Source of the DNA: Thermoplasmata archaeon
GTDB lineage: Archaea > Thermoplasmatota > Thermoplasmata > Thermoplasmatales > Thermoplasmataceae
Reading direction: 5' to 3'
NCBI GenBank assembly: GCA_021806295.1
Contig: JAJZXS010000048.1
Location: 62,001 to 126,000 of the forward strand
DNA: 64,000 bases
This document shows, piece by piece, positions 1-64,000 of this stretch. Numbering within the stretch: position 1 is the stretch's first letter; every line of letters starts with the position of its first letter. Below the pieces are notes generated by a model. The model saw nothing but the letters and a program-made list of their open reading frames with translations. It made no database searches and was not told the DNA's origin. Position numbers and translations under genes: made by a program.

Positions 1-51
1 AATAAAATTTTATAGTATTTTTGAAGCATCATTCGCTCACGCTTTAAACAA

Positions 52-60
52 AATATTAAA
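52..60 (+). promoter_or_regulatory. TATA-like box of the cobalamin adenosyltransferase gene
   Basis: An AT-rich TATA-like element (ATATTAAAT) is centred about 26 bp upstream of the ATG at 83. That is the spacing expected for an archaeal leaderless transcript beginning at the start codon. It supports ATG 83 over the in-frame TTG at 74. Confidence 0.5.
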
Positions 61-82
61 TCTGTAATAATAATTGGCTTCT

Positions 83-616
83 ATGTTTACAAGACGCGGG
101 GATCAGGGAGAAACCGATAATGGCCTCAGAATAAGGATAGGGAAGGATTCTCCAATGGTAGATTTACAGGGGACACTTGATGAATTAAATTCATTTATAG
201 GAAATGCACTGATAAATACCAAATGGGATGATATTAAAAATGATTTGATTAAAATTCAAAATGATGTTTTTGTTATTGGTGAAGATTTAACTGCAGAAAG
301 CCAGCACAGAACCATAAAGGAAGAGGATGTGAAATGGCTGGAGCAGAGGGTGTTTGAGTATAGAAAGGAAATCGGAAAAATAAAACTCTTTGTCATACCT
401 GATGGCAGCCTGGAGGCGGTGTCATTGCATATGGCCAGGACAGTTGCCAGAAGAACAGAAAGACTTGCAGTATTTGTTTCAAAACAAATGCCAATGAATA
501 AATATATTATGATATATCTGAACAGGCTTTCTTCAGTGCTTTTTATGCAGGCACTTGCATCAAACAGGCGTCTCGGGATAGTGGAACGTATATGGGATAT
601 TAAAAGGGAATCCTGA
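83..616 (+). CDS. PduO-type ATP:cob(I)alamin adenosyltransferase
   Basis: This 177-residue protein transfers the adenosyl group of ATP to cob(I)alamin, the last activation step for adenosylcobalamin. The start reads MFTRRGDQGETD, matching the N-terminal T-x-x-GD-x-G-x-T loop of PduO enzymes that binds ATP. The arginine-rich helix (ARTVARRTER) and the YLNRLS segment near the C terminus are the other family signatures, and the length is typical. I chose ATG 83 rather than the upstream TTG 74 because the protein then begins at the conserved motif and lies about 26 bp from a TATA-like box. It converges on lipB with a 17-bp overlap. It probably works with the cobD-cbiP-cbiB genes near 54-57 kb, although it is not linked to them. 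Confidence 0.9.
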   Translation: MFTRRGDQGETDNGLRIRIGKDSPMVDLQGTLDELNSFIGNALINTKWDDIKNDLIKIQNDVFVIGEDLTAESQHRTIKEEDVKWLEQRVFEYRKEIGKIKLFVIPDGSLEAVSLHMARTVARRTERLAVFVSKQMPMNKYIMIYLNRLSSVLFMQALASNRRLGIVERIWDIKRES

Positions 617-1259
617 TTATACTACTGCTTTCAACCTCTGTAAATTTTCCGAAATGCCGTGAAAACTCATCTATTAAAGAATGTATGGCCTTTTCCCTGG
701 GTATGTCAACATAGGATATGACGCTGCTGTTCATCCCGCATGGATTTATGGCCCTGAAACCCTTCAGAATCCCTGGAGATATGTTGAGTGCCATCCCGTG
801 GTATGAAATATAATCATCCACTGCCATACCAAGAGACGCAACCTTCCTTTTCTGCCCGTTATCATCAATCCATATTCCCGGTTCCCCATAGAGCATTGCC
901 CTGTAACCGTATGATTTCAGCATATCTATATAGGATTGCTCTATATTTTCAAGCAGTCTCCTGATCTCTTTTTTGCCGTTTATCCGTACATCAAAAATAA
1001 AATATGCAACGAGCTGGCCTTCACCGTGGTATGTAACATCCCCACCACGATCGGTTTTTATTACATCTACATTGCTGTAATTGGACGGCTCACTTTTTCT
1101 GCCAATGGTATAAACATTGTAATGCTCAAGGAAGAGTACAGTATCTGGAATCTGGCCCTCCTTCCTGGCCCTCACCAGCCTGTACTGTAAATCCAGTGCA
1201 TCATTGTATCTTATTTTTCCAAGGTCAGTCCAGTAGTTAGTCATTTCTCTCAGCCGCAT
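600..1259 (-). CDS. lipB: LipB-type octanoyltransferase / lipoyl transferase
   Basis: LipB moves an octanoyl (or lipoyl) group from a carrier onto the lipoyl-domain lysine of E2 or GcvH proteins. Visible signatures are RGGDVTYHGEGQ (residues 71-82, containing the conserved Arg and His), Lys139 in RKVASLGM, and Cys174 in INPCGM, which together form the known active site. The 219-residue length is normal. It is the last gene of the lipA-E1alpha-E1beta-E2-E3-lipB operon and overlaps the E3 gene by 23 bp; a second in-frame ATG lies at codon 6. The odd point is biological: archaea of this type lack a bacterial fatty-acid synthase and acyl carrier protein, so the octanoyl donor is unclear. Family assignment is firm; the donor is unknown. 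Confidence 0.92.
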   Translation of the reverse strand: MRLREMTNYWTDLGKIRYNDALDLQYRLVRARKEGQIPDTVLFLEHYNVYTIGRKSEPSNYSNVDVIKTDRGGDVTYHGEGQLVAYFIFDVRINGKKEIRRLLENIEQSYIDMLKSYGYRAMLYGEPGIWIDDNGQKRKVASLGMAVDDYISYHGMALNISPGILKGFRAINPCGMNSSVISYVDIPREKAIHSLIDEFSRHFGKFTEVESSSIIRIPF

Positions 1260-2526
1260 CCTTTAATCCCTCGGAAACTGTGGGATGTGGATGTATTGTC
1301 AGGAACAGATCATCTATGGAAAGTCCGGATTCAACTGCGAGGCTGATTTCAGTTATAGATTCAGAAGATCTTGGCGCAGCAACCCCGGCGCCTGTTATGC
1401 TCCCATCATCGTCATAGTAAATCTTGAAGAACCCCTCCTTCTGATTCATGGTCAGTGATCGTGGGTTTGCAAGTACCGGTACTTTGTTGTATTTGGCCCC
1501 TGATTTACCTGTAAAGGCAATCTCCGGGTCTGTGTATACAACAAATGGCAGTGCCCTGTAATCCACAACTGTATCATTCCCCAGTATATTTTCTGCTGCA
1601 ACGTATCCATCATAAAATGCCTTATGTGCAAGCATGGGCCCACCGGAAACATCTCCTATTGCATAGATATTGGGTACACTAGTTCTTTTATGGCCATCGG
1701 TATGTATGAATTTTCCATCCATCTGGATTCCTAACTTTTCTATCCCTGTATCTGCTGTATTGGGCACACGTCCAACTGACATGAGAACTGTATCGGCTTC
1801 CATGCTCTCACTTCCCTCTATTGCAACAGTGTACTTTCCATTTTTCTTCACCGACTGAACCCTGCTGCCCGTCATGATTTTAACTCCCAGTTTCCTGAGT
1901 TTTTTATCAACCTCTCTGGCAAGGTCCTCCTCTATCTCTGGCAGTATCCTGTCCTTCATTTCAACTATATAAACATCGGATCCCAGTTTCCTGAAGGCAG
2001 TTCCCATTTCTATGCCTATGTATCCACCACCTATTATAACAAGTTTTTCAGGGATATTTTCCATGGCAAGTATTTCCCTGTTATAGTATACATCATCTAT
2101 TCCATTTATTTTAACAGGCACAGACCCTGTATCTATGATTATATTTTCTGCTGAATAATCTGTTCCATTGACTGTGACAGTATTTCTATCCTTTATGCTA
2201 CCTTTTCCATAAACTATTTTTGCCCCGAGGCTGAGGCACAGCTTTTCAGCACCACCTGTTATTCTGGTAACCACAGATTGTTTCCATTTCTGCCATTCCT
2301 TCATGTCAATACTATAATTCATGGAAACTCCGGGCATATCTTTCAAATATTCTATACCCTCGCTAAGCTCTATAAGTGCCTTGGACGGGATGCATCCATA
2401 GTTCAGGCATTCCCCACCGAATTTTTCCTTTTCAATGATCAGCACCTTTTTTTTACGCTTTAACAGCCTCAGGGCAGAATAATAACCACCTGCTCCGGAC
2501 CCTATAAATGCAGCATCGAAATCCAT
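1237..2526 (-). CDS. lpd: Dihydrolipoamide dehydrogenase (E3 of 2-oxoacid dehydrogenase complex)
   Basis: This FAD-dependent disulfide oxidoreductase reoxidises the dihydrolipoyl arm of E2 and passes electrons to NAD+. The N-terminal FAD-binding motif is GSGAGG (residues 9-14). The redox-active pair is Cys40/Cys45 in GGECLNYGCIPSK. A second GGGYIGIE motif binds NAD near residue 166, and the dimerisation domain ends with the catalytic HPHPTVSE. At 429 residues it is slightly short for the family (450-475) but no motif is missing. The gene abuts the E2 gene and overlaps lipB, so expression is clearly coupled to the complex. Confidence 0.95.
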   Translation of the reverse strand: MDFDAAFIGSGAGGYYSALRLLKRKKKVLIIEKEKFGGECLNYGCIPSKALIELSEGIEYLKDMPGVSMNYSIDMKEWQKWKQSVVTRITGGAEKLCLSLGAKIVYGKGSIKDRNTVTVNGTDYSAENIIIDTGSVPVKINGIDDVYYNREILAMENIPEKLVIIGGGYIGIEMGTAFRKLGSDVYIVEMKDRILPEIEEDLAREVDKKLRKLGVKIMTGSRVQSVKKNGKYTVAIEGSESMEADTVLMSVGRVPNTADTGIEKLGIQMDGKFIHTDGHKRTSVPNIYAIGDVSGGPMLAHKAFYDGYVAAENILGNDTVVDYRALPFVVYTDPEIAFTGKSGAKYNKVPVLANPRSLTMNQKEGFFKIYYDDDGSITGAGVAAPRSSESITEISLAVESGLSIDDLFLTIHPHPTVSEGLKDAAERND

Positions 2527-3684
2527 TCAATCACCAATGTACAATAATGGATATTCCAGTACCTCTTTTAATCTTCCGAGGAAACGGGCGGCCTCAGCAC
2601 CGTCTATAAGCCTGTGGTCGCATGCAAGCGTCAGGTATAATCCCTGTTTCAGCTCTCCATTTACAAAAGCCGATGTTCTGGAATTAACTTCCAGTATTGC
2701 AACCTCCGGGTAATTGATTATGGGTGTGGCCATTATTCCTCCTATGGACCCTATATTTGTTACTGAAAACGTTGATCCCTGAACATCCTGGAGTTGCAGT
2801 TTGCCGGTTCTTGCACGTTCTGCCATATCCTTTATCTCATCTGATATCTGGAAGATGCTCTTTGAGGCAACATCCCTTACAACCACAACGGTTAACCCTG
2901 TAGGGGAGTCCACCGCAACGCCTATGTTATACGTCTTCTTGATCGTATACGTTTTATTATTCTCATTATAAACAGCATTCAGCTTTGGGAAATCTTTGAA
3001 TGCAGCACTTACAGCCTTTACAAAGAATGCCGTGAAGCTCAGATATCTTTTTCCGGCATACTGTTTTATGGACTTTTCAATATTGTTCGTATCTATGAAA
3101 TCAGTAATAGTAAAATGGGGTATTATCTGCTTTGATTTTGTCATTTTATCGAATATTATCTTTCTTATTCCTGTAGGCGTTATTATTTCATCTCCCTCAT
3201 GGGCTACAGAAGCCGGTTTCGGAGCCTCCACAGGTTTCTGGGATGTGAAGCTATCTATATCCTCCTTGGTTATCCTTCCATCTGGTGATGAAGGTTTAAC
3301 CTTTAGAAGGTCAACATTTTTTGATCTTGCATAGGCACGAACTGCAGGAGTAGCCTTGACATTCGATATCTTTTCATCCGTATTTATGGAAACTTCCTGT
3401 TTAGGTGCAGGTTCTACATTCTTTTCTCCCGTAGGGCTGTTTGACTCATCCGGTGAATCAATTTCAAGAATAGCATCCCCTATCATTGCCGTTTCCCCCT
3501 CGCTGACAAGGGTTTTAACAATCTTCCCGGCAACAGGCGACGGTATTTTAACGGTAATTTTATCTGTCATTACCTCTACCAGTTCATCATCTTTCTTTAC
3601 CGTATCACCCGGTTTCACATTCCACTTTACTATTTCTCCTTCCTGAATGCCCTCCCCAATGGGAGGTAAACTAACAGTATACAT
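2527..3684 (-). CDS. Dihydrolipoamide acyltransferase (E2 of 2-oxoacid dehydrogenase complex)
   Basis: E2 is the core of the complex: it carries the lipoyl arm and transfers the acyl group to CoA. Three parts are visible: a single N-terminal lipoyl domain (residues 1-78) with Lys42 in the MTDKIT hairpin, a peripheral-subunit-binding domain (about residues 112-148), and a C-terminal catalytic domain ending with the H-x-x-x-D-G active site (DHRLIDGAEAARF, His about 357). The linkers are rich in Pro, Glu and Lys. The 385-residue length suits a single-lipoyl-domain E2 of the branched-chain/acetoin type. The lipoyl domain is the predicted substrate of LipB and LipA encoded at the two ends of the same operon. 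Confidence 0.95.
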   Translation of the reverse strand: MYTVSLPPIGEGIQEGEIVKWNVKPGDTVKKDDELVEVMTDKITVKIPSPVAGKIVKTLVSEGETAMIGDAILEIDSPDESNSPTGEKNVEPAPKQEVSINTDEKISNVKATPAVRAYARSKNVDLLKVKPSSPDGRITKEDIDSFTSQKPVEAPKPASVAHEGDEIITPTGIRKIIFDKMTKSKQIIPHFTITDFIDTNNIEKSIKQYAGKRYLSFTAFFVKAVSAAFKDFPKLNAVYNENNKTYTIKKTYNIGVAVDSPTGLTVVVVRDVASKSIFQISDEIKDMAERARTGKLQLQDVQGSTFSVTNIGSIGGIMATPIINYPEVAILEVNSRTSAFVNGELKQGLYLTLACDHRLIDGAEAARFLGRLKEVLEYPLLYIGD

Positions 3685-3697
3685 TTATATCACCAAA

Positions 3698-4663
3698 TCA
3701 GTATTTCAACAGTTTCTCTATTGCTGCCATTATTCTCTTCTCGTTGGGCACATAATAATCCTCCAGTGCAAACGGTATCGGTATATCAAGCCCTGTAACC
3801 CTGAGAATAGGTGCCGCAAGGTAATCAATGGCCCTCTCTGAAATTGTAGCTGAAAGCTCAGCCCCAACACCGAACATTTTCGGGGATTCGTGAACTATAA
3901 GGACCTTTCCGGTTTTCTTTACGCTGGCCATGATAGTATCAAGATCGAACGGGCTCAGTGTCCTCAGGTCTATTATCTCCGCATTCACATTGTTCTTTTC
4001 TACCGTACTTTTAACAAGGGGTACCGCCGGCCCATATGTTATAATGGTAAGGGCATCTCCCTCCTTTATAACACTGGCCTTTCTGAGGTCAATCTTATAA
4101 TAATCATCAGGAACTTCCATCCTCCCTGCATAATAAAGCCTCTTTGGCTCCAGGAATATAACGGGGTCGTTCAATTCTATGGATGAAAGCAATAATCCCT
4201 TTGCATCGTATGGATTTGATGGTGTTACAACCGTAAGCCCCTGTGTATGGGTAAAGTATGCCTCTCCGCTCTGGGAATGATAGGGGCCGCCGTGAACTCC
4301 ACCTCCATAGGGGGTTCTCAGCACCATCGGAAGTGTGTAATCCCCATTTGTCCTGTATCTCAGTTTTGCCATCTGGTTAATTATCTGATCCATGGCAGTG
4401 TAAATAAAGTCCTGGAACTGGATTTCCGGTATGGCTTTCAGGCCTGCCATGGACATTCCTATTCCGAATCCAACAATCCCAAGTTCGGCAAGGGGTGTAT
4501 CCATAACCCTCTCCTTTCCATATTTTGCCAGCAGACCATCCGTTACCCTGAAAACCCCTCCATCTGTTCCCACATCCTCTCCGAGGAGTATTATTGAATC
4601 ATCTCTTTCCATTGCATTATTTAATCCGCTGTTAAGTGCCTTTACCATGGTCATCTGCGTCAT
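3698..4663 (-). CDS. 2-oxoacid dehydrogenase E1 component, beta subunit
   Basis: This is the beta subunit of the thiamine-diphosphate-dependent alpha2beta2 decarboxylase that acts on pyruvate or branched-chain 2-oxoacids. The sequence opens with the conserved region MVKALNSGLNNAM and GEDVGTDGGVF, followed by the PLAELGIVGFGIGMS segment that contacts the cofactor and PYGGGVHGGPYHSQS. The C-terminal transketolase-C domain carries VHESPKMFGVGAE. At 321 residues it has normal length. It overlaps the E1alpha gene by 4 bp and is followed by E2 after 13 bp. Characterised Thermoplasma homologues act on branched-chain 2-oxoacids and pyruvate; the substrate here is inferred by analogy only. Confidence 0.94.
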   Translation of the reverse strand: MTQMTMVKALNSGLNNAMERDDSIILLGEDVGTDGGVFRVTDGLLAKYGKERVMDTPLAELGIVGFGIGMSMAGLKAIPEIQFQDFIYTAMDQIINQMAKLRYRTNGDYTLPMVLRTPYGGGVHGGPYHSQSGEAYFTHTQGLTVVTPSNPYDAKGLLLSSIELNDPVIFLEPKRLYYAGRMEVPDDYYKIDLRKASVIKEGDALTIITYGPAVPLVKSTVEKNNVNAEIIDLRTLSPFDLDTIMASVKKTGKVLIVHESPKMFGVGAELSATISERAIDYLAAPILRVTGLDIPIPFALEDYYVPNEKRIMAAIEKLLKY

Positions 4664-5694
4664 TGTATATCACTCCTTTCTTCACTTATATACCACGGTT
4701 CCTCCTCGTACAGGTTTCCCATCATGGTACTCTTATCAGGCTTCGGTGCCTTTTCATATTTGTCTATAAGCTGTGAGGTTGTTTCCTCCATTTCATCATT
4801 TATGCTGCTGATATCCTTATCAGTTAAAATTTTCATGTCCTTCAGCAATTTCTGGCTCACAACAAGAGGATCCTTATCACCTCCCTCTATTACAGTTGTA
4901 GTTCTATACTTATTAGGATCATCTGCTGTTGAATGTGGCCCCATCCTGTAACTCATCGCCTCTATAAGTATGGGCTGATTTTCAGCACTTTCCAGGGCTT
5001 TTCTTGTTGCACGGTAAACCTCTATGAAATTGGTGCCATCTATTCTTATCCCGCTAAATCCATATGCATCCGCCTTCTTATATATGGCCCCCCTTGTTTC
5101 TTCATATGTATTGCTGAAAGCCTTATCTTTGGTAGGATAGGTTGGAACAGATATTGCAAACTGATTATTTTCAACAAAAAATACCATAGGCAAGTTATAA
5201 ACTCCAGCAAAATTCATGGCAACATGGAAGTCAGGGGTGGATGTAGCACCGTCCCCGAATGTTGTTATTACTGAACCATTCTGTTTCCTGTATTTCTTTG
5301 CATATGCAATCCCAGTTGCTGATGTTAAATGCCCTGCAACAGGAGTTATAACTGCACCTATATTGTATTTCTTTAAGGAGAAATGATCAGGCATATCTCT
5401 TCCTATTTCATTGTCCGTGGCGGTTGCAAATACCTGGGAAAGTATTGTATCTATGGGAATTCCCATCTGGAGAAGCACACCAAAATCCCTGTAATAAGGA
5501 TAAAAGAAGTCCTCGTCTCTTATTGCCATTCCCAGACCAATATGTATGGCCTCATGCCCCATCAATGGGATATAAAACGGTAAAAATCCCTGCCTGCTGG
5601 CATTGAGCATTTTCTTATCAAAAAGCCTTTCCATTACAATATTTTTATATGCGGTTAACAAACCTTCCTTACTAATATCAGTTTCCTCAATCAT
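4660..5694 (-). CDS. 2-oxoacid dehydrogenase E1 component, alpha subunit
   Basis: The alpha subunit supplies the thiamine-diphosphate-binding half of E1. The diagnostic GDG(A)...NN motif is present: GDGATSTPDFHVAMNFAG is followed by FFVENNQFAIS (about residues 146-180). The HSTADDP segment of the phosphorylation-loop region is near residue 250, and the N-terminal MGHEAIHIG is typical of branched-chain E1alpha. It is 344 residues long. The gene overlaps lipA by 8 bp and the E1beta gene by 4 bp, a tight translationally coupled arrangement. Branched-chain 2-oxoacid specificity is likely but not proven by sequence. Confidence 0.94.
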   Translation of the reverse strand: MIEETDISKEGLLTAYKNIVMERLFDKKMLNASRQGFLPFYIPLMGHEAIHIGLGMAIRDEDFFYPYYRDFGVLLQMGIPIDTILSQVFATATDNEIGRDMPDHFSLKKYNIGAVITPVAGHLTSATGIAYAKKYRKQNGSVITTFGDGATSTPDFHVAMNFAGVYNLPMVFFVENNQFAISVPTYPTKDKAFSNTYEETRGAIYKKADAYGFSGIRIDGTNFIEVYRATRKALESAENQPILIEAMSYRMGPHSTADDPNKYRTTTVIEGGDKDPLVVSQKLLKDMKILTDKDISSINDEMEETTSQLIDKYEKAPKPDKSTMMGNLYEEEPWYISEERSDIQ

Positions 5695-6544
5695 GCTTAT
5701 CCCTCATTTTTATATATCCTTCAGCTGCCCTGTAGGATGTCCTCACAAGTGGTCCGGAGGCAACAAAAGAAAATCCCATTTCGTAACCCTTCTCCTCAAA
5801 GAACTTGAATCTCTCCATGGAAGAATATTCTTTCACCTCCAGCTGTTTTTTGGTTGGCCTCAAATACTGCCCCACAGTCAGTATTTCAACTCCTGCCTCT
5901 TTCAGGTCCCTCATGGCCTCTATAACCTCTTCATCTGTTTCTCCCAGGCCAATCATTATGGACGACTTTGTTATGGCATTTTTATCATGTTCCTTTATAT
6001 ATCTAAGCACTCCCAGGCTCTGATCATAACCTGCACGTGGATCACGTACTGAGGGGGTTAATCTTCTAACTGTTTCAATATTATGTGCTATTACATCCGG
6101 CCCTGATTTTATTATCCTATCTATATCTTCATGATTTCCACTAAAATCCGGAATCAAAACTTCAATTTTTATTCCTAGATCCCTGACCTTATTAACAACA
6201 GCAGCAAACGCTGAAGATCCTTTATCCGGGAGGTCATCCCTGTCAACAGATGTTATTACAACATAATCAAGTCCCATGAGTTTTACTGACTCGTATACCT
6301 TTTCCGGTTCCATGGGGTCCAGCGGCAGCATACCACCATGAGTCACAGCACAGAACCTGCAACCCCTTGAACAGTTGGATCCGAGTATCATGAATGTTGC
6401 CGTGCCACTTTCCCAGCACTCGCTTATGTTCGGGCAGTGGGCCTCCTCACAAACTGTGTAAAGGTCTCTTGTTGCCAGAGTGTTTTTTATGAAAGTATAA
6501 CGTTCCCCAGTAGGAAGTTTAACCTTGTACGGGACTCTCATCAT
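5687..6544 (-). CDS. lipA: Lipoyl synthase (radical SAM sulfur insertion)
   Basis: LipA inserts two sulfur atoms into protein-bound octanoyl groups. Both [4Fe-4S] sites are intact: the auxiliary cluster motif C-x4-C-x5-C (Cys32, Cys37, Cys43) and the radical SAM motif C-x3-C-x2-C (Cys58, Cys62, Cys65). The C terminus carries GPLVRTSYRA, equivalent to the conserved R-S-S-Y segment whose Ser ligates the auxiliary cluster. At 285 residues it is of standard length. It is the first gene of the operon, and a strong TATA-like box ends about 20 bp before the ATG-ATG start. The first or second Met could be used. Confidence 0.95.
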   Translation of the reverse strand: MMRVPYKVKLPTGERYTFIKNTLATRDLYTVCEEAHCPNISECWESGTATFMILGSNCSRGCRFCAVTHGGMLPLDPMEPEKVYESVKLMGLDYVVITSVDRDDLPDKGSSAFAAVVNKVRDLGIKIEVLIPDFSGNHEDIDRIIKSGPDVIAHNIETVRRLTPSVRDPRAGYDQSLGVLRYIKEHDKNAITKSSIMIGLGETDEEVIEAMRDLKEAGVEILTVGQYLRPTKKQLEVKEYSSMERFKFFEEKGYEMGFSFVASGPLVRTSYRAAEGYIKMRDKHD

Positions 6545-6564
6545 GTTTCATCTATTGGTAGAAA

Positions 6565-6573
6565 ATATATAAA
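6565..6573 (-). promoter_or_regulatory. TATA box of the lip / 2-oxoacid dehydrogenase operon
   Basis: On the minus strand the sequence TTTATATAT lies about 25 bp upstream of the lipA start codon at 6544, the standard archaeal TATA-to-leaderless-start spacing. No other obvious promoter is seen before lipB, so this element probably drives all six genes. Confidence 0.6.
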
Positions 6574-6626
6574 CTTCACGTTATTAACATTAACAAATGC
6601 CGAACTGTCCACAGCAAACTGTATGC

Positions 6627-7616
6627 TCAAAAATCATCAATGTACCTGTACATCTTTATGGCATCCCTGTTTGGCAAAACATCATGTACTCTTATTACAT
6701 CCACCCCGTTGTTATTAAGATAAATTGATGTTGCAACTGTCCCCCCTACCCTATCATCAATGCCGCTCCCGGTTACCTTTCCTATAAATCCTTTCCTTGA
6801 TGTGCCAAATAACGTATCAAATCCAAGGAAAAATGACCACGGGGATCTGAGAATAGATATATTCCCTTCAAAATCTTTTGAAAACCCTATTCCCGGATCT
6901 AGTATGATATTATCGGGGTCTATGCCTGCATTAACCATTGAATTGGCCCTATTATAAAAAAACATATTAATCTCGGCAAAAATATTATCATAGTGTGTGA
7001 ATTGACCCATATTCTGTGGTGTGCCTCTCATGTGCATGAGTATGCATTTTGCTCCACTGTCCCTTGCGATATCTATCATGCGCCTATCCCCAAATCCTGA
7101 TATGTCATTTATGTAATCGATTCCATAGGCTATTGACCTGTTTATTGTTTCATAGTGCCTGGAATCTACAGATACCGGTATATTTGAAACTGATTTTATA
7201 TACTCAAGGACGCCCTTTATCCTGTTAAATTCTGTTTCCGGGTCAACTTCAGAGCTACCGGGCCTTGTACTTTCCCCGCCTATATCAATTATATCAGGCT
7301 TCATATCTATCATACGGTCTACTATTCCGGTGCCGGTAATTCTGGACCCTCCAAAAAATGAATCGGGAGTTGCATTGAGTATACCCATGATTTTAGTTTT
7401 TTTATTCTTTATTTTTGCCTCAACTTTTCTGGAAAGTTCATCCTCAAAACCTTGAAAAAGGCCATTTTTTAAATAAAATTCGTTAACTATGCCGGAGGAC
7501 AACCTCTCTGAACTGTAATTATATTGATTTCCGGCAAGTTTTACTATGCCATTTTCTGATTCTGTGTAATGGCTGAGCATATATTTATTTTCCGGGTCAG
7601 GAAAAACAATTTCCAT
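6627..7616 (-). CDS. folP: Dihydropteroate synthase family protein with N-terminal extension
   Basis: DHPS condenses 6-hydroxymethyl-dihydropterin diphosphate with p-aminobenzoate (or a related arylamine in archaea) to make the pterin-arylamine precursor of folate. The core motifs are all visible: GILNATPDSFFGG (about residue 78), DIGGESTRPGS, the SVDSR strand, LDPGIGFSK, GTSRKGFIG and the final VIRVHDV. The protein has about 70 extra N-terminal residues with no motif I recognise, making 329 residues against about 270 for bacterial enzymes. It sits 82 bp upstream of the lip operon and 36 bp downstream of the MFS gene. Folate use is consistent with glyA at 49 kb. Confidence 0.88.
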   Translation of the reverse strand: MEIVFPDPENKYMLSHYTESENGIVKLAGNQYNYSSERLSSGIVNEFYLKNGLFQGFEDELSRKVEAKIKNKKTKIMGILNATPDSFFGGSRITGTGIVDRMIDMKPDIIDIGGESTRPGSSEVDPETEFNRIKGVLEYIKSVSNIPVSVDSRHYETINRSIAYGIDYINDISGFGDRRMIDIARDSGAKCILMHMRGTPQNMGQFTHYDNIFAEINMFFYNRANSMVNAGIDPDNIILDPGIGFSKDFEGNISILRSPWSFFLGFDTLFGTSRKGFIGKVTGSGIDDRVGGTVATSIYLNNNGVDVIRVHDVLPNRDAIKMYRYIDDF

Positions 7617-7652
7617 GTTTACAGATTATGGTTAAGGGTTATTAAGCCTTTT

Positions 7653-9059
7653 TCACTTTCCAGTACTTGTAAATTCCCCCTCCCTGGATGTTTCTCCAAG
7701 ATCTTTCCTCTTTGTTTCAGGGAGCAATAATATTGTTATTATCATCCCAGTGAATGCAATGATTGCAAGGATTCCCATGAGAAAATGAATTCCAGTTACC
7801 GATAATATTATTGTATCTGCAAAAGTCCCTATAAAGGCTCCCGTTTTCCCGCCTGCAGAGGAGATGCCAGTTCCAAGGCCCCTTGTGGAAATTGGAAACA
7901 CCTCCGGCGGGTATACAAACGTTGTCACATTTGGCCCAAACATTATGAAGAAATAGCTTATTCCATATATTAATAGAAAGTAGTCCAGGAATTTATATGT
8001 AGTAAGAAAACTTACTAATGATATTGTGGCAAACGAAATCGCCATCATGGCAAATCCTGCAACCTGAACCGGCTTTCTCCCTATCCTGTCTATGGTAAAT
8101 GATGCAATCCAGTATCCTGGAAAAGCGGCAATACCGAAGATCATGGCAGAATATTCATTTGTAAGGATAATTGCATGTATGCCTGAAATTGATGCAGGAA
8201 CAAGAAAGGAAAGTATGCTGTTGGACATTATAGAATTCCCATAAAAGGCCCAGTCCATTAAAAACCATGCCCCTGCTGTGCCTATAAGTGTTAAAAGAAA
8301 TTTTCTGTCCCTGAAAAGAATATACCATGGTGCCTTTACAGTTTTTTCATGCTTTTCGTCAGATGTTATACCCGTAAAATCTTTCAAATTCTTTGCTGCC
8401 TGGGCATAATCACCCATTACATCTGCTGTGTATCTGGGCGGCTCAGGCATTTTTCTCCTGAAATATATCACTATAATTGCCGGAAGTGCACCTATCGCCA
8501 GCAGAAGCCGCCATGTTATGTATGGCGATACTGCATTGGAAAGGAATGCTATGGATATAAAAGGGCCGGCTATAAGTCCGAAGCTCTGCATAGAAAATAC
8601 CATGCCAACAAATTTCCCACGGTTCATTGTATTGGAATATTCTGTCATTATTGTTGAACTGGTGGCGTAATCACCGCCTATACCTATGCCAAGTAGAAAT
8701 CTCCAGAATAACAGTAAGAATATGTTGTTAACCGGAGTCAGAAATGCACTCCCCAGGGCGCCCACTATCAGTGCAACCAGTTCAAGCCCATATATTGCCT
8801 TTCTACCGGAATAGTCAAGAAGGCGCCCAAAAACAACAGCACCAATAACTGCAGCCAGGAGAGCTGTGGATGTTAATAGCCCCTCATAAAATACACCGAT
8901 GCTATGCCAGCCTGCGTATGGAAGCAAAAGTATAACCACGCCTATAATAAACAGATCATAAGCATCCGTGAAAAAACCAAGCCCCGAAATGAATAATACC
9001 TTATAGTGAAATCTGGACGATTTTGCCATATCCATAGATCTATCTATATCTGAACTCAT
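7653..9059 (-). CDS. MFS transporter, PHS (phosphate:H+ symporter)-like
   Basis: This 468-residue protein has about 12 membrane segments. Its family hallmarks are FTDAYDLFIIG in helix 1, GRLLDYSGRKA in loop 2-3, GIGIGGDYATSSTIMTEYSN in helix 4, and WFLMDWAFYGNSIMS at the start of the second half. The last three resemble the Pho84-type PHS family, so an inorganic anion or organic acid coupled to protons is the likely substrate. A close paralogue lies at 21601-23064 with the same motifs and a similar palindrome upstream. Substrate specificity cannot be read from sequence; a general metabolite:H+ symporter is the alternative. Confidence 0.8.
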   Translation of the reverse strand: MSSDIDRSMDMAKSSRFHYKVLFISGLGFFTDAYDLFIIGVVILLLPYAGWHSIGVFYEGLLTSTALLAAVIGAVVFGRLLDYSGRKAIYGLELVALIVGALGSAFLTPVNNIFLLLFWRFLLGIGIGGDYATSSTIMTEYSNTMNRGKFVGMVFSMQSFGLIAGPFISIAFLSNAVSPYITWRLLLAIGALPAIIVIYFRRKMPEPPRYTADVMGDYAQAAKNLKDFTGITSDEKHEKTVKAPWYILFRDRKFLLTLIGTAGAWFLMDWAFYGNSIMSNSILSFLVPASISGIHAIILTNEYSAMIFGIAAFPGYWIASFTIDRIGRKPVQVAGFAMMAISFATISLVSFLTTYKFLDYFLLIYGISYFFIMFGPNVTTFVYPPEVFPISTRGLGTGISSAGGKTGAFIGTFADTIILSVTGIHFLMGILAIIAFTGMIITILLLPETKRKDLGETSREGEFTSTGK

Positions 9060-9101
9060 TACATATCCAATCTTATGAGACTTCTAAATATTATAAATAT
9101 T

Positions 9102-9131
9102 ACCTATATATTCTATATATGCTATATAGGT
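9102..9131. promoter_or_regulatory. Palindromic element in the PHS transporter promoter
   Basis: ACCTATATA and TATATAGGT form a perfect 9-bp inverted repeat separated by 12 bp, and inside it lies a smaller repeat CTATATA-TGC-TATATAG. It lies 43-72 bp upstream of the transporter start, just beyond its TATA region. The core TATATATGC(A)TATATAG also occurs at the paralogous transporter promoter (23071-23086), so it may be a regulator site. AT-richness raises the chance of coincidence. Confidence 0.4.
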
Positions 9132-9197
9132 TGGTTTTTCATTTTTCCGGAAACCTTAATATAATATGAATACCATATTATTATTCAAAATTAAATA

Positions 9198-9224
9198 ACC
9201 TTATTAATTCACATGTAATAAGGT
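9198..9224 (+). promoter_or_regulatory. Perfect inverted repeat abutting the start codon at 9225 (putative operator)
   Basis: ACCTTATTA (9198-9206) and TAATAAGGT (9216-9224) are exact reverse complements with a 9-bp spacer, and the right arm touches the ATG. A TATA-like TTAAATAA at 9191-9198 would place the transcript start near the right arm. The repeat therefore spans the DNA between TATA box and start site, where a bound repressor would block transcription. It is better explained as an operator than as an RNA hairpin. Confidence 0.5.
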
Positions 9225-9671
9225 ATGTTTACTTTAAAGGTGATTAATGTGGCAACAAGTAACATGGAAATGGTAAAATTAAGAAACAGGACATATGTTA
9301 AAATAGATGAACTGTCAAGGGCAATAAGCAATGGCTTGAGTCTTCAGAATCGGAAGATGGGCATTGAGGAGTCAGAATCCTCCGCGGAGCATATTATTAA
9401 TTTCTTTGGTTACAGTACAAGGGTTATTGACAATATGCTTGAGCCAGAAGATAGGGATGTTTTTTATACAATGGAAGACCTTGGAATACTAGAAACCGAG
9501 AGAGAGGAAACAACACTTTTTGATGGAAGGGAATGGCGTATACACTACTGGATACTGAATGTACTCAGGGTACTGGAGCTATCTGATATGAATATAAATA
9601 CACCAGAGGATCATGACAGCCAGTTCGATATATACAGTGAGATACCGGACGAATACTGGAAATCCAATTAA
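9225..9671 (+). CDS. Conserved hypothetical protein encoded upstream of ABCE1
   Basis: I do not recognise a characterised family for this 148-residue acidic soluble protein. There is no signal peptide or membrane segment. The middle part (EHIINFFGYSTRVIDNMLEPEDRDVFYTMEDLGIL) looks like a helical winged-helix-type unit in which an N-terminal 'feature on' helix is followed by EDL, and WRIHYW is a distinctive aromatic patch. It is followed after 16 bp by the ABCE1 gene in the same direction, so the two are probably co-transcribed, which suggests a role near ribosome recycling or its regulation. The start is supported by a TATA-like box about 30 bp upstream; a later Met (MEMVKLR) is possible. Function is unknown. 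Confidence 0.75.
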   Translation: MFTLKVINVATSNMEMVKLRNRTYVKIDELSRAISNGLSLQNRKMGIEESESSAEHIINFFGYSTRVIDNMLEPEDRDVFYTMEDLGILETEREETTLFDGREWRIHYWILNVLRVLELSDMNINTPEDHDSQFDIYSEIPDEYWKSN

Positions 9672-9687
9672 ATTTTGAGAATATAAT

Positions 9688-11460
9688 ATGCATATAGCTA
9701 TTTTAGACAGGGAAAGATGCCATCCGAAAAAATGCAACCACGAATGCAGGTATTACTGCCCCCCGGTCAGGAACGGTGCCAAAACAATTGAATTCCCAGA
9801 TCAGTCCGATGATTTTCCGGTAATTACGGAATCACTGTGCATCGGCTGTGGTATATGTGTAAAAAGATGCCCCTTTGATGCCATAAAAATAGTCAGTATA
9901 CCTGATGAGCTTAACAAAAACATAGTGCATCAGTATGGAATAGACTCTTTCAGGCTTTATTCACTGCCTGAGCTGGGAACTGGAAGGGTTAATGCAATCC
10001 TGGGCCAGAACGCCCTTGGAAAAACCACAACCATGAATATACTGTCCGGTGTTCTGACACCAAATTTTGGTGATATGGAAAGGAAGAATGATCAGGATTT
10101 TGTAATAGAGAAATTTTCAAAGAGCATAATGGGTCAATATTTCCGTGACTTATACAGCGGGAAAACGAAGGCTGTGCTCAAAAACCAGTATGTAGATCTT
10201 ATTCCCCGGGTTGTGAAGGGCACTGTTCGTGAAATCATGAAAAATAATGACCATGGAAACATGGACATAATAATAGATGAACTTGCAATGTCCAGCTCAC
10301 TTGATAGGGATATAAAGGAACTTTCTGGGGGGGAATTGCAGAAACTGGCAGTTGGAATCACGCTGATGAAGGATGCAGATATTTACCTCTTTGATGAGGC
10401 TTCCTCATACCTTGACATAAATGAACGGCTGCGTATATCAGAAATAATAAGGGAACTTTCAAAATCTAAAACTGTGCTTGTTGTTGAACATGACCTTGCC
10501 ATCCTGGATAAGATGGCAGACCAGATAAACCTTGTTTATGGAAGCCCAGGGGCATACGGTGTAATTACCAAGGAAAAATCTACCAATAAGGCTATAAATG
10601 CATTCCTTTCAGGGTATATAAGGGAAGAAAATGTGAGGATCAGGCCAACATCCATAGATTTTACCGTCAAATCAAGCAAAAGAACATCTGTAACAACAGG
10701 GGTCACATCATGGACTGCAATGGAAAAACAGTACGGAAATTTTCAATTGAACATCGGAGAGGGCTACATAAACCGGGAGGAAATAATCGGTGTCCTGGGT
10801 CAGAACGCACTGGGAAAAACAACATTCGTTAAAATCCTTTCAGGGGTTATCAAACCCGATTCCGGTTCTGTGGAAAATGAGCTAAAAATAGCATACAAGC
10901 CCCAGTATATATCAAGTGATTATGATGGGACGGTTTACGAACTCCTCTCCAACGCATTGAAGGAGAAAATGGAGGATGTTTTTATAAAGAATGAGATACT
11001 TTCGCCACTTAATATAGAAGAGCTGTATGACAAGGGCATGGGAGACCTTTCCGGCGGGGAACTGCAGCGTACATCTATAGCCCTGACACTGGCTACAGAT
11101 GCTGATCTTTACCTTATTGATGAACCCTCTGCACATCTTGATTCTTCATACAGGATGAGCGTTGCAAGAATAATACGGAGAGTAATGGAAAACAATAAGA
11201 AGAGTGCCATAGTTGTGGATCATGATATTTACCTCATAGATCTTATATCCGATGCACTTATAGTTTTCAAGGGCGAGCAGGGTGTATACGGTGAATCCAT
11301 TGGCCCTATGGGTATGAGGGAAGGCATGAATGCATTCCTCAAGGAACTGGGAATTACATTCAGGCGTGATGAAATTACAAAAAGGCCCAGAATCAATAAA
11401 TTAAACAGCGCACTGGACCGTCAGCAGAAAGCAGAGGGGGAATATTATTACATGAAATAA
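9688..11460 (+). CDS. abcE1: ABCE1 / RLI ribosome-recycling ATPase
   Basis: ABCE1 splits post-termination ribosomes into subunits in the cytoplasm. The N terminus carries the two iron-sulfur motifs (cysteines within CHPKKCNHECRYYC and CIGCGICVKRCPF). Two ABC ATPase domains follow, each with Walker A, an LSGGELQ signature and a Walker B (YLFDEASSYLD, YLIDEPSAHLD), plus the hinge region. The 590-residue length is standard. Both Walker A loops read GQNALGKTT, with Ala where most ABC proteins have Gly. It follows the small unknown gene at 9225 with a short gap. Confidence 0.97.
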   Translation: MHIAILDRERCHPKKCNHECRYYCPPVRNGAKTIEFPDQSDDFPVITESLCIGCGICVKRCPFDAIKIVSIPDELNKNIVHQYGIDSFRLYSLPELGTGRVNAILGQNALGKTTTMNILSGVLTPNFGDMERKNDQDFVIEKFSKSIMGQYFRDLYSGKTKAVLKNQYVDLIPRVVKGTVREIMKNNDHGNMDIIIDELAMSSSLDRDIKELSGGELQKLAVGITLMKDADIYLFDEASSYLDINERLRISEIIRELSKSKTVLVVEHDLAILDKMADQINLVYGSPGAYGVITKEKSTNKAINAFLSGYIREENVRIRPTSIDFTVKSSKRTSVTTGVTSWTAMEKQYGNFQLNIGEGYINREEIIGVLGQNALGKTTFVKILSGVIKPDSGSVENELKIAYKPQYISSDYDGTVYELLSNALKEKMEDVFIKNEILSPLNIEELYDKGMGDLSGGELQRTSIALTLATDADLYLIDEPSAHLDSSYRMSVARIIRRVMENNKKSAIVVDHDIYLIDLISDALIVFKGEQGVYGESIGPMGMREGMNAFLKELGITFRRDEITKRPRINKLNSALDRQQKAEGEYYYMK

Positions 11461-11536
11461 TTCTTAACTTCATGATTGTTTATTAGTAAATATTTTTGTA
11501 AAATAACCTTTAAATAATAAAAAATAATTAACTACC

Positions 11537-13270
11537 ATGGTTCAGGAGAAGTGGGTAGCTTTATCAAATACGACAATGGGAGTATTGATGGCCACTATAA
11601 ATATGAGCATTCTTATAATAGCGTTACCGGCAATATTTACCGGAATTGATCTAAATCCTTTACAGCCCAATTCATTCGTCTATCTTTTATGGATACTGAT
11701 GGGTTACATGATAGTAACCGCAGTACTTCTTGTTACAATCGGTAGATTATCAGATATGTTCGGGAGAGTCCGGCTTTTCAATATGGGTTTTGCCATCTTC
11801 ACTGTGGGTTCTATACTACTTTATCTAACACCTGGAAAACACGATACCGGTGCGCTGGAGCTAATAATCTTTAGAATTATACAGGCCGCGGGCGGGTCAT
11901 TCATATTTGCAAACAGTTATGCGATTATTACTGATAATTTCAAGAAGGAAGAAAGAGGATTCGCACTGGGGATAAACGCCATTGCAGCCACAGCCGGAAT
12001 GAGTATCGGAATAGTTGTCGGTGGAGTTCTGGCAACAATTAACTGGAGATATATATTCCTTGTGAGTGTTCCTGTAGGAATTTTGGGAACTGTATGGTCT
12101 TACCTCAAACTGAAGGAAACATCTCCGAAAAAGAAACAGAGGCTGGATATTCCTGGAAATATTACATTTGCAGGTGGGCTAATTATATTTCTGGTTGGAG
12201 TTACATACGGGATAGCCCCTTATAAGACCAGCGCAATGGGATGGGGCAATCCATGGGTGCAGGTGGCTCTTATTGTAGGCGCCATACTTCTTATAGCATT
12301 CCCATTTGTTGAGAGAAAGGTTAAACAGCCCATGTTCAATCTGAGCTTATTCAAGATCAGGGGCTTTACTGCAGGAAGTTTTGCAGGAATGATATCTAGC
12401 ATGGGTATGATGGGTTTTATGTTCATGATAATTATACTGTTCCAGGGTATATGGCTTCCCATCCACGGCTATCATTATGCATCAGTACCATTCTGGGCAG
12501 GAATATATATGCTTCCAATGACGGTAGCCATGGGGATATTCGGTCCAATAGCAGGAAGATATTCTGATACACATGGCCAGAGATGGCTTGCATCAACAGG
12601 GCTTATAGTTTCGGGTGTGGCATTGCTTCTACTGGTACTGCTACCTGCCGATTTCATTTACATATTCATGGCTATATTGCTATTCATGTTCGGAGCAGGA
12701 ATGGGAATGTTCACTGCACCGAATACATCTGCAGTTATGTCATCTGTGCCACCTGATGTTAGGGGTTCAGCCTCTGGTATGTTATCAACTCTGAGAAATG
12801 TGGGTACAACTGCAAGTATGGGTATATTCTTCTCAATACTTATACTTGGACTAACTACAACCCTGCCACATACTTTATCATCCGCAGTTACCTCCGCAGG
12901 AGGAGGAAGCACACTGGCAGGACTCATGTCTAAACTTCCACCCACTGAGGCAATATTCGGGGCGCTTCTGGGAATTAATCCTGCAAAAGTAATCCTCGGA
13001 CTCCTACCTCACGCCGTTGTTAGCGGTATACCATCCAGTGCCATAGCAACAATCACTGCCAGAACATGGTTCCCTACTATATTTGCACCCGCCTTCATTA
13101 AATCGCTGCACATAGTTTTCTATGTTGGCGCCGCAATAGTTTTTGTTGGGGCACTTGTATCAATATTCCGTGAGCCACTCAGAAAATCAAAATCAGAAAA
13201 TGCAGATAAGACTGAAACAAAACCAGAAAGCTCTGACATATCTGACAGGGCAGTGAAGATGAAGAGGTAA
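11537..13270 (+). CDS. MFS drug:H+ antiporter, DHA2 (EmrB/QacA-like) family
   Basis: This 577-residue membrane protein of about 14 helices belongs to the multidrug efflux branch of the MFS. Helix 1 contains [16 protein letters not shown], a DHA2-type sequence in which the usual Asp-x-x-hydrophobic-N/T-VALP pattern is partly kept. Loop 2-3 has [13 protein letters not shown], and the helix 5 motif C region is [17 protein letters not shown]. The C-terminal tail is hydrophilic and cytoplasmic. A MarR regulator gene begins 5 bp after its stop, so the pair is probably one regulated efflux operon. Substrate (drug, organic acid or other toxin) cannot be predicted. Confidence 0.85.
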
Positions 13271-13274
13271 TATC

Positions 13275-13709
13275 ATGGAGAGAACTATAACAATATGGTC
13301 ATTGCTTGATAGCATACTAACAGAATACGGGTCAAGGATAAAAGATAAAATAGGGGAATACTCCCTTACCAGAACTGATTATAAACTCCTGTATCTGGTG
13401 AGCAATGAGCCAAGGAACATGAAATATTTGGCTGATGAACTTTCCTTGGCAAAAGGCTGGGTCACTGATATCACCGATGGCCTGGAACAGATGGGGCTTG
13501 TCAGAAGGATACACAGCAACGATGACCGCAGGGTAATAAATATACAGATAACAGATAAAGGTCTCAAAGTATTCAATGAAATACAGTGCATAATTAAAAC
13601 GATTATAAACGACTCTGTTTCATCTCTTCCTAAGGAGGATGTTGAACAGCTCTGCAATATACTGGAAAAAATAGATATAAACTTAAAATCTACGAATAAT
13701 AGGAAATAA
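13275..13709 (+). CDS. MarR-family transcriptional regulator
   Basis: This is a 144-residue winged-helix DNA-binding protein. The recognition helix region reads MKYLADELSLAKGWVTDITDGLEQMGLV and the wing RRIHSNDDRRVINIQITDKG, the classic MarR DxRR pattern, flanked by helical dimerisation segments. It is translationally adjacent (4 bp gap) to the efflux pump at 11537, so it is probably the repressor of its own operon and responds to a substrate of the pump. Its last 20 bp overlap the convergent alcohol dehydrogenase gene. Confidence 0.9.
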   Translation: MERTITIWSLLDSILTEYGSRIKDKIGEYSLTRTDYKLLYLVSNEPRNMKYLADELSLAKGWVTDITDGLEQMGLVRRIHSNDDRRVINIQITDKGLKVFNEIQCIIKTIINDSVSSLPKEDVEQLCNILEKIDINLKSTNNRK

Positions 13710-14694
13710 CGGGCTTGATAAAATCCTTTTTCCCAGATTTAAATAAAGTGCCTATATCATTTAATCCTATTATACAGTCCTCCATTCCGGTACAATCAAT
13801 AAGCCCGGAGCTTATCATGTTTATTGCTTTTTTCATTGTATAGGGGTCTGTGAAATCACCGAAGATAGAAATTTCTTTACTGTAAATTTTATTTGCATTT
13901 ATGCTTACATTTTCTCCAGGAGGATATACGGAGAAGGCAAATATCTTTCCAGAGGGTGCAACCATATCAACTGTTCTGGCCAGAACATTGTTATCACCTG
14001 TCGCTTCAATTACTAAATTTGCTTTCCCTACAAGTGGGCTGTTCATTATCTCATCAGCACTGGTATACAGGGCATCTGCTCCATATTTTGCAGCAAGTTT
14101 ATTTCTGACCGGATTTCGGCCCATTATATGTACTGGATAATAACCCATGCCCTTTAAAATTTGAAGAAAGGTGAGTCCTATAAAACCTGTACCGAGAATA
14201 ATTGCAGAACCTCCCAGATGGACATCTGTTGTTTCAAAAGCATGTATAATACATGCTACCGGTTCTGCCATTGCCGCATGCTTAAAATCCAGGCCATCAG
14301 GCACGCTGTAAACTACCTTTTCCGGTACAGTAACATACTCTCCATATCCGCCGGAGTAGTTTATTCCAACGCTTCTCATATTCTCACAGAAATTTTCTTT
14401 TCCCTCCTTACAGTAATCACAGTGTCCGCAAGTTATATTTGGATCAACCACAACATGATCACCTGGATGGAAAGATTTTACTTTACTTCCGGTTCTTACA
14501 ACAACACCGCTTAATTCATGGCCTGGGATTACGGGATATTTCACTGTAAGATGTTTTCCATGATATGCATGAAAATCAGTACCGCATATGCCACATGCCA
14601 TTGTTTTAATCTGGACTTCGTTATCATCCGGTTCTTTAGGTTCTATATCTACCATTTCAAGCTTTTCCGGTTCTTTCAAAATAAAAGCTTTCAT
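13690..14694 (-). CDS. Zinc-dependent medium-chain alcohol/polyol dehydrogenase
   Basis: This 334-residue MDR-superfamily enzyme oxidises an alcohol or polyol with NAD(P)+. Catalytic zinc ligands are Cys37 in CGICGTD and His59-Glu60 in PGHELSG. The structural zinc site is intact as C-x2-C-x2-C-x7-C (CGHCDYCKEGKENFC). The Rossmann segment GSAIILGTGFIGL binds the nucleotide. The sequence is closest in style to sorbitol/threonine/galactitol dehydrogenases, but substrate cannot be settled. It is a single minus-strand gene converging on marR. Confidence 0.88.
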   Translation of the reverse strand: MKAFILKEPEKLEMVDIEPKEPDDNEVQIKTMACGICGTDFHAYHGKHLTVKYPVIPGHELSGVVVRTGSKVKSFHPGDHVVVDPNITCGHCDYCKEGKENFCENMRSVGINYSGGYGEYVTVPEKVVYSVPDGLDFKHAAMAEPVACIIHAFETTDVHLGGSAIILGTGFIGLTFLQILKGMGYYPVHIMGRNPVRNKLAAKYGADALYTSADEIMNSPLVGKANLVIEATGDNNVLARTVDMVAPSGKIFAFSVYPPGENVSINANKIYSKEISIFGDFTDPYTMKKAINMISSGLIDCTGMEDCIIGLNDIGTLFKSGKKDFIKPVISYYS

Positions 14695-14945
14695 AATGTT
14701 TAATGGGATTATCTTTATTATAATTTTCCAGAAAAGAGGCAGATATCTTCTGGTATATTCATCATAGGTACAAATTAACCAGATGATTAAATACTACAAT
14801 CGCTGCGATTCCCCTGAAAAATGATCGTTAAGTTCTAATTAATGATAAAAACCTTGGAAATTTCCAGTGCATACTGGAAATAAAATTTTTATAACATATA
14901 TCTTTAAACTTTAAGTTTGCCATATAGAAAAGATTACCTGGGCCA
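14695..14945. other. Intergenic region with several inverted repeats
   Basis: This 251-bp gap separates the NRAMP-like gene from the alcohol dehydrogenase gene, both on the minus strand. It holds ATTTCCAGT-GCAT-ACTGGAAAT (14860-14881, 9-bp arms), the overlapping palindrome GGAAATTTCC (14856-14865), and AATCGC-T-GCGATT (14798-14810). The first repeat, read on the minus strand, is followed by a T-rich run and could end the NRAMP transcript; any of them could instead be operators for the dehydrogenase gene. No protein-coding signal is visible. Confidence 0.4.
14860..14881 (-). terminator. Strong hairpin downstream of the NRAMP-like gene
   Basis: The perfect 9-bp inverted repeat ATTTCCAGT/ACTGGAAAT with a 4-nt loop lies 65 bp after the NRAMP stop. 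On the minus strand it is followed within 15 bp by a run of five T. Archaeal termination mostly needs only oligo-T, so this could equally be a protein-binding site. Confidence 0.3.
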
Positions 14946-16196
14946 TCATAATGAAGTTACCACGGCAATGACAGCAGTTGATACAATAAGAATAAACATA
15001 GCCATATACAATGCCTCATTTTTCCTTGATAGGACAAGTTCTCCCATTATTTTTTTGTTTCTTCCTATAACCCATAGCATTATCATTGGTGCTACAAGTG
15101 TAAAAACAAAGAATATTAAAAGATAAAGAACCAGTGCTATCAAGCTTGAGGGGTTAATAATAAGGACCGCTATGACAGCGGGTAAACTTTCGAGTACATA
15201 TACGAGCCAGTAAGATTTTTTAGAAATGTTCAGGGATTCAGCAATTCCCCAGGCACTTCCCAGTGATATAGTAATCAGTGCTATAAATCCTGCAGCAATA
15301 ATCCCTATCCCGAATATGAATGGTGAAAGGTCACCAGCAATTGGAACCAGGACTTTTCCAAGTTCCTGGGGTGTTGCAAAGAACGATGAATTCGCTGCAT
15401 GTGGTATTCCTGTAAACGCCATCTCAGCTATTACCATTAATAATTCTGTCACTATGGCTCCAACCAGGGTCTCCCTGCGCATTATTTTTACTGATCTGTG
15501 ACTCTTTATGCTGATACCAATCTTACTCATATCTGTTAATTTTAATCCCGTTGCAGATGCCTGAAAGAATATCATAAACGGCATTATTACTGCACCTACA
15601 TTTGCAGCAAGCAAAAAGAAATAGCCTGCAGTGGGTTTAATAAGCACCGGATTTGCCATTGGGGAGGATAATGGCATAATCCCACGATAGAATAACGATG
15701 CCAGAAGGGCAATGATCAATATAAGTGATATTATAAGTAAGGGTTTCTCTGCCTGGCAGTACCTTTTTCTGGTAACAATCAATATGTGGATAATATATAT
15801 TACTGGAATAGTATAATAAAGAGACAAACCCATTATTTCCAGCCCGATGCCCATTCCTAGATATTCTATTCCGTAGGTAAACATATCAGTTATTGCCATG
15901 GGCATTGCAACAAGAGATGCTACCTTCTTTCCATAATTTTTCCTTACCACTTCTCCTAACCCACTTCTTGTTGCGATGCTGATCCTTCCCGCAAGTTCCT
16001 GGACCACATAAAGGGGTATAATAAGTATCAGCATAAGCCATATTAAACCGTATCCGAGGGTTGCACCGGTTTGTGCTGCTCCTATATACGATGAGGCATC
16101 CATGTCTGCCATCATGACAAGCCAGGCTGGGCCGAACATGAGCAGAGTATCCTTACTCAGGAGTTTTTTTCTTTTGCTTAGGGCATTTGCATCCAT
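14946..16196 (-). CDS. NRAMP-like transporter with altered metal-site motifs
   Basis: This 416-residue protein has 11 or so membrane helices and the overall NRAMP pattern: GPAWLVMMADMDASSYIGAAQTGATLGYGLIW corresponds to helix 1, ELAGRISIATRSGLGE to the loop after helix 2, and GAVIMPFMIFFQAS to helix 6. NRAMP proteins import Mn2+, Fe2+ or related ions with protons. Here the helix-1 metal motif DPGN is replaced by DMDA (Asp31-Ala34), and the helix-6 MPH is MPF. Substrate may therefore differ, as in the magnesium-selective NRAMP-related branch. A DtxR-like operator lies about 215 bp upstream and argues for a transition-metal link. No nearer promoter is evident. Confidence 0.75.
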   Translation of the reverse strand: MDANALSKRKKLLSKDTLLMFGPAWLVMMADMDASSYIGAAQTGATLGYGLIWLMLILIIPLYVVQELAGRISIATRSGLGEVVRKNYGKKVASLVAMPMAITDMFTYGIEYLGMGIGLEIMGLSLYYTIPVIYIIHILIVTRKRYCQAEKPLLIISLILIIALLASLFYRGIMPLSSPMANPVLIKPTAGYFFLLAANVGAVIMPFMIFFQASATGLKLTDMSKIGISIKSHRSVKIMRRETLVGAIVTELLMVIAEMAFTGIPHAANSSFFATPQELGKVLVPIAGDLSPFIFGIGIIAAGFIALITISLGSAWGIAESLNISKKSYWLVYVLESLPAVIAVLIINPSSLIALVLYLLIFFVFTLVAPMIMLWVIGRNKKIMGELVLSRKNEALYMAMFILIVSTAVIAVVTSL

Positions 16197-16205
16197 GTTA
16201 AGTCA

Positions 16206-16400
16206 TCATTTTTCTATGGTCCACGCTGCGTGTGGAATTTTTGCTCCTGTCATTTCAATGCTTCCCGGATAATAAGCACCGGAATGGAATATATTCGGCA
16301 TAAAATGAATATATTCAAGGTTTTTAAATGGGCACCAGAAAATTTTTAATGATAAAAATATGGTTTTCATATGACTTTTTTCCCTATTATTAAATTCCAT
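16206..16400 (-). CDS. Possible small leader ORF of the NRAMP-like operon
   Basis: This is a 64-codon reading frame whose ATG lies about 25 bp downstream of a TATA-like box that overlaps a DtxR-like palindrome. It ends 9 bp before the NRAMP start. If transcription starts at the box, this ORF would be translated first from a leaderless mRNA. The product has no motif I know and its second half (IEMTGAKIPHAAW) is not obviously random, but the stretch may simply be a 200-nt untranslated leader. Real coding status is doubtful. Confidence 0.3.
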   Translation of the reverse strand: MEFNNREKSHMKTIFLSLKIFWCPFKNLEYIHFMPNIFHSGAYYPGSIEMTGAKIPHAAWTIEK

Positions 16401-16410
16401 GGCAAGGTAA

Positions 16411-16430
16411 TTAGGTGTGCCTAAATAAAC
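16411..16430 (-). promoter_or_regulatory. DtxR/IdeR-like operator overlapping a TATA box
   Basis: TTAGG-TGTG-CCTAA (16411-16424) is a palindrome of the type bound by archaeal DtxR/MDR1 metal-dependent repressors. The minus-strand TATA-like TTTATTTA (16421-16428) overlaps its right arm and is correctly spaced for a start at 16400. Metal-bound repressor would therefore occlude the promoter that serves the NRAMP-like transporter. Confidence 0.5.
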
Positions 16431-16535
16431 TTATTGTGATTCAGCATAACAAAGCATCCCATTTAAATATTTATCTACAGTACGGGCAATTAACCATTCA
16501 ACCAATAATTATATAGAAAGTTAAAATTAGCCATA

Positions 16536-18413
16536 ATGCAGATGTTTTTCAAGGAAGGGCTGGCAAGGATAGGAAAATTCACTACGCCACATGGCGATAT
16601 AGAAACACCAACAGTTATGCCAGTTATAAACCCTAATCTAAATTTTCTTTCCAAAGAAGAATTAAAATCCATAGGGGTTCAGGCAGTTATAACCAATAGT
16701 TATATTATAAAAAGGACAGCATCACTTGAACAGGAGGCTCTAAAAAATGGTGTGCACAGGCTCATAAATTTCGATGGCCCGATAATGACCGATTCCGGCA
16801 CTTTTCAGAGCTATGTTTATGGGGACATAGAGTACGGTAACAGGGAGATTGTGGAATTCCAGAAAAAAATAGGAAGTGATATAATTACAATCCTTGATAT
16901 ATTCACGAAACCGCAGGATAGCTATGATCAGGCAAAAGCTGCAGTATATGAAACCTATAGAAGGTTAAAGGAGGTAAATACAGAGGATTCCATAATAGCA
17001 GGGCCAATCCAGGGTTCTATTTATCCGGATTTAAGGGTGGAATCCGCAAAAATGATGTCTGAGGCATCATATCTTCCCATAGGAGGGGTAGTGCCACTCC
17101 TGGAATCCTACAGGTACAGTGACCTTGTCAATATAATTATAAATTCAAAGGTAAATTCAGACTTTTCAAAACCCGTGCATCTTTTTGGCGGGGGCCATCC
17201 AATGTTCTTTGCCTTTTCAGTTCTTCTCGGGGTGGATATATTCGATTCTGCATCATATATAAAATATGCAAAGGATAACCGTGTACTGTACACAGAAGGT
17301 ACCAGAAATCTGAAAGAAATCCGGGATTTCCCTGAATGGAGCCCTCTTTTTAATAAGTACTCTCCTGCGGAATTAATCAAGGCGGATGAAAAGACCAGGT
17401 TGAAATTACTTTCCATGCATAATCTCAAGGCAATATTCAATGAAATTACAGAAATTAAAGAGCGTATTTATGAAAACACACTATATCAGTACGTGGAGGA
17501 AAAATCCATGGCCCATCCCGCACTTTACAGTGCATACCTGGAAATGCTGAACCACAACATAAAACCGTACTGGAACCTTTCCCTGAAATCCCCACTGTAT
17601 TTTTTTAATAGCATGACATATAAAAATATCTTTATCAGGCGCCTTATGGATTTTACTGAATCTTATATAAGCAATGGCAAAAAAACATTGCTTATTAATT
17701 ATAAACAGTGGAGGCATGGATTTCCTGTATCCAGTGAAATAATAAATTCATACGAAACAACTGATTATAACTTCCTAGTCCAGTGGAATGATATATTCAT
17801 ACCTATAGAACTTGAAAATACATACCCGGTAAGCCAGATGGTTTCCTCAGGAATTTTAGATCATGGTTATACTGAAAGTTATGTGAACTGGTTAAAATCA
17901 ATAAATTCCAGCATTCAGTCTTATAATTCATCAATATGCGGAGATTCTAGGATCAGAAGATACACACATACAAAAATAAACACAGTATTTAAATTCCAGT
18001 TCCACACTGAAAAGGACCTTTTTAAAGAATCTGATTTTATTGTAAAATCCAGGGCCACAGGGCATATAAGGAATATCAAGAGGGATGATAAAATTATTGC
18101 CACCATGAGAAATGATGGATTTCTAACACTGTCTATCTACGGGGGCCTTCTTCTCAATAATATAATTCCTTTCCCACATTCAAGGGTCATGGTCAGTCCG
18201 GACAGCGGGGAGTTCAATTCACAGGGATACAACGTATTCTTCAAATTCATCGAAGGCTGTGATAATGATATACTACCTGGAAATGAGGTCATGGTCACTG
18301 ATCTCCAAGGAAATCTATTCGCAGTGGGACATGCAACAGTATCAGGGAAGGAGATGAAATATTACAGGGATGGAATAGCAGTAAAGGTTCATGAAGGCAT
18401 AAATAAACTGTAG
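16536..18413 (+). CDS. tgtA: Archaeal tRNA-guanine transglycosylase (archaeosine pathway)
   Basis: TgtA replaces guanine 15 in the D-loop of tRNA with preQ0, the first tRNA-bound step towards archaeosine. The N-terminal TIM-barrel TGT domain shows TPTVMPVINPN, the catalytic region GPIMTDSGTFQSY, GPIQGSIYPDLR, FGGGHP and the second active Asp in DIFDSASY. The typical archaeal C-terminal extension follows, ending with a PUA domain (about residues 540-620) that binds RNA. Its 625 residues are normal for arcTGT. The zinc-binding Cys cluster seen in many TGTs is not conspicuous. A TATA-like box lies about 25 bp upstream of ATG 16536. Confidence 0.93.
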   Translation: MQMFFKEGLARIGKFTTPHGDIETPTVMPVINPNLNFLSKEELKSIGVQAVITNSYIIKRTASLEQEALKNGVHRLINFDGPIMTDSGTFQSYVYGDIEYGNREIVEFQKKIGSDIITILDIFTKPQDSYDQAKAAVYETYRRLKEVNTEDSIIAGPIQGSIYPDLRVESAKMMSEASYLPIGGVVPLLESYRYSDLVNIIINSKVNSDFSKPVHLFGGGHPMFFAFSVLLGVDIFDSASYIKYAKDNRVLYTEGTRNLKEIRDFPEWSPLFNKYSPAELIKADEKTRLKLLSMHNLKAIFNEITEIKERIYENTLYQYVEEKSMAHPALYSAYLEMLNHNIKPYWNLSLKSPLYFFNSMTYKNIFIRRLMDFTESYISNGKKTLLINYKQWRHGFPVSSEIINSYETTDYNFLVQWNDIFIPIELENTYPVSQMVSSGILDHGYTESYVNWLKSINSSIQSYNSSICGDSRIRRYTHTKINTVFKFQFHTEKDLFKESDFIVKSRATGHIRNIKRDDKIIATMRNDGFLTLSIYGGLLLNNIIPFPHSRVMVSPDSGEFNSQGYNVFFKFIEGCDNDILPGNEVMVTDLQGNLFAVGHATVSGKEMKYYRDGIAVKVHEGINKL

Positions 18414-19043
18414 TCATTCAAGATGTATATCATCGGGAATATTATCAAGTATCCCGTTGAGTGTCTTATCATCGCTCTTCCTGTTATATATATGTGTATA
18501 AATCTGTTCCAGCACTGTCTGTATTTTTTCTCCATCAACCATTTTAATACTCTTTCTGGACATTATCATCAGCTTCATTTCCTGTGATTTATTATTATTT
18601 CTCGGAGGAAGGAAATATTTAAATCCCGTCAATGTTTTTGCACCAGCCCTGCGGTAAAATTTTATTCTCTTCATTCTCTGGCTCTTATTATCCCCCTCAT
18701 TGGGGTTTTCCACCTCGAATATTACGTGATTATACCCCTCCTCTATATCAAATATTTTTTTAAGAAATGTTGACCCAAGCCCTTTTCCCCTGTATTCTTT
18801 TTTGACAGCGATATAATCCAGGAATAAAAAATCTGAATCATTTACAGGCCACATCATTATAAATATAGCAGGATTTCCATCGTATTTTCCAATAAACATT
18901 TTTTCATGGTCTTTTGCTATATTTCTTTTTATATCCTCTACAGGTCTCTTCTCTGATGGTGGAAATGCCTCTTCATAAATATTTATGCCGTTATTAAAGT
19001 CCTCCTCTGATTTTACTTCGGATATAACCACGTTACTCAACAT
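18414..19043 (-). CDS. GNAT-family N-acetyltransferase
   Basis: The acetyl-CoA-binding loop of this GCN5-related acetyltransferase is seen as VKKEYRGKGLGSTFLKKI (about residue 82), following the beta-strand FLFLDYIAV, and the typical KFYRRAGAKTL helix-strand near residue 130. The protein continues for about 60 residues past the GNAT core. I chose the Met at 19043, two codons after the longest start, because it is better spaced from the TATA-like ATATATTATA. The stop directly abuts tgtA on the opposite strand. The acceptor substrate is unknown. Confidence 0.8.
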   Translation of the reverse strand: MLSNVVISEVKSEEDFNNGINIYEEAFPPSEKRPVEDIKRNIAKDHEKMFIGKYDGNPAIFIMMWPVNDSDFLFLDYIAVKKEYRGKGLGSTFLKKIFDIEEGYNHVIFEVENPNEGDNKSQRMKRIKFYRRAGAKTLTGFKYFLPPRNNNKSQEMKLMIMSRKSIKMVDGEKIQTVLEQIYTHIYNRKSDDKTLNGILDNIPDDIHLE

Positions 19044-19199
19044 ACACATCTATCTGGTTATAATATATGTAATTTGTTATATAATACTTATAAAAAGGCA
19101 TAAATCTATAACCCTCTGGAAATATGCAGTAATAATATCTTTTGATCAAAAAATTTCAGATTTTATACGATAAATTTAATTTATCTTTGTAATACAGTT

Positions 19200-19724
19200 A
19201 TGATGATTAGACCGTGGATTCTGGCTATGGATCTTGACGGAACCGTATGGGACCATCTGAATATTTCTGGAGTTGAGCCACCGTATACAAGAATTAATGC
19301 AACAAGTATAAAAAACAGGGATAATATAACCGTAACACTTTTCGAAGATGCGGTAAAATTCATAAAATGGGCAAGGGATAACGGGGCAATTACAACGACG
19401 CTGAGCTGGAATCGAAGGGATTATGTGGATGAGGCACTGGAAACTTTTGGCATTGCTGGTTTATTTGACTATAGCTCCACTGACCACACACCTGACAAGG
19501 ATCAGAGACTGTTAAAATTAATAAACATCCTGGATGAAATAGGAATTTATATACCTGTAGATCGGGTTGTATACGTTGATGACCGGGATATCCATATGGA
19601 TGCAATTAAAAAGAATGTAGGAGATATAGTTTTCATAAATATCTGGAAATCCACGATAAATTATGGTGATGCCAGTAAGATAGTTAAAGAACGGATACTG
19701 GCAGATGGTACGGTATCTGTATGA
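19200..19724 (+). CDS. MDP-1-like magnesium-dependent phosphatase (HAD superfamily)
   Basis: This 174-residue HAD phosphatase has the nucleophile motif MDLDGTVWDH (about residue 10), the TTLSWNRRDYVDEALETFGI region that in MDP-1 proteins carries motif II, and the acidic VVYVDDRDIHMD as motif IV. Family members dephosphorylate small sugar phosphates or phosphotyrosine-like substrates; no specific substrate can be assigned. It is a single plus-strand gene with a TATA-like palindrome GATAAAT-TTA-ATTTATC about 25 bp upstream. A transposase remnant lies at its 3' end. Confidence 0.85.
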   Translation: MMIRPWILAMDLDGTVWDHLNISGVEPPYTRINATSIKNRDNITVTLFEDAVKFIKWARDNGAITTTLSWNRRDYVDEALETFGIAGLFDYSSTDHTPDKDQRLLKLINILDEIGIYIPVDRVVYVDDRDIHMDAIKKNVGDIVFINIWKSTINYGDASKIVKERILADGTVSV

Positions 19725-19881
19725 GCCACCTCATGCCAATGTAAGCGGGACATCCTGATTCATGGACTATACCTGCCTTAACATACGGACTTGTATTTAG
19801 TTCTTGTAAGGTACTGGCATTCATCTCCACAGGCGTATATTCCCTTAAACGTCCTGTAGGTACTTTATAAGAGTCGAAGCC
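19725..19881 (-). pseudogene. Probable C-terminal remnant of an IS605-type TnpB/OrfB transposase gene
   Basis: On the minus strand from 19881 an uninterrupted frame reads GFDSYKVPTGRLREYTPVEM and then a stretch ending VKAGIVHESGCPAY. The TPVE...E(S/T)G(S/C)P pattern is the usual ending of archaeal TnpB (IS200/IS605 OrfB) proteins. An in-frame stop lies directly upstream, and no RuvC catalytic motif or TnpA is present, so only the tail survives. The remainder of the 318-bp gap (19882-20042) is AT-rich and contains the promoter of the next gene; nothing else is recognisable. Confidence 0.5.
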
Positions 19882-20042
19882 TTAATTTAAGTGCTCCTGT
19901 TATTTCTCTTATAATACCATTGAACTATATTATATAAATACATCTATTCCAGAAATTCAGTGGGTTTCTTTCTGGTAGATTGATTTGTAATAGCTGCAAA
20001 TTTGAAATATTTTAAATATTAAATAACGATATTAAAATAAAT

Positions 20043-20687
20043 ATGCAATCAAACACCCCTGTAATATGGTTTAAAAGTTACCCGGACCCGCAGGCATCAT
20101 TTTCAGGCAGCCTCTGGATAGCCATACATACCCAGATTTATAATTATATGCATATTAATAATTACATAATAAGAACAAATAAGATAAACAGTATAATTTC
20201 ATATAAAGATTATCTCGGGTTTCTGGTAGAAGACAATACACTTGACAGGATATCCTCTGCTGTTAACCGGAATCTGAAAAAATTAAAAAATAGTGAATTC
20301 AAGGTGTTGCTTTCTGAGGATAACGACCCGCAAAGGGCTATAAACTACATGGAGAAAGGAAGGGTAACCGTAATCGGGTTGCCATTCGGTGATATTCATA
20401 GATTTACAGCTTATAATACTATAAACGAAGAAATTCCTTCCAGCATTATCTACTATCTTGTTGCTGCAATGGATGGTAACTATGTATATTTCATACCAGG
20501 TATGGATGGCGTGGAAATAAAAACGGGGCTGGAAGAACTATATAATGCATATTCACATATTATGATAAAAATGCATGTGAATGAGTTTATGGAATACTGT
20601 GAAGCAAACAGGAACTTTATAAAAATTATATATGCCAGCGTACTTACAAAAACAGGGGAAGAGGTAAGGTCATTAAATGAATATTAG
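20043..20687 (+). CDS. Hypothetical protein, first gene of an unknown two-gene operon
   Basis: I do not recognise this 214-residue protein. It is soluble, has no signal peptide or membrane helix, and alternates short hydrophobic strands with polar turns, suggesting an alpha/beta fold. Notable segments are VIWFKSYPDPQASFSGSLW at the N terminus, VIGLPFGDIHRF and YFIPGMDGVEIKTGLEEL. A TATA-like box about 26 bp upstream supports the start. The next gene begins 10 bp after its stop in the same direction. Codon and base use match the surroundings, so it is probably resident rather than recently acquired. Confidence 0.65.
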   Translation: MQSNTPVIWFKSYPDPQASFSGSLWIAIHTQIYNYMHINNYIIRTNKINSIISYKDYLGFLVEDNTLDRISSAVNRNLKKLKNSEFKVLLSEDNDPQRAINYMEKGRVTVIGLPFGDIHRFTAYNTINEEIPSSIIYYLVAAMDGNYVYFIPGMDGVEIKTGLEELYNAYSHIMIKMHVNEFMEYCEANRNFIKIIYASVLTKTGEEVRSLNEY

Positions 20688-20697
20688 GTGTGTATAG

Positions 20698-21597
20698 ATG
20701 CTTGAGGTGAAGGGTTATGTGACCCGTAAATATAATGCAGGAAACGATGACATTCAAACACTTGTAAGTTTGATGAGGACCTTCATTTCTGAGACCTATG
20801 GCAGTTCACTTTCTATTGATCCAGATTCCATAGAAACCATAGATAAATTGCATTCCTATGTTGATGTTTATTATTCTGAACTGCTGGATGGTTATATGTT
20901 AATAAGAAAGTATAGCCATATATTTTTTATATCCGCCGAGCAGGTTGATGGTAAGGCATCGTTTACCGGGCCAGATAGAAACACTGCACTTAAAATGCTG
21001 GAAGAGGTAAAATACCACACTATAAAAACAGGTGAAATAGCGATCATGGAAAACATAGCAGAGGAGCTTTCCGGCATTCATGAAATAATGCTTTCCATGA
21101 CCCCGGTTATGGAGATTCTGAGGGAACTTCTTGACAAGGGCAAAATCATCCTTGTTTCCACAGGTTCCGATGACAAGAAGCGCCTGAAATATTTTAATGC
21201 AATCAGTGATCTTTCTATATTTAAATATGAATATAAATATAATGCGTGCATAATAGAACGGGGACCAGAATTTAACTCCGTTGCAGATGGGAACATAGAG
21301 AATTTATTCGCATACATAATAAAGAGCAAAACCGGTTATATATCAGATATCTCCTCCGTAAAGCCTTATCTCAGAACTGCATATTCATATTATTCCATAT
21401 GTCTGCTTTTCGGTTCGCTCATGGAAATAAAAATGGAAACATTGCGCAGTGAATACGGAAGACTATATGGTAAGGAGCCTGATATTTTAAAATTTAAAAA
21501 TTATATAGAATCGCTCTGTACTGTTAATGTCTTCCAGTATAAAAAGGATAAAATAATAGGTATTGAAAAAATTTTTAAAAGATTTATCAAAAATTAA
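20698..21597 (+). CDS. Hypothetical protein, second gene of an unknown two-gene operon
   Basis: This 299-residue protein resembles no family I know. It appears soluble and mostly helical in the second half, with an N-terminal alpha/beta part (residues 1-100) and a segment LDKGKIILVSTGSDDKKRLKYFNAI that could be a nucleotide- or ligand-binding loop, though it is not a proper Walker A. The C terminus is strongly basic (KIFKRFIKN). A GGTG-like ribosome-binding sequence precedes ATG 20698. It converges on the second PHS transporter gene with only 3 bp between stops. Linkage to the preceding gene suggests a joint function. Confidence 0.65.
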   Translation: MLEVKGYVTRKYNAGNDDIQTLVSLMRTFISETYGSSLSIDPDSIETIDKLHSYVDVYYSELLDGYMLIRKYSHIFFISAEQVDGKASFTGPDRNTALKMLEEVKYHTIKTGEIAIMENIAEELSGIHEIMLSMTPVMEILRELLDKGKIILVSTGSDDKKRLKYFNAISDLSIFKYEYKYNACIIERGPEFNSVADGNIENLFAYIIKSKTGYISDISSVKPYLRTAYSYYSICLLFGSLMEIKMETLRSEYGRLYGKEPDILKFKNYIESLCTVNVFQYKKDKIIGIEKIFKRFIKN

Positions 21598-21600
21598 AAT

Positions 21601-23064
21601 TTATTGTACAGTCTGTGTATATTCTTTCTCTCTGGATATCTCTTCCATTGCTCTCCCCTTTGTTTCAGGAAGGCACAGCACAGTTATTATAAGGGCAGCT
21701 ATGGAGAAAACAGTTAGTACGCTCATTAGTACAGACAGTCCGCTTACTATTATGAATGCATCCACAAATGTTCCAATGAATGCACCTGTTTTAGCACCTG
21801 CAGCTGATATACCTGTTCCAAGTCCTCTGGTTGTTACAGGGAATACCTCTGGAGGATATACAAATGTTGTTACATTGGGTCCGAACATCATGAAGAAGTA
21901 ACTCATACCGTACACTACCAGAAATTCCACTACATATCCCGGAGTATCCAGAACCGGGAATGCTGCAAGAATCATGTAAGACACCGCCAGCATTGTGAAG
22001 CCTATGACCTGTATTGTCTTTCTCCCTATTTTATCAAGTGTGAAGGTTGCAAGCCAGTATCCAGGAAGCGCCGCCACCGTGAATATTAATGCTGCATACT
22101 CTGTTGATTTTATCAGTCCTGCAAGACCGGTCTGGGTTATGATTGTGGCAAATATATCATGGCTCATGATCGAGTTACCATAAAATGCCCAGTCCATTAA
22201 AAACCATGCACCTGCTGTGCCTATCAAGGTTATCAGGAACTTCCTGTCAGTAAAAAGTGTATACCATGGTGCATTTACCTGCTCTTTCTTCTTATCCATC
22301 TTCACATCAATGCCCGTATAAGATTTCAGATTTGCAGCTGCTTCGTCAGCATGGCCCTTTGCCACAGTGTATCTTGGCGGCTCGGGCATTTTTCTTCTGT
22401 AATATATTACAACCGCAGCCGGGACGGCTCCAACGGCCAGAAGTATCTTCCAGGCATCTGCAAGAGGTATGATTTTTGTGTTAAGCAGGAATGCCAGTGC
22501 AAGCAGCGATGATACTACCAGACCTATGCTCTGCATGGAAAGTATGCTTCCTACATATTTACCTCTTGATTTTATATTTGAATATTCACTCATTATAACT
22601 GAAGACGTTGCATAATCTCCTCCGATTCCGATTCCAAGTAATAATCTCCAGAATATAAGTGCATCTACGCTTTTGAATGATAAGAAAGCACTTCCCAATG
22701 CTCCTATAACGAGCAATACCAGTTCAAGTCCGTAAACCGCCTTTCTTCCAAGGTAGTCAAGCAGTCTTCCAAAGGTAAGTGCCCCGATAACAGCTGCTAT
22801 TAATGATATTGATGATATCAACGCTGCATCCGTTGTGGTAATAACCCATCCAACCATTGGTAGTATTGCAATCACAGTTCCAATAATAAACAAATCGTAA
22901 GCATCTGTAAAAAATCCCATGCCAGCTGTCAGGAAAGTCCTGAAATGAAACTTTCCAGAATTGGCATTATCCAGTGCCTGATTTATTGTATCTATATTTC
23001 CATTATCTTTATCGTCCATATTCTCCGGACAATTATCATTGGCACACGAATAAACATTATCCAT
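21601..23064 (-). CDS. MFS transporter, PHS (phosphate:H+ symporter)-like, paralogue of the 7.7-kb gene
   Basis: This 487-residue, 12-helix transporter is clearly a duplicate of the one at 7653-9059. Shared segments include FFTDAYDLFIIGT, GRLLDYLGRKAVYGLELV, GIGIGGDYATSSVIMSEYSN, GTAGAWFLMDWAFYGNSIMS, TFVYPPEVFPVTTRGLGTGI and the KTGAFIGTF stretch. It has a longer hydrophilic N terminus rich in Asp and Asn (about 35 residues). Phosphate or organic-acid symport is the family-based guess. A 16-bp perfect palindrome sits 7 bp before the start, and an AbrB-PhoU regulator gene lies 3 kb away, which would suit phosphate control. Confidence 0.8.
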   Translation of the reverse strand: MDNVYSCANDNCPENMDDKDNGNIDTINQALDNANSGKFHFRTFLTAGMGFFTDAYDLFIIGTVIAILPMVGWVITTTDAALISSISLIAAVIGALTFGRLLDYLGRKAVYGLELVLLVIGALGSAFLSFKSVDALIFWRLLLGIGIGGDYATSSVIMSEYSNIKSRGKYVGSILSMQSIGLVVSSLLALAFLLNTKIIPLADAWKILLAVGAVPAAVVIYYRRKMPEPPRYTVAKGHADEAAANLKSYTGIDVKMDKKKEQVNAPWYTLFTDRKFLITLIGTAGAWFLMDWAFYGNSIMSHDIFATIITQTGLAGLIKSTEYAALIFTVAALPGYWLATFTLDKIGRKTIQVIGFTMLAVSYMILAAFPVLDTPGYVVEFLVVYGMSYFFMMFGPNVTTFVYPPEVFPVTTRGLGTGISAAGAKTGAFIGTFVDAFIIVSGLSVLMSVLTVFSIAALIITVLCLPETKGRAMEEISREKEYTQTVQ

Positions 23065-23070
23065 ATAAAA

Positions 23071-23086
23071 TATATATGCATATATA
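23071..23086. promoter_or_regulatory. Perfect 16-bp palindrome in the promoter of the second PHS transporter
   Basis: TATATATGCATATATA reads the same on both strands and sits 7-22 bp upstream of the ATG at 23064, overlapping the expected TATA position. The first PHS paralogue carries TATATATGCTATATAG upstream, differing by one missing base. Shared placement at two paralogous promoters suggests a common regulator or simple retention after gene duplication. Confidence 0.4.
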
Positions 23087-23096
23087 GTAAAGTATA

Positions 23097-23978
23097 TTAT
23101 ATATTCATTGAATTCCTGGTTTCTATATATTTATGGACCGTCTCCATAAACATTGCCAGCACTATTATAATGCCACCTATGATAGTGTATAGTGTTGGTA
23201 TTTCCCTTAGTATGAGTATGGATGCAATAACAGCAAACACTGGTTCACCCACATATACCACTCCAGCAGCAGTGGGTTCTATATACATTAACGCCTTTGT
23301 ATTTATCAGTATTGCAAAGAAGCTTGCAAAAATGGCAGTAAAAACTATTGTAAAAATAACTATGGGTTTTAATAGCCCGGATGGTTCCCAGCTGAATGGA
23401 AGAAAAATTGTTGAAAGAACTCCGACCATGAGTAACTGGTAAAAGGTAAAAACCATGCTGTCCAGAAATTTTGTGTATTTGAATACATAAGCCGTCTGAA
23501 TCGCATAAAAAATAGCACATATAAATGTCAGAAGGTCACCAAATGAATCAGCAGAATTGAATTTCAGGGAAGACATTAAAATAAGCCCTATGAACCCGAT
23601 TGAAACGGCTATTACATCTACTTTGTTAAGTTTTATTTTCAGGTATAGCAGGGAAATTATGGGTAGTAGTACAACATACATTCCTGTAATAAGCCCTGAC
23701 TGTGACGACGTTGTATACTCCAGTCCAACAGTCTGTGTATAATATGCAATAAACAGAAGTATTCCTCCTGTTATGCCAAGAATTATATTCTTTTTTTCTA
23801 CCAGCATTTTATTTTTTATTACCATTGGCAGCATAAGTAGCCCAGATAGGAGGAATCTGAAAGAAAGCAGCATGGTCGGGGTTATATAATACAGTGAGAG
23901 TTTCATAATTGGAAACGTGGCCCCCCATATGATCACAACGGAAATCAGGAGCATAAAATAAAAAATCTTCCCCCTCAT
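23097..23978 (-). CDS. EamA/DMT-superfamily transporter
   Basis: This 293-residue protein of ten membrane helices is built from two EamA repeats. Each repeat begins in the usual way: helix 1 with IIWGATFPIMKLSLYYI followed by a basic loop, and the second half with FGDLLTFICAIFYAIQTAYV. The C-terminal part YVGEPVFAVIASILILRE is the standard EamA ending. Family members export amino acids, nucleosides or other metabolites. It lies directly upstream of the PHS transporter (gap 32 bp, same strand) and may share its transcript, but the palindrome between them argues for a separate promoter downstream. Confidence 0.85.
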   Translation of the reverse strand: MRGKIFYFMLLISVVIIWGATFPIMKLSLYYITPTMLLSFRFLLSGLLMLPMVIKNKMLVEKKNIILGITGGILLFIAYYTQTVGLEYTTSSQSGLITGMYVVLLPIISLLYLKIKLNKVDVIAVSIGFIGLILMSSLKFNSADSFGDLLTFICAIFYAIQTAYVFKYTKFLDSMVFTFYQLLMVGVLSTIFLPFSWEPSGLLKPIVIFTIVFTAIFASFFAILINTKALMYIEPTAAGVVYVGEPVFAVIASILILREIPTLYTIIGGIIIVLAMFMETVHKYIETRNSMNI

Positions 23979-24059
23979 TCAAAGTTTAGTATTTCATGAT
24001 TAATTAACTTAATCCTGAATCTTATGCATAATTGATTAACAGCTGCTTATGCCTATGCT

Positions 24060-25205
24060 TTATCCTCCGAAGAGGAAATACTTGATCAGCCTGGGTTTTC
24101 TCATGAGAATAGAAAATACCACCCTTGCGGGATAGTCTATATCACCAAGGGAATTTATCCTTTTTATAATATCCCCAGTGTCTATTGTGCTGTATATTTT
24201 ATTCAGCATTTCATCATTTGTGCTTATTCTGGCAAAATATCTCTGAATAATTGAATCAATATAAAGTTCTCTCCCTATTTCACGCTTCCAGAGCTTCTGG
24301 TATTCTATCATGGACTTCTCTGAAAAGTCATTCTTTTTAAAGGCATGGTTGATTGCTGCATATGCGTTTTTAGCCGATACTATCCCGGTGTAAATACCGC
24401 CTCCAGAGAGCGGTTTTACTATTCCGGCAGCATCACCCAGTAGCACTGATCTGTTTGAATATGTCTTCTTAAGGTAATTTATAGGGATCGGTCCTGCATT
24501 TATGCCCAGGACCTGTGACCTTTCAAACTTGCCATTTATATTTTTAAAATATTTTATTGCAGTTACATGGTCCACTCCAACACCTATCCTGGTTATTTCG
24601 CCTGATGGCACTGCCCAGCCAAAAAAACCATTGCTATTTTCTGAACCTATAAAGACATTAACATCATCCTGGTCCTCGAGGTGAAATGAAGAATCTACCT
24701 GGTACGTGGATATGAGTTTCCTGGGCCTTTCATAGTTTAGTGCCTGCCTTATCCTGCTATTTGCACCATCTGCACCCACAACAATACTAGCCTTTTGATA
24801 CTTTATTTCTCCATTTTCACGGTATTTTACCTCGGCATAGTCCTCATTTGCCCTAGCGTCCAGGACCCTTGCGTTTATCCTCGTATCTGAGCCGGCACCT
24901 ATTGCCATGGCGGATACGTCTTTGTCAAATTCATCCCTGTACATTACTATGGTTTTTTCCCCCTTGGATATATGTATACTCTTTCCATTGGGGAAAAATA
25001 CGTTTGCCCCATGTACCTCATTAATCTGTGATTTTGATTTTACGTACCCAAATACCCTCTCGGATACAAGCCCGGTACATTCTACCGGCTTCCCTATTTC
25101 CTTATGCTCCTCTAACTGAAGCACACTGTACCCGTTTTTTGATAGTAAATAGGCGAGATATGACCCTGAGGGACCGGCCCCCGATATAATTACATCGTAC
25201 ACCAT
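24060..25205 (-). CDS. Geranylgeranyl reductase (archaeal lipid hydrogenation)
   Basis: This FAD enzyme saturates the geranylgeranyl chains of archaeal membrane lipids, making phytanyl chains that withstand acid and heat. The N-terminal dinucleotide fold reads GAGPSGSYLAYLL (residues 8-20), the family cysteine lies in PVECTGLVS, and the substrate-channel signature FFGWAVPSGEITRIGVGV resembles the W-x-F-P...G-x-G motif of Thermoplasma GGR with Val in place of Phe. GDAAGIVKPLSGGGIYTG is the second FAD motif. At 381 residues it is full-length. It is a single gene on the minus strand. Some family members act on quinone side chains instead. Confidence 0.88.
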   Translation of the reverse strand: MVYDVIISGAGPSGSYLAYLLSKNGYSVLQLEEHKEIGKPVECTGLVSERVFGYVKSKSQINEVHGANVFFPNGKSIHISKGEKTIVMYRDEFDKDVSAMAIGAGSDTRINARVLDARANEDYAEVKYRENGEIKYQKASIVVGADGANSRIRQALNYERPRKLISTYQVDSSFHLEDQDDVNVFIGSENSNGFFGWAVPSGEITRIGVGVDHVTAIKYFKNINGKFERSQVLGINAGPIPINYLKKTYSNRSVLLGDAAGIVKPLSGGGIYTGIVSAKNAYAAINHAFKKNDFSEKSMIEYQKLWKREIGRELYIDSIIQRYFARISTNDEMLNKIYSTIDTGDIIKRINSLGDIDYPARVVFSILMRKPRLIKYFLFGG

Positions 25206-25319
25206 TATTGATATTATTTTAATATTTATAACCTTACAAAAAATTTCTTTTTTATTGTTTCTTCCTGTTATTACGCTTTTAATGGAATATTTTTATAACA
25301 TGATTTACTACAAACAGTA

Positions 25320-26024
25320 ATGACCATAAGAGAATTTTTGACGAGACATAACAGGCTGTTTATACCGCTCATTGCCATACTTTATGCGCTTATGGTTTTT
25401 GCTGTGTCAATATATTATGCTTATCTGTTTCTCCTGATATTTACCATACCGGTAGTAATGTTTCTCCTGATGCATTTTCTCGGCATGTACAAATTCAAGC
25501 CCAGGCTATTTGGTGGCATCGTAATACTGCTTGTTGTGCTCATTATAGCCGGAGGAATGTATTCTACATATTTCTACGATCTCAACGGAAAGGAAAGCAA
25601 GGATATCAACGGCACATCGTTAAATATTGACATATCACCATTTTCCGGTGTGGATAAAAATTATAACTTCACAGTTACTACCAATTATACAGGATCCCTG
25701 AATTCCTCCTATCTCTATATATATTCAGGAGGAACGTATTCACAAAACATTAGCTATGCCAAACTAAACCACACTGTAAAGAATGGCATCACCACCATGT
25801 ATTATGATACAAAACTACCATCCGGCCTGTATGATACAAATTACACGATTGCCGGAAACATTACAATTACCACGGCCGGCCCCGTGAATGTTGGGAGGTT
25901 GACATTCTATGAATTCTATGTATTTGCACTGGCAGATGAATATATAGCATCTATAGGTGTCCTCTATGTAATCGGAATAGCCGTGGCATACTTCATAAGC
26001 AAAAGGGGAGTCATGAAATCCTGA
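25320..26024 (+). CDS. Membrane protein of unknown function with an extracytoplasmic domain
   Basis: Three closely spaced hydrophobic helices occupy residues 15-85. A soluble, Tyr/Ser/Thr/Asn-rich beta-type domain of about 110 residues follows (residues 88-195), and one final helix with a basic tail ends the protein (FISKRGVMKS). Several N-x-S/T sites in the soluble part (for example NGTS, NYTG, NISY, NHTV) suggest N-glycosylation outside the cell. No family is recognised. The AbrB-PhoU gene begins 57 bp later in the same direction but has its own TATA-rich promoter region. Confidence 0.65.
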   Translation: MTIREFLTRHNRLFIPLIAILYALMVFAVSIYYAYLFLLIFTIPVVMFLLMHFLGMYKFKPRLFGGIVILLVVLIIAGGMYSTYFYDLNGKESKDINGTSLNIDISPFSGVDKNYNFTVTTNYTGSLNSSYLYIYSGGTYSQNISYAKLNHTVKNGITTMYYDTKLPSGLYDTNYTIAGNITITTAGPVNVGRLTFYEFYVFALADEYIASIGVLYVIGIAVAYFISKRGVMKS

Positions 26025-26081
26025 ATATATATTTATGATTTTAATAGATATTTATATATAGTTATTAATTATTATATATAC

Positions 26082-27050
26082 ATGCAGTCAGTCAGAAAGA
26101 TACAGCTTACAGGCGGGTCAACTTATATAGTATCATTACCCTCAAAATGGGTTAAAAGCAACAATTTACAGCAGAGCAGCGAGGTAAAGATAGAGGAATC
26201 CAGAAACAGGTTGATACTATACGGCAGTGGGGATGTAAAGACCGATATCGAAAAGCATCTGGTCCTCAACTCCAAAATGGATTCAAAAAGCATCCAGAGG
26301 GCACTGATTTCCCTCTATATATCAGGATATGATACCCTCGCAATAACAAGCTCATTTTATATTAGCGATGAAACACGTGAGGCAATAAAAAAATTTTCAA
26401 AACTTGTTATAGGAATAGAAATATTTGAGGAAGACTCAAAAAGAATTGTGCTTCAGAATGTACTTAATTCCAATTCATATCCTATATATAATTCTATAAA
26501 ACGTATGTCACTGAATGTTGAATCTATGATTTACGATACAACAAAAGGTATAAATGACAGGGACCTGGATCTGCTAAGGAACGTTATTGAACGTGATGAC
26601 GAAATAGATCGTTTTCAATGGTACATATACAGGGAGGTAAAGGGTAAAAGCTGTGAAGACCCAAATAGCATATACTACCTTATTATATCAAGAATTCTGG
26701 AAAGGATGGCAGATCATACTGTAAACATATGCAAAATATGGCTGGATAGGGCAGATGTGGAGGTTCCATACCAGAAGGTTGTTGAGAACCTCACATTTTC
26801 TCTTGACCTGTATAAAAAATCAATGGCACTATTCTACTCAAAAAAATACAATGGCCTAAACGATATAATATCATTCAAAAAAACTATAATGAACCAGAAA
26901 AAGGAACTTCTTGATATGGGGAGAAATTCTGACATTGCAACTGTGTCCTTTTCATCAGAAGAAATATCAAGGATAGCACTGTATTCAACGGATATAGCCG
27001 AGCTCGCAATGGATATGGTGCTTTCCATGCAGAACGAAATAACATTATGA
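26082..27050 (+). CDS. AbrB-PhoU fusion regulator (phosphate uptake regulator)
   Basis: The N terminus (residues 1-48, RKIQLTGGSTYIVSLPSKWV) is a SpoVT/AbrB swapped-hairpin DNA-binding domain of the archaeal phosphate-uptake-regulator type. Two helical PhoU-like repeats follow: about residues 110-220, with ERDDEIDRFQWYIYR and ILERMADHTVNICKIW as the E/D-rich metal-cluster motifs, and residues 225-320. The 322-residue length is usual for archaeal AbrB-PhoU proteins. No Pst ABC transporter is adjacent; the nearest phosphate-type candidate is the PHS transporter at 21.6 kb. It converges on rpiA with a 6-bp overlap. Confidence 0.88.
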   Translation: MQSVRKIQLTGGSTYIVSLPSKWVKSNNLQQSSEVKIEESRNRLILYGSGDVKTDIEKHLVLNSKMDSKSIQRALISLYISGYDTLAITSSFYISDETREAIKKFSKLVIGIEIFEEDSKRIVLQNVLNSNSYPIYNSIKRMSLNVESMIYDTTKGINDRDLDLLRNVIERDDEIDRFQWYIYREVKGKSCEDPNSIYYLIISRILERMADHTVNICKIWLDRADVEVPYQKVVENLTFSLDLYKKSMALFYSKKYNGLNDIISFKKTIMNQKKELLDMGRNSDIATVSFSSEEISRIALYSTDIAELAMDMVLSMQNEITL

Positions 27051-27713
27051 TTTTTTAAAATCCATTATTCTGCAATTTTCTCCATTTCCCATGAATATCC
27101 TGGTGGCAATGCCCCTGAATATTCCGACTTCAACAACTCCAGGTATCATTTTAATTCTGGATTCCAGATCCGGGTCCGTGTATTCAAATTTGCAGTCAAT
27201 GATATAATTGCCGTTATCGCTCCTGAATTTTTTTCCGTCCCTGAAAATGGAAGTACAGCCAATCCTCTCTATATTCCTTCTGGTGCTTTCCTCCATGAAG
27301 GGAAGAACTTCCACCGGAAGTGGAAAATTATGCAGCCTCTGTGAAAATTTAGAGTGATCGGCCATTATGTAAACATCCCTGCTATTATAGGCAACTATTT
27401 TTTCCCTTACAAGGGCCCCGCCACCACCCTTGACAAGATTGCCAGCAGGGTCGAATTCATCAGCGCCATCAAAATCTATTTCAATTCCTTCCATGTTGTT
27501 GACAGTATTTATCCCGTGGGACCTTGCCAGTTCCTCTGTTCTGATGGACGTTGGAACTCCCGTAATATCCGAAATTTTTCCGGATTCTACCATTTCTCCC
27601 AGACCTTCAAGAAAATACTTTGTGGTGGACCCTGTACCGAGCCCGATCTTCATGCCGCTATGCACATATTTTAAAGCTTCCATTGCAGCAAGTTTTTTTT
27701 CCTCTTCGTACAT
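27045..27713 (-). CDS. rpiA: Ribose-5-phosphate isomerase A
   Basis: RpiA interconverts ribose 5-phosphate and ribulose 5-phosphate. All signature segments are present: GLGTGSTTKYFLEGL (phosphate loop), DGADEFDPAGNLVKGGGGALVREKIVA with the catalytic Asp and Lys region, and the VLPF stretch near residue 140. The 222-residue length is typical. It is a single minus-strand gene and its stop overlaps the AbrB-PhoU gene by 6 bp. Confidence 0.95.
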   Translation of the reverse strand: MYEEEKKLAAMEALKYVHSGMKIGLGTGSTTKYFLEGLGEMVESGKISDITGVPTSIRTEELARSHGINTVNNMEGIEIDFDGADEFDPAGNLVKGGGGALVREKIVAYNSRDVYIMADHSKFSQRLHNFPLPVEVLPFMEESTRRNIERIGCTSIFRDGKKFRSDNGNYIIDCKFEYTDPDLESRIKMIPGVVEVGIFRGIATRIFMGNGENCRIMDFKKS

Positions 27714-27852
27714 GGTATGATAATAGCAGGTTAGTTAATTAATATTTATCGGAATTTAAGATGCTCCTGCAATGTTCATGCCTATATAAAAGCATGTAGT
27801 TGCTGCTTGAAATATTTAAAAATCTGTGAAATTATATTATGTACCGGCCATA

Positions 27853-28752
27853 TCACAATGCCGGAAATCCAAGAGCGACATCTATTATAATGCCCAGGGC
27901 AAGCACCACGGAGGCATATATATTGTAATAAAATGCCTTGCCAAAGTTACCCTTATAGGCAAGCAGGAATGCTGCCAGCATAATTGCACCGTGGAGGGTT
28001 GTAGTTGCATAGGATAGAATATTTAATCTGTACACAATATCACCACCGAATGCCAGAGCCACTGAAAGAATCTGGTTGAAGCCGGCGAATTTAAGCGCAT
28101 TTTTTCCAAGGAGGGTGGCAAAACTATGCAAGTTGTTTTCCCTATCATATTCAATATCCGGTATATGGTTATAAAGGTCGAATCCTAAGGCCCAGAATAT
28201 GGTTGCAAATACGAAAAACCATGGTATTCTCTGTATTATGTAAATAGGGGTGTGAACACCTATGGCAGCAATTGCACCAGCCATAACAGAAAGCCCCTGT
28301 ATAGATGCAATCTGATAGTTTGCAAATGAGGTATACCTCTTCATATAGGGGTAACTCATAATAATAAGTGCACCCAGTGGGGATATTGAAAAAGCAACAA
28401 TATTAATAAAATACACAGATATAAAATATCCAATAAGACCAATCGCAATAAGTGTATACGCATTCTTTACCGTGATGACCCCGGTTACCAGTGGCCTTGT
28501 TTTTGTTCTAGGATTTTTTGCATCTATGAATCTGTCTGCCAGGTTGTCATTTGTCATTCCAGCAATTCTAACAAAAAACAGCGCAAAGAAAATCAGTATT
28601 AATATTCTTAAATTTGGAATTCCACGTATGGCAAGAAACGCACCAAGATAAGCCATAGGGAGGCTGAAAAATGTCTGCTCCATCCTGAGAAACCTCAAAA
28701 TTATGTATATTTTACTTTTGACATTTCTGGCTCCTCCCGGGTCCCACATCAT
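27853..28752 (-). CDS. UbiA-family prenyltransferase (quinone-type)
   Basis: This membrane enzyme of about nine helices attaches a polyprenyl chain to an aromatic ring. The two Asp-rich Mg-diphosphate motifs are visible: NDNLADRFIDAKNPRTKTRPL (first, about residues 68-88) and HIPDIEYDRENN (second, about residue 193). The sequence style, FLRMEQTFFSLPMAYLG and ARNPRT-like loop, matches UbiA/MqnP enzymes of quinone synthesis more than archaeal DGGGP synthase. It follows a flavin oxidoreductase and an HTH_10 regulator in the same direction, which fits a respiratory-quinone role. The basic N-terminal 20 residues are unusual, and a later Met is possible. Confidence 0.83.
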   Translation of the reverse strand: MMWDPGGARNVKSKIYIILRFLRMEQTFFSLPMAYLGAFLAIRGIPNLRILILIFFALFFVRIAGMTNDNLADRFIDAKNPRTKTRPLVTGVITVKNAYTLIAIGLIGYFISVYFINIVAFSISPLGALIIMSYPYMKRYTSFANYQIASIQGLSVMAGAIAAIGVHTPIYIIQRIPWFFVFATIFWALGFDLYNHIPDIEYDRENNLHSFATLLGKNALKFAGFNQILSVALAFGGDIVYRLNILSYATTTLHGAIMLAAFLLAYKGNFGKAFYYNIYASVVLALGIIIDVALGFPAL

Positions 28753-28798
28753 CCGTTATCTGTGTAAAACTAATAAATTTTATTGAAAATTTTTTTGA

Positions 28799-29665
28799 TT
28801 ACAGCATGCTGATAAACCCCATTTTACCCTTTCTTAACCTGTAATACTCTATGAGGAGTTCAGGCATTAATGAATATAAATACCCTGTATGGGCTGAGGC
28901 TTCCTGAATACCCCATGGATATCTGCTTTTAATCCGTATGCCTCTACCCTCAAAGTTATCCAGCACTGTAATAAATACCGGTTTGAAATTGTTGTTCTCC
29001 CCATTGAGATGTTTTCCAACAAATGCCCCCTGCCTCATTGACAGTTCTCCAGATTTTATATTAGAATCAATTATATCTCCAATGGCATACACGCCATCTT
29101 TTGCCATGAAATTCTTGTCGACCTTTATAAAATTTTCAAACAGCTCCGGTTTGCATGCAGGGAAAACAAAATCCGGGTCTTTGGATATGGGTATTTTAGA
29201 AGCTATAAGGAAATCTCTGACTGTGGCTGCCACATTTTCCCCAAGGCCTGCCATGAAATTGCCACTGTACCCTGCATTTATTCCATTCTTATTCAGTTTC
29301 AGTATAAACTGGAGAAGAATATAGTCATCATATTCATTGGCAGATCCCAGGTAGCTATTTCTGTATATATCCCTATTCTTCATGAATTCTATCTGTTCCT
29401 GCCTCCTGCATCCGGTTGCAATAACAATATTTTCTGCACAATATTCATTATTCTCTGTGTATATACAATGATTATCAATATCAATTTTATCCACCCTCTC
29501 ACGGGCAGCCTCTGGAATTCTTATGGCAACATCTCTCTGTTTTGAATGATATATGAAATTTCCTGTAGAATCTATCAGCAATGTGTCTTTTTTATCTATG
29601 ATTTCATAATAAGCGTTTAAACCTGAGTACCCTGACCCTACAATTACATTCCTGTATTCCCTCAA
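28799..29665 (-). CDS. FAD-dependent oxidoreductase related to NDH-2 / SQR, shortened
   Basis: This 288-residue pyridine-nucleotide-disulfide-type flavoprotein shows VIVGSGYSGLNAYY (residues 8-21) for FAD ADP-binding, an ATG-type strand (IVIATGCRRQ) and the second FAD motif VYAIGDIID near residue 200. It is about 100 residues shorter than typical NDH-2 or sulfide:quinone reductases, and the NAD-binding GxGxxG is not recognisable. The C-terminal amphipathic segment could touch the membrane. It lies 2 bp after the HTH_10 gene and 46 bp before the UbiA gene, supporting a quinone-linked role. No catalytic Cys pair of SQR is obvious. Confidence 0.7.
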   Translation of the reverse strand: MREYRNVIVGSGYSGLNAYYEIIDKKDTLLIDSTGNFIYHSKQRDVAIRIPEAARERVDKIDIDNHCIYTENNEYCAENIVIATGCRRQEQIEFMKNRDIYRNSYLGSANEYDDYILLQFILKLNKNGINAGYSGNFMAGLGENVAATVRDFLIASKIPISKDPDFVFPACKPELFENFIKVDKNFMAKDGVYAIGDIIDSNIKSGELSMRQGAFVGKHLNGENNNFKPVFITVLDNFEGRGIRIKSRYPWGIQEASAHTGYLYSLMPELLIEYYRLRKGKMGFISML

Positions 29666-29667
29666 AT

Positions 29668-30318
29668 CTACTCCCTGGTTGTCTGTAATTTTTCTCCTGA
29701 TGCGATTTCAACATCAAGGAAATATTTAAGGGACTTCCTTATAATTAAATCCAGGGTTGTGGGAGGTATATTTAAAGTTGCAGAAAGTTCCAAAAGATTA
29801 ATCCTTTTCGGGACATCAAAAAAACCAAGATCATATGCCTCTTTTACTATGAAAAGGGATTTTTTGTCAACCTTGGATTTTTTATATATGTTTATCATCA
29901 CATCATTACCCGTTGCATCCCTGAGCCTTTCTGAAAGCTCCTTTACAAGTTCTACACTCGTCATGGACAAATACCAAACATTTTCGCCCTCATCTATTTT
30001 TTCTTCCTTGGTAAAGGAAGATTTTCCCTCTCCTGAATACTTTTTAATTATACCGAGTATTGGGCATTCCTCTGTGGTTAATTTTACTATTAATATATTT
30101 TGATTGCTATAAAGAGTATCGACATTGATGACCTCACTACTTGATCTAATGGATGCAAGTATTTTTTCCAGGTCGTTTTTTTTGTAATAAATTTCGGCGA
30201 TCTCATAAACAATTCCATCTTTTATTTCCTTCTTGATAACTCTGGAATTAACCCCAAATTCGGAATATAATCCACTGAGCGAACAGCTTTTATTCTTTAT
30301 TCTGAATTTAACATCCAT
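29668..30318 (-). CDS. HTH_10 (bacterio-opsin-activator-like) transcriptional regulator
   Basis: Residues 155-205 (EAYDLGFFDVPKRINLLELS and the following LNIPPTTLDLIIRKSLKYFLD) match the archaeal HTH_10 helix-turn-helix found in the Bat activator and many haloarchaeal and Thermoplasmatales regulators. The preceding 150 residues form a ligand- or signal-sensing part with no known domain signature. The gene is the first of a probable operon with the flavin oxidoreductase (2-bp gap) and UbiA, so it may control respiratory-chain or quinone genes, including its own. Confidence 0.8.
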   Translation of the reverse strand: MDVKFRIKNKSCSLSGLYSEFGVNSRVIKKEIKDGIVYEIAEIYYKKNDLEKILASIRSSSEVINVDTLYSNQNILIVKLTTEECPILGIIKKYSGEGKSSFTKEEKIDEGENVWYLSMTSVELVKELSERLRDATGNDVMINIYKKSKVDKKSLFIVKEAYDLGFFDVPKRINLLELSATLNIPPTTLDLIIRKSLKYFLDVEIASGEKLQTTRE

Positions 30319-30414
30319 CTATGCTTCCTCCCTGTGTGTCATATTCTGTCCTACAATACATATACATAATGGTTTATAAATTTTCTTAGTACAGGATTAA
30401 TGGTATTGTTCTTT

Positions 30415-31164
30415 TTAAAGTTTTGTTCCCACAATTACAATCCATGATTTGTAAAAAGATTTTCCATCCCATCTTATTGCCGATGTAAATGCATTTCTCC
30501 CGTTAACAAGGTATTCAAGGGATTTTATACCTTCATCAGAACTCTTATCAACAGGATTCAACCACTGTTCAAATGTAACCTGCCTGCTGAATATTTTGCT
30601 TTTGATATTACCAAATCCTGCATCTTCTAAAATTTTCATCCACTCTTCCGGAGACGCAGCGCACATATGGGAAGGATCACGTATTCTCTCCATTTCATTA
30701 AGATTTTTTATAACATTATCAGGAGCAGTCATGTCGTCTATGCCGATCCTGCCTCCTTCTTGCAAAACCCTGTAGCATTCGGCAGCAAATTTATTTTTAT
30801 CTCTGAAATGGTGCGGGGCCCTCCTGGATGTGACAACATTGAATTTTTTATCCTCAAAGGGCATTGAATCAGCATAGCCTTTAACTGTAATTATATTTTT
30901 AAGCCCTTCTTTCTCTGCCAGTTTCTTTGTTTCTTCCAGCATGTTATCTACCATGTCCAGGGCATATACTTTAGAGATTTTCTGTGCCATTTTAACTGCA
31001 GTAAATCCAGCACCAGTGGCCGCGTCCAGTCCTATCATATTACCCTTCAGTTCAAGCATATCTACGAGAATGTTGAGATCATTGTCTCCTGCATGCGATT
31101 CACTTTTAGAATAATATCCAGAATTTTTAGCAAAAAAATCTCTGGTTTTATCATATTCATCCAT
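30415..31164 (-). CDS. Class I SAM-dependent methyltransferase (UbiE-like)
   Basis: This Rossmann-fold methyltransferase is about 249 residues long. Motif I reads IGLDAATGAGFTAVKMA, the acidic strand-2 loop YALDMVDNMLEE, and the post-motif region SMPFEDKKFNVVTSRRAPHHFRD is typical of UbiE/Methyltransf_11 proteins. A longer frame begins at 31209, but its first 15 codons overlap a strong TATA-like box (31181-31193) that sits about 23 bp upstream of the ATG at 31164, so I place the start there. A quinone or other small-molecule substrate is possible given neighbouring quinone genes, but this is only context. Confidence 0.85.
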   Translation of the reverse strand: MDEYDKTRDFFAKNSGYYSKSESHAGDNDLNILVDMLELKGNMIGLDAATGAGFTAVKMAQKISKVYALDMVDNMLEETKKLAEKEGLKNIITVKGYADSMPFEDKKFNVVTSRRAPHHFRDKNKFAAECYRVLQEGGRIGIDDMTAPDNVIKNLNEMERIRDPSHMCAASPEEWMKILEDAGFGNIKSKIFSRQVTFEQWLNPVDKSSDEGIKSLEYLVNGRNAFTSAIRWDGKSFYKSWIVIVGTKL

Positions 31165-31274
31165 GGAAAAATATGGAAAGAATATATATAAACTAATCTG
31201 AACAGTCAAAATTGCAACCGAACTTTTATTCTCAGATTATTGATCAGGCATTATGGCGTATCTAAAGTTATAAT

Positions 31275-31463
31275 TTATTCTATTTCAACATGGCCACATT
31301 TAGGGCATATCCAGCCTACCGGCTTATAGGAAAGTGAACCGTCAATTACTTCTTGTACATACAATCTTTCCATTGGATAGCTTTCCTGCGTACTTGATTT
31401 TCTAAGCAAGCCTTTTTTAACCTGTATATGAGCCTCAGATGGGCAAAATTTTATATTGGCCAT
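31275..31463 (-). CDS. Small zinc-ribbon-like protein
   Basis: This 62-residue protein has one Cys near the N terminus (CPSEAH, Cys7) and a C-terminal CPKCGH pair (WICPKCGHVEIE), with His12 available as a fourth ligand. It could bind one zinc ion in a ribbon or knuckle. The middle is basic (QVKKGLLRK). A TATA-like element about 28 bp upstream supports the start. Its function is unknown; small archaeal zinc-ribbon proteins often act in RNA polymerase, ribosome or nucleic-acid complexes. It lies between the methyltransferase gene and the tRNA-Leu gene. Confidence 0.65.
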   Translation of the reverse strand: MANIKFCPSEAHIQVKKGLLRKSSTQESYPMERLYVQEVIDGSLSYKPVGWICPKCGHVEIE

Positions 31464-31648
31464 TTTTGTTTATCTCATACCTATATTTTAACCATTCTAA
31501 TTTAGATTCTGATGGACAGGCTGTATCAAATTTTTATGCCTGAGAATACTTTTTATACGCCCTACACTATTTGGTATCATTCTTTGAGATAGTTTTGAAG
31601 AAACTATGAATAATATGAGTTATTGCAATATTGCTGTGCCTGCATAAT

Positions 31649-31731
31649 GCGGAGAGTGGGATTTGAACCCACGAATCCCTGCGGAAATGGACCCTAAATC
31701 CATCGCCTTTTCCTAGCTCGGCAATCTCCGC
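31649..31731 (-). tRNA. tRNA-Leu (anticodon UAG)
   Basis: Read on the minus strand, the 83-nt sequence folds into a class II tRNA. The acceptor stem pairs GCGGAGA with TCTCCGC, the anticodon stem ATGGA pairs with TCCAT around the loop TTTAGGG, and the T-arm GTGGG-TTCAAAT-CCCAC is perfect. The anticodon TAG (31694-31696 on the complement) reads CUA, leucine, and the long variable arm (about TTCCGCAGGGATTC) is as expected for tRNA-Leu. No intron and no encoded CCA. Confidence 0.95.
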
Positions 31732-31750
31732 GTACTCTGTATTATGGAAC

Positions 31751-31760
31751 TTTATATATA
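31751..31760 (-). promoter_or_regulatory. TATA box of tRNA-Leu
   Basis: The minus-strand sequence TATATATAAA is centred about 24 bp upstream of the mature tRNA 5' end at 31731, the expected archaeal promoter position. Confidence 0.55.
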
Positions 31761-31803
31761 ATTTATTGAACAAGTTAAAAATACTTTCCACGCATAATCA
31801 ATT

Positions 31804-32379
31804 ATGATAGACCCGGATGACACAGCATTGGTTATGATTAATTACAGTACAGAGTTTTTCAGGCACACATTCAGCAAAATGGAATTTCTGATGGGTATGG
31901 ATTATATGAATTCCTTCATTTCAGAATATAATATTCCTGTTATATTTACCAAAAGAGAACTATGTTATAATACCAGTAACCATGATTTAAATGGAATACA
32001 TAATTTAAAGGAAAAGAACAGGAAAAAGAATATGCCTCCAGAATCTGATTATGATGAGAATTTTATAAAGGAATTTAATAGAAAGATAGCAGTAAAAAAT
32101 GAAATACAAGTTCAAAAGGAGGATATTTTTTATCATAGCAATATGGAAGATATTCTGGAGGAAACTGAAAGAAAAACTGTATTATTTGGTGGATTTTTTA
32201 CAGACACAGACGTATTCCTCAGCTCTATTAATGCAGGTATGCGTGAATATAGAAGCATAGTAATATCAGATATATCCTCCACATATTCTGAACGGTTATA
32301 TTTTCAATCACTGGAAATGATAAGCCAGTTCATAGATGTCCTTGACACCAGAGATCTTGGTGAGGATTTCCCGTTATAG
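31804..32379 (+). CDS. Isochorismatase-fold protein lacking canonical catalytic residues
   Basis: The 191-residue protein follows the cysteine-hydrolase/isochorismatase pattern: an opening strand (ALVMINYSTEFF) where family members have I-D-x-Q-x-D-F, Lys105 in KEDIF matching the catalytic lysine, and a strand-helix VLFGGFFTDTDVFLSSINAG where they have TG-x-x-T-D-x-C-V. Here the first Asp is Asn13 and the nucleophilic Cys is Asp136. The lysine is kept. The fold assignment is good, but the usual amide or isochorismate hydrolysis by the Cys mechanism is not possible. It might bind a ligand or use a different chemistry. Confidence 0.7.
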   Translation: MIDPDDTALVMINYSTEFFRHTFSKMEFLMGMDYMNSFISEYNIPVIFTKRELCYNTSNHDLNGIHNLKEKNRKKNMPPESDYDENFIKEFNRKIAVKNEIQVQKEDIFYHSNMEDILEETERKTVLFGGFFTDTDVFLSSINAGMREYRSIVISDISSTYSERLYFQSLEMISQFIDVLDTRDLGEDFPL

Positions 32380-32422
32380 CTCTCATAAGGAAACTATTTA
32401 ACCCAATGATAAATGATAGTTT

Positions 32423-34396
32423 ATGCTGGAACAATTATTTAAACCTAAAAGTATAGCAATTGTTGGCGCATCTTCTGACAGCCTCAAGGTCGGCAACATC
32501 ATTTTAAGGAACATAACATCATCTTTCTCAGGAAAAATTTATCCTGTAAATAATAAAAATTTAGAAATATCGGGGTACACTGCATATAAAAACTTGAGGG
32601 ATATAAAGGATCAGGTTGATCTTGTTGTAATCGTTGTTCCCCGGGATGCTGTGCCAGGGGTGATGGAGGATGCAGCAGCAATAAAAGCAGGCGCTGCAAT
32701 CATTATAACATCCGGCTTCAAGGAGACTGACCAGCACGGGGCAGAACTCGAGGATAAGATAATGGCAACCGCAAGGGAAAATAATATACGTGTTCTGGGA
32801 CCAAACACGATCGGTTTAATAACACCGGAGGTCAATGCAACTTTTGCCTTTGCTGATGTAAAAAAAGGGAAGGCTGCAATTGTTGCACAGAGTGGTGGGC
32901 TGGGTGTGTACATGCTCAACTGGGCCCAGGAATCCAATGTGGGAATAAGCTATTTCATTAGCCTCGGAAACCAGGCAGACGTGGACGAAACAGATGCACT
33001 TCAATTCCTTTCCTCAGATGTTGAAACAAGGGCAGTATTTTCATATCTGGAGGGTGTTTCATCCGGGGATAAATTCCTGTCAGTTATACCGGATGTTACA
33101 AAAAGAAAGCCTGTCATATTCCTGAAGGGCGGAATCGGGAAAACAGGAGCAGCTGCTGTTAAGACACATACGGCCAGTGTTGCCGGGTCTATAGATATCT
33201 TCCGCGCTGCAGTGAGGACAGTCGGTGGCATATTTGTAGATAATATAGAGGATATGCTCAATCTTGCAAAGATAGTGCTATCATCAGAACCGGTAACTGG
33301 TGATATACTTATTATCACGAATTCCGGGGGACACGGAGTACTGGCCACAGATGCAATAGATACGGAGGGCCTCAAGGAAATAGAACTCCCTGATAGGATA
33401 AAGCAGCAGCTATTGAGCGTGATACCAGCGCAGAGTACATCCCGAAATCCCATAGATCTTTCCGGGGATGCTGACTACACCAGATACAATAACGCTCTGG
33501 GGATAGTAAAGGATCTGGACTGTACGAAAATAGTTATTGTGCAGTCGCTACCAATGGTTACATGTTCTGATGTTGCAAAGGCCGTGGTAAATTATCGCGG
33601 AAAGGGGGTAATAGGGATTACCATGGGACTGGATCAGAATGCGGCAGCAAAACTTCTGGACTCTGTATCGGTTCCATCATTTATATTTCCAGAGGACGCA
33701 ATCAAATCAATTAAATATATGGTGGAAAGGCCTGAACCTATAAAAAAGATCAGGACAGCTGATCCGATAAGGAAGGCAGCGGACCTGGTTAAGGGAAAAA
33801 CCTACCTGAGGGATTTTGAGGCAATGGAACTTATGGAGATATATGGAATAAGAACACCCCTGTATGCCATGGCGGAAAGCGTGGATGAAGCACAGTCAAG
33901 ATCAGATACTGTTGGATATCCATTTGTCATGAAAATTTCACCTGATACTCCTGTACATAAAACAGACGTAAAAGGTGTAATAATGGATGTGGAGAAAGAT
34001 ATGGTTTCACAGGCATTTACAGAACTCAACTATAAAAGGGTAATAATGCAGCAGCAGATTTCCGGAGCAGAAATATTTGTTGGAGGAATAAACGATCCTG
34101 TATTTGGCCCTGCCATTGTGGTAGGAATAGGAGGCGTTTATATGGAAGTCATAAAAAGCCTGAGCTATGGCATATGCCCTGTTTCTGAGGATGAAGCATA
34201 CCGGATGATAAAGGAAAGCAAGATTCTGGATATGCTTAGGGCAAGGAACAGCAATTACGATGTAAATGCAACGGTAAGCGCCATTTCAAAGATATCAAAC
34301 ATGTTTATAGATCTGAATGTCAAGGAGATGGATATAAATCCATTAATTGTAAATGAAAAAGGTGCATTTGCTGTGGATGTGAGAATTGTTCTCTGA
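32423..34396 (+). CDS. ADP-forming acyl-CoA synthetase (alpha-beta fusion)
   Basis: This enzyme converts acyl-CoA, ADP and phosphate to the free acid, CoA and ATP, an energy-conserving step in archaeal fermentation and amino-acid breakdown. The N-terminal CoA-binding domain begins with PKSIAIVGASSDSLKVGN. The phosphohistidine segment reads VKTHTASVAGS, with His in the position of the active histidine. The C-terminal ATP-grasp part opens with LMEIYGIRTPLYAMA and SPDTPVHKTDVKGV. Its 657 residues are slightly shorter than most fused enzymes (about 700). The paired 2-oxoacid dehydrogenase complex at 3-6 kb would supply acyl-CoA. Confidence 0.93.
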   Translation: MLEQLFKPKSIAIVGASSDSLKVGNIILRNITSSFSGKIYPVNNKNLEISGYTAYKNLRDIKDQVDLVVIVVPRDAVPGVMEDAAAIKAGAAIIITSGFKETDQHGAELEDKIMATARENNIRVLGPNTIGLITPEVNATFAFADVKKGKAAIVAQSGGLGVYMLNWAQESNVGISYFISLGNQADVDETDALQFLSSDVETRAVFSYLEGVSSGDKFLSVIPDVTKRKPVIFLKGGIGKTGAAAVKTHTASVAGSIDIFRAAVRTVGGIFVDNIEDMLNLAKIVLSSEPVTGDILIITNSGGHGVLATDAIDTEGLKEIELPDRIKQQLLSVIPAQSTSRNPIDLSGDADYTRYNNALGIVKDLDCTKIVIVQSLPMVTCSDVAKAVVNYRGKGVIGITMGLDQNAAAKLLDSVSVPSFIFPEDAIKSIKYMVERPEPIKKIRTADPIRKAADLVKGKTYLRDFEAMELMEIYGIRTPLYAMAESVDEAQSRSDTVGYPFVMKISPDTPVHKTDVKGVIMDVEKDMVSQAFTELNYKRVIMQQQISGAEIFVGGINDPVFGPAIVVGIGGVYMEVIKSLSYGICPVSEDEAYRMIKESKILDMLRARNSNYDVNATVSAISKISNMFIDLNVKEMDINPLIVNEKGAFAVDVRIVL

Positions 34397-34397
34397 T

Positions 34398-35243
34398 TCA
34401 CCGGTAAAATGACATTATCATGCCGATCAGGAATATAATTCCTATAAATGAATTTGCATTGAAAAAGGACATTCTGATCGTTTTTATATTTGATGGATTT
34501 ATAATAATATGCTCGTAAAGTATTAATCCTATAATGGGGATCAGAAGAAAGTCATAATATATATTTCTTACCAGAAAGGCTATGAAAACAAACAGTAATA
34601 TGGTAAATATATGGAAAATATAGGATATGGCCATACCCTTCCTGAGGCCGAACCTAACATTCAGGGTTTTCAGATTATTTTTCCTGTCGTAATCCATGTC
34701 AGGTATAGTGTATATAATATCAAATCCCGCTATCCAGAAGGTAGAAATAAGAACTGTAATGTAAATTATCAGTGGTGGGAAAACTGGTGTTATGGCAAGG
34801 AATCCACCAAGAACCCCGAGCCCTATGGTAAACCCCATGAAAAGGTGCCTCCATGCAGTTACCCTCTTTAAAAGCGGGTCGGCTATGAAAAACAGTATCA
34901 CAACCGGTGAAAGATAGAGCACAACATCGTTAAGTAAATATGTTGAAATTTCAAATATAGCTATAAGGATGGCGGTGAATAGATATGCAGTTCTGAGTTT
35001 CATTGTGCCCTTTACCAGTGACCAGTCCCTTTTCCTGGGATTGATTTTATCATAGCGCAGGCCCAGTATTCTGTTTATGGACATGCCTGCACCTCTTGCA
35101 CTTGTGGCAGTTATAAGTATTATTATGTATTTCAAAAAATGATATGAACCGGCAGATGCTATTATTGCCCCGGCATAAATAAACGGGAGATCAAATACCG
35201 TATGCTCAAGTTTTATGAAATCAACAAACTCTCTTGCCTTCAT
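34398..35243 (-). CDS. UbiA-family prenyltransferase, MqnP-like
   Basis: The N terminus FIKLEHTVFDLPFIYAGAIIA and the first active-site stretch ARGAGMSINRILGLRYDKINPRKRD align in pattern with MqnP/UbiA enzymes that prenylate dihydroxynaphthoate or hydroxybenzoate. The second motif is IPDMDYDRKNN. About eight or nine membrane helices are visible in 281 residues. The first motif has N-R-I-L-G-L-R-Y-D where N-x-x-x-D-x-x-x-D is usual, so one Asp is shifted to Gly/Leu. It is the last gene of the pyrG-SCP2-polD-GPN operon. With mqnE-A-C at 51-53 kb it is the best candidate for the menaquinone prenylation step. Confidence 0.82.
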   Translation of the reverse strand: MKAREFVDFIKLEHTVFDLPFIYAGAIIASAGSYHFLKYIIILITATSARGAGMSINRILGLRYDKINPRKRDWSLVKGTMKLRTAYLFTAILIAIFEISTYLLNDVVLYLSPVVILFFIADPLLKRVTAWRHLFMGFTIGLGVLGGFLAITPVFPPLIIYITVLISTFWIAGFDIIYTIPDMDYDRKNNLKTLNVRFGLRKGMAISYIFHIFTILLFVFIAFLVRNIYYDFLLIPIIGLILYEHIIINPSNIKTIRMSFFNANSFIGIIFLIGMIMSFYR

Positions 35244-35286
35244 ATCATAACTGCCATGGCAAAATAGTTAATTAACAATACGGATA

Positions 35287-36066
35287 TCAGTCATCCTTGT
35301 ACATTGTGTCTGTATCCTCCCCTCCCTGGAAAAAATCAGACATATCAGTATATACATCCTCAAAACCGAAAGAATCCTTGGAAGATACTGGTATTATTTT
35401 ATTCAATATCTCGGAGTCCTTGAGTGCATTTATTATATTCAGAAAGTAATCCTTTACTGTATCTGTATTCTCATTTCTCAGTTCATCATATAGAAGGTCC
35501 GGGTTATCCTCCCAGTCTGATATTTCCTTGACCTTGTCATCTCCAATTAGGTCAATTTTATTCAGTATGAACATCATAGGAACATAAAACCTGGAATATA
35601 CTGAACCGAAAAGCATTTTTTCGGAAACATAGCCTGAAGGTGTTTGTGAAATCATGGAATCCGCCATAAATGCTATCATGGCCTTTTTATCTGCCAGGGA
35701 TTTGACCAGCAGTGGACTCCCGGGCCTGAAGCTGAAAAGTTCGATCTGCCCGGGTGTATCAAATATTACATAATAATCGTCATAAAGTTCAAGTTTTGAT
35801 TTTATTTTTTCTATATTATCAAGAAGCAGATCGGCTGCAACTATCTGTGCACCGTTTGGACCCAGTGAATAGGCGGACATAACCTCATTCAGGGAAATAA
35901 ATTCCCTTATATCAATGTCCGGCTCATATGGAAGGTATTCTGCCCCCGGATCTAGATTCACAATAATTGCATCATATTCATTCTGTATAAGCCAGTCCTT
36001 GAATGCACCGCAGAATGTAGATTTACCAGTACCTGCTGGCCCTGTTACAAATAATGAACCTATCAT
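35287..36066 (-). CDS. GPN-loop GTPase
   Basis: This 259-residue P-loop GTPase belongs to the GPN family, which forms homodimers in archaea; the eukaryotic counterparts assist RNA polymerase II assembly. Walker A is GPAGTGKST (residues 9-17), the invariant GPN tripeptide is at residues 69-71 (SLGPNGAQ), the switch region FDTPGQIELF is at about residue 103, and the guanine-recognition motif NKID is near residue 170. It lies 19 bp downstream of the polymerase D gene and 43 bp upstream of UbiA in the same operon. Confidence 0.93.
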   Translation of the reverse strand: MIGSLFVTGPAGTGKSTFCGAFKDWLIQNEYDAIIVNLDPGAEYLPYEPDIDIREFISLNEVMSAYSLGPNGAQIVAADLLLDNIEKIKSKLELYDDYYVIFDTPGQIELFSFRPGSPLLVKSLADKKAMIAFMADSMISQTPSGYVSEKMLFGSVYSRFYVPMMFILNKIDLIGDDKVKEISDWEDNPDLLYDELRNENTDTVKDYFLNIINALKDSEILNKIIPVSSKDSFGFEDVYTDMSDFFQGGEDTDTMYKDD

Positions 36067-36085
36067 GCTTCTTCATTGCTTGTCT

Positions 36086-39000
36086 TTATTTAAATGATTC
36101 CAGTGTTGTTTCTTCAATCTTGGCAGGTTCAGAAACATCGAATGTATTGTCTATTGAATCTATTAAACGCCTTATCTGGTACTGCAGATAAACGGGCAGC
36201 TCATATTCATCCATGACCTTTTCTGTCTCCTTCAGATATTTTACGATGCTACCATGGTGTATTGTCAGTATAATATTGTCTGATCCACATTTCAAGCATT
36301 TTCCCGAGAGGGGGATGCGCCTGAACTTTGTGTTGCACTTCGTGCAGCGAAATTCCTGTGTAAAGAAACTCCTCATATTTCCAAACATATCGGGTAGAAA
36401 ATGTGATGATATTACCCTTGCGGCAACATCGTTCTCATCAACGGATAGAAGTTTTGTTGCAAGGCCCAGCTGTTTTTCTATTTTCTCCTCCATGGAGTCT
36501 ATAGTTTTATACGCAGACATCAGCACGCCACCGTTCAGGTCAGATGTATCAAAGGAAAATCCAGAACCTGTGTATATCCCCTGTGTTTCTATTTTTGTTT
36601 TCATTGTGAGCATAATTTTCTCTATCTGCGATGGAGGAATACCTTTTTCAGTGGCCTGATAAAATTCCAGAGGGTATTTCCAGAGAGTATCAACATTCAT
36701 AGCCTCTTTATCCACTTCTTCAGGATCCAGAAGCACTGTAAGGACAAGAGGCGCATCCATTAAACCCCCGGTTGTTGAAGGGAGGAAATCCCTGGAAAAA
36801 TCCAGCAGGCCTTCAAGCAGAAGCATTATACTGTCCTCATCACCATCGCAGTTCCTTCTTTTTGCGGCATGGTAAAATGGATGGGCATAGCATCCGCTTA
36901 CCCTGGAGAATCCAATTATCCTGGAAACTATTCCTCCAGATGTATGCGGTGCAAGTCCTATAACAAGCTCACCTATCAGGTCATTTATATCATGGCACGA
37001 ATAATATGGCTGCATATTATAATACCGGACAAGCAAGTCATCAACAAAATTAGCCACATTGAGTAAATATCTTGCGGAATCTTCAGGTATTATTATGTCC
37101 TGCGGGTATATCTCGTTGAGTTCCTGATCGGGGTAGCCAAGCCTCTCCAGCTGTTCAGATGTAAGATTTAGCTCAGATTTTTTGAAGTGGGTTATGGGTA
37201 TATCTGACATATCATACCTGCATGTGCCATCCTTGTTGATGCTTATATCATGTATTGATCTTAATATGCCTTTTTCTATAGGCTCAACAGCATTGTTCTT
37301 TGACATTAACTTTTTAACGCCTTTTAATTCCTTCACCTGATCTGGCCTTATATTGAGCCTTGATTCCGCCTTCTGCAGTACATCACCCAGGTCAATTTTC
37401 ATTTTTCTGTTCTGGTTCTGGTTGTATGTCACCGAACCACAATTTTCACACACTGTCAGTGGCGTTTCATTTCCACAGTTTTTACATACCCTTCCATTAA
37501 GTTCCATGGTATACTCTGTTTTATTCTTTGCAGCATTCAGTATCGACCTTCTGTTATCACCATAATTCAGGATAGGAAATAACACATGTACCTTGGGTTT
37601 CATTTTCCTGTCCCCTGCTTTCTCAGGCCTCCCCAGCCTTGCCCCCACACGCACCGGGGACCTCGCCTTTATAATAATACCCGAAAGCTGGTTAACAGCC
37701 TCGAGGGCAGTCTCCGCTGTAAAAGCTCCATTCCCTGAAATCACCCCATTTTCCACAGAAAAGCCAGTTGATATGAGTAGTGGATAATATTCTTTTAATG
37801 TAATAGATTCCATATCAGGTTTAAATTCGATGCCGAGCTTTATGAGAATATTCTTTGCTTCCGGGCTAATATGCAGCTTCCCATTTTCAATTTTACTCTC
37901 CTTAATCATGGAAATAAGAGATTTAAGCTCTTCCAGTGTTAAATCATGCCAGTAATAATCATATTCAGGATACAGGGGTATATTGTATTTTTTCGATATT
38001 TCCACAGCTTCAAACTGGTCAGGTTTTGAATGCTCGAATTTTTTTAAATCATCAGGCAAATAATAGGACCACCATTCTACTGTAAATGGGGATTTTACCA
38101 GATTTTTATTGTTTTCCAGAAAATCTCCATAGGCAATAAGGATTTCACCGATATCGGTTATCATCTCTATCTGGTCTTCAATGGATTTTGCCTCATCCAC
38201 GGTCCTTATTTTTCTGTGTTCTCCAGATTTGAGAAGCACAGATGGCCCATCTATGGTATCACAGGGTGTTATTGCGGCAGCCTTTCCCGGTAGTTCAACC
38301 TTTATCTGGGAACCTATGGCTATGAACTGATTCACAATATACATTGAAACCGGGTTTATTGATGCCGCGGCAAGCCCGGAAAGCCTTGATCTACCGTATC
38401 TTAGCCTGAATCCTCCCGGCCTGTTAGGATATCCGAAAACAGGCCTCCCTGCTATTATGTCACGGAGATATTTCTGTGATGTATCGCCCTTCTCTTCTGT
38501 TTTATTTTTGCCTATTTTTTCCAGAATATCCCATTCCTTTAAATTCATGAGGTTGGTATACTTCAGAACCTTTCTCGATTTTTGAATTAATCCCTCACAG
38601 AGAACAAGGCACATTCCCCCCCTTATACGGTTAGTTGGAATCCGTTTCATATCTCTGTGCCCGGATATTTCTTCCTCCTCGCTCCCCTCACCATCGATCA
38701 TAACCGGAGAATTCCCTATAACAAGCCGTATTTCATCCGGAGTCGGGAGATACTGTAGGTGCTTTGACCTGTTATAAGCCTGTATCTCCTCTATATAACG
38801 CTCTATTTCCTCATCCGTTGCCTTAAAACTTCCTATATTCAACTCCCTGCGAACAATATCTGCCATCAAAACACTGAGTGCCTGGGCAGTTCCACCAGCA
38901 CTTCTTATAGGTCCGGAATATACAATATCAACGTATTCAGTACCATCATCATTTGGAACTATGTTTACTTCCTTGATACCCTCCAGGGGCGCAACAAGTA

Positions 39001-39328
39001 TTCCCTCTGTTAAAATTGCAAGTCCGACACGAACTGATTTCTCAAGTGCCATTCTTCTATCGGACTTGAGCATTTCAGCAACCTTTCGAGAAATCTCCAG
39101 GGATACCTCTTCCCTGGACTTTGTTTTGCTGAGTTCCCTTATATCATTTGCAATTCCATCAATCTGTATTAATTTTTCAACCCTTTCAGCCATGTCATTG
39201 GCCAGTGGTATTTCTACGTCTGTGGAAACGTCTTTGCCCAATGATCTTGCCTCCAGGGCTATTTCGTAGCATTCATTGACGCTTTTTGTAAGGGCTTTAT
39301 TATATTTATCCAGATTATGGTCTATCAT
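36086..39328 (-). CDS. polC: DNA polymerase D large subunit (DP2)
   Basis: DP2 is the catalytic subunit of the archaeal replicative polymerase PolD. The conserved acidic active-site stretch is NCDGDEDSIM, followed by LPSTTGGLMDAPLVL. Two zinc sites are visible: CKNCGNETPLTVCENCGS near residue 615, and CTKCNTKF...CLKCGS near the C terminus (about residue 1010). The N-terminal QNRKMKIDL and SGPIRSAGGTAQALSV regions are also typical. No intein interrupts the sequence, and 1080 residues is normal for Thermoplasmatales. The small subunit DP1 is not in this window. It sits in the pyrG operon, one base after the SCP2 gene. Confidence 0.97.
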   Translation of the reverse strand: MIDHNLDKYNKALTKSVNECYEIALEARSLGKDVSTDVEIPLANDMAERVEKLIQIDGIANDIRELSKTKSREEVSLEISRKVAEMLKSDRRMALEKSVRVGLAILTEGILVAPLEGIKEVNIVPNDDGTEYVDIVYSGPIRSAGGTAQALSVLMADIVRRELNIGSFKATDEEIERYIEEIQAYNRSKHLQYLPTPDEIRLVIGNSPVMIDGEGSEEEEISGHRDMKRIPTNRIRGGMCLVLCEGLIQKSRKVLKYTNLMNLKEWDILEKIGKNKTEEKGDTSQKYLRDIIAGRPVFGYPNRPGGFRLRYGRSRLSGLAAASINPVSMYIVNQFIAIGSQIKVELPGKAAAITPCDTIDGPSVLLKSGEHRKIRTVDEAKSIEDQIEMITDIGEILIAYGDFLENNKNLVKSPFTVEWWSYYLPDDLKKFEHSKPDQFEAVEISKKYNIPLYPEYDYYWHDLTLEELKSLISMIKESKIENGKLHISPEAKNILIKLGIEFKPDMESITLKEYYPLLISTGFSVENGVISGNGAFTAETALEAVNQLSGIIIKARSPVRVGARLGRPEKAGDRKMKPKVHVLFPILNYGDNRRSILNAAKNKTEYTMELNGRVCKNCGNETPLTVCENCGSVTYNQNQNRKMKIDLGDVLQKAESRLNIRPDQVKELKGVKKLMSKNNAVEPIEKGILRSIHDISINKDGTCRYDMSDIPITHFKKSELNLTSEQLERLGYPDQELNEIYPQDIIIPEDSARYLLNVANFVDDLLVRYYNMQPYYSCHDINDLIGELVIGLAPHTSGGIVSRIIGFSRVSGCYAHPFYHAAKRRNCDGDEDSIMLLLEGLLDFSRDFLPSTTGGLMDAPLVLTVLLDPEEVDKEAMNVDTLWKYPLEFYQATEKGIPPSQIEKIMLTMKTKIETQGIYTGSGFSFDTSDLNGGVLMSAYKTIDSMEEKIEKQLGLATKLLSVDENDVAARVISSHFLPDMFGNMRSFFTQEFRCTKCNTKFRRIPLSGKCLKCGSDNIILTIHHGSIVKYLKETEKVMDEYELPVYLQYQIRRLIDSIDNTFDVSEPAKIEETTLESFK

Positions 39329-39329
39329 T

Positions 39330-39662
39330 CTACGCTTTCAGCAAATCGCTCAATAATAACTTATCCATCAGTGATGATTTTATTTTTATCTGCTGCTTCA
39401 TATAGGCATCCATGGCATTGATTTCCTTTGACAGTATCTTATTGAAAATATCGGAACTTACAGTTACGGTGATGTCTGCATCTATCTTTCCGCTCTGTGG
39501 CTCTGTTATATGGCCGTTTTCCACCTTGAAATAATACGAATCCTTATCATCAAAAACAATATCAATGGATTTTGTTATGTTCTGCAATTTCTTTGCATAC
39601 GTCTGATCACTTGCTATCTTATCGTTCAATTTCTTTACCAAATTATTCAGTACTTCCTGCAT
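39330..39662 (-). CDS. SCP-2-like sterol/lipid-binding domain protein
   Basis: This 110-residue protein consists of a single SCP-2 domain: an N-terminal helix, the strand [19 protein letters not shown], the segment [47 protein letters not shown] that covers the hydrophobic tunnel. Such domains bind fatty acids or isoprenoid lipids. The gene overlaps the 3' end of pyrG by 20 bp and ends one base before polC, so it is strongly co-expressed with both. A biochemical connection with replication or CTP synthesis is not obvious. Confidence 0.85.
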
Positions 39663-41256
39663 ATATACTACCTCTTTTTTCTTTTCTGTATTCCAGTGAT
39701 TTTTTTATAAAATATAAATGTACCTTTGAGGGGTTTAATGGCCTGGACTGGAATTCTGCATGATACTGTGTTGCAATATAATTATCACGGTCATTTAACT
39801 CAAGGATTTCCATTCTTATCTTTTCGTCATCAGTTCCAGAAAATATTGCACCCTTTTCCTCAAGCCTATCTATATACTCCGGATTCACCTCATATCTGTG
39901 CCTGTGCCTTTCGCTTATTCTCTCGGATCCATTGATTTCATATGCAATTGTGCCCTTTTTGACAAGCACCGTTTTTGCACCAAGTCTCATGGTCCCACCG
40001 AGATCCTTAATTCCCTTCTGTTCTGGCAGGATATCTATAACTGGGTCCTGTGTTCCCGGCTCAAATTCTGTGCTGTTTGCATCCTTTAACTTTAAAAGGT
40101 TCCTTGAAAGTTCTATAACAGATGCCTGGAATCCGAGACATATGCCCAGATATGGAATACGTTTTTCCCTGGCGTACTTTGCAGCAGCAATTTTTCCCTC
40201 CACGCCACGATATCCGAACCCTCCGGGAATTAATATCCCGTCAAGGTCGTCCAGTTGCTCTGTGCTCTTTATCAGGTCATCGGAATCAATCCACTTGATG
40301 TTAACTTTTATACCTGTATTTCCTGTTACATGTGAAAATGCTTCTTTGTGGCTAATATATGCATCCTGCATATCCACATATTTCCCTATAAGCCCGACTG
40401 TAACCTCCTCTGTGGGTTTTTCAATATTCCTCGTAAATTCCTTCAATGTATAATTTAATTCATGGTCATCAAACCTGAAGAGTTCTCTGGTATATTCAAG
40501 TGCTCCCTGTTTTTCAAGTACCATGGGAACAAAATATACATTGGAAACATCGTAAACACTGATTATACCTTTCTCAGCAACATCTGTAAAGAGCGAAATT
40601 TTCTTTCTTGCATCTATCCCGAGAGGGCTGGAGGATCTGCAGAATAATATATCCGGCTGTATCCCTATTGCCCTTAATTCTTTCACACTGTGCTGTGTTG
40701 GTTTTGTTTTCTGTTCTGAACCGGATTCAGGGACAAGTGTTACATGACCGAATATCATTGAATCTCCTTTATCCGATCTCATCTGCCTGAGTGCTTCGAG
40801 AAACGGCATTGATTCAATATCACCCACCGTACCACCGACCTCTATGAGCGCTATGTCATATCCATCAGCGGCCTTCCTTATACGTGCCTTGATTTCATTT
40901 GTAATATGCGGAATTATCTGTACTGTACTTCCCAGATAATCACCACGCCTTTCCTTTTCTATAACCTCTTTGTATATCTTTCCCGTTGTTATATTGTTGG
41001 CAGATGTCAGCGCAGTATCGAGGAATCTCTCGTAATTCCCAAGATCCAGGTCAACCTCTCCACCATCATTCAGTACAAAAACCTCTCCATGCTGGTACGG
41101 GTTCATTGTACCTGCATCATAATTTATATACGGATCTATTTTAATATTGGTAACCCTGAAGCCGCTATTTTTTAAAAGATAAGATAATCCAGATGTTATT
41201 GTACCCTTTCCTAAACCGGAAATTACCCCTCCGGTTACTACAATATAATGCATCAT
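39643..41256 (-). CDS. pyrG: CTP synthase
   Basis: CTP synthase aminates UTP with glutamine-derived ammonia and ATP. The N-terminal amidoligase domain has the [21 protein letters not shown]-loop (near residue 5) and [22 protein letters not shown]. The C-terminal class I glutaminase carries the nucleophile Cys in LGICLGFQ, with His and Glu in the YHAEFQSRP end. The 537-residue length is normal. The first gene of the minus-strand operon, it has a TATA-like box about 25 bp upstream of its ATG-ATG start. The second Met could also serve as start. Confidence 0.97.
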
Positions 41257-41414
41257 TCTATAGTAAAAATCGTTTAATAAATCTTTTCATTGCATGGAAT
41301 GCATGTAATTCAATAAATAGTATATATTAATTTAAAAAAATCAAATAATTACAAAATTATCCAATGAAAATTCTGATTATTTGATAAATATTGTTTAATG
41401 TCTAAAAATTTATT

Positions 41415-42776
41415 TCATTCAGATATATCCTCCAGGTTTCTTCTTGACACTTTTGTACCGCCTATCAGTACAAGAAGTCCAGCTATGAAGCCAGTAATTC
41501 CAATGAAAAGAAATCCGAATGCCCATGAATAGGTGGCAACCAGTATGGGCAGGAGGATTGCACCCAGCGCGCCTCCACCATGTCCTATGCCATCAGTTAT
41601 ACCGAATCCCGAGCTCCTGGCCCTTGTGGGGTAATTTTCTGCAGTGAATGTATACGCTACCTGAAGGTACATTCCCAGCCCAAGTGCGGCAAGGAACGAT
41701 CCAAAATAAAGGAAATCAGTCATTTTTGTTGCCATAGATATCATGCCTATCAGCCATACTACGGTAGCTGCAAAAATAACGTGCTTTCTTTCATATCTAT
41801 CTGAAGTATACATCATTATAAGGGCTCCTGCTGGATAACCTATTATTGCTCCTATGGCTATGTAAAGTATGGCGGCTGCAACCGTAAATCCTATTCCCTC
41901 CAACAGGGATGCAGCATCTCCAAGGAAAGCATAATTCCCTATGTACCAGAAAAACCACACCGCTATAAGAAGCGCCATACGGGTTGAATACGGCTTTTTG
42001 AACAGATACAGTGTGGGGAATTTTGGCTCTTCCACCACAACTGATTCCGGATGTGGTTCAGGAAGCTTGCCCACCTTCTTGCTGGCATTTGCTTCCATCA
42101 TTTCCAGAACCTTTTCGGCCTTCGATATGTTATTTCCCCTTGTGGCAAGCCATCTTGGGGATTCAGGAAGTTCCATCCTTAAAAATACTGCTATGAATGC
42201 TATTATTGCACCTATTCCGAATAGCCAGCGCCATCCTGTTGTGAAGGCAGGTACAAGGAAATAACCTATAAACGGTGTTACAGCCTGACCAAATATTCCT
42301 ATAAGAAATGTGAATACAGTTATTTTACCCCTTACTGCAGAAGGTGCAAATTCAGTTATGTATATAGATACCAGATTGAGATCAGCACCAAGGCCTATCC
42401 CTGTTATGAATCTGAAAATTGTCAGTTCCGGCACGTTGAAAGATAGTGCATCCCCAAGGGAACCGATTGCAGTTAATGCCATGGTTAAAATCATGGACCT
42501 GTAACGGCCAAATATATCTGCAAGGCTCCCTATCATGTAAGACCCAATTGCATATCCTATAAGTCCAACTGAAAGCGCTATAAAAAGAATTATAGAGCCA
42601 TGCAGATTAAACTGTTCATCTATTGCTGGCATTGCAAGGCCTATATCTGATATATCATAAAAGGTAAAGAAATATCCAAGGCCTATAATTCCTAGAAATG
42701 CTGTTGGTAGAGACCACACAGGAATCCTGTTTTCCCTGGCAATTATATCCTTAACTTTGTCAATATTTTCAACCAT
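41415..42776 (-). CDS. MFS transporter, sugar/organic-acid porter-like
   Basis: This 453-residue, 12-helix MFS protein has the SP/general-substrate-type signatures GSLADIFGRYRSM (loop 2-3), RFITGIGLGADLN (helix 4), RMELPESPRWL (after helix 6, the PESPR motif of sugar porters) and the Walker-like YTSDRYERKHV in loop 8-9. A charged cytoplasmic loop of about 45 residues sits between halves. It is not a PHS paralogue of the other two transporters in the window. Substrate is unknown; a sugar or aromatic/organic acid is likely. It has an AT-rich 280-bp upstream region with its own promoter and a small palindrome next to the ATG (AGAAAT-N6-ATTTCT). Confidence 0.8.
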   Translation of the reverse strand: MVENIDKVKDIIARENRIPVWSLPTAFLGIIGLGYFFTFYDISDIGLAMPAIDEQFNLHGSIILFIALSVGLIGYAIGSYMIGSLADIFGRYRSMILTMALTAIGSLGDALSFNVPELTIFRFITGIGLGADLNLVSIYITEFAPSAVRGKITVFTFLIGIFGQAVTPFIGYFLVPAFTTGWRWLFGIGAIIAFIAVFLRMELPESPRWLATRGNNISKAEKVLEMMEANASKKVGKLPEPHPESVVVEEPKFPTLYLFKKPYSTRMALLIAVWFFWYIGNYAFLGDAASLLEGIGFTVAAAILYIAIGAIIGYPAGALIMMYTSDRYERKHVIFAATVVWLIGMISMATKMTDFLYFGSFLAALGLGMYLQVAYTFTAENYPTRARSSGFGITDGIGHGGGALGAILLPILVATYSWAFGFLFIGITGFIAGLLVLIGGTKVSRRNLEDISE

Positions 42777-43056
42777 AGAAATCCATGAATTTCTAATATA
42801 ACTACTTTCCTATTTCTATTTTTATATATTTAAATAATTCTATTAAAACACTTATTAATATTTAATTCACATATTGAATAATTATACATATAGTAATAAC
42901 ATTATATTGAAATTTTTGTATTAACGTTTAAATATAGTATATAAATGTATTCAATCATTGATATTTTTGTTCAATTTTTCTACACACTTTTATTATTGCT
43001 CAATTTCTGCACATAAAATACCAAATTTTATATTTTCATTCTAACTGATATATTCC
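42777..43056. other. Divergent promoter region between the MFS and tsr3 genes
   Basis: This 280-bp region is very AT-rich and contains no coding signal. It has a TATA-like TTTTATATTTT near 43031 that suits tsr3 (ATG 43057). A short imperfect direct repeat occurs at 42971-42986 and 43000-43013 (TCAATTTTTCTACACA and TCAATTTCTGCACA). An inverted repeat AGAAAT-N6-ATTTCT at 42777-42794 touches the MFS start codon. Regulatory meaning is only a guess. Confidence 0.35.
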
Positions 43057-43551
43057 ATGGAAAAAATATTCTATGTTTACATGAACCAGGATGATCCTAA
43101 AAAATCTACAATGAAAAAACTTGAAAGATACGGTCTGGCAACACATATTCCAATAAATAAAATTTACAGTAAACTATATCTGACCCCATATTCAGAAAAT
43201 TTCCTTCTAAATTCAGACAAAGAACTGTATGAAAGGCATGGTATTGTTGTAATCGATGGTTCATGGAACAGAATAAGCTCTATTGAAAATATAGGGGCGA
43301 AGAATGGCAGAAAACTTCCTCTTCTGTTGCCGGTAAATCCGGTTAATTATGGAAAACCCGGGAAACTATCATCTCTGGAGGCACTTGCAGCGGCCCTGTA
43401 TATTATGGGTTATACTGATTTAGCCTATGAATTTATCTCTAAATATTCATGGGCACAGAACTTTATCAAAACTAATATCAATCCATTAAATGACTATTCA
43501 GAGTGCACTACAAATGATCAGTGCATTGCTGTGCAGGAAAGTTATTTCTAA
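43057..43551 (+). CDS. tsr3: Tsr3-like 16S/18S rRNA aminocarboxypropyltransferase
   Basis: Tsr3 transfers the 3-amino-3-carboxypropyl group of SAM to a hypermodified pseudouridine of the small-subunit rRNA. The 164-residue protein shows VIDGSWNRI (the family DxSW motif), the RKLPLLLPVNPVNYGKPGKLSSLEALAAALYIMGY block that forms the SAM pocket, and F-I-K-T-N-I-N-P-L-N-D-Y near the end, all typical. It converges on the PP-loop gene with a 4-bp overlap. A well-placed TATA-like box supports the start. Confidence 0.9.
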   Translation: MEKIFYVYMNQDDPKKSTMKKLERYGLATHIPINKIYSKLYLTPYSENFLLNSDKELYERHGIVVIDGSWNRISSIENIGAKNGRKLPLLLPVNPVNYGKPGKLSSLEALAAALYIMGYTDLAYEFISKYSWAQNFIKTNINPLNDYSECTTNDQCIAVQESYF

Positions 43552-44957
43552 ACCTTCACCCATATATTATCCTTTAGCTCATACTTACCATCCGTATACC
43601 TGGACAAAATTTTCTTTATAGAATGCCTGAAATTTTCCGGCACTGCTGACAGCACATCTTCTTCATAGGGCATTATATGCATTCCTGCAACGTGGTTTAT
43701 TTCCATGCTTCCATTTTCAGAAAATCCGAGCTTATATTCTGCATACTGTCTCTCGTCCGGGTCCAACCTTAACCGGGATTTTAAAAGCCTTCGCCCGAGC
43801 AGCCTCATATCTGTATCAGAATACATAATATCCCTGGGGTCACCACCTGCAGATTCTATAAATAATAAAATACCAAGGCATTTAGAGCACTTTCCACATG
43901 GATAAATAACACCATCTTTTTCATGGCAGGAGTGGCATGATCGTTGCTGGAGGAACAGGTTTCTATACCTTTCCATTAGTATTCTTTCTTCAACGTATCC
44001 AGTTACCGGATAAACTATGGAGTAAACATTGCTATTTATCCCCTTATCACGGAAATAAACAGAAACCATCCGGTTGAAGTCATATGTCTGATCAAATATA
44101 CCATAATAATACTTCAGGCCCCTGTAATCCCCCATGCCACGTGGATCATCAAACTCATCACCCATTATGATGTTTCCTATTTTATGTTTCCTGATCATCG
44201 GAAGAAGAAGGAATATGTACAGGGGAAAGATGAATACCTGTATGGGATAGTCATCTGATCTTATATCTATCATTTCCTGTTTGATTATTTTCAGATGTTT
44301 TAAAGCTTCATGATAGAACCTATCAGTGTTTGACCAGACCTTCATTACATTGCCGAAGTTGGTCCTGTAGTAATCATATGCTGTCTTTGCAGTTAGCCAG
44401 TGGGAACCAGATTCTTCAAAATAAAATGCATAGTTATTTTCTTTCATGTTTATTTCGTTGAATATTCCGAATGCCAGAAGGCTTTCCTTTCCCCCGGATG
44501 ACATTATTGCAACCTTTTCCCTGTCAGTAATCCAGGGATTTCCATCTTTTACGATTTCCGGGCATACAAGTTCTGTGATTCCATCTGCGTTTTCTTTGTT
44601 TATGTCGCTTTCTGATGGAATAAATTCTGGTTTGATATAATCATATCTCCTGTTAATTATCTTATTAATGAATACCTCATGGGCATTTATGACCATGAAA
44701 TCCTTTATAAGTTTTATATCCAGCTGGCTGACCGGAAAATTCAGTATGAGCTTTCTGGAGAAATATGTGTAATTTATTGCCGGCATTGTAAGTATTAATC
44801 CGGCTATATTCCTGTCCACATCTATATCCTCTGCGTATGTAAAAATTAACCTGTAACTGAAATCATCAAGCTTTATGTACCCTGTTATTCTGCGTTTTTC
44901 TATTTTATCTATGCTGACCTCTATATTATTGAAAGAAATTATGTTATCTATGTACAT
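43548..44957 (-). CDS. PP-loop ATPase with C-terminal Cys cluster, MurL-like
   Basis: Residues 154-159 read SGGKES, a PP-loop ATP-pyrophosphatase motif. The C-terminal half has MGDEFDD, a PVTGYVEERI segment and a cysteine cluster (Cys341, 344, 354, 357, 360; CGKCSKCLGILLFI) that probably binds zinc or a cluster. This order resembles, from memory, MurL, the ATP-dependent enzyme that epimerises the terminal L-Glu of UDP-MurNAc-L-Ala-L-Glu; the first 150 residues form a beta-rich domain as in that family. The organism should have no peptidoglycan, so the substrate must differ. It is the last gene of the DTD2/PLP/DUF1611 cluster. Function remains inference. Confidence 0.6.
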   Translation of the reverse strand: MYIDNIISFNNIEVSIDKIEKRRITGYIKLDDFSYRLIFTYAEDIDVDRNIAGLILTMPAINYTYFSRKLILNFPVSQLDIKLIKDFMVINAHEVFINKIINRRYDYIKPEFIPSESDINKENADGITELVCPEIVKDGNPWITDREKVAIMSSGGKESLLAFGIFNEINMKENNYAFYFEESGSHWLTAKTAYDYYRTNFGNVMKVWSNTDRFYHEALKHLKIIKQEMIDIRSDDYPIQVFIFPLYIFLLLPMIRKHKIGNIIMGDEFDDPRGMGDYRGLKYYYGIFDQTYDFNRMVSVYFRDKGINSNVYSIVYPVTGYVEERILMERYRNLFLQQRSCHSCHEKDGVIYPCGKCSKCLGILLFIESAGGDPRDIMYSDTDMRLLGRRLLKSRLRLDPDERQYAEYKLGFSENGSMEINHVAGMHIMPYEEDVLSAVPENFRHSIKKILSRYTDGKYELKDNIWVKV

Positions 44958-44987
44958 CTATTCCCCTATGTATAATGTAACAGACGT

Positions 44988-46016
44988 TTATAAATCTGAT
45001 ATAACGCCTGTAATGCTTTCGAATTCCTGGAGAGGGTCAAAAACAGGTATTCCGTACTGTCTTTCCAGTTTTACCTTTTCATTATCTATCTCATAGGACT
45101 CCATGTTTTCGGTGTTAAGGGATATTGCAATTACCTTCTTGCTGGAGACAAGTTCAAGTACCTTTATATATTTGTCCAGCGGCTCTATGGGGAATTCAGG
45201 GAATCCATCATAATATTTCCTTTTTGGTGCATGCTGGAGTATAATAGCATCCGGCCTCATTGCCCCTATGATCTCGAACCCTCCGGGATATGCAGGATGA
45301 AGTATAGACCCCTGCCCCTCAAGGAACATGTACTGGGGGTGCTTTTCCTGCCATGCCCTATAAGTTATGTACTCCAGGGAACCTGCAACAAAATCATTTA
45401 TTATTGAATCCATGACAACTGTGTACGGAAACCCCTGCATCCATGATGTTTGGCCAGTGCCGATCAGTTCTGAACTTTTTCCCTGCCTGTTCATGGCATC
45501 GTTCAGATAGACAGCAGTAGTTCTTTTACCTATTGCACTATCAGTTCCGAGCACTGCTATTTTTTTGGATTTTACCTCTTCAATCTTTCCTGTAAACGAA
45601 TACTCATAACCATTGAACATCTTCCTTACATCCGTTATCTGAACGTGGTTTTTCTGGGCCATCCTGCTGAACTCACGGTCATTGCTGATATACTGGTGCA
45701 GCCCACTGACAATGTTCATTCCACTTTCTATTGCATCTGAAACAAATTTTCTGTATTCTACCGGGAGATACCCGCCGTCTGTTGCAACGCCGACTATCAT
45801 TGTTGTTGCTCCAAGATTCTTTGCCTCCTGTACAGTACTTACAATTCTTATGCCATCCTGCCTGCCCATGAGGACATATCCAGCATCCATGCCGTAATAT
45901 CTTGAATCTATTACAGATACAATTTCATATCTTTTACTGTACCGTACAAGTCCATTGGCCGTTTTACCGTATGTTGTTGCAAAACATCCCTCAGAGAGAA
46001 TCACTGCCTTTTCCAT
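44988..46016 (-). CDS. DUF1611 family protein (DgcN-like)
   Basis: This 342-residue protein has two parts: an N-terminal Rossmann-like domain (residues 1-130) and a P-loop domain starting KKIAVLGTDSAIGKRT (Walker A, residues 157-166), followed by TGQTSWMQGFPYTVVMDSI and LEGQGSILHPAYPGG, the standard DUF1611 block. Some bacterial DUF1611 proteins (DgcN) act as D-glutamate N-acetyltransferases paired with the epimerase DgcA. No DgcA-type epimerase is adjacent here; instead a MurL-like protein follows. The start overlaps the PLP-enzyme stop by one base, so translation is coupled. Confidence 0.85.
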   Translation of the reverse strand: MEKAVILSEGCFATTYGKTANGLVRYSKRYEIVSVIDSRYYGMDAGYVLMGRQDGIRIVSTVQEAKNLGATTMIVGVATDGGYLPVEYRKFVSDAIESGMNIVSGLHQYISNDREFSRMAQKNHVQITDVRKMFNGYEYSFTGKIEEVKSKKIAVLGTDSAIGKRTTAVYLNDAMNRQGKSSELIGTGQTSWMQGFPYTVVMDSIINDFVAGSLEYITYRAWQEKHPQYMFLEGQGSILHPAYPGGFEIIGAMRPDAIILQHAPKRKYYDGFPEFPIEPLDKYIKVLELVSSKKVIAISLNTENMESYEIDNEKVKLERQYGIPVFDPLQEFESITGVISDL

Positions 46017-46969
46017 TATTTATCACTTCCAGTTAACACTATCACACAACTTTTATTTCCAGCATATTTTAACGCAGTCAAAGCGGCTGAAGCTGATGCA
46101 GGCAGTACCGATAGATGGTCTACCTCCCTGAACCCTCTGGCCATATCTATCATGTCCTCATCTGATACATATGATGCTTTGCCCCCTGTTTTATAAAGCA
46201 CATCCAGTGCCTTCTGGCCATCATATGACCTGTATGCTATCAGTGGCTCATTGCTATGTGTTTCCACTATACTATTCTGATCAAGTTCGACCACCCTCCT
46301 GAACCCATTGATGAATGAATAAACCACCGGATTGCCACCGTCTGTACTGGATGCTATAAACGATGGTATTTTATCAGACCTTCCACTTCTCATCAATTTG
46401 AGGAACCCATAATATATGCCGTACATTGTTGTTCCATTTCCAACCGGTACGGAAACATAATCAGGGGCAAATCCCAGCTGCTCGTAAATTTCATATGCTA
46501 TTTCACTGTAGCCTGCCACATCCAGATCCCTGTTCTGTGAACCGGGGCTTGCATCATACCAGCCATTTTTGCCGGCTTCATCCCTAATATACTCAACCAT
46601 CTCCTCATATTTGAGTGGTTTTTCTATGACCTCTGCACCGTATGCGGCTATCTCTGCATATCTTGAATTTGAATATTCGGATGGAATTCCCACAATAGCT
46701 TTTATGCCCATTGCCCTTGCGTAATATGCTATGGATGCACCATAGTTTCCGCAGGTTGCCACAGATATTTCGCTGTAACCTTTCTCTATGGCATTTTCAA
46801 CATGTTTTTTAGAAATTCTATCCTTCTGGGTTCCTGTAGGATTTACGCCTTCATATTTTAGGAAAAAATTACTATTTCCAAGATAATTACCAATATCAAA
46901 ATCCCTGATTAACGGGCTACCTGGAGGTTTATCTTCAGTTTCTATTTCCATTTTTTTCACTGATACCAT
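46016..46969 (-). CDS. Fold-type II PLP enzyme, threonine-synthase/racemase-like
   Basis: Lys49 in PTGTQKDRI is the predicted Schiff-base lysine of this TrpB-like PLP enzyme. VATCGNYGASIAYYA forms the substrate loop and VPVGNGTTMYGIYYGF holds the phosphate-binding Gly-rich stretch. Closest in style are threonine synthases, but its 318 residues make it shorter than most, and threonine dehydratase, serine racemase or cysteate-synthase-like activities are equally possible. A longer frame begins at 47017, but a TATA-like element (about 46984-46991) lies inside it, so I use the ATG at 46969; a Met six codons later is an option. It overlaps the DUF1611 gene by one base. Confidence 0.8.
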   Translation of the reverse strand: MVSVKKMEIETEDKPPGSPLIRDFDIGNYLGNSNFFLKYEGVNPTGTQKDRISKKHVENAIEKGYSEISVATCGNYGASIAYYARAMGIKAIVGIPSEYSNSRYAEIAAYGAEVIEKPLKYEEMVEYIRDEAGKNGWYDASPGSQNRDLDVAGYSEIAYEIYEQLGFAPDYVSVPVGNGTTMYGIYYGFLKLMRSGRSDKIPSFIASSTDGGNPVVYSFINGFRRVVELDQNSIVETHSNEPLIAYRSYDGQKALDVLYKTGGKASYVSDEDMIDMARGFREVDHLSVLPASASAALTALKYAGNKSCVIVLTGSDK

Positions 46970-47110
46970 TATAATATTAATTACTATATAAACATTGAGT
47001 ATGCAATGGTTTACCATGGCAATGTCAATTATTTATGTAAACACCGGATAAAATTATTCTTTATCCTTTTCTAATAGACTTCCCGCTTAAGAGTTAAAAT
47101 TTAGAAAAAA

Positions 47111-47884
47111 TCATATCCTTATAATTTCAAGATTCATTCTATCTGCTATTGTTCCTATCATGTCCTTAACCCTGCCCTTAGTGCCATGAGCGTCCATTAG
47201 GAATCCTTTACATTCTGGTGTTTCCTTTACTGTATTTTCTATTTCTTCCATGGATATTATTTCGTGGGTGTATTTCGGGATTATATGCCCTATGTTTATT
47301 TCATTTTCAAAAAAATACGTGCTGAGTTTAGGTGCATAATGGCCACCTCCCACACCAACATAATTGCTATATTTTTTTATTTCGCCTCCTATTACAGACT
47401 TTGCCATTAATTCTGCTATTCCATCCATTTTCCACTCTTTTTCGGTTGTGCCTATCTCGATAAAGTATGATGGTTTTTCCAGATAAGGGCCATGGTGTGT
47501 CGCCTCAAACGTAATTTCAAAGTAGTTTCCATGATAGTTGCTTTTTATATATCTGAGTGAGGCACCCATACCCTCAGGGTCAGAAGGCACTATTACATTA
47601 TCAAACCCGCCAAGTTCTGCCTTCCTTAAATTTCCCACTGGATGTACTGTAAGTGATTTAACCCCTGCACTGGATGAATGTTTGGATAGAAATACCACTT
47701 TTTCAATCGAATCATCCAGATTCTCCATATCCCTGTAGATATGTAAAGCATCAATAAAAAGCAGTTTATAATTTCTGTATGTAAATGTGTCAGCATTTTC
47801 CTGCCTGAAATTATACAGGTGAATCATTTTATCTGCCATTTCCATGCTGGCACCATCTTTCCTGGATGCAATAATTAAAATCAT
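47111..47884 (-). CDS. dtdA: D-aminoacyl-tRNA deacylase, archaeal type (DTD2)
   Basis: This enzyme removes D-amino acids wrongly attached to tRNA, protecting translation. The archaeal/plant DTD2 (GEK1-like) family is recognised from VVFLSKHSSSAG, ITFEATHHGPYL and the VGVGGGHYAPK block that binds metal and the tRNA end. The 257-residue length is normal. It is divergent from the surface protein gene at 47968 and lies 142 bp upstream of the PLP-enzyme gene on the same strand. That gap and the TATA-like element in it suggest separate promoters, but all four genes point the same way. Confidence 0.93.
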   Translation of the reverse strand: MILIIASRKDGASMEMADKMIHLYNFRQENADTFTYRNYKLLFIDALHIYRDMENLDDSIEKVVFLSKHSSSAGVKSLTVHPVGNLRKAELGGFDNVIVPSDPEGMGASLRYIKSNYHGNYFEITFEATHHGPYLEKPSYFIEIGTTEKEWKMDGIAELMAKSVIGGEIKKYSNYVGVGGGHYAPKLSTYFFENEINIGHIIPKYTHEIISMEEIENTVKETPECKGFLMDAHGTKGRVKDMIGTIADRMNLEIIRI

Positions 47885-47967
47885 GCAGCTTTATTTAGAA
47901 ATCCATTATAAAATTTTTTTAGTTTTTCTTTCGTAAGGTATAAATATCCAAATTTAGGTTAATGTTT

Positions 47968-49305
47968 ATGAAATCTAAAATAGTTTTAACATTATTGGTT
48001 GTCATACTGATGGCACTGTCTGTATCTGCAGCTGTTCCGCTAGCATCGGGGAGCAACGTGCAGCAGAATGCAATTTCTGGAAATAGTTATAATGAAATGT
48101 CCGGTAGTGCGAATTTCAATTCCAGCATACACGCGCATTTTCACCACATGCATAATTACGGTGCAAGATTAATGTATAACACTACCACGGGCAACATTTC
48201 CGGCAGATTCCTCACTGGAAATTTCAATTCCACTAGTGGAGTTTTCTCCAATTTAACATATAATCTGACATCGACACAGATTATAAGCAAACTATATGCA
48301 AATGGCACATCATTGTTAGGTTTACCCACATTATCTGCCAACCTATTCAGCGGTACAAATGTTATCGGAAACCTCTTTATGTACACTAATACCTCATCAT
48401 TCTTTGTAATGCATAACAACCCAACAATAGAAACAAATATGCTGGTATATAATGGTGGAATGATACACATATATGTGCCATCCGGGGCGAAGATATACAA
48501 CACATCCAGCAACATTCAGGTTTCGTCCTCAGCCAATGCAGGTCTTAACGCACAGGCAAATAGCAGCGTATTCACAAACTCCAATATTGCCATACATACC
48601 ATGGTAAATTTCAACAATACAGTGAATGCTGGAAGGCAGATGATAATTATTGACAACAATGGCACCATAGCAATGCTATTTGTACATAACGGGTCTTTCA
48701 AAATCACCGGTCATGAAATATCAATAAGCTCTGCACAAAAAGGACCAGTTTTTGTAAATATGGTTGTTCCACCAGGGATGCAAAAAATTACTGACAACAC
48801 CACTGTTATGCACGGAATAATGAAAGGAATTGTATCATCTGAAATCGACCTGAACATGGTTAACGGGACCCTGACAAACAGCACCTTATATTATAATTCC
48901 TCAATCCACATGGTATTTACAGGGAAAACATCATCAACAGCAACATTCGATGTGAACTCATCTGTCAATCACCATACAATAGTTGCAATATTCATAGGCA
49001 ATAATGTAACAAAAAATACAGGGCACGCATATGTAAAATTCGATGGAATAATAGCATCACATGTCAGTGTTTCAACACTGATGAATGAGACAAGCAGCAG
49101 TCATGCATATTATTCCTATGTAAATAGCTCATCAGGAATGTATGTGCTCATGTACATACCACACTTCTCCAATCATACAATAGAGGTATCTGATGTTCCA
49201 TTCAAGGCGGTGAACAATTATACAGAATATTACATTGCAGGTGGTGTTATTGCAATACTGGCGATAATAGGTGTGGCCGCATTTGCCATAAAGAAAAGAA
49301 AATAA
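47968..49305 (+). CDS. Probable surface glycoprotein with signal peptide and C-terminal membrane anchor
   Basis: The protein begins with a classic signal peptide (KSKIVLTLLVVILMALSVSAA) and ends with one membrane helix and a basic tail (GGVIAILAIIGVAAFAIKKRK). The roughly 390 residues between are rich in Ser, Thr, Asn and Gly, with very many N-x-S/T sequons, so it is probably heavily N-glycosylated on the outside of this wall-less cell. Family is not recognised. I prefer the ATG at 47968 over that at 47962 because TATAAATA (47939-47946) is then about 26 bp upstream. Confidence 0.75.
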   Translation: MKSKIVLTLLVVILMALSVSAAVPLASGSNVQQNAISGNSYNEMSGSANFNSSIHAHFHHMHNYGARLMYNTTTGNISGRFLTGNFNSTSGVFSNLTYNLTSTQIISKLYANGTSLLGLPTLSANLFSGTNVIGNLFMYTNTSSFFVMHNNPTIETNMLVYNGGMIHIYVPSGAKIYNTSSNIQVSSSANAGLNAQANSSVFTNSNIAIHTMVNFNNTVNAGRQMIIIDNNGTIAMLFVHNGSFKITGHEISISSAQKGPVFVNMVVPPGMQKITDNTTVMHGIMKGIVSSEIDLNMVNGTLTNSTLYYNSSIHMVFTGKTSSTATFDVNSSVNHHTIVAIFIGNNVTKNTGHAYVKFDGIIASHVSVSTLMNETSSSHAYYSYVNSSSGMYVLMYIPHFSNHTIEVSDVPFKAVNNYTEYYIAGGVIAILAIIGVAAFAIKKRK

Positions 49306-49353
49306 ATTTTATTTTATAAACTAAAGATAAATATACCTTTTTATATTATCTCT

Positions 49354-50658
49354 TTGATGATAAATAAAGGTGATGAATTTCTGGAGGATGCACTTTTTAT
49401 AAGAGAACTTGCAATGAAGCACAATAAGTTTTTTGAGGAAAGCATCCCTCTTATAGCATCTGAAAATATAATGAGTCCCATGGCAATGGAAATGCTTCTC
49501 ACCGATCTCGGATTCAGATACGCAGAAGGATTGCCACATAAAAGATACTATCAGGGAAACCAGTTTGTCGATCTAATAGAGGATAAGGTAACGGATCTGG
49601 GCAGGGCACTTTTCAATGCAAAATATGTCGATCCCAGGCCACTTTCAGGAACAAATTCAAATATGGCCGTGCTGTACGCTTTTACAAAGCCCGGCGACAC
49701 AATAACCACTCCGGCACTATCCGGTGGCGGTCATATAAGTTCAGCACCATTCGGAGCTGTTGGATTCAGGGGGTTGAAAACAGTTAACTATCCCTTTGAC
49801 GTTGATGAAATGAATCTTGATATTGATGGAACTATAAAGGTATTGAAGGAGGTTAAGCCGAAGCTTGCATGGTTTGGCCAGTCTGTTTTCCTTTTCCCCA
49901 CACCACTGAAAGAATTAAGGGACACGCTGGAAGAAATCGGGTCTACTGTTGTTTATGATGCAGCACATGTACTGGGGTTAATCGGTGGAAGGCAGTTTCA
50001 GGACCCCTTGAGGGAGGGTGCGCAGATAATTACCGGAAGCACCCATAAAACTCTTCCGGGTCCACAGCACGGCATAATTATCGGTGAAACAGACGAGGAG
50101 AAATGGAAAAAAGTTCAGCGCGGGGTATTCCCCGGCACACTCAGCAACCACCATTTGAATGCCATGGCCGCACTTGGAGTTACCCTTGCAGAGCACCTTG
50201 ATTTCGGAGAAGAATATGCAAAGCAAATTATTAAAAATGCCCAGACACTTGGTTCTGAGTTGAATAAGTACGGTTTCAAAGTTCTTGGTGAAAAAAATGG
50301 TTTTACCAAATCCCATACACTGGCAATAGATGTTTCAAAGAACGGTGGAGGAAAGGAGGTTGCTGAAAAGCTGGAAAGCTGCAATATAGTACTGAACAAG
50401 AACCTGCTACCATACGATGACAACAAGAAGTCAATGAACCCCAGTGGAATACGTATAGGAACACAGGAAGTAACCAGGATAGGCTTCAAGGAATCTGATA
50501 TAAAATATCTGGCAGAATTGATCAGCGATATAATCATAAAGAAAAAAGATCCGGAGGCAATGTCGGAAAAGGTAAGGGACTTTAAATCACAGTTCCAGGA
50601 GGTTCGTTACTGCTTTGGAAAATTAAAACCATATGAATATATAGAACTTTTTAAATAA
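49354..50658 (+). CDS. glyA: Serine hydroxymethyltransferase
   Basis: SHMT interconverts serine and glycine while charging the C1 carrier (folate or a modified pterin). The PLP lysine is in GSTHKTLPGPQHG (about residue 230), GFRYAEGLPHKRYYQGN contacts the substrate and RPLSGTNSNMAVLYAF opens the large domain, all as in archaeal SHMT. At 434 residues it is full-length. The transcript appears monocistronic and ends 20 bp before the convergent mqnC. A functional connection with the DHPS at 6.6 kb through folate-type cofactors is likely. Confidence 0.96.
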   Translation: MMINKGDEFLEDALFIRELAMKHNKFFEESIPLIASENIMSPMAMEMLLTDLGFRYAEGLPHKRYYQGNQFVDLIEDKVTDLGRALFNAKYVDPRPLSGTNSNMAVLYAFTKPGDTITTPALSGGGHISSAPFGAVGFRGLKTVNYPFDVDEMNLDIDGTIKVLKEVKPKLAWFGQSVFLFPTPLKELRDTLEEIGSTVVYDAAHVLGLIGGRQFQDPLREGAQIITGSTHKTLPGPQHGIIIGETDEEKWKKVQRGVFPGTLSNHHLNAMAALGVTLAEHLDFGEEYAKQIIKNAQTLGSELNKYGFKVLGEKNGFTKSHTLAIDVSKNGGGKEVAEKLESCNIVLNKNLLPYDDNKKSMNPSGIRIGTQEVTRIGFKESDIKYLAELISDIIIKKKDPEAMSEKVRDFKSQFQEVRYCFGKLKPYEYIELFK

Positions 50659-50677
50659 TAATTTTATAAATTTAATG

Positions 50678-51775
50678 TTAATACGTTTTAATCGGATGGT
50701 ACATATTATCCCTTTCAACAGGAATCATGTTCAGCTGTTTTATTGAATTAATTATATAGTCTTTCCTCAGATTTCCAACCTGTTTACCAGTTGCAGGTAT
50801 AACTTTCTCATCATATATCGTTCCTCCCCAGTCATTTGCACCGAAGAGTATTGCCATCTGTGCCATCTGCATACCGTTTGTCAACCATGAACTCTGTATT
50901 ACAGGTAGGTCTTTATTGAAAACTATTCTTGCAATTGCAATGTTTTTTAATACAGAAACGCCGCCTGACCTATATTTATATCCCTCTTTTGCCATTTCAG
51001 TGTTTCCCGGTTCGAAATTCCACGGTGTAAATGATAAAAATCCGTGATATTTTTTTTGCAACTCCAGTATTGAGAGCATATGGTGAGCCTTGTCCATAGA
51101 TGTTTCAAGATGACCGAACATCATTGTTGCAGATGTGTGTATTCCAAGTTTATGTGCCTCTTCCATTATCTCAAGCCACTGCCTTCCACTTTCCTCAGGG
51201 CGTCCCATCCTTTTTCTGACGCTGCCATCAAGTATCTCTCCACCGGCACCGGGGATTGTCTCCAGCCCACTTTCTCTTAGTTTTATCAGAAGTTCTCTTA
51301 CAGGAATATGTGCCTTGATGGATATAAAATGCAGTTCTGAAGTGGAAAGTCCGTGTATCCCAAGCCCCGGAAATTCATTTTTTATCCTCTGAAATAATTC
51401 AGTGTAATATGAAAGATCAAGGAATGAATTTACGCCACCCTGTATAAGCAGCTGTTTAATACCATATGGCTCATAGTACTTTTTTATTTCATCAACAACA
51501 CCATCCACAGATAAGGTATATGCATCGCTATCGGTCTGCTTTCTGTAAAATGCACAGAAATGGCACCGGACGTTGCATATATTTGTATAATTTAGTATGA
51601 GATTTGAAACAAATGAGACCCTGTTTCCGGATATTTTATCAGTAATTGACCTTGCAAGCCTTCCGAGGTCCTTGAGGCTGGCGGAATCATACAGATATAC
51701 AATCTCATTTTCATCAAGTGTTTCGCCATTTTTTATTTTATTTTCAACACTGTCCATGTAGCTGTAAGAAATCAT
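50678..51775 (-). CDS. mqnC: Cyclic dehypoxanthine futalosine synthase
   Basis: MqnC is a radical SAM enzyme that cyclises dehypoxanthine futalosine in the alternative menaquinone pathway. The radical SAM cluster motif is CNVRCHFCAF (C-x3-C-x2-C), and the family segments GGVNSFLDLSYYTELF, PGAGGEILDGSVRKRM and FLSFTPWNFEPGNTEMA distinguish it from CofH and from MqnE. At 365 residues it is typical. It is the last of three mqn genes on the minus strand, 59 bp after mqnA. Confidence 0.9.
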   Translation of the reverse strand: MISYSYMDSVENKIKNGETLDENEIVYLYDSASLKDLGRLARSITDKISGNRVSFVSNLILNYTNICNVRCHFCAFYRKQTDSDAYTLSVDGVVDEIKKYYEPYGIKQLLIQGGVNSFLDLSYYTELFQRIKNEFPGLGIHGLSTSELHFISIKAHIPVRELLIKLRESGLETIPGAGGEILDGSVRKRMGRPEESGRQWLEIMEEAHKLGIHTSATMMFGHLETSMDKAHHMLSILELQKKYHGFLSFTPWNFEPGNTEMAKEGYKYRSGGVSVLKNIAIARIVFNKDLPVIQSSWLTNGMQMAQMAILFGANDWGGTIYDEKVIPATGKQVGNLRKDYIINSIKQLNMIPVERDNMYHPIKTY

Positions 51776-51834
51776 AATTATAATATGGCTTTATAAAATA
51801 AATATGTTCCCAATTTTATAGATTGGTCTATTAT

Positions 51835-52566
51835 CTACAGTAGATTTAAACCTGATACGAATTCCACTGTTTTCATCACCGGTTCAGTAAAGGAATAATC
51901 TATGCTTCTGTAATACTCGTTCATAACCTCCTTCTTAACATTGAATTTTTTTGAATTCAACTCAACAGCATCCTTAATATACCTTTTTGATTCCTCTATA
52001 CGCCCGTTAAGGTAATTTACCATGCCATCGTCCACATTTGTGTCCTTTGCTGCAGCTGAAACGGCATACACGGGATACATGCTGTACTGTTTTGAGAATT
52101 CCAGGCCGGTATCCATTAATATGTTGAGGTTTCCAGAATACGCTTCTATAGCATCATCACCAATAATCAGTGCATAATCTGCTGTTTTCAAAAGACTGCC
52201 GGGGTCAGAATATTTTGATTCTGAGATTTCATATGATAATCCCATTCTGTCCAGAACAAGTTTTAGATAAAGCTCAGTGGTTTTGGTCAGGGATGTCGCA
52301 TTTATTTTCATATTATCCTTTAAATGATCAAGTTTTGACACAAGAAGTGTGGATACTGTGTTCGCCCTGGAATGTATGTTCATGCTCTTAATGAGTTTCA
52401 GTTTATCCCTATTTTTTATATACGAAACAAGGGATACCATACCTATTTCTATGCCCCCAGCTAATAAATATTTAAGATTCTCCGCAGCACTATTCCTTAC
52501 AGTCTGACCTGCAGGAAATGCCATATAAAGCGGGTCTGAGTGTGATAAATTAATGAGCCCTATCAT
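51835..52566 (-). CDS. mqnA: Chorismate dehydratase-like protein (MqnA family)
   Basis: MqnA-fold proteins convert chorismate to 3-enolpyruvylbenzoate, the entry reaction of the futalosine pathway. The periplasmic-binding-protein-like two-lobed structure is implied by the alternating strands around GLINLSHSDPLY, GGIEIGMVSLVSYI and ADYALIIGDDAI (about residues 130-145), a typical DYALIIGD element of MqnA/MqnD. At 243 residues it is somewhat short (usual 260-280). It lies between mqnE (1-bp gap) and mqnC in the same direction, which strongly supports the assignment, but distinguishing MqnA from MqnD by sequence alone is not fully certain. Confidence 0.8.
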   Translation of the reverse strand: MIGLINLSHSDPLYMAFPAGQTVRNSAAENLKYLLAGGIEIGMVSLVSYIKNRDKLKLIKSMNIHSRANTVSTLLVSKLDHLKDNMKINATSLTKTTELYLKLVLDRMGLSYEISESKYSDPGSLLKTADYALIIGDDAIEAYSGNLNILMDTGLEFSKQYSMYPVYAVSAAAKDTNVDDGMVNYLNGRIEESKRYIKDAVELNSKKFNVKKEVMNEYYRSIDYSFTEPVMKTVEFVSGLNLL

Positions 52567-52567
52567 T

Positions 52568-53674
52568 TTAATAGTACTCCTTGATATTATAAAAGGTATC
52601 TCTCAACGCAGGAACCTTTCCTATTTCCTCCACCATATGATTAAGTTCTTCCACGCTTCCAGAAGTTTTTCTGTTTGTTGCGCCGAAAACCTTCTCGCTG
52701 AATGCGGTGCCCACAAGATCGCTTCCACCTGACATCAGTGCCACCTGTGCCAGCTCCTTGCCCAAAGCAACCCAGTAAACACTTATATTTCGTATGGATT
52801 TTCCCAGTATTGCCCTTGCCAGAGCATAAACCTTTATATCCTTATCACCTGAACCAGGCATCCTGACCTTTCCCATCTTGTACAGGGGCGTATTTTCAAT
52901 GCTGAATTTCAATGGAATGAATGACAGGAATCCGGGCTGTTCAAGTTGGTTATTCCTTAATCTGATCATATGGTTTATAATATCATCATATCCCTCCACA
53001 GTTCCATAGGTCATTGTTGAATTACCCTTAATTCCGAGGCTGTGAATCAGTTTGGCGTCTTCCAGCCATTTTTCTCCGGATATCTTTTCAGGTGTTGTAA
53101 TCTGCTTTCTTATATCTTCATTAAATATCTCGGCACCACCACCTGTATGTGCATCCATTCCGGCTTTCCTGAATCTGTCTATTACTTCAGGTATTGAATT
53201 CCCTGTTGTTCTTGCTATGAAATCTATTTCAGGTATTGTGAACGTCTTTAGTGTTATATTGGGAAGGACCTTTTTAACCTCTCTGAATATATTTTCATAG
53301 TATTCTATGCTTAAATCAGGATTAAACCCACCTACAATATGTATCTCGGTAACATTGAGTTCTTTTGCTTTCATGGCCTCATTATGTACATCTTCAACTG
53401 ATAATTCAAATCCCTTTTCCGGGTTGTATTTCTTTATTTTATACGGGACATAATAGGCGCATATAGGACATGAGGCAGTGCAGTAATTTGAATAATTTAT
53501 ATTATAAGAGACAGCATATGAAACCCTGTCCCCAACTTCAAGTGATGTCAGGGAATCCCCCAGTGACATCAGAGAATAAATATCCATATCAAGTAATTCC
53601 TTAGCATCCTTTTCAGTAATCTCTTTGCTCTTCAGGTAATCATACCAGTAATTGTTACTATAGGCCATTGACAT
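52568..53674 (-). CDS. mqnE: Aminofutalosine synthase
   Basis: MqnE is the radical SAM enzyme that joins 3-enolpyruvylbenzoate to SAM-derived adenosine. Its cluster motif is CTASCPICAY (C-x3-C-x2-C). The family marker GGGAEIFNEDIRKQI and the segment FLSFIPLKFSIENTPLYKMG are present. It has 368 residues. It is the first gene of the mqnE-mqnA-mqnC cluster, with only one base between it and mqnA. The deaminase and hydrolase (MqnB) and MqnD steps are not encoded here and must be elsewhere. Confidence 0.9.
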   Translation of the reverse strand: MSMAYSNNYWYDYLKSKEITEKDAKELLDMDIYSLMSLGDSLTSLEVGDRVSYAVSYNINYSNYCTASCPICAYYVPYKIKKYNPEKGFELSVEDVHNEAMKAKELNVTEIHIVGGFNPDLSIEYYENIFREVKKVLPNITLKTFTIPEIDFIARTTGNSIPEVIDRFRKAGMDAHTGGGAEIFNEDIRKQITTPEKISGEKWLEDAKLIHSLGIKGNSTMTYGTVEGYDDIINHMIRLRNNQLEQPGFLSFIPLKFSIENTPLYKMGKVRMPGSGDKDIKVYALARAILGKSIRNISVYWVALGKELAQVALMSGGSDLVGTAFSEKVFGATNRKTSGSVEELNHMVEEIGKVPALRDTFYNIKEYY

Positions 53675-53718
53675 AACTGATATATTGTTATTAAAAATAA
53701 ATAATTATTCATATATTT

Positions 53719-53841
53719 TTAAAGATCTATCCTGGCATCGGTATAAAAAGCTGTGAGGGCATTATCAAGAAGTATCACATTTTCTGGCATAAATGGGTTA
53801 TTGACCCCTTTCGGTACCATAATAATAGAATGAGTTGACAT
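53719..53841 (-). CDS. Possible 40-residue ORF between mqnE and cbiB
   Basis: A short frame starting at ATG 53841 encodes a compact, protein-like sequence ending in NALTAFYTDARIDL. It could be a small independent gene at the end of the cob operon or the tail of a decayed gene, since the same frame is open further upstream into cbiB. No ribosome-binding or correctly spaced TATA element is evident. A different 34-codon frame overlaps the cbiB stop as ATGA but looks random. Function is unknown and coding status doubtful. Confidence 0.25.
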   Translation of the reverse strand: MSTHSIIMVPKGVNNPFMPENVILLDNALTAFYTDARIDL

Positions 53842-53881
53842 AAATATATCATATTTAATATTACTTTCAGAATAGATGCCC

Positions 53882-54838
53882 TCATAAAATGACAAGAAGA
53901 TGTATAAAAAATAGTATAGCAATAACAGGAATAACAAATAAAATGAGAAATATTAGAGCTGACAGATAGTATATATTCATAGCCTTCCTGATATCACCGA
54001 CTTCTGGCTGTTGCCCCTGGGCGTTAATTATATACTCACCCGTTTTTTCCAGTCTAACATTTAACACTGATGCCATGGATCCAATACTGTATCCAGCATT
54101 CAGGCTATCGGTTGTATTAATAATCCTGATCTTGCCAGTACTGTATCCCATCAGAAAAGCACTGAGTCTGAATATTCCTGGCACCATTCTGGAACCGAAA
54201 AAATTTATGATAGAATCTCCGATTGCAGTGCACCTCCCAATCTCATAATACTCTGAATCCCTGTATGCAATATTGGAATCCATTGTATTTATTACCCTGG
54301 ACGCAAGAGCACCGGCCAGTCCAAGAAATGAATAGAAAAATAATGGTGTTAGATACCCATCAACAAATCCTTCTGCTATGGTTTCTATGGATGCAGATGC
54401 AATGCCATGCACATCCATATTGTCTGTTGGCCTTCTCACAACCATGGATGTATGTTTTCTGGCCATGATGATATCATTATCCGTTATTGAATTCACAATA
54501 CGCCTGATATGCTTCCCCATCGAATTTATGGAAAATGTGCTTTTCAGGAAATATACATATATTATTATAAATATTATTAAAAACAGAATGTTTCCCAGTC
54601 TGTATAAAATATAGAGGACTACTATAACTGGCATTGAGTTCAATATTATAACCCATATCAGAAATAGGCATCCAGACAGTATTCTATTATGGAATCCCAT
54701 AAAATATGGTTTAAATCTAGAAATCGTACGTCCGATTATCACTACAGGATGTATAGCGTTAGGCGGTTCTCCGATAATAATATCTAGCGTAATAGCCAGA
54801 ATAACTATCAATATCAGCAGTTCGGCACCGTTTATCAT
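53882..54838 (-). CDS. cbiB: Adenosylcobinamide-phosphate synthase
   Basis: CbiB joins (R)-1-aminopropanol phosphate to adenosylcobyric acid in the membrane. The 318-residue protein has several hydrophobic helices, a first segment LDIIIGEPPNAIHPVVIIGRTIS that is the family signature (D-x-x-x-G-x-P-x-x-x-H-P-V), and the second block ASIETIAEGFVDGYLTPLFFY containing the acidic residues. It overlaps cbiP by 4 bp (ATGA) and is the last gene of the cobD-cbiP-cbiB operon. The product of CobD, its neighbour, is the direct co-substrate. Confidence 0.93.
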   Translation of the reverse strand: MINGAELLILIVILAITLDIIIGEPPNAIHPVVIIGRTISRFKPYFMGFHNRILSGCLFLIWVIILNSMPVIVVLYILYRLGNILFLIIFIIIYVYFLKSTFSINSMGKHIRRIVNSITDNDIIMARKHTSMVVRRPTDNMDVHGIASASIETIAEGFVDGYLTPLFFYSFLGLAGALASRVINTMDSNIAYRDSEYYEIGRCTAIGDSIINFFGSRMVPGIFRLSAFLMGYSTGKIRIINTTDSLNAGYSIGSMASVLNVRLEKTGEYIINAQGQQPEVGDIRKAMNIYYLSALIFLILFVIPVIAILFFIHLLVIL

Positions 54839-56256
54839 AATACCAGTTTTTCTATCTTTTGCATATCCATACTGTTCGTGAAAACCTTTTCAGTGTATTC
54901 TATGTTCTTTTCCAGTGTTCCACGGTAGTCATCAATATCTGCCTTTAGTATTCTTCTTAGGATATATCTGTTTTCAAATATTCCGTGAATATTTGTGCCG
55001 TAAATGTTTCCATGTACAGACCCCTCAGGCATGCCATCCACAAACGCAAAGGGTTTCTCATTGTTTTCAATAATACGCCCGTAATGTATTTCATATCCAG
55101 TTCCCTGTGAATTTTCTCCGAAAATTCCGGAATTCAGGACGTATTGAACCTTCCCGGTTTGCTTTTTATCCATATATTCTGTTTCAACATCAAGAATGCC
55201 CATGCACTTTATCTCAGTTTCATTTGATTCAACTCTATTCTTGTCCATAATTTTTTTCCCCAGCATCTGATAGCCCCCGCAGATGCCTATTATAGTTTTG
55301 TTTCTGTAAATACTCTTCAATTTTTCAGTTATCCCACTTCTTTCCATATAATGTAAATCCTCAGATACAATTTTTGATCCAGGGAGTATTATGACATCAC
55401 ACTCATCAAGCATTTTGATATTTGAAGCATCTACAAAGGTAAATCCTATATTTAGCAAATAAAATGGGTCCATATCGCTGTAGTTTTCCATGTGTGGATA
55501 TCTTATAACACATATTCTGCTATTATATATCCCCGATTTTGTGTAATTGAGGGAATCTTCACCGGGAAGGGTAAATTCAGAATAGGGTATTACTCCTATT
55601 ACGGTTTTTCCTGTGAGGCGTTCCAGTTTTTCTATACCGTCCCTTAGCATTGATGTACTTCCCCTCATCCTGTTAATAACCAGATATTTCACGAGTTCAC
55701 TATTTTTCATTAGCTTCACTGTCCCATAAAGTGATGCAAAAACGCCTCCCCGTTCTATATCAGAAATAACTATTGCCGGTGTTTTATAAATACTGGAAAC
55801 AAATATATTGGCAAAATCTCTGCCCTCCATATTTATTTCTGCAGCAGAGCCTGCACCCTCGGCTATAATAATATCATATCTACTGGAAAGTTCTCTTAAG
55901 GATTCCTTTATAACGCTTTCTGCATTAGATTTCAGATATTCATAATAATCATTTACTTTCAATGACCCAATGGGTCTACCCTGTACTATTATCTGGGACT
56001 TTCCCATGCCCTCAGGTTTAATCAGAAAAGGGTTCATGTACATTGAAGGCTCTGATCCAGAGGCAATTGCCTGAAGCCATTGGGCACGGGATATCTCTGA
56101 AGAATCAGCCAGAGATACTGAATTTAGTGACATATTTATTGCTTTAAATGGGGCAACGCTGTAACCCTTTCGAGAAAAATATCTGCACAGGGCCATTGCC
56201 ATTGTGCTTTTTCCGGAATCTGAAGCTGTCCCCAGTACCTGTATCATTTTAATCAT
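54835..56256 (-). CDS. cbiP: Cobyric acid synthase (glutamine-hydrolysing)
   Basis: CbiP amidates adenosylcobyrinic acid a,c-diamide at four side chains using glutamine and ATP. The N-terminal synthase domain starts with MIQVLGTASDSGKSTMAMAL (P-loop-like) and PFKAINMSLNS. The C-terminal glutaminase-like domain has Cys in GICGGYQMLG and the TNIHGIFE His motif. At 473 residues it is slightly shorter than most (about 490). It overlaps cobD by 8 bp and cbiB by 4 bp. Adenosylation of the substrate could come from the enzyme at 83-616. Confidence 0.95.
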   Translation of the reverse strand: MIKMIQVLGTASDSGKSTMAMALCRYFSRKGYSVAPFKAINMSLNSVSLADSSEISRAQWLQAIASGSEPSMYMNPFLIKPEGMGKSQIIVQGRPIGSLKVNDYYEYLKSNAESVIKESLRELSSRYDIIIAEGAGSAAEINMEGRDFANIFVSSIYKTPAIVISDIERGGVFASLYGTVKLMKNSELVKYLVINRMRGSTSMLRDGIEKLERLTGKTVIGVIPYSEFTLPGEDSLNYTKSGIYNSRICVIRYPHMENYSDMDPFYLLNIGFTFVDASNIKMLDECDVIILPGSKIVSEDLHYMERSGITEKLKSIYRNKTIIGICGGYQMLGKKIMDKNRVESNETEIKCMGILDVETEYMDKKQTGKVQYVLNSGIFGENSQGTGYEIHYGRIIENNEKPFAFVDGMPEGSVHGNIYGTNIHGIFENRYILRRILKADIDDYRGTLEKNIEYTEKVFTNSMDMQKIEKLVL

Positions 56257-57277
56257 TCAAACCACCTATATACTCCATTATTGATCTGAGAAGAATTACA
56301 TTTTTCCCACGTTTTTTTATGCCTATGCGCATATAATCGCTCCCGAATTCGGGATAGTCATCAAGGATTCTAATCATTATATTCCTTGTTGCAAGGAATT
56401 TTTTCATCTCCATCCCGTTAATTCCCCCAGGAAGCCTGAACGTTACAAAATTAGCTCTGGGAGATCCCACCGGGTCCAGTCCTATTTTTTTCAGTGATTT
56501 TATCATATATTTACGTTCCCTTTCAGTTTTCTCTGGAATACCACTGAAATCCATGCCACAGCTTCTCAGATATAGGAGTGCTGGCTGGCTGATTCTCCAT
56601 GGGTCCAGATTGTTTTCTATACGGCATATATTCTCACATGAAGACAGTATATACGCAAGCCTGAGCCCCGGTATGGAGAGTATCTTGGTTAGTGACCTGC
56701 CTATTACCAGATTATGATACGCCTCTATCAATTCTGCCTCATCCACCTCACGTTTATTTACAAACCAGATAAATGACTCATCAAGAAAAACATCTGCGTT
56801 TTTTCGCAGGCAAATATCAAGAATTTTTATGAGACTGTCTTTACTCATAATCTGTCCTGTGGGGTTGTCCGGGTAAACAAGAAACAAACTATCAAAATTA
56901 TAATATTCTATTATCTCTGGATTTCTGTTTAGAGCATTGAAGGGGAGTTTAATTCTACTGGCATCGGTTCGGGCATAATCGTATTCTGTAAATGCCGGGG
57001 AAATTATTATTGCATTGCCCTTGAGGCCTGCCATATAAAAATGTATAAATGATGTCAATCCGGGAACAATGGCTATATTCCCATTTTTAAATTTATTTTC
57101 TGAAAGTATGGATTTGTAATGTTCAAGATTATTTTCTGGATAATTTTTTATATCCTTTCCATATATTTTCATGTTCTTAACATTGATAAAATCATTCATG
57201 TTGGCGGAAAAATCAAGTACTGATTCCTGCTCTATTCCCTGTTCTTCTGTAAATGTATAAACATCTCCTCCGTGCAT
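56249..57277 (-). CDS. cobD: L-threonine-O-3-phosphate decarboxylase
   Basis: CobD is a PLP enzyme that makes (R)-1-aminopropan-2-yl phosphate, the linker of cobalamin. It belongs to the aminotransferase fold I family and begins with HGGDVYTF...LDFSANMNDF, the CobD-specific opening. The substrate region is VYPDNPTGQIMSK, the PLP lysine is in GRSLTKILSIPGLRLAY, and the C-terminal arginine region is near YMRIGIKKRGKN. The 342-residue length fits. Histidinol-phosphate aminotransferase is the nearest alternative, but the context with cbiP and cbiB favours CobD. Confidence 0.9.
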   Translation of the reverse strand: MHGGDVYTFTEEQGIEQESVLDFSANMNDFINVKNMKIYGKDIKNYPENNLEHYKSILSENKFKNGNIAIVPGLTSFIHFYMAGLKGNAIIISPAFTEYDYARTDASRIKLPFNALNRNPEIIEYYNFDSLFLVYPDNPTGQIMSKDSLIKILDICLRKNADVFLDESFIWFVNKREVDEAELIEAYHNLVIGRSLTKILSIPGLRLAYILSSCENICRIENNLDPWRISQPALLYLRSCGMDFSGIPEKTERERKYMIKSLKKIGLDPVGSPRANFVTFRLPGGINGMEMKKFLATRNIMIRILDDYPEFGSDYMRIGIKKRGKNVILLRSIMEYIGGLND

Positions 57278-57470
57278 TTTTGCTTATGATTATTTATTAT
57301 ATAATTTTATACGGGTTGTTTTTCATTTGTGAAATATATCAGATGATTATATCCATTTAATATGCCTTACATACCATGGCCTTGAATCATAAATCATGAC
57401 ATTTCTGTAGCTACGGGTTGATAGTAATACTTATATAGTCTTTTTAAATACAAATCTCAACTACAGGTTT

Positions 57471-58415
57471 ATGAACCGGAGTATTATTAGTCTGGGCATA
57501 ACATCTGCAATAAGATATCGAAGTGTTAGCATGACGGACCTTTTGGAAGATTTTGAAACAAAAAAAGAGGCAATCAGAGATGAAGTAGAACTCCATATTA
57601 AAAAGCGAGATGAAGCCAATGCAGAAGCGCAGAAGTATGCTAAATTGCGTGATGAATTGAATCAGAAAACTCACGAAATGCGCGAGCAGGCTAAGGAGAA
57701 GATTGCGGAAAAAAATGATTTGATCGAAAAAATCAAAACACTGCGTGACGAGAAAGAAGTTCATTATAAAAATCTGTCCGAATTAAAAAAGAATCTGAGA
57801 GAATACAAATCCTCCATTGGAACAGGCATGGATATAAAGGATATAAAGGCCAAGGAGAAGGAACTCCAGTATCTTGAAAAAAGGCAGCAGACTACAGAGC
57901 TAAAAAAGGATGAGGAAAATAAAATTATTGTGGAAATCAGAAGGCTCACAAACGAAATAAAAAAATCGAAAACCCTCAGAGAACAGGAGCTTTTAAAGAA
58001 TGACACAATAAAGGAACTCACAGACAAAATTAATGAGGAGAGGACAAAGGGAGAGGAGTATAAAAAGCAGATAGAAGACCTATCTAACAGAATATCCCAG
58101 CTCAGTGATGAAATCAATGATGAACTTCAGAAACTTGATGAGGTTCGTAAAGAGGCAGATGAAAAGCACGAAATATTCATTAAATATAGCCAGGAATCGG
58201 AGGCTGAGCACGCCGCATTCATAAAAGCCAAGGGCGAATTAAAAGATATGGAAAAGGCTATATTCTCAATAAGAAACAAGACAAAGGTTACAAGGAAAAA
58301 GGAGAGAGAATCAGAACTTCAGGAGAAAGCTTCAGAACTCTATGAAAAATTCAAGGCTGGAGAACAGCTTACTACTGAAGATCTTTTAATACTCCAAAAG
58401 GCTGGCTTCCTTTAG
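57471..58415 (+). CDS. Archaeal coiled-coil protein (COG1340 type)
   Basis: Nearly all of this 314-residue protein is a Glu/Lys/Asp-rich coiled coil (residues 22-290), ending in a short conserved-looking tail GEQLTTEDLLILQKAGFL. Conserved archaeal coiled-coil proteins of this kind are uncharacterised; they are seen as cytoskeletal or RNA/ribosome-associated structural proteins. TTATATAG at 57431-57438 is about 36 bp before ATG 57471, which would give a short leader; the Met at 57531 (MTDLLEDFE) is a plausible alternative start because the coiled coil begins there. The next gene follows after 2 bp. Confidence 0.8.
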   Translation: MNRSIISLGITSAIRYRSVSMTDLLEDFETKKEAIRDEVELHIKKRDEANAEAQKYAKLRDELNQKTHEMREQAKEKIAEKNDLIEKIKTLRDEKEVHYKNLSELKKNLREYKSSIGTGMDIKDIKAKEKELQYLEKRQQTTELKKDEENKIIVEIRRLTNEIKKSKTLREQELLKNDTIKELTDKINEERTKGEEYKKQIEDLSNRISQLSDEINDELQKLDEVRKEADEKHEIFIKYSQESEAEHAAFIKAKGELKDMEKAIFSIRNKTKVTRKKERESELQEKASELYEKFKAGEQLTTEDLLILQKAGFL

Positions 58416-58417
58416 GT

Positions 58418-58816
58418 ATGAATGGCAGGCTGGCAGGCATATTTTTAATTCTGGCCGGATTTATTATTTTAATTTTGTTGGCACTGGAAGGTCTCGTACA
58501 GTTCGGGATATTCCTGTTTATTCCTTTCGCAGTGAGTACCAGCCCCCTGGCTGTAATACCCTTTATAATGATATTCTCCGGCATTGTTATTTTTTTTATT
58601 TCAGTACCGGTTATTGATAAGGGTAATATGGCTGATCGCTGGCAAAATGAAGGGGATGATGACCGCAATGGCAAAAAATCACAAACCGGTGGCCTTGTAA
58701 TGATCGGCCCAGTACCGATAATATTCGGCAATGACAGGAAATTAATTTATATATCCATGGCTGTGGCTGCCGGCATTATAATTCTTTACATTTTATCCGC
58801 CTTCAATCTTCTATAA
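58418..58816 (+). CDS. Small membrane protein, DUF131/TIGR00304-like
   Basis: This 132-residue protein has three membrane helices: two near residues 6-28 and 40-65, separated by a short loop, and one at the C terminus (residues 108-130). The loop TGGLVMIGPVPIIFGNDRK is the hallmark GG-(V)-x-IGPIPIIFG segment of the archaeal DUF131 family, whose function is unknown. It follows the coiled-coil gene with a 2-bp gap, implying co-transcription, and overlaps the convergent pyrophosphorylase gene by 14 bp. Confidence 0.8.
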   Translation: MNGRLAGIFLILAGFIILILLALEGLVQFGIFLFIPFAVSTSPLAVIPFIMIFSGIVIFFISVPVIDKGNMADRWQNEGDDDRNGKKSQTGGLVMIGPVPIIFGNDRKLIYISMAVAAGIIILYILSAFNLL

Positions 58817-59879
58817 TTTTTGAGGCGAGGGAAACATTATATATTCTGGATTTTCCCATTAAATCCATATCAGGAGCTATTATGCTGTCCAGTATCTCTG
58901 AATCCTCCCCTATTATGCAGTTCCTCATTATAACCGAATTTTTTATCTTTGTCCCGGATTTAACGTTTACATTGTCCATGAGAAGGGAGTTGGTTATTTC
59001 GACATTATCTCCCAGCATTGCATTGTTGTATACCGCAGAACTGGTTATATTCACATTATTTCCGGTCTTAATCCCGCTGCCGATATAACAGCGGTTTATT
59101 CTGGTCTTTTGAAGCCCCACCATATCCATTATTATGTTTTTTCCTCTGATAAAATCCTCACTGTATGACTTCCCGTATTTTTCCACCATAATCTGGTTTG
59201 CAATAATAAGATCATTTGGCCTTCCCGTATCAAGCCACACACCCTTTCCCAGGTATCCATATATATCCACATTGTGTTTCATAAGTTCCGGAAACAGGTC
59301 TTTGGCGAAATCATACGGTATTTTTTCAATATATTCCATAATTTCAGGTTCTATTATATATATGCCCGTATTTGCTATATGAGAAAAGGTCTGGTCCTTA
59401 TCTGGCTTTTCCAGAAATCTCACTATTCTATTATTTTCGAGCTTCACTATGCCGAACTGCCGTGGATCCTCCACCTCTGTAAGCACCACAGTTATTTTGG
59501 CTCCCATATTTTTATGGAATTCAAGTATTTCAGATATGTTAAAATCAGAAAGTATGTCTCCACTCCCAACTATAAATGTATCATCAATAAAGTTAGAAAC
59601 CAATTTTACACTGCCGGCAGTTCCCGCAGGCTCTTTTTCCACTGAAAACAGTATGGTCTGGTCATCATGCCTGTTTTCAATTATGCTCGTTATGAGAGAA
59701 CTGAATTTATAACCCGTTGTAACTATAACATCCTTTATGCCGGCGCTGTAATAAGAATCCAGTAAATACAGCATGCACGGCTTTCCGGCTATGGGTACCA
59801 CCGGTTTAGGGATTGAATATGTTATAGGCCTGAGCCGGGTACCTTTTCCTCCGGCCATAACTACCGCTTTTATAGTCAT
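58803..59879 (-). CDS. NDP-sugar pyrophosphorylase (mannose-1-P guanylyl / glucose-1-P nucleotidyltransferase-like)
   Basis: The N-terminal nucleotidyltransferase domain carries AVVMAGGKGTRLRPITYSIPKP (near residue 5) and the catalytic EKP stretch VRFLEKPDKD. The C-terminal 100 residues (from about 255, NIIMDMVGLQKTRINRCYIG onward) form a left-handed beta-helix of hexapeptide repeats. The product is an activated sugar for protein or lipid glycosylation; GDP-mannose is likely but glucose-1-P or another sugar cannot be excluded. The many N-glycosylation sites in surface proteins of this window fit such a role. It is divergent from the PKD/peptide-binding gene. Confidence 0.85.
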   Translation of the reverse strand: MTIKAVVMAGGKGTRLRPITYSIPKPVVPIAGKPCMLYLLDSYYSAGIKDVIVTTGYKFSSLITSIIENRHDDQTILFSVEKEPAGTAGSVKLVSNFIDDTFIVGSGDILSDFNISEILEFHKNMGAKITVVLTEVEDPRQFGIVKLENNRIVRFLEKPDKDQTFSHIANTGIYIIEPEIMEYIEKIPYDFAKDLFPELMKHNVDIYGYLGKGVWLDTGRPNDLIIANQIMVEKYGKSYSEDFIRGKNIIMDMVGLQKTRINRCYIGSGIKTGNNVNITSSAVYNNAMLGDNVEITNSLLMDNVNVKSGTKIKNSVIMRNCIIGEDSEILDSIIAPDMDLMGKSRIYNVSLASKIIED

Positions 59880-59959
59880 AAAATTGAATAATACCAGTAT
59901 TTATATTATTTTCCATCAGATAAGGAAACCTTAATTATAGAAATTTTAATACACTTTGT

Positions 59960-62317
59960 ATGACATCCAGCATGCCTGATCCTGAAACATATCCCAAAAA
60001 ACCGAGATCAACTAGGAAAAAATGGTATGCAATTATAATAGTCCTAATAGTGGTTCTTTCTTCATTCGCAATACTCTCTCTTCTCCATCCATCAAGGCTT
60101 GAACCTGCAATAAACGTGGATTCTGCCCAGAACTACATTTCCCCCGGAGAAAATTATACTCTTATCCTCCAATCTGATGAGGCTTACAGGAATATTACAG
60201 TAGAATGGGGTGATAATACCGAAACTGCTATGAATTATACCGGCAGTACTTTATCAATATCACACATCTACACCAGTCCAGGTATATACTATATTTATTA
60301 CTGGGCAAACTTTTCATCTGGTTTGTACAGATCAAATACATATATACCTGTATATGTTGAAAACCAGGTGTCATCAAATAGAACGGCAGATGGAATTATT
60401 ACCGTCCTCAATTCATCAATTCCTTCTGTGGTTTCAAATTCGAATATATATGCCCCGGGCACTGCCTTAAATATCAGCATAGGCAATACTGGCTGCCCTG
60501 TTAACTCCACATTTAATATAATCAGCCAATCATTAACAATTTTCCGTAACGGAACCATGGAACAGAACAAATCAGGGCATTCAACATACAGTTTAAATCT
60601 GCAGTCCGGGTATTATATCCTCAAACTTATCACCGTAACAGGCAATGGAACTACAAATTATACATCTGCCTACTATATGGATATACCGGTCAATCCCAAT
60701 GCAGTATTATACATTAACACTGTTACAGATTCCATCGTTGTTGATAGCCTCAATCCCTATTCCAACCTTAACCCGCAGGAGGCATATACAACCGGAGACC
60801 TGGAAATACTTTACAACACAGAACAATTCCTTGTTGGAAACAGTACATCTGGATACTTCCCGGAAATTGCATCCAGCCTCCCCGGGCCAGATGGGAACAG
60901 TTATACATTCAATATAAGCCATAATGTCAGGTTCCAGAATGGTGTTACGGTGAACGCATACGACGTGTACTATTCACTGGTAATGGATCTTCTCCTGGAG
61001 AATAAATCACCACAAACCCCGGGATGGATCCTGGCACAGTACCTTCTGCCCGGGAATTATCATGAAACCAATAATTATACAAATATTATGAATGCCATAA
61101 CGTACAGCAACAGTACAGACACGGTGACACTTAACTTTACGGTGCATCTAAGCCCTAACAGGGTCTATGGCCTGCTCTCATCCCCAGGTGCATTCATATC
61201 ATCTGCCGCAAACCTGAGTAGCAATGGCGAGGCCATATCGTTCACCGCCTCAGGTTTCCGGGCTTTCAAATTATCAAACTCGAATTATACAATGGAAAAT
61301 ATACTCGCTGACGGCCCATACGAGATAGAGAAATCGGTGCCAGGAAAGTATATCACACTGATCCGCAACCCAGAATTTACCGGCACTTCAAAGAATAGGG
61401 CACCCTCCATGGATTCTGTCACAATAGACTACAGGAACAGTTATTCAACTATATACCAGGACATAAGGTTCAACACATCCCAGATAGGTGCGTTTCCATC
61501 TTCTTACACATATTTGTCAGGGCTATCCGGGCTATCCACATATAATGTTACCTATAACCTGTCAACATTATACAGTTTCAATGCAAATATAAATACAACA
61601 CTTCTGGGGAAATTTGTCACAGATGCAAATGTTCCACACAATTTATTTTCCAATATAACGGTCAGGGAAGCATTTTATGAGGCTTACCCGGGGAACAATT
61701 TATCCCTGGCAAAAATCCTGTGGCATTCATTCATAACTAACTCTACAGAAGACTCAAAATATAATATTACCAGCAATTCAAATTACAAGGGTAGCCCGCT
61801 GGTTATACCTCTGTTCACAGAAACAGGAATCTCCGGATCCAATATATCAGAATTTTCCAGCAATCTCAAGGACATGGTGGGCAATGATTCAAGCTTCCCA
61901 ATAGTAACTGAGCCCGTAACTTTTATGAACACATATATATCAGCCGGAATTAATCCCATGCCGGTTTACGAGGAAACATTACCTGAAATGAACTCAACCA
62001 TTTATTATTCATATCTGGGCAATACACAAAATTATACACATGCTTATGCTAATGGATTCTATTATTATGCATTTAACATTTCAAATAAAAATCAATCAGT
62101 TTTAATGAACGCCCTTAATTCAAATATTACCATCCTGATTCAGAATTATAACAGTACAAATTTAGGAAATGTAAAAACATTGATTAACAGTACTTATATG
62201 TATATATTGCCATCTCATGGAAGGGTAGAAATGAAAATTTATTACCAGCCATACCTAACTATGAAAAACAGTATAACAGGATCTGGAATTCTGCTTTTCA
62301 ATTATATAAAGGGATGA
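59960..62317 (+). CDS. Membrane-anchored oligopeptide-binding protein with PKD domain
   Basis: An N-terminal signal anchor (hydrophobic residues 22-44, preceded by a basic stretch) leads to a PKD-like immunoglobulin fold (residues 50-135; ITVEWGDNTETAMNYTGSTL and SHIYTSPGIYYIYYW match PKD WGD...H-x-Y motifs). A second beta domain follows, then an SBP_bac_5 solute-binding domain from about residue 250 (LNPQEAYTTGDLEILYNTEQF, FNISHNVRFQNGVTVNAYDVYYS). The 785-residue protein is rich in Asn/Ser/Thr sequons and outside the cell. It probably captures peptides for an ABC importer; the convergent genes at its 3' end encode ABC-like components. Confidence 0.8.
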   Translation: MTSSMPDPETYPKKPRSTRKKWYAIIIVLIVVLSSFAILSLLHPSRLEPAINVDSAQNYISPGENYTLILQSDEAYRNITVEWGDNTETAMNYTGSTLSISHIYTSPGIYYIYYWANFSSGLYRSNTYIPVYVENQVSSNRTADGIITVLNSSIPSVVSNSNIYAPGTALNISIGNTGCPVNSTFNIISQSLTIFRNGTMEQNKSGHSTYSLNLQSGYYILKLITVTGNGTTNYTSAYYMDIPVNPNAVLYINTVTDSIVVDSLNPYSNLNPQEAYTTGDLEILYNTEQFLVGNSTSGYFPEIASSLPGPDGNSYTFNISHNVRFQNGVTVNAYDVYYSLVMDLLLENKSPQTPGWILAQYLLPGNYHETNNYTNIMNAITYSNSTDTVTLNFTVHLSPNRVYGLLSSPGAFISSAANLSSNGEAISFTASGFRAFKLSNSNYTMENILADGPYEIEKSVPGKYITLIRNPEFTGTSKNRAPSMDSVTIDYRNSYSTIYQDIRFNTSQIGAFPSSYTYLSGLSGLSTYNVTYNLSTLYSFNANINTTLLGKFVTDANVPHNLFSNITVREAFYEAYPGNNLSLAKILWHSFITNSTEDSKYNITSNSNYKGSPLVIPLFTETGISGSNISEFSSNLKDMVGNDSSFPIVTEPVTFMNTYISAGINPMPVYEETLPEMNSTIYYSYLGNTQNYTHAYANGFYYYAFNISNKNQSVLMNALNSNITILIQNYNSTNLGNVKTLINSTYMYILPSHGRVEMKIYYQPYLTMKNSITGSGILLFNYIKG

Positions 62318-62354
62318 AACATATTTTTATGCGAATGAATAATTCTATGTGAAA

Positions 62355-63503
62355 TTATATTTCCACAATACTGTCAAATAAACTGAGCGAGCTTTCTGGC
62401 AATCTATCATGTTTGCACAGGTAGAGGCATGCCATGGGCTGCAATGATTTCATCCTCCTTATATATTCGGAAACATCCGGAAGTTTTTCCGGATCCAGTG
62501 ATATGTCAACTATTGTTACTGCTTTTTCTGTAACAAAGCTTGTACCTATGATGAATTTATAAAGATCAGAAACAGGTATTTCAGATGGCAGTTTACTGTA
62601 AATGTCACTGTTGAACGTTATGCCCATTAGATTAAGCTCTCTGCCCAGAAGTTCTATGAATTCCTGTTTCAATACGCCTTCGCTGTAAGGTTTTGCTAGA
62701 TCAAGGCTTATGAAGTCAAAATCTTTTCTTTCCCTGCGTTTTAAAGTTTTTATCTTTCTATCCAAATTATTATCCTTCTTTGAATCTACGGTGTATTTCT
62801 TATGGAGATACATGAGCCGTTCTAACTCAAGCCTGTATTTATAATAATCCCTCAGAACGGCTATATCCGCGAGATTCACCCCTGTTTTTTTCCTTATTAT
62901 CAGGGATGCAAGCAAATCTCTTCTATCTGGATTACCCGATTCAAGAGCTTCATAAATTTCATTGAATATGCCCATCACCCCAAAATTTTTACATGTCCAG
63001 AGTGTAAACTCTTTCTTTTCTGTAGAACTGTCAAAGTCATTTATTATGGTTTCTATTTCTGTTATTTTTATCATTTCCCTTCTGATTACAGAATTGAGTA
63101 TGTCAATCCTTGTTTCGTATGGAAGAAAATCAAGTATCTGGCTGTAAATCTCATTTTCCTGATCAAACAGGTCGAGCGGATTGGAGGGTATGCAAAGCAC
63201 GTCTCCAAGTACGTATGCGGCAATTCCTATCCTGTTTCCGTTTACCCTGAATTTTTTGATATTTGAGATAATGTCAATTAAGTTTATCCCTCCATGCATC
63301 ACCGACCCAGAGTACCTGTAGCTGTTAAAAACGTCAAAAGTAAAAATTCCAGGGATTAATGATATATTGTTATTAGCCGAGGTTAATAAAATTTCACAAT
63401 TAATGCTCAAACTTAATGTAAGATTTCCGATTAGCATATCTTTGCCCGAATATATGGCAAAATTTTCAAATGACAATATATTTTTATCATCATTCTTCTG
63501 CAC
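62355..63503 (-). CDS. Degenerate ABC-transporter ATPase-like protein
   Basis: The first 70 residues follow the beginning of an oligopeptide-ABC ATPase (LSFENFAIYSGKDMLIGNLTLSLSINCEILLTSANNNISLIPGIF), but the Walker A P-loop is replaced by TSANNNIS with no Gly-Lys-Ser/Thr. Near the end AVTIVDISLDPEKLPDVSEYIRRM resembles a Walker B-D-loop (VDISLDP...). No LSGGQ signature is seen, and the centre is unrelated and basic. The 382-residue length lies between a single and a double domain. It overlaps the DppC-like permease gene by 14 bp, so it belongs to that ABC system. ATP hydrolysis is unlikely; a structural or regulatory role is inferred. Confidence 0.5.
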   Translation of the reverse strand: MQKNDDKNILSFENFAIYSGKDMLIGNLTLSLSINCEILLTSANNNISLIPGIFTFDVFNSYRYSGSVMHGGINLIDIISNIKKFRVNGNRIGIAAYVLGDVLCIPSNPLDLFDQENEIYSQILDFLPYETRIDILNSVIRREMIKITEIETIINDFDSSTEKKEFTLWTCKNFGVMGIFNEIYEALESGNPDRRDLLASLIIRKKTGVNLADIAVLRDYYKYRLELERLMYLHKKYTVDSKKDNNLDRKIKTLKRRERKDFDFISLDLAKPYSEGVLKQEFIELLGRELNLMGITFNSDIYSKLPSEIPVSDLYKFIIGTSFVTEKAVTIVDISLDPEKLPDVSEYIRRMKSLQPMACLYLCKHDRLPESSLSLFDSIVEI

Positions 63504-64000
63504 CAGATACCACCCCCTTTATTTCGTAGCTCAGCAGTGTGGTAAACCCTATAAATACTGTAATAAACAGAAGCGGGAATACGGCTATCCACCAGGCACC
63601 AAATGTGAGGAATGTAATAACATTACCCCCGAGATACATAATATTGCCTATGTCAACCACGAATGGATTTTTAAAATAAAATCCAAAGTACGTTATTATA
63701 ACCACAATTCCGCTGATTGCCCCCATATCGGTTAAAATATAGGGCAAAAATTTTGCCAGTTTCCACCAGTTACCACTATGTTTTTTGCTATTCTTGAATT
63801 CTGACAATTCAATATACCTTATAATATTGAACGGAAACCATCCAGCCGATATGGCAATTATTATCCCGGTTTCATCAGGCCTGGCAACGTAAAGGATTAA
63901 AAGCATGACAAGTAGGTATGGGGCTGTTGTCATTATCCTGACTATGTAAAATATAAACTTTTTTATGGCACCACCAGCATAATTTGCAAGAAATCCTATT
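63490..64000 (-). CDS. ABC-transporter permease, DppC-like (partial, runs off the window)
   Basis: The reading frame stays open to the right end of the window, so only the C-terminal about 170 residues are seen. The visible part begins GFLANYAGGAIKKFIFYIVRIM, like the conserved AGYYGGWVD opening of DppC-type permeases, and contains four membrane helices. The GWFPFNIIRYIELSEF segment corresponds to the IGLxxWxxYARLVR stretch of DppC, although the EAA loop that binds the ATPase is degenerate. The ATP-binding partner downstream (62355) is also degenerate, so the pair may have diverged together. Confidence 0.55.
   Translation of the reverse strand, partial: IGFLANYAGGAIKKFIFYIVRIMTTAPYLLVMLLILYVARPDETGIIIAISAGWFPFNIIRYIELSEFKNSKKHSGNWWKLAKFLPYILTDMGAISGIVVIITYFGFYFKNPFVVDIGNIMYLGGNVITFLTFGAWWIAVFPLLFITVFIGFTTLLSYEIKGVVSGAEE

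Follow-up and report, generated by a model that had tools for sequence, protein, structure and literature searches.

MurL supplies D-glutamate for the cell walls of some bacteria: the enzyme adenylates a glutamate in terminal position and inverts it from L to D (PMC8788868, PMC5808125). It acts on L-Glu (PMC8788868), and its mechanism has been called unclear, the protein having no known domains (PMC5808125). QatC, Cap9 and QueC belong to the QueC superfamily (PMC13329287, PMC13279940); the catalytic motifs of QueC are YxQxHxxE, VPxRN and YPDC (PMC13329287).

A further described system is DgcN-DgcA, a D-glutamate N-acetyltransferase with an enolase-type N-acetyl-D-Glu racemase. As for archaea, two studies stand in the reference list of PMC6047364: Long 2001, which concerns Thermoplasma acidophilum, its D-amino acids and its PLP-dependent aspartate racemase, and Aihara 2016, which concerns an aspartate racemase from Picrophilus torridus. 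These entries argue against the initial annotation's statement that no D-amino-acid pathway is known in Thermoplasmatales.

Layout and conservation of the operon

The window, a 64,000-nucleotide stretch of a Thermoplasmata archaeon contig, carries four minus-strand ORFs that the initial annotation grouped as a D-amino-acid set. ORF checks and family profiles confirm that all four are real genes at the positions claimed for them, and the tight packing reported within the operon, a 1-bp overlap (46016) and a 30-bp gap (44958-44987), is correct. The features are as follows:

43057 to 43551, plus strand: gene of the Ribo_biogen_C (Tsr3-type) family, running towards the PP-loop gene in convergent orientation
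43548 to 44957, minus strand: PP-loop protein, 469 aa, with an N-terminal beta/alpha domain, a PP-loop and a C-terminal Cys motif
44988 to 46016, minus strand: DUF1611 (COG3367) protein, 342 aa, with a Rossmann-like N-domain and a P-loop domain with Walker A GTDSAIGKRT
46016 to 46951, minus strand: PLP fold-type II enzyme of the PRK06381 'threonine synthase' group, a third ThrC paralogue, with its likely start at 46951
46985 to 46992, minus strand: archaeal TATA box for the PLP-DUF1611-PP operon, TTTATATA, from an alignment of five Ferroplasma-group genomes
47111 to 47884, minus strand: DTD2 D-aminoacyl-tRNA deacylase, a neighbour with a separate promoter region

The genes for the PLP enzyme, the DUF1611 protein and the PP-loop protein, in this order, make up a single operon, which has a conserved TATA box to itself. 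In the alignment of the five Ferroplasma-group genomes, the box TTTATATA sits within an invariant CAATGTTTATATA block. Alternative ATGs for the PLP enzyme lie at 46969 and 47017. The start at 46969, given earlier, is unlikely, as that ATG is lost in some close relatives (L111, L112 and others); the predicted start at 46951 (MEIETEDKPPG), downstream of the invariant TATA box, is better supported.

Gene order and strand are the same in Thermoplasmataceae, five other Thermoplasmatota families and Bathyarchaeota, an arrangement that, kept across two archaeal phyla, exceeds chance. DUF1611 lies directly upstream of the PP gene in 74 of 76 named loci, a count that includes four overlapping pairs (L137, L181, L188, L189) and falls to 70/76 when they are left out; the PLP gene is in place upstream in 62/70. 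Across 390 genomes, PP occurs with PLP in 63/66 and with DUF1611 in 65/66, the associated P-values taking no account of shared ancestry among these genomes. The neighbourhood survey suggested as a check on the DUF1611 and PP-loop genes thus finds PLP, DUF1611 and PP kept together in relatives, and by order and co-occurrence these three are a real functional unit.

DTD2, by contrast, lies outside this unit. The protein belongs to its family (PF04414, 194 bits against a Pfam cut-off of 33.6; NF003072, 267 bits against 272), and its gene lies within 4 kb of the operon in 39/58 loci, nearly all from Thermoplasmataceae; in the Bathyarchaeota and other families among the loci compared, it is absent from the operon's vicinity. 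Given its separate promoter region and a linkage limited to one family, it was rejected as a module member, and its proposed role as a safeguard within a D-amino-acid set is not upheld. Since it is close only in Thermoplasmataceae, DTD2 is probably a passenger beside the operon.

On the other side, the Ribo_biogen_C gene is a syntenic neighbour of the PP-loop gene in Thermoplasmataceae and one related family. It is probably functionally unrelated to the operon.

The PP-loop protein and its relatives

The PP-loop protein is a member of no curated family. It carries the PP-loop motif SSGGKES at residues 153-159 and a Cys motif near its C-terminus (C341-x2-C344-x9-C354-x2-C357-x2-C360). Motifs that are invariant in the PP family are NESGxHW, WSNxDRFY, GxEFDDP and DQ. 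The core is a QueC-superfamily ATP pyrophosphatase, in a new group related to MurL and QatC; by sequence, its closest kin are proteins of the MurL family.

Against the MurL-family proteins L192/L193, Myxococcota members that themselves score 109-121 bits where the NF041275 cut-off is 700, hhalign gives a probability of 96.5, an E of 1e-9 and a score of 79; 60 column shuffles score 26 or less. The homology spans the core, from the PP-loop (GGK[DE]SL) to the terminal Cys motif, and ATP-dependent adenylating chemistry would be expected of the PP-loop protein as of MurL. The differences are also clear. Profile comparison finds no similarity between the N-terminal domains of the PP family and MurL; the best PP-family member reaches 15 bits (E 0.0053) with the MurL model NF041275, far under the curated cut-off of 700; UDP-MurNAc is not expected in wall-less archaea; and the operon partners differ. 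The few matches of NF041275 in archaeal and myxococcal genomes include PP-family members or their distant homologue.

Among solved structures, the best match to the protein is QatC (Foldseek 9y02_B: E 1e-4, prob 1.00, 458 columns, TM 0.43), and the alignment is full-length, covering the N-terminal extension and the QueC core that make up the QatC fold. The SGGKES and C-x12-C-x2-C-x2-C of the PP-loop protein are variants of the QueC motifs SGGxDS and C(x)8CxxCxxC, an SGG-type PP-loop with a Zn-type Cys motif. Sequence similarity is weak: the comparison with E. coli QueC scores 25 (prob 3%), and a PDB sequence search gave no match with a significant E for the PP or MurL family.

These likenesses raise the possibility of QueC/QatC/Cap9-like carboxyl-to-amide (nitrile, conjugate) chemistry without a change of chirality, in which the adenylated carboxylate would be joined to an amine to give an amide metabolite or a modified protein. 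This reading is somewhat unlikely. In its favour, in addition to the QatC structure and the QueC-type Cys motif, several PP-family members have weak PF06508 and PADLOC QueC matches, and a GNAT acetyltransferase adjoins PP in Bathyarchaeota, other Thermoplasmatota and one Myxococcales contig. However, in sequence the protein is closer to MurL than to E. coli QueC, and the catalytic motifs YxQxHxxE, VPxRN and YPDC are not seen by eye in the consensus or conserved columns of the PP alignments, nor are the CDG-binding motifs of QueC, which makes CDG an unlikely substrate.

The recurrent operon neighbours are PLP, DUF1611, GNAT, enolase and M14; no qat gene is among them, and no qat or CBASS partner was recognised close to the operon, with some of the flanking genes scanned against qat models. 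PADLOC assigned no defence family to the two window proteins tested, and the viral contigs and plasmids searched held no PP-loop relatives.

The PLP and DUF1611 partners

The PLP enzyme matches PF00291 (176 bits) and passes the NF004996 equivalog for the PRK06381 'threonine synthase' group (402 bits, cut-off 266). On this evidence the gene could encode a plain threonine synthase in a housekeeping amino-acid cluster, a reading that is very unlikely. Two further threonine synthases in the genome, canonical ThrC TIGR00260 (251 bits, cut-off 167) and a PRK06450 ThrC (451, cut-off 301), exclude it as the sole one. Motifs of the characterised Aquifex and Mycobacterium enzymes are replaced: SFKDRG by TQKDRI, ASTGNTSAS by ATCGNYGAS and PVGNAGN by PVGNGTT, while RIEGQKT has lost its Arg. 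The near-perfect tie to DUF1611 and PP is also unexpected for ThrC. No racemase-specific profile matches the PLP enzyme.

The DUF1611 protein exceeds the cut-offs of both of its domains (PF07755, 207 bits; PF17396, 91 bits) and has the fold of DgcN and belongs to its family, as a distant homologue of DgcN and PDB 2g0t. The intact Walker A noted earlier holds: GTDSAIGKRTT is nearly all invariant across 22 homologues. Of 40 DUF1611 loci away from the operon, 19 place the gene beside one for an enolase-type epimerase or for an alanine-racemase-like (Ala_racemase_N) protein, and the remaining 21 have no recognised partner. Such DUF1611-enolase pairs elsewhere in Thermoplasmatota resemble DgcN-DgcA, but the operon protein is partnered by the PLP and PP-loop enzymes and scores 175 bits with the DgcN equivalog NF041892, where the cut-off is 480.

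The enolase partners match L-Ala-D/L-Glu epimerase models. A gene of this kind and an M14 peptidase adjoin remote operon copies; in Ferroplasma, the operon has no such epimerase-like gene next to it. As in YkfB-type L-Ala-D/L-Glu epimerases (PDB 1jpm), the remote-locus neighbour keeps both catalytic Lys, the metal ligands and D-x-D, but it has Glu in place of Arg24, a residue with a role in Glu specificity. Arg is missing from this position in all 19 of the enolase-type proteins that were examined.

These results bear on a D-glutamate module, in which DUF1611 would N-acetylate D-Glu, the PLP or PP-loop enzyme would supply or invert glutamate, and DTD2 would protect tRNA. The DgcN family membership, the enolase partners and the use of L-Glu by MurL (PMC8788868) are in its favour. 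The missed DgcN cut-off, the Arg24 position, the linkage of DTD2 in one family only and the PLP enzyme's lack of a racemase-specific match leave it improbable. The D-amino-acid theme of the initial annotation survives in part: the kinship of the PP-loop protein with MurL, the frequent place of DUF1611 beside epimerases and racemases, and the dipeptide-epimerase-like gene at remote operon copies support it, while D-glutamate specifically and DTD2 membership are not supported.

The partners of DUF1611 alternate among the enolase-type epimerase, Ala_racemase_N and the PLP-PP pair. With the PP core homologous to MurL, this could mean that the MurL-like protein here takes over the D/L inversion that the enolase would perform in the DUF1611-enolase pairs; the pathway would then be analogous to DgcN-DgcA, but its epimerase would be driven by ATP and work one way. 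Enolase and PP genes occur together in L071, L072, L082, L087 and L090, so they are not alternatives there, and 21/40 DUF1611 loci have no recognised partner; such a replacement is highly improbable.

A possible pathway and its meaning

The reading placed highest, at somewhat below even, is that the three-gene operon runs one small-molecule pathway, in which an amino acid or dipeptide is acylated, then activated at its carboxyl group and perhaps epimerised. Judged by its family, the ThrC-like PLP enzyme would first use an activated amino acid, C3 or C4 in size, to make or rearrange an amino acid. The DUF1611 protein may then modify the product, most likely at the amino group, as DgcN does with acetyl-CoA. 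The PP-loop enzyme would bind ATP and adenylate the carboxyl group, in keeping with superfamily chemistry and its intact motifs. The activated acid could then be inverted from L to D at the alpha carbon, as in MurL, or form an amide-type bond, as in QueC. Inversion is slightly preferred, because DUF1611 proteins elsewhere adjoin epimerases and racemases. Against this reading, membership of the superfamily leaves the reaction of an enzyme unfixed, and five of the surveyed genomes have the PLP gene and no PP, which means that some can do without the PP step.

In its most specific form, the proposal is that archaea without a cell wall convert an N-acylated amino acid or dipeptide from L to D by an epimerase pathway that is driven by ATP and runs one way. 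A MurL relative, the first in archaea, would act in it together with the third ThrC paralogue and a relative of DgcN. It is advanced tentatively, as rather less than probable.

The tight co-inheritance of a three-enzyme operon in both Thermoplasmatota and Bathyarchaeota points to a metabolite new to archaea. Through the PP-loop protein, MurL is connected with the ATP pyrophosphatases of the QueC/QatC superfamily, a link that fits MurL's AMP production. Should the archaeal enzyme prove to invert chirality, D-amino acids in wall-less archaea would come from a biosynthetic route of their own, testable in culturable Ferroplasma or Thermoplasma.

Conservation of the three-enzyme operon

The coordinates of the four minus-strand open reading frames in the initial annotation are correct. 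Their features, and those flanking them, are as follows:

47111-47884 (-): DTD2, D-aminoacyl-tRNA deacylase gene (PF04414, Pfam/NCBIfam profile search)
46951-46992 (-): region from PLP start to TATA box
ending at 46016 (-): PLP, fold-type II PLP enzyme gene (PF00291, Pfam)
44988-46016 (-): DUF1611 (PF07755 and PF17396, Pfam)
43548-44957 (-): PP, encoding a 469-aa PP-loop protein with no family in the Pfam and NCBIfam search
43057-43551: Tsr3-type gene, convergent with PP

The three-enzyme operon, PLP > DUF1611 > PP, is conserved. Its order and strand are kept throughout Thermoplasmataceae, in Candidatus Bathyarchaeota (L171, L173, L177, L186) and, at 30-47% identity, in five remote families of Thermoplasmatota (f16, f23, f24, f36 and f46). 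Of 80 named loci, 76 were testable for DUF1611, which is immediately upstream of PP in 74 of them (the script counted 70, having rejected the overlapping pairs L137, L181, L188 and L189), and PLP is upstream in 62/70; at most f3 and f4 loci PLP is non-adjacent but usually present elsewhere in the genome. Across 390 Thermoplasmatota genomes, PP occurs in 66, of which 63 also have PLP and 65 DUF1611, and PLP occurs without PP in five; co-occurrence p-values are inflated by shared ancestry, and the pattern persists beyond the window's own family.

The PLP start at ATG 46969 is doubtful because several relatives lack it and their alignment favours ATG 46951. The gene probably starts at the latter, 18 bp downstream and 3' of a TATA box that belongs to the operon itself. 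The sequence of this box, CAATGTTTATATA, is identical in five genomes of the Ferroplasma group. The Tsr3-type gene overlaps the 3' end of PP by 4 bp and adjoins it in most Thermoplasmataceae. Two f52 loci (L200:4080-6484; L201:4232-6630) have operons of the order PLP-DUF1611-GNAT that lack a PP-loop gene and may represent a variant pathway. A same-genus genome holds a second PP-loop copy, broken by several stops (G002:C43:10758-11236).

Relation of the PP-loop protein to MurL

The core of the PP-loop protein is that of a QueC/MurL-type ATP pyrophosphatase; its motifs are intact, and SSGGKES is kept among relatives. Its confident AlphaFold model (pLDDT 91.7) best matches QatC of the qatABCD defence system among solved structures (full-length alignment, E 1e-4, TM 0.43), followed by NcsA and LarE. 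Inspection of the family alignment by eye showed none of the catalytic motifs that PMC13329287 gives for QueC.

MurL acts on a terminal L-Glu, turning it into D-Glu with the use of one ATP and production of AMP (PMC8788868), and has been described as without known domains (PMC5808125). The NCBIfam MurL model weakly matches the PP-family member L032 (E 0.0053), the family's distant homologue L031 (E 0.0005) and a Myxococcales relative. Two Myxococcota MurL-family proteins match it at E 1e-31 or better, under its cut-off:

L192:1444-2814: MurL-family protein
L193:1255-2733: MurL-family protein

Both contain a CGGGKDSL PP-loop and a QueC-type C-x6-CxxCxxC motif; that MurL branch is therefore itself of PP-loop type, which would explain how MurL turns ATP into AMP. 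Profile comparison relates them to the PP family (probability 96.5, E 1e-9), 60 column-shuffled controls scoring no more than one third as high and E. coli QueC also far lower. The likeness is confined to the catalytic core, and this comparison finds no similarity in the N-terminal domain. The relation is one of core homology and likely chemistry, not family membership.

Some f24 genomes encode a second, MurL-like PP-loop protein (L031:437-1855; L213:2916-4151), with no DUF1611 or PLP seen nearby. A Myxococcales contig (L174:7929-9422) carries a PP-family gene accompanied by GNAT, with DUF1611 and PLP absent nearby; this reflects either true bacterial membership of the family or misbinning.

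The PLP and DUF1611 enzymes and the chirality theme

The PLP enzyme is a third ThrC paralogue (NCBIfam PRK06381 'threonine synthase', 402 bits, cut-off 266); the genome's two other threonine synthases both exceed their cut-offs. Compared with Aquifex and Mycobacterium ThrC it is substituted at SFKDRG, ASTGNTSAS, RIEGQKT and GNAGN, which argues against O-phosphohomoserine use.

The DUF1611 protein, whose Walker A (GTDSAIGKRTT) is intact, as initially annotated, and kept among relatives, is a distant relative of DgcN and also of PDB 2g0t and 7xrj. Away from PP in the same phylum, 16/40 DUF1611 loci lie beside an enolase-superfamily epimerase and 3/40 beside an Ala_racemase_N protein (L244, a repeat of L204, is uncounted; the PLP-DUF1611 pairs without PP, L200 and L201, are excluded). 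The 19 enolase proteins examined, 16 DUF1611 partners and three next to PP, all retain both catalytic lysines, the metal ligands and the D-L-D motif. In f24, remote copies of the operon face a convergent block made up of enolase epimerase, M14 peptidase and GNAT genes; a lone GNAT gene adjoins PP in Bathyarchaeota, in other Thermoplasmatota and on the Myxococcales contig.

The initial annotation had proposed a four-gene D-amino-acid set including DTD2. Of 58 loci, 39 have DTD2 within 4 kb of the operon; almost all of these belong to Thermoplasmataceae, and in Thermoplasma the gene is on the opposite flank of the cluster. DTD2 is not near the operon in the other lineages among these loci and is treated as a neighbour. 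DUF1611 and the link to MurL, rather than DTD2, thus carry the chirality theme. D-glutamate is a possible amino acid of the operon, and the evidence does not favour it specifically: DUF1611 scores 175 bits against a DgcN cut-off of 480, and the Arg at the YkfB Arg24 position occurs in 0/19 enolase proteins. The operon may act by amino-acid supply, N-acylation and carboxyl adenylation, after which either amide-type bond formation or L-to-D inversion would follow; inversion is slightly preferred, with low confidence.
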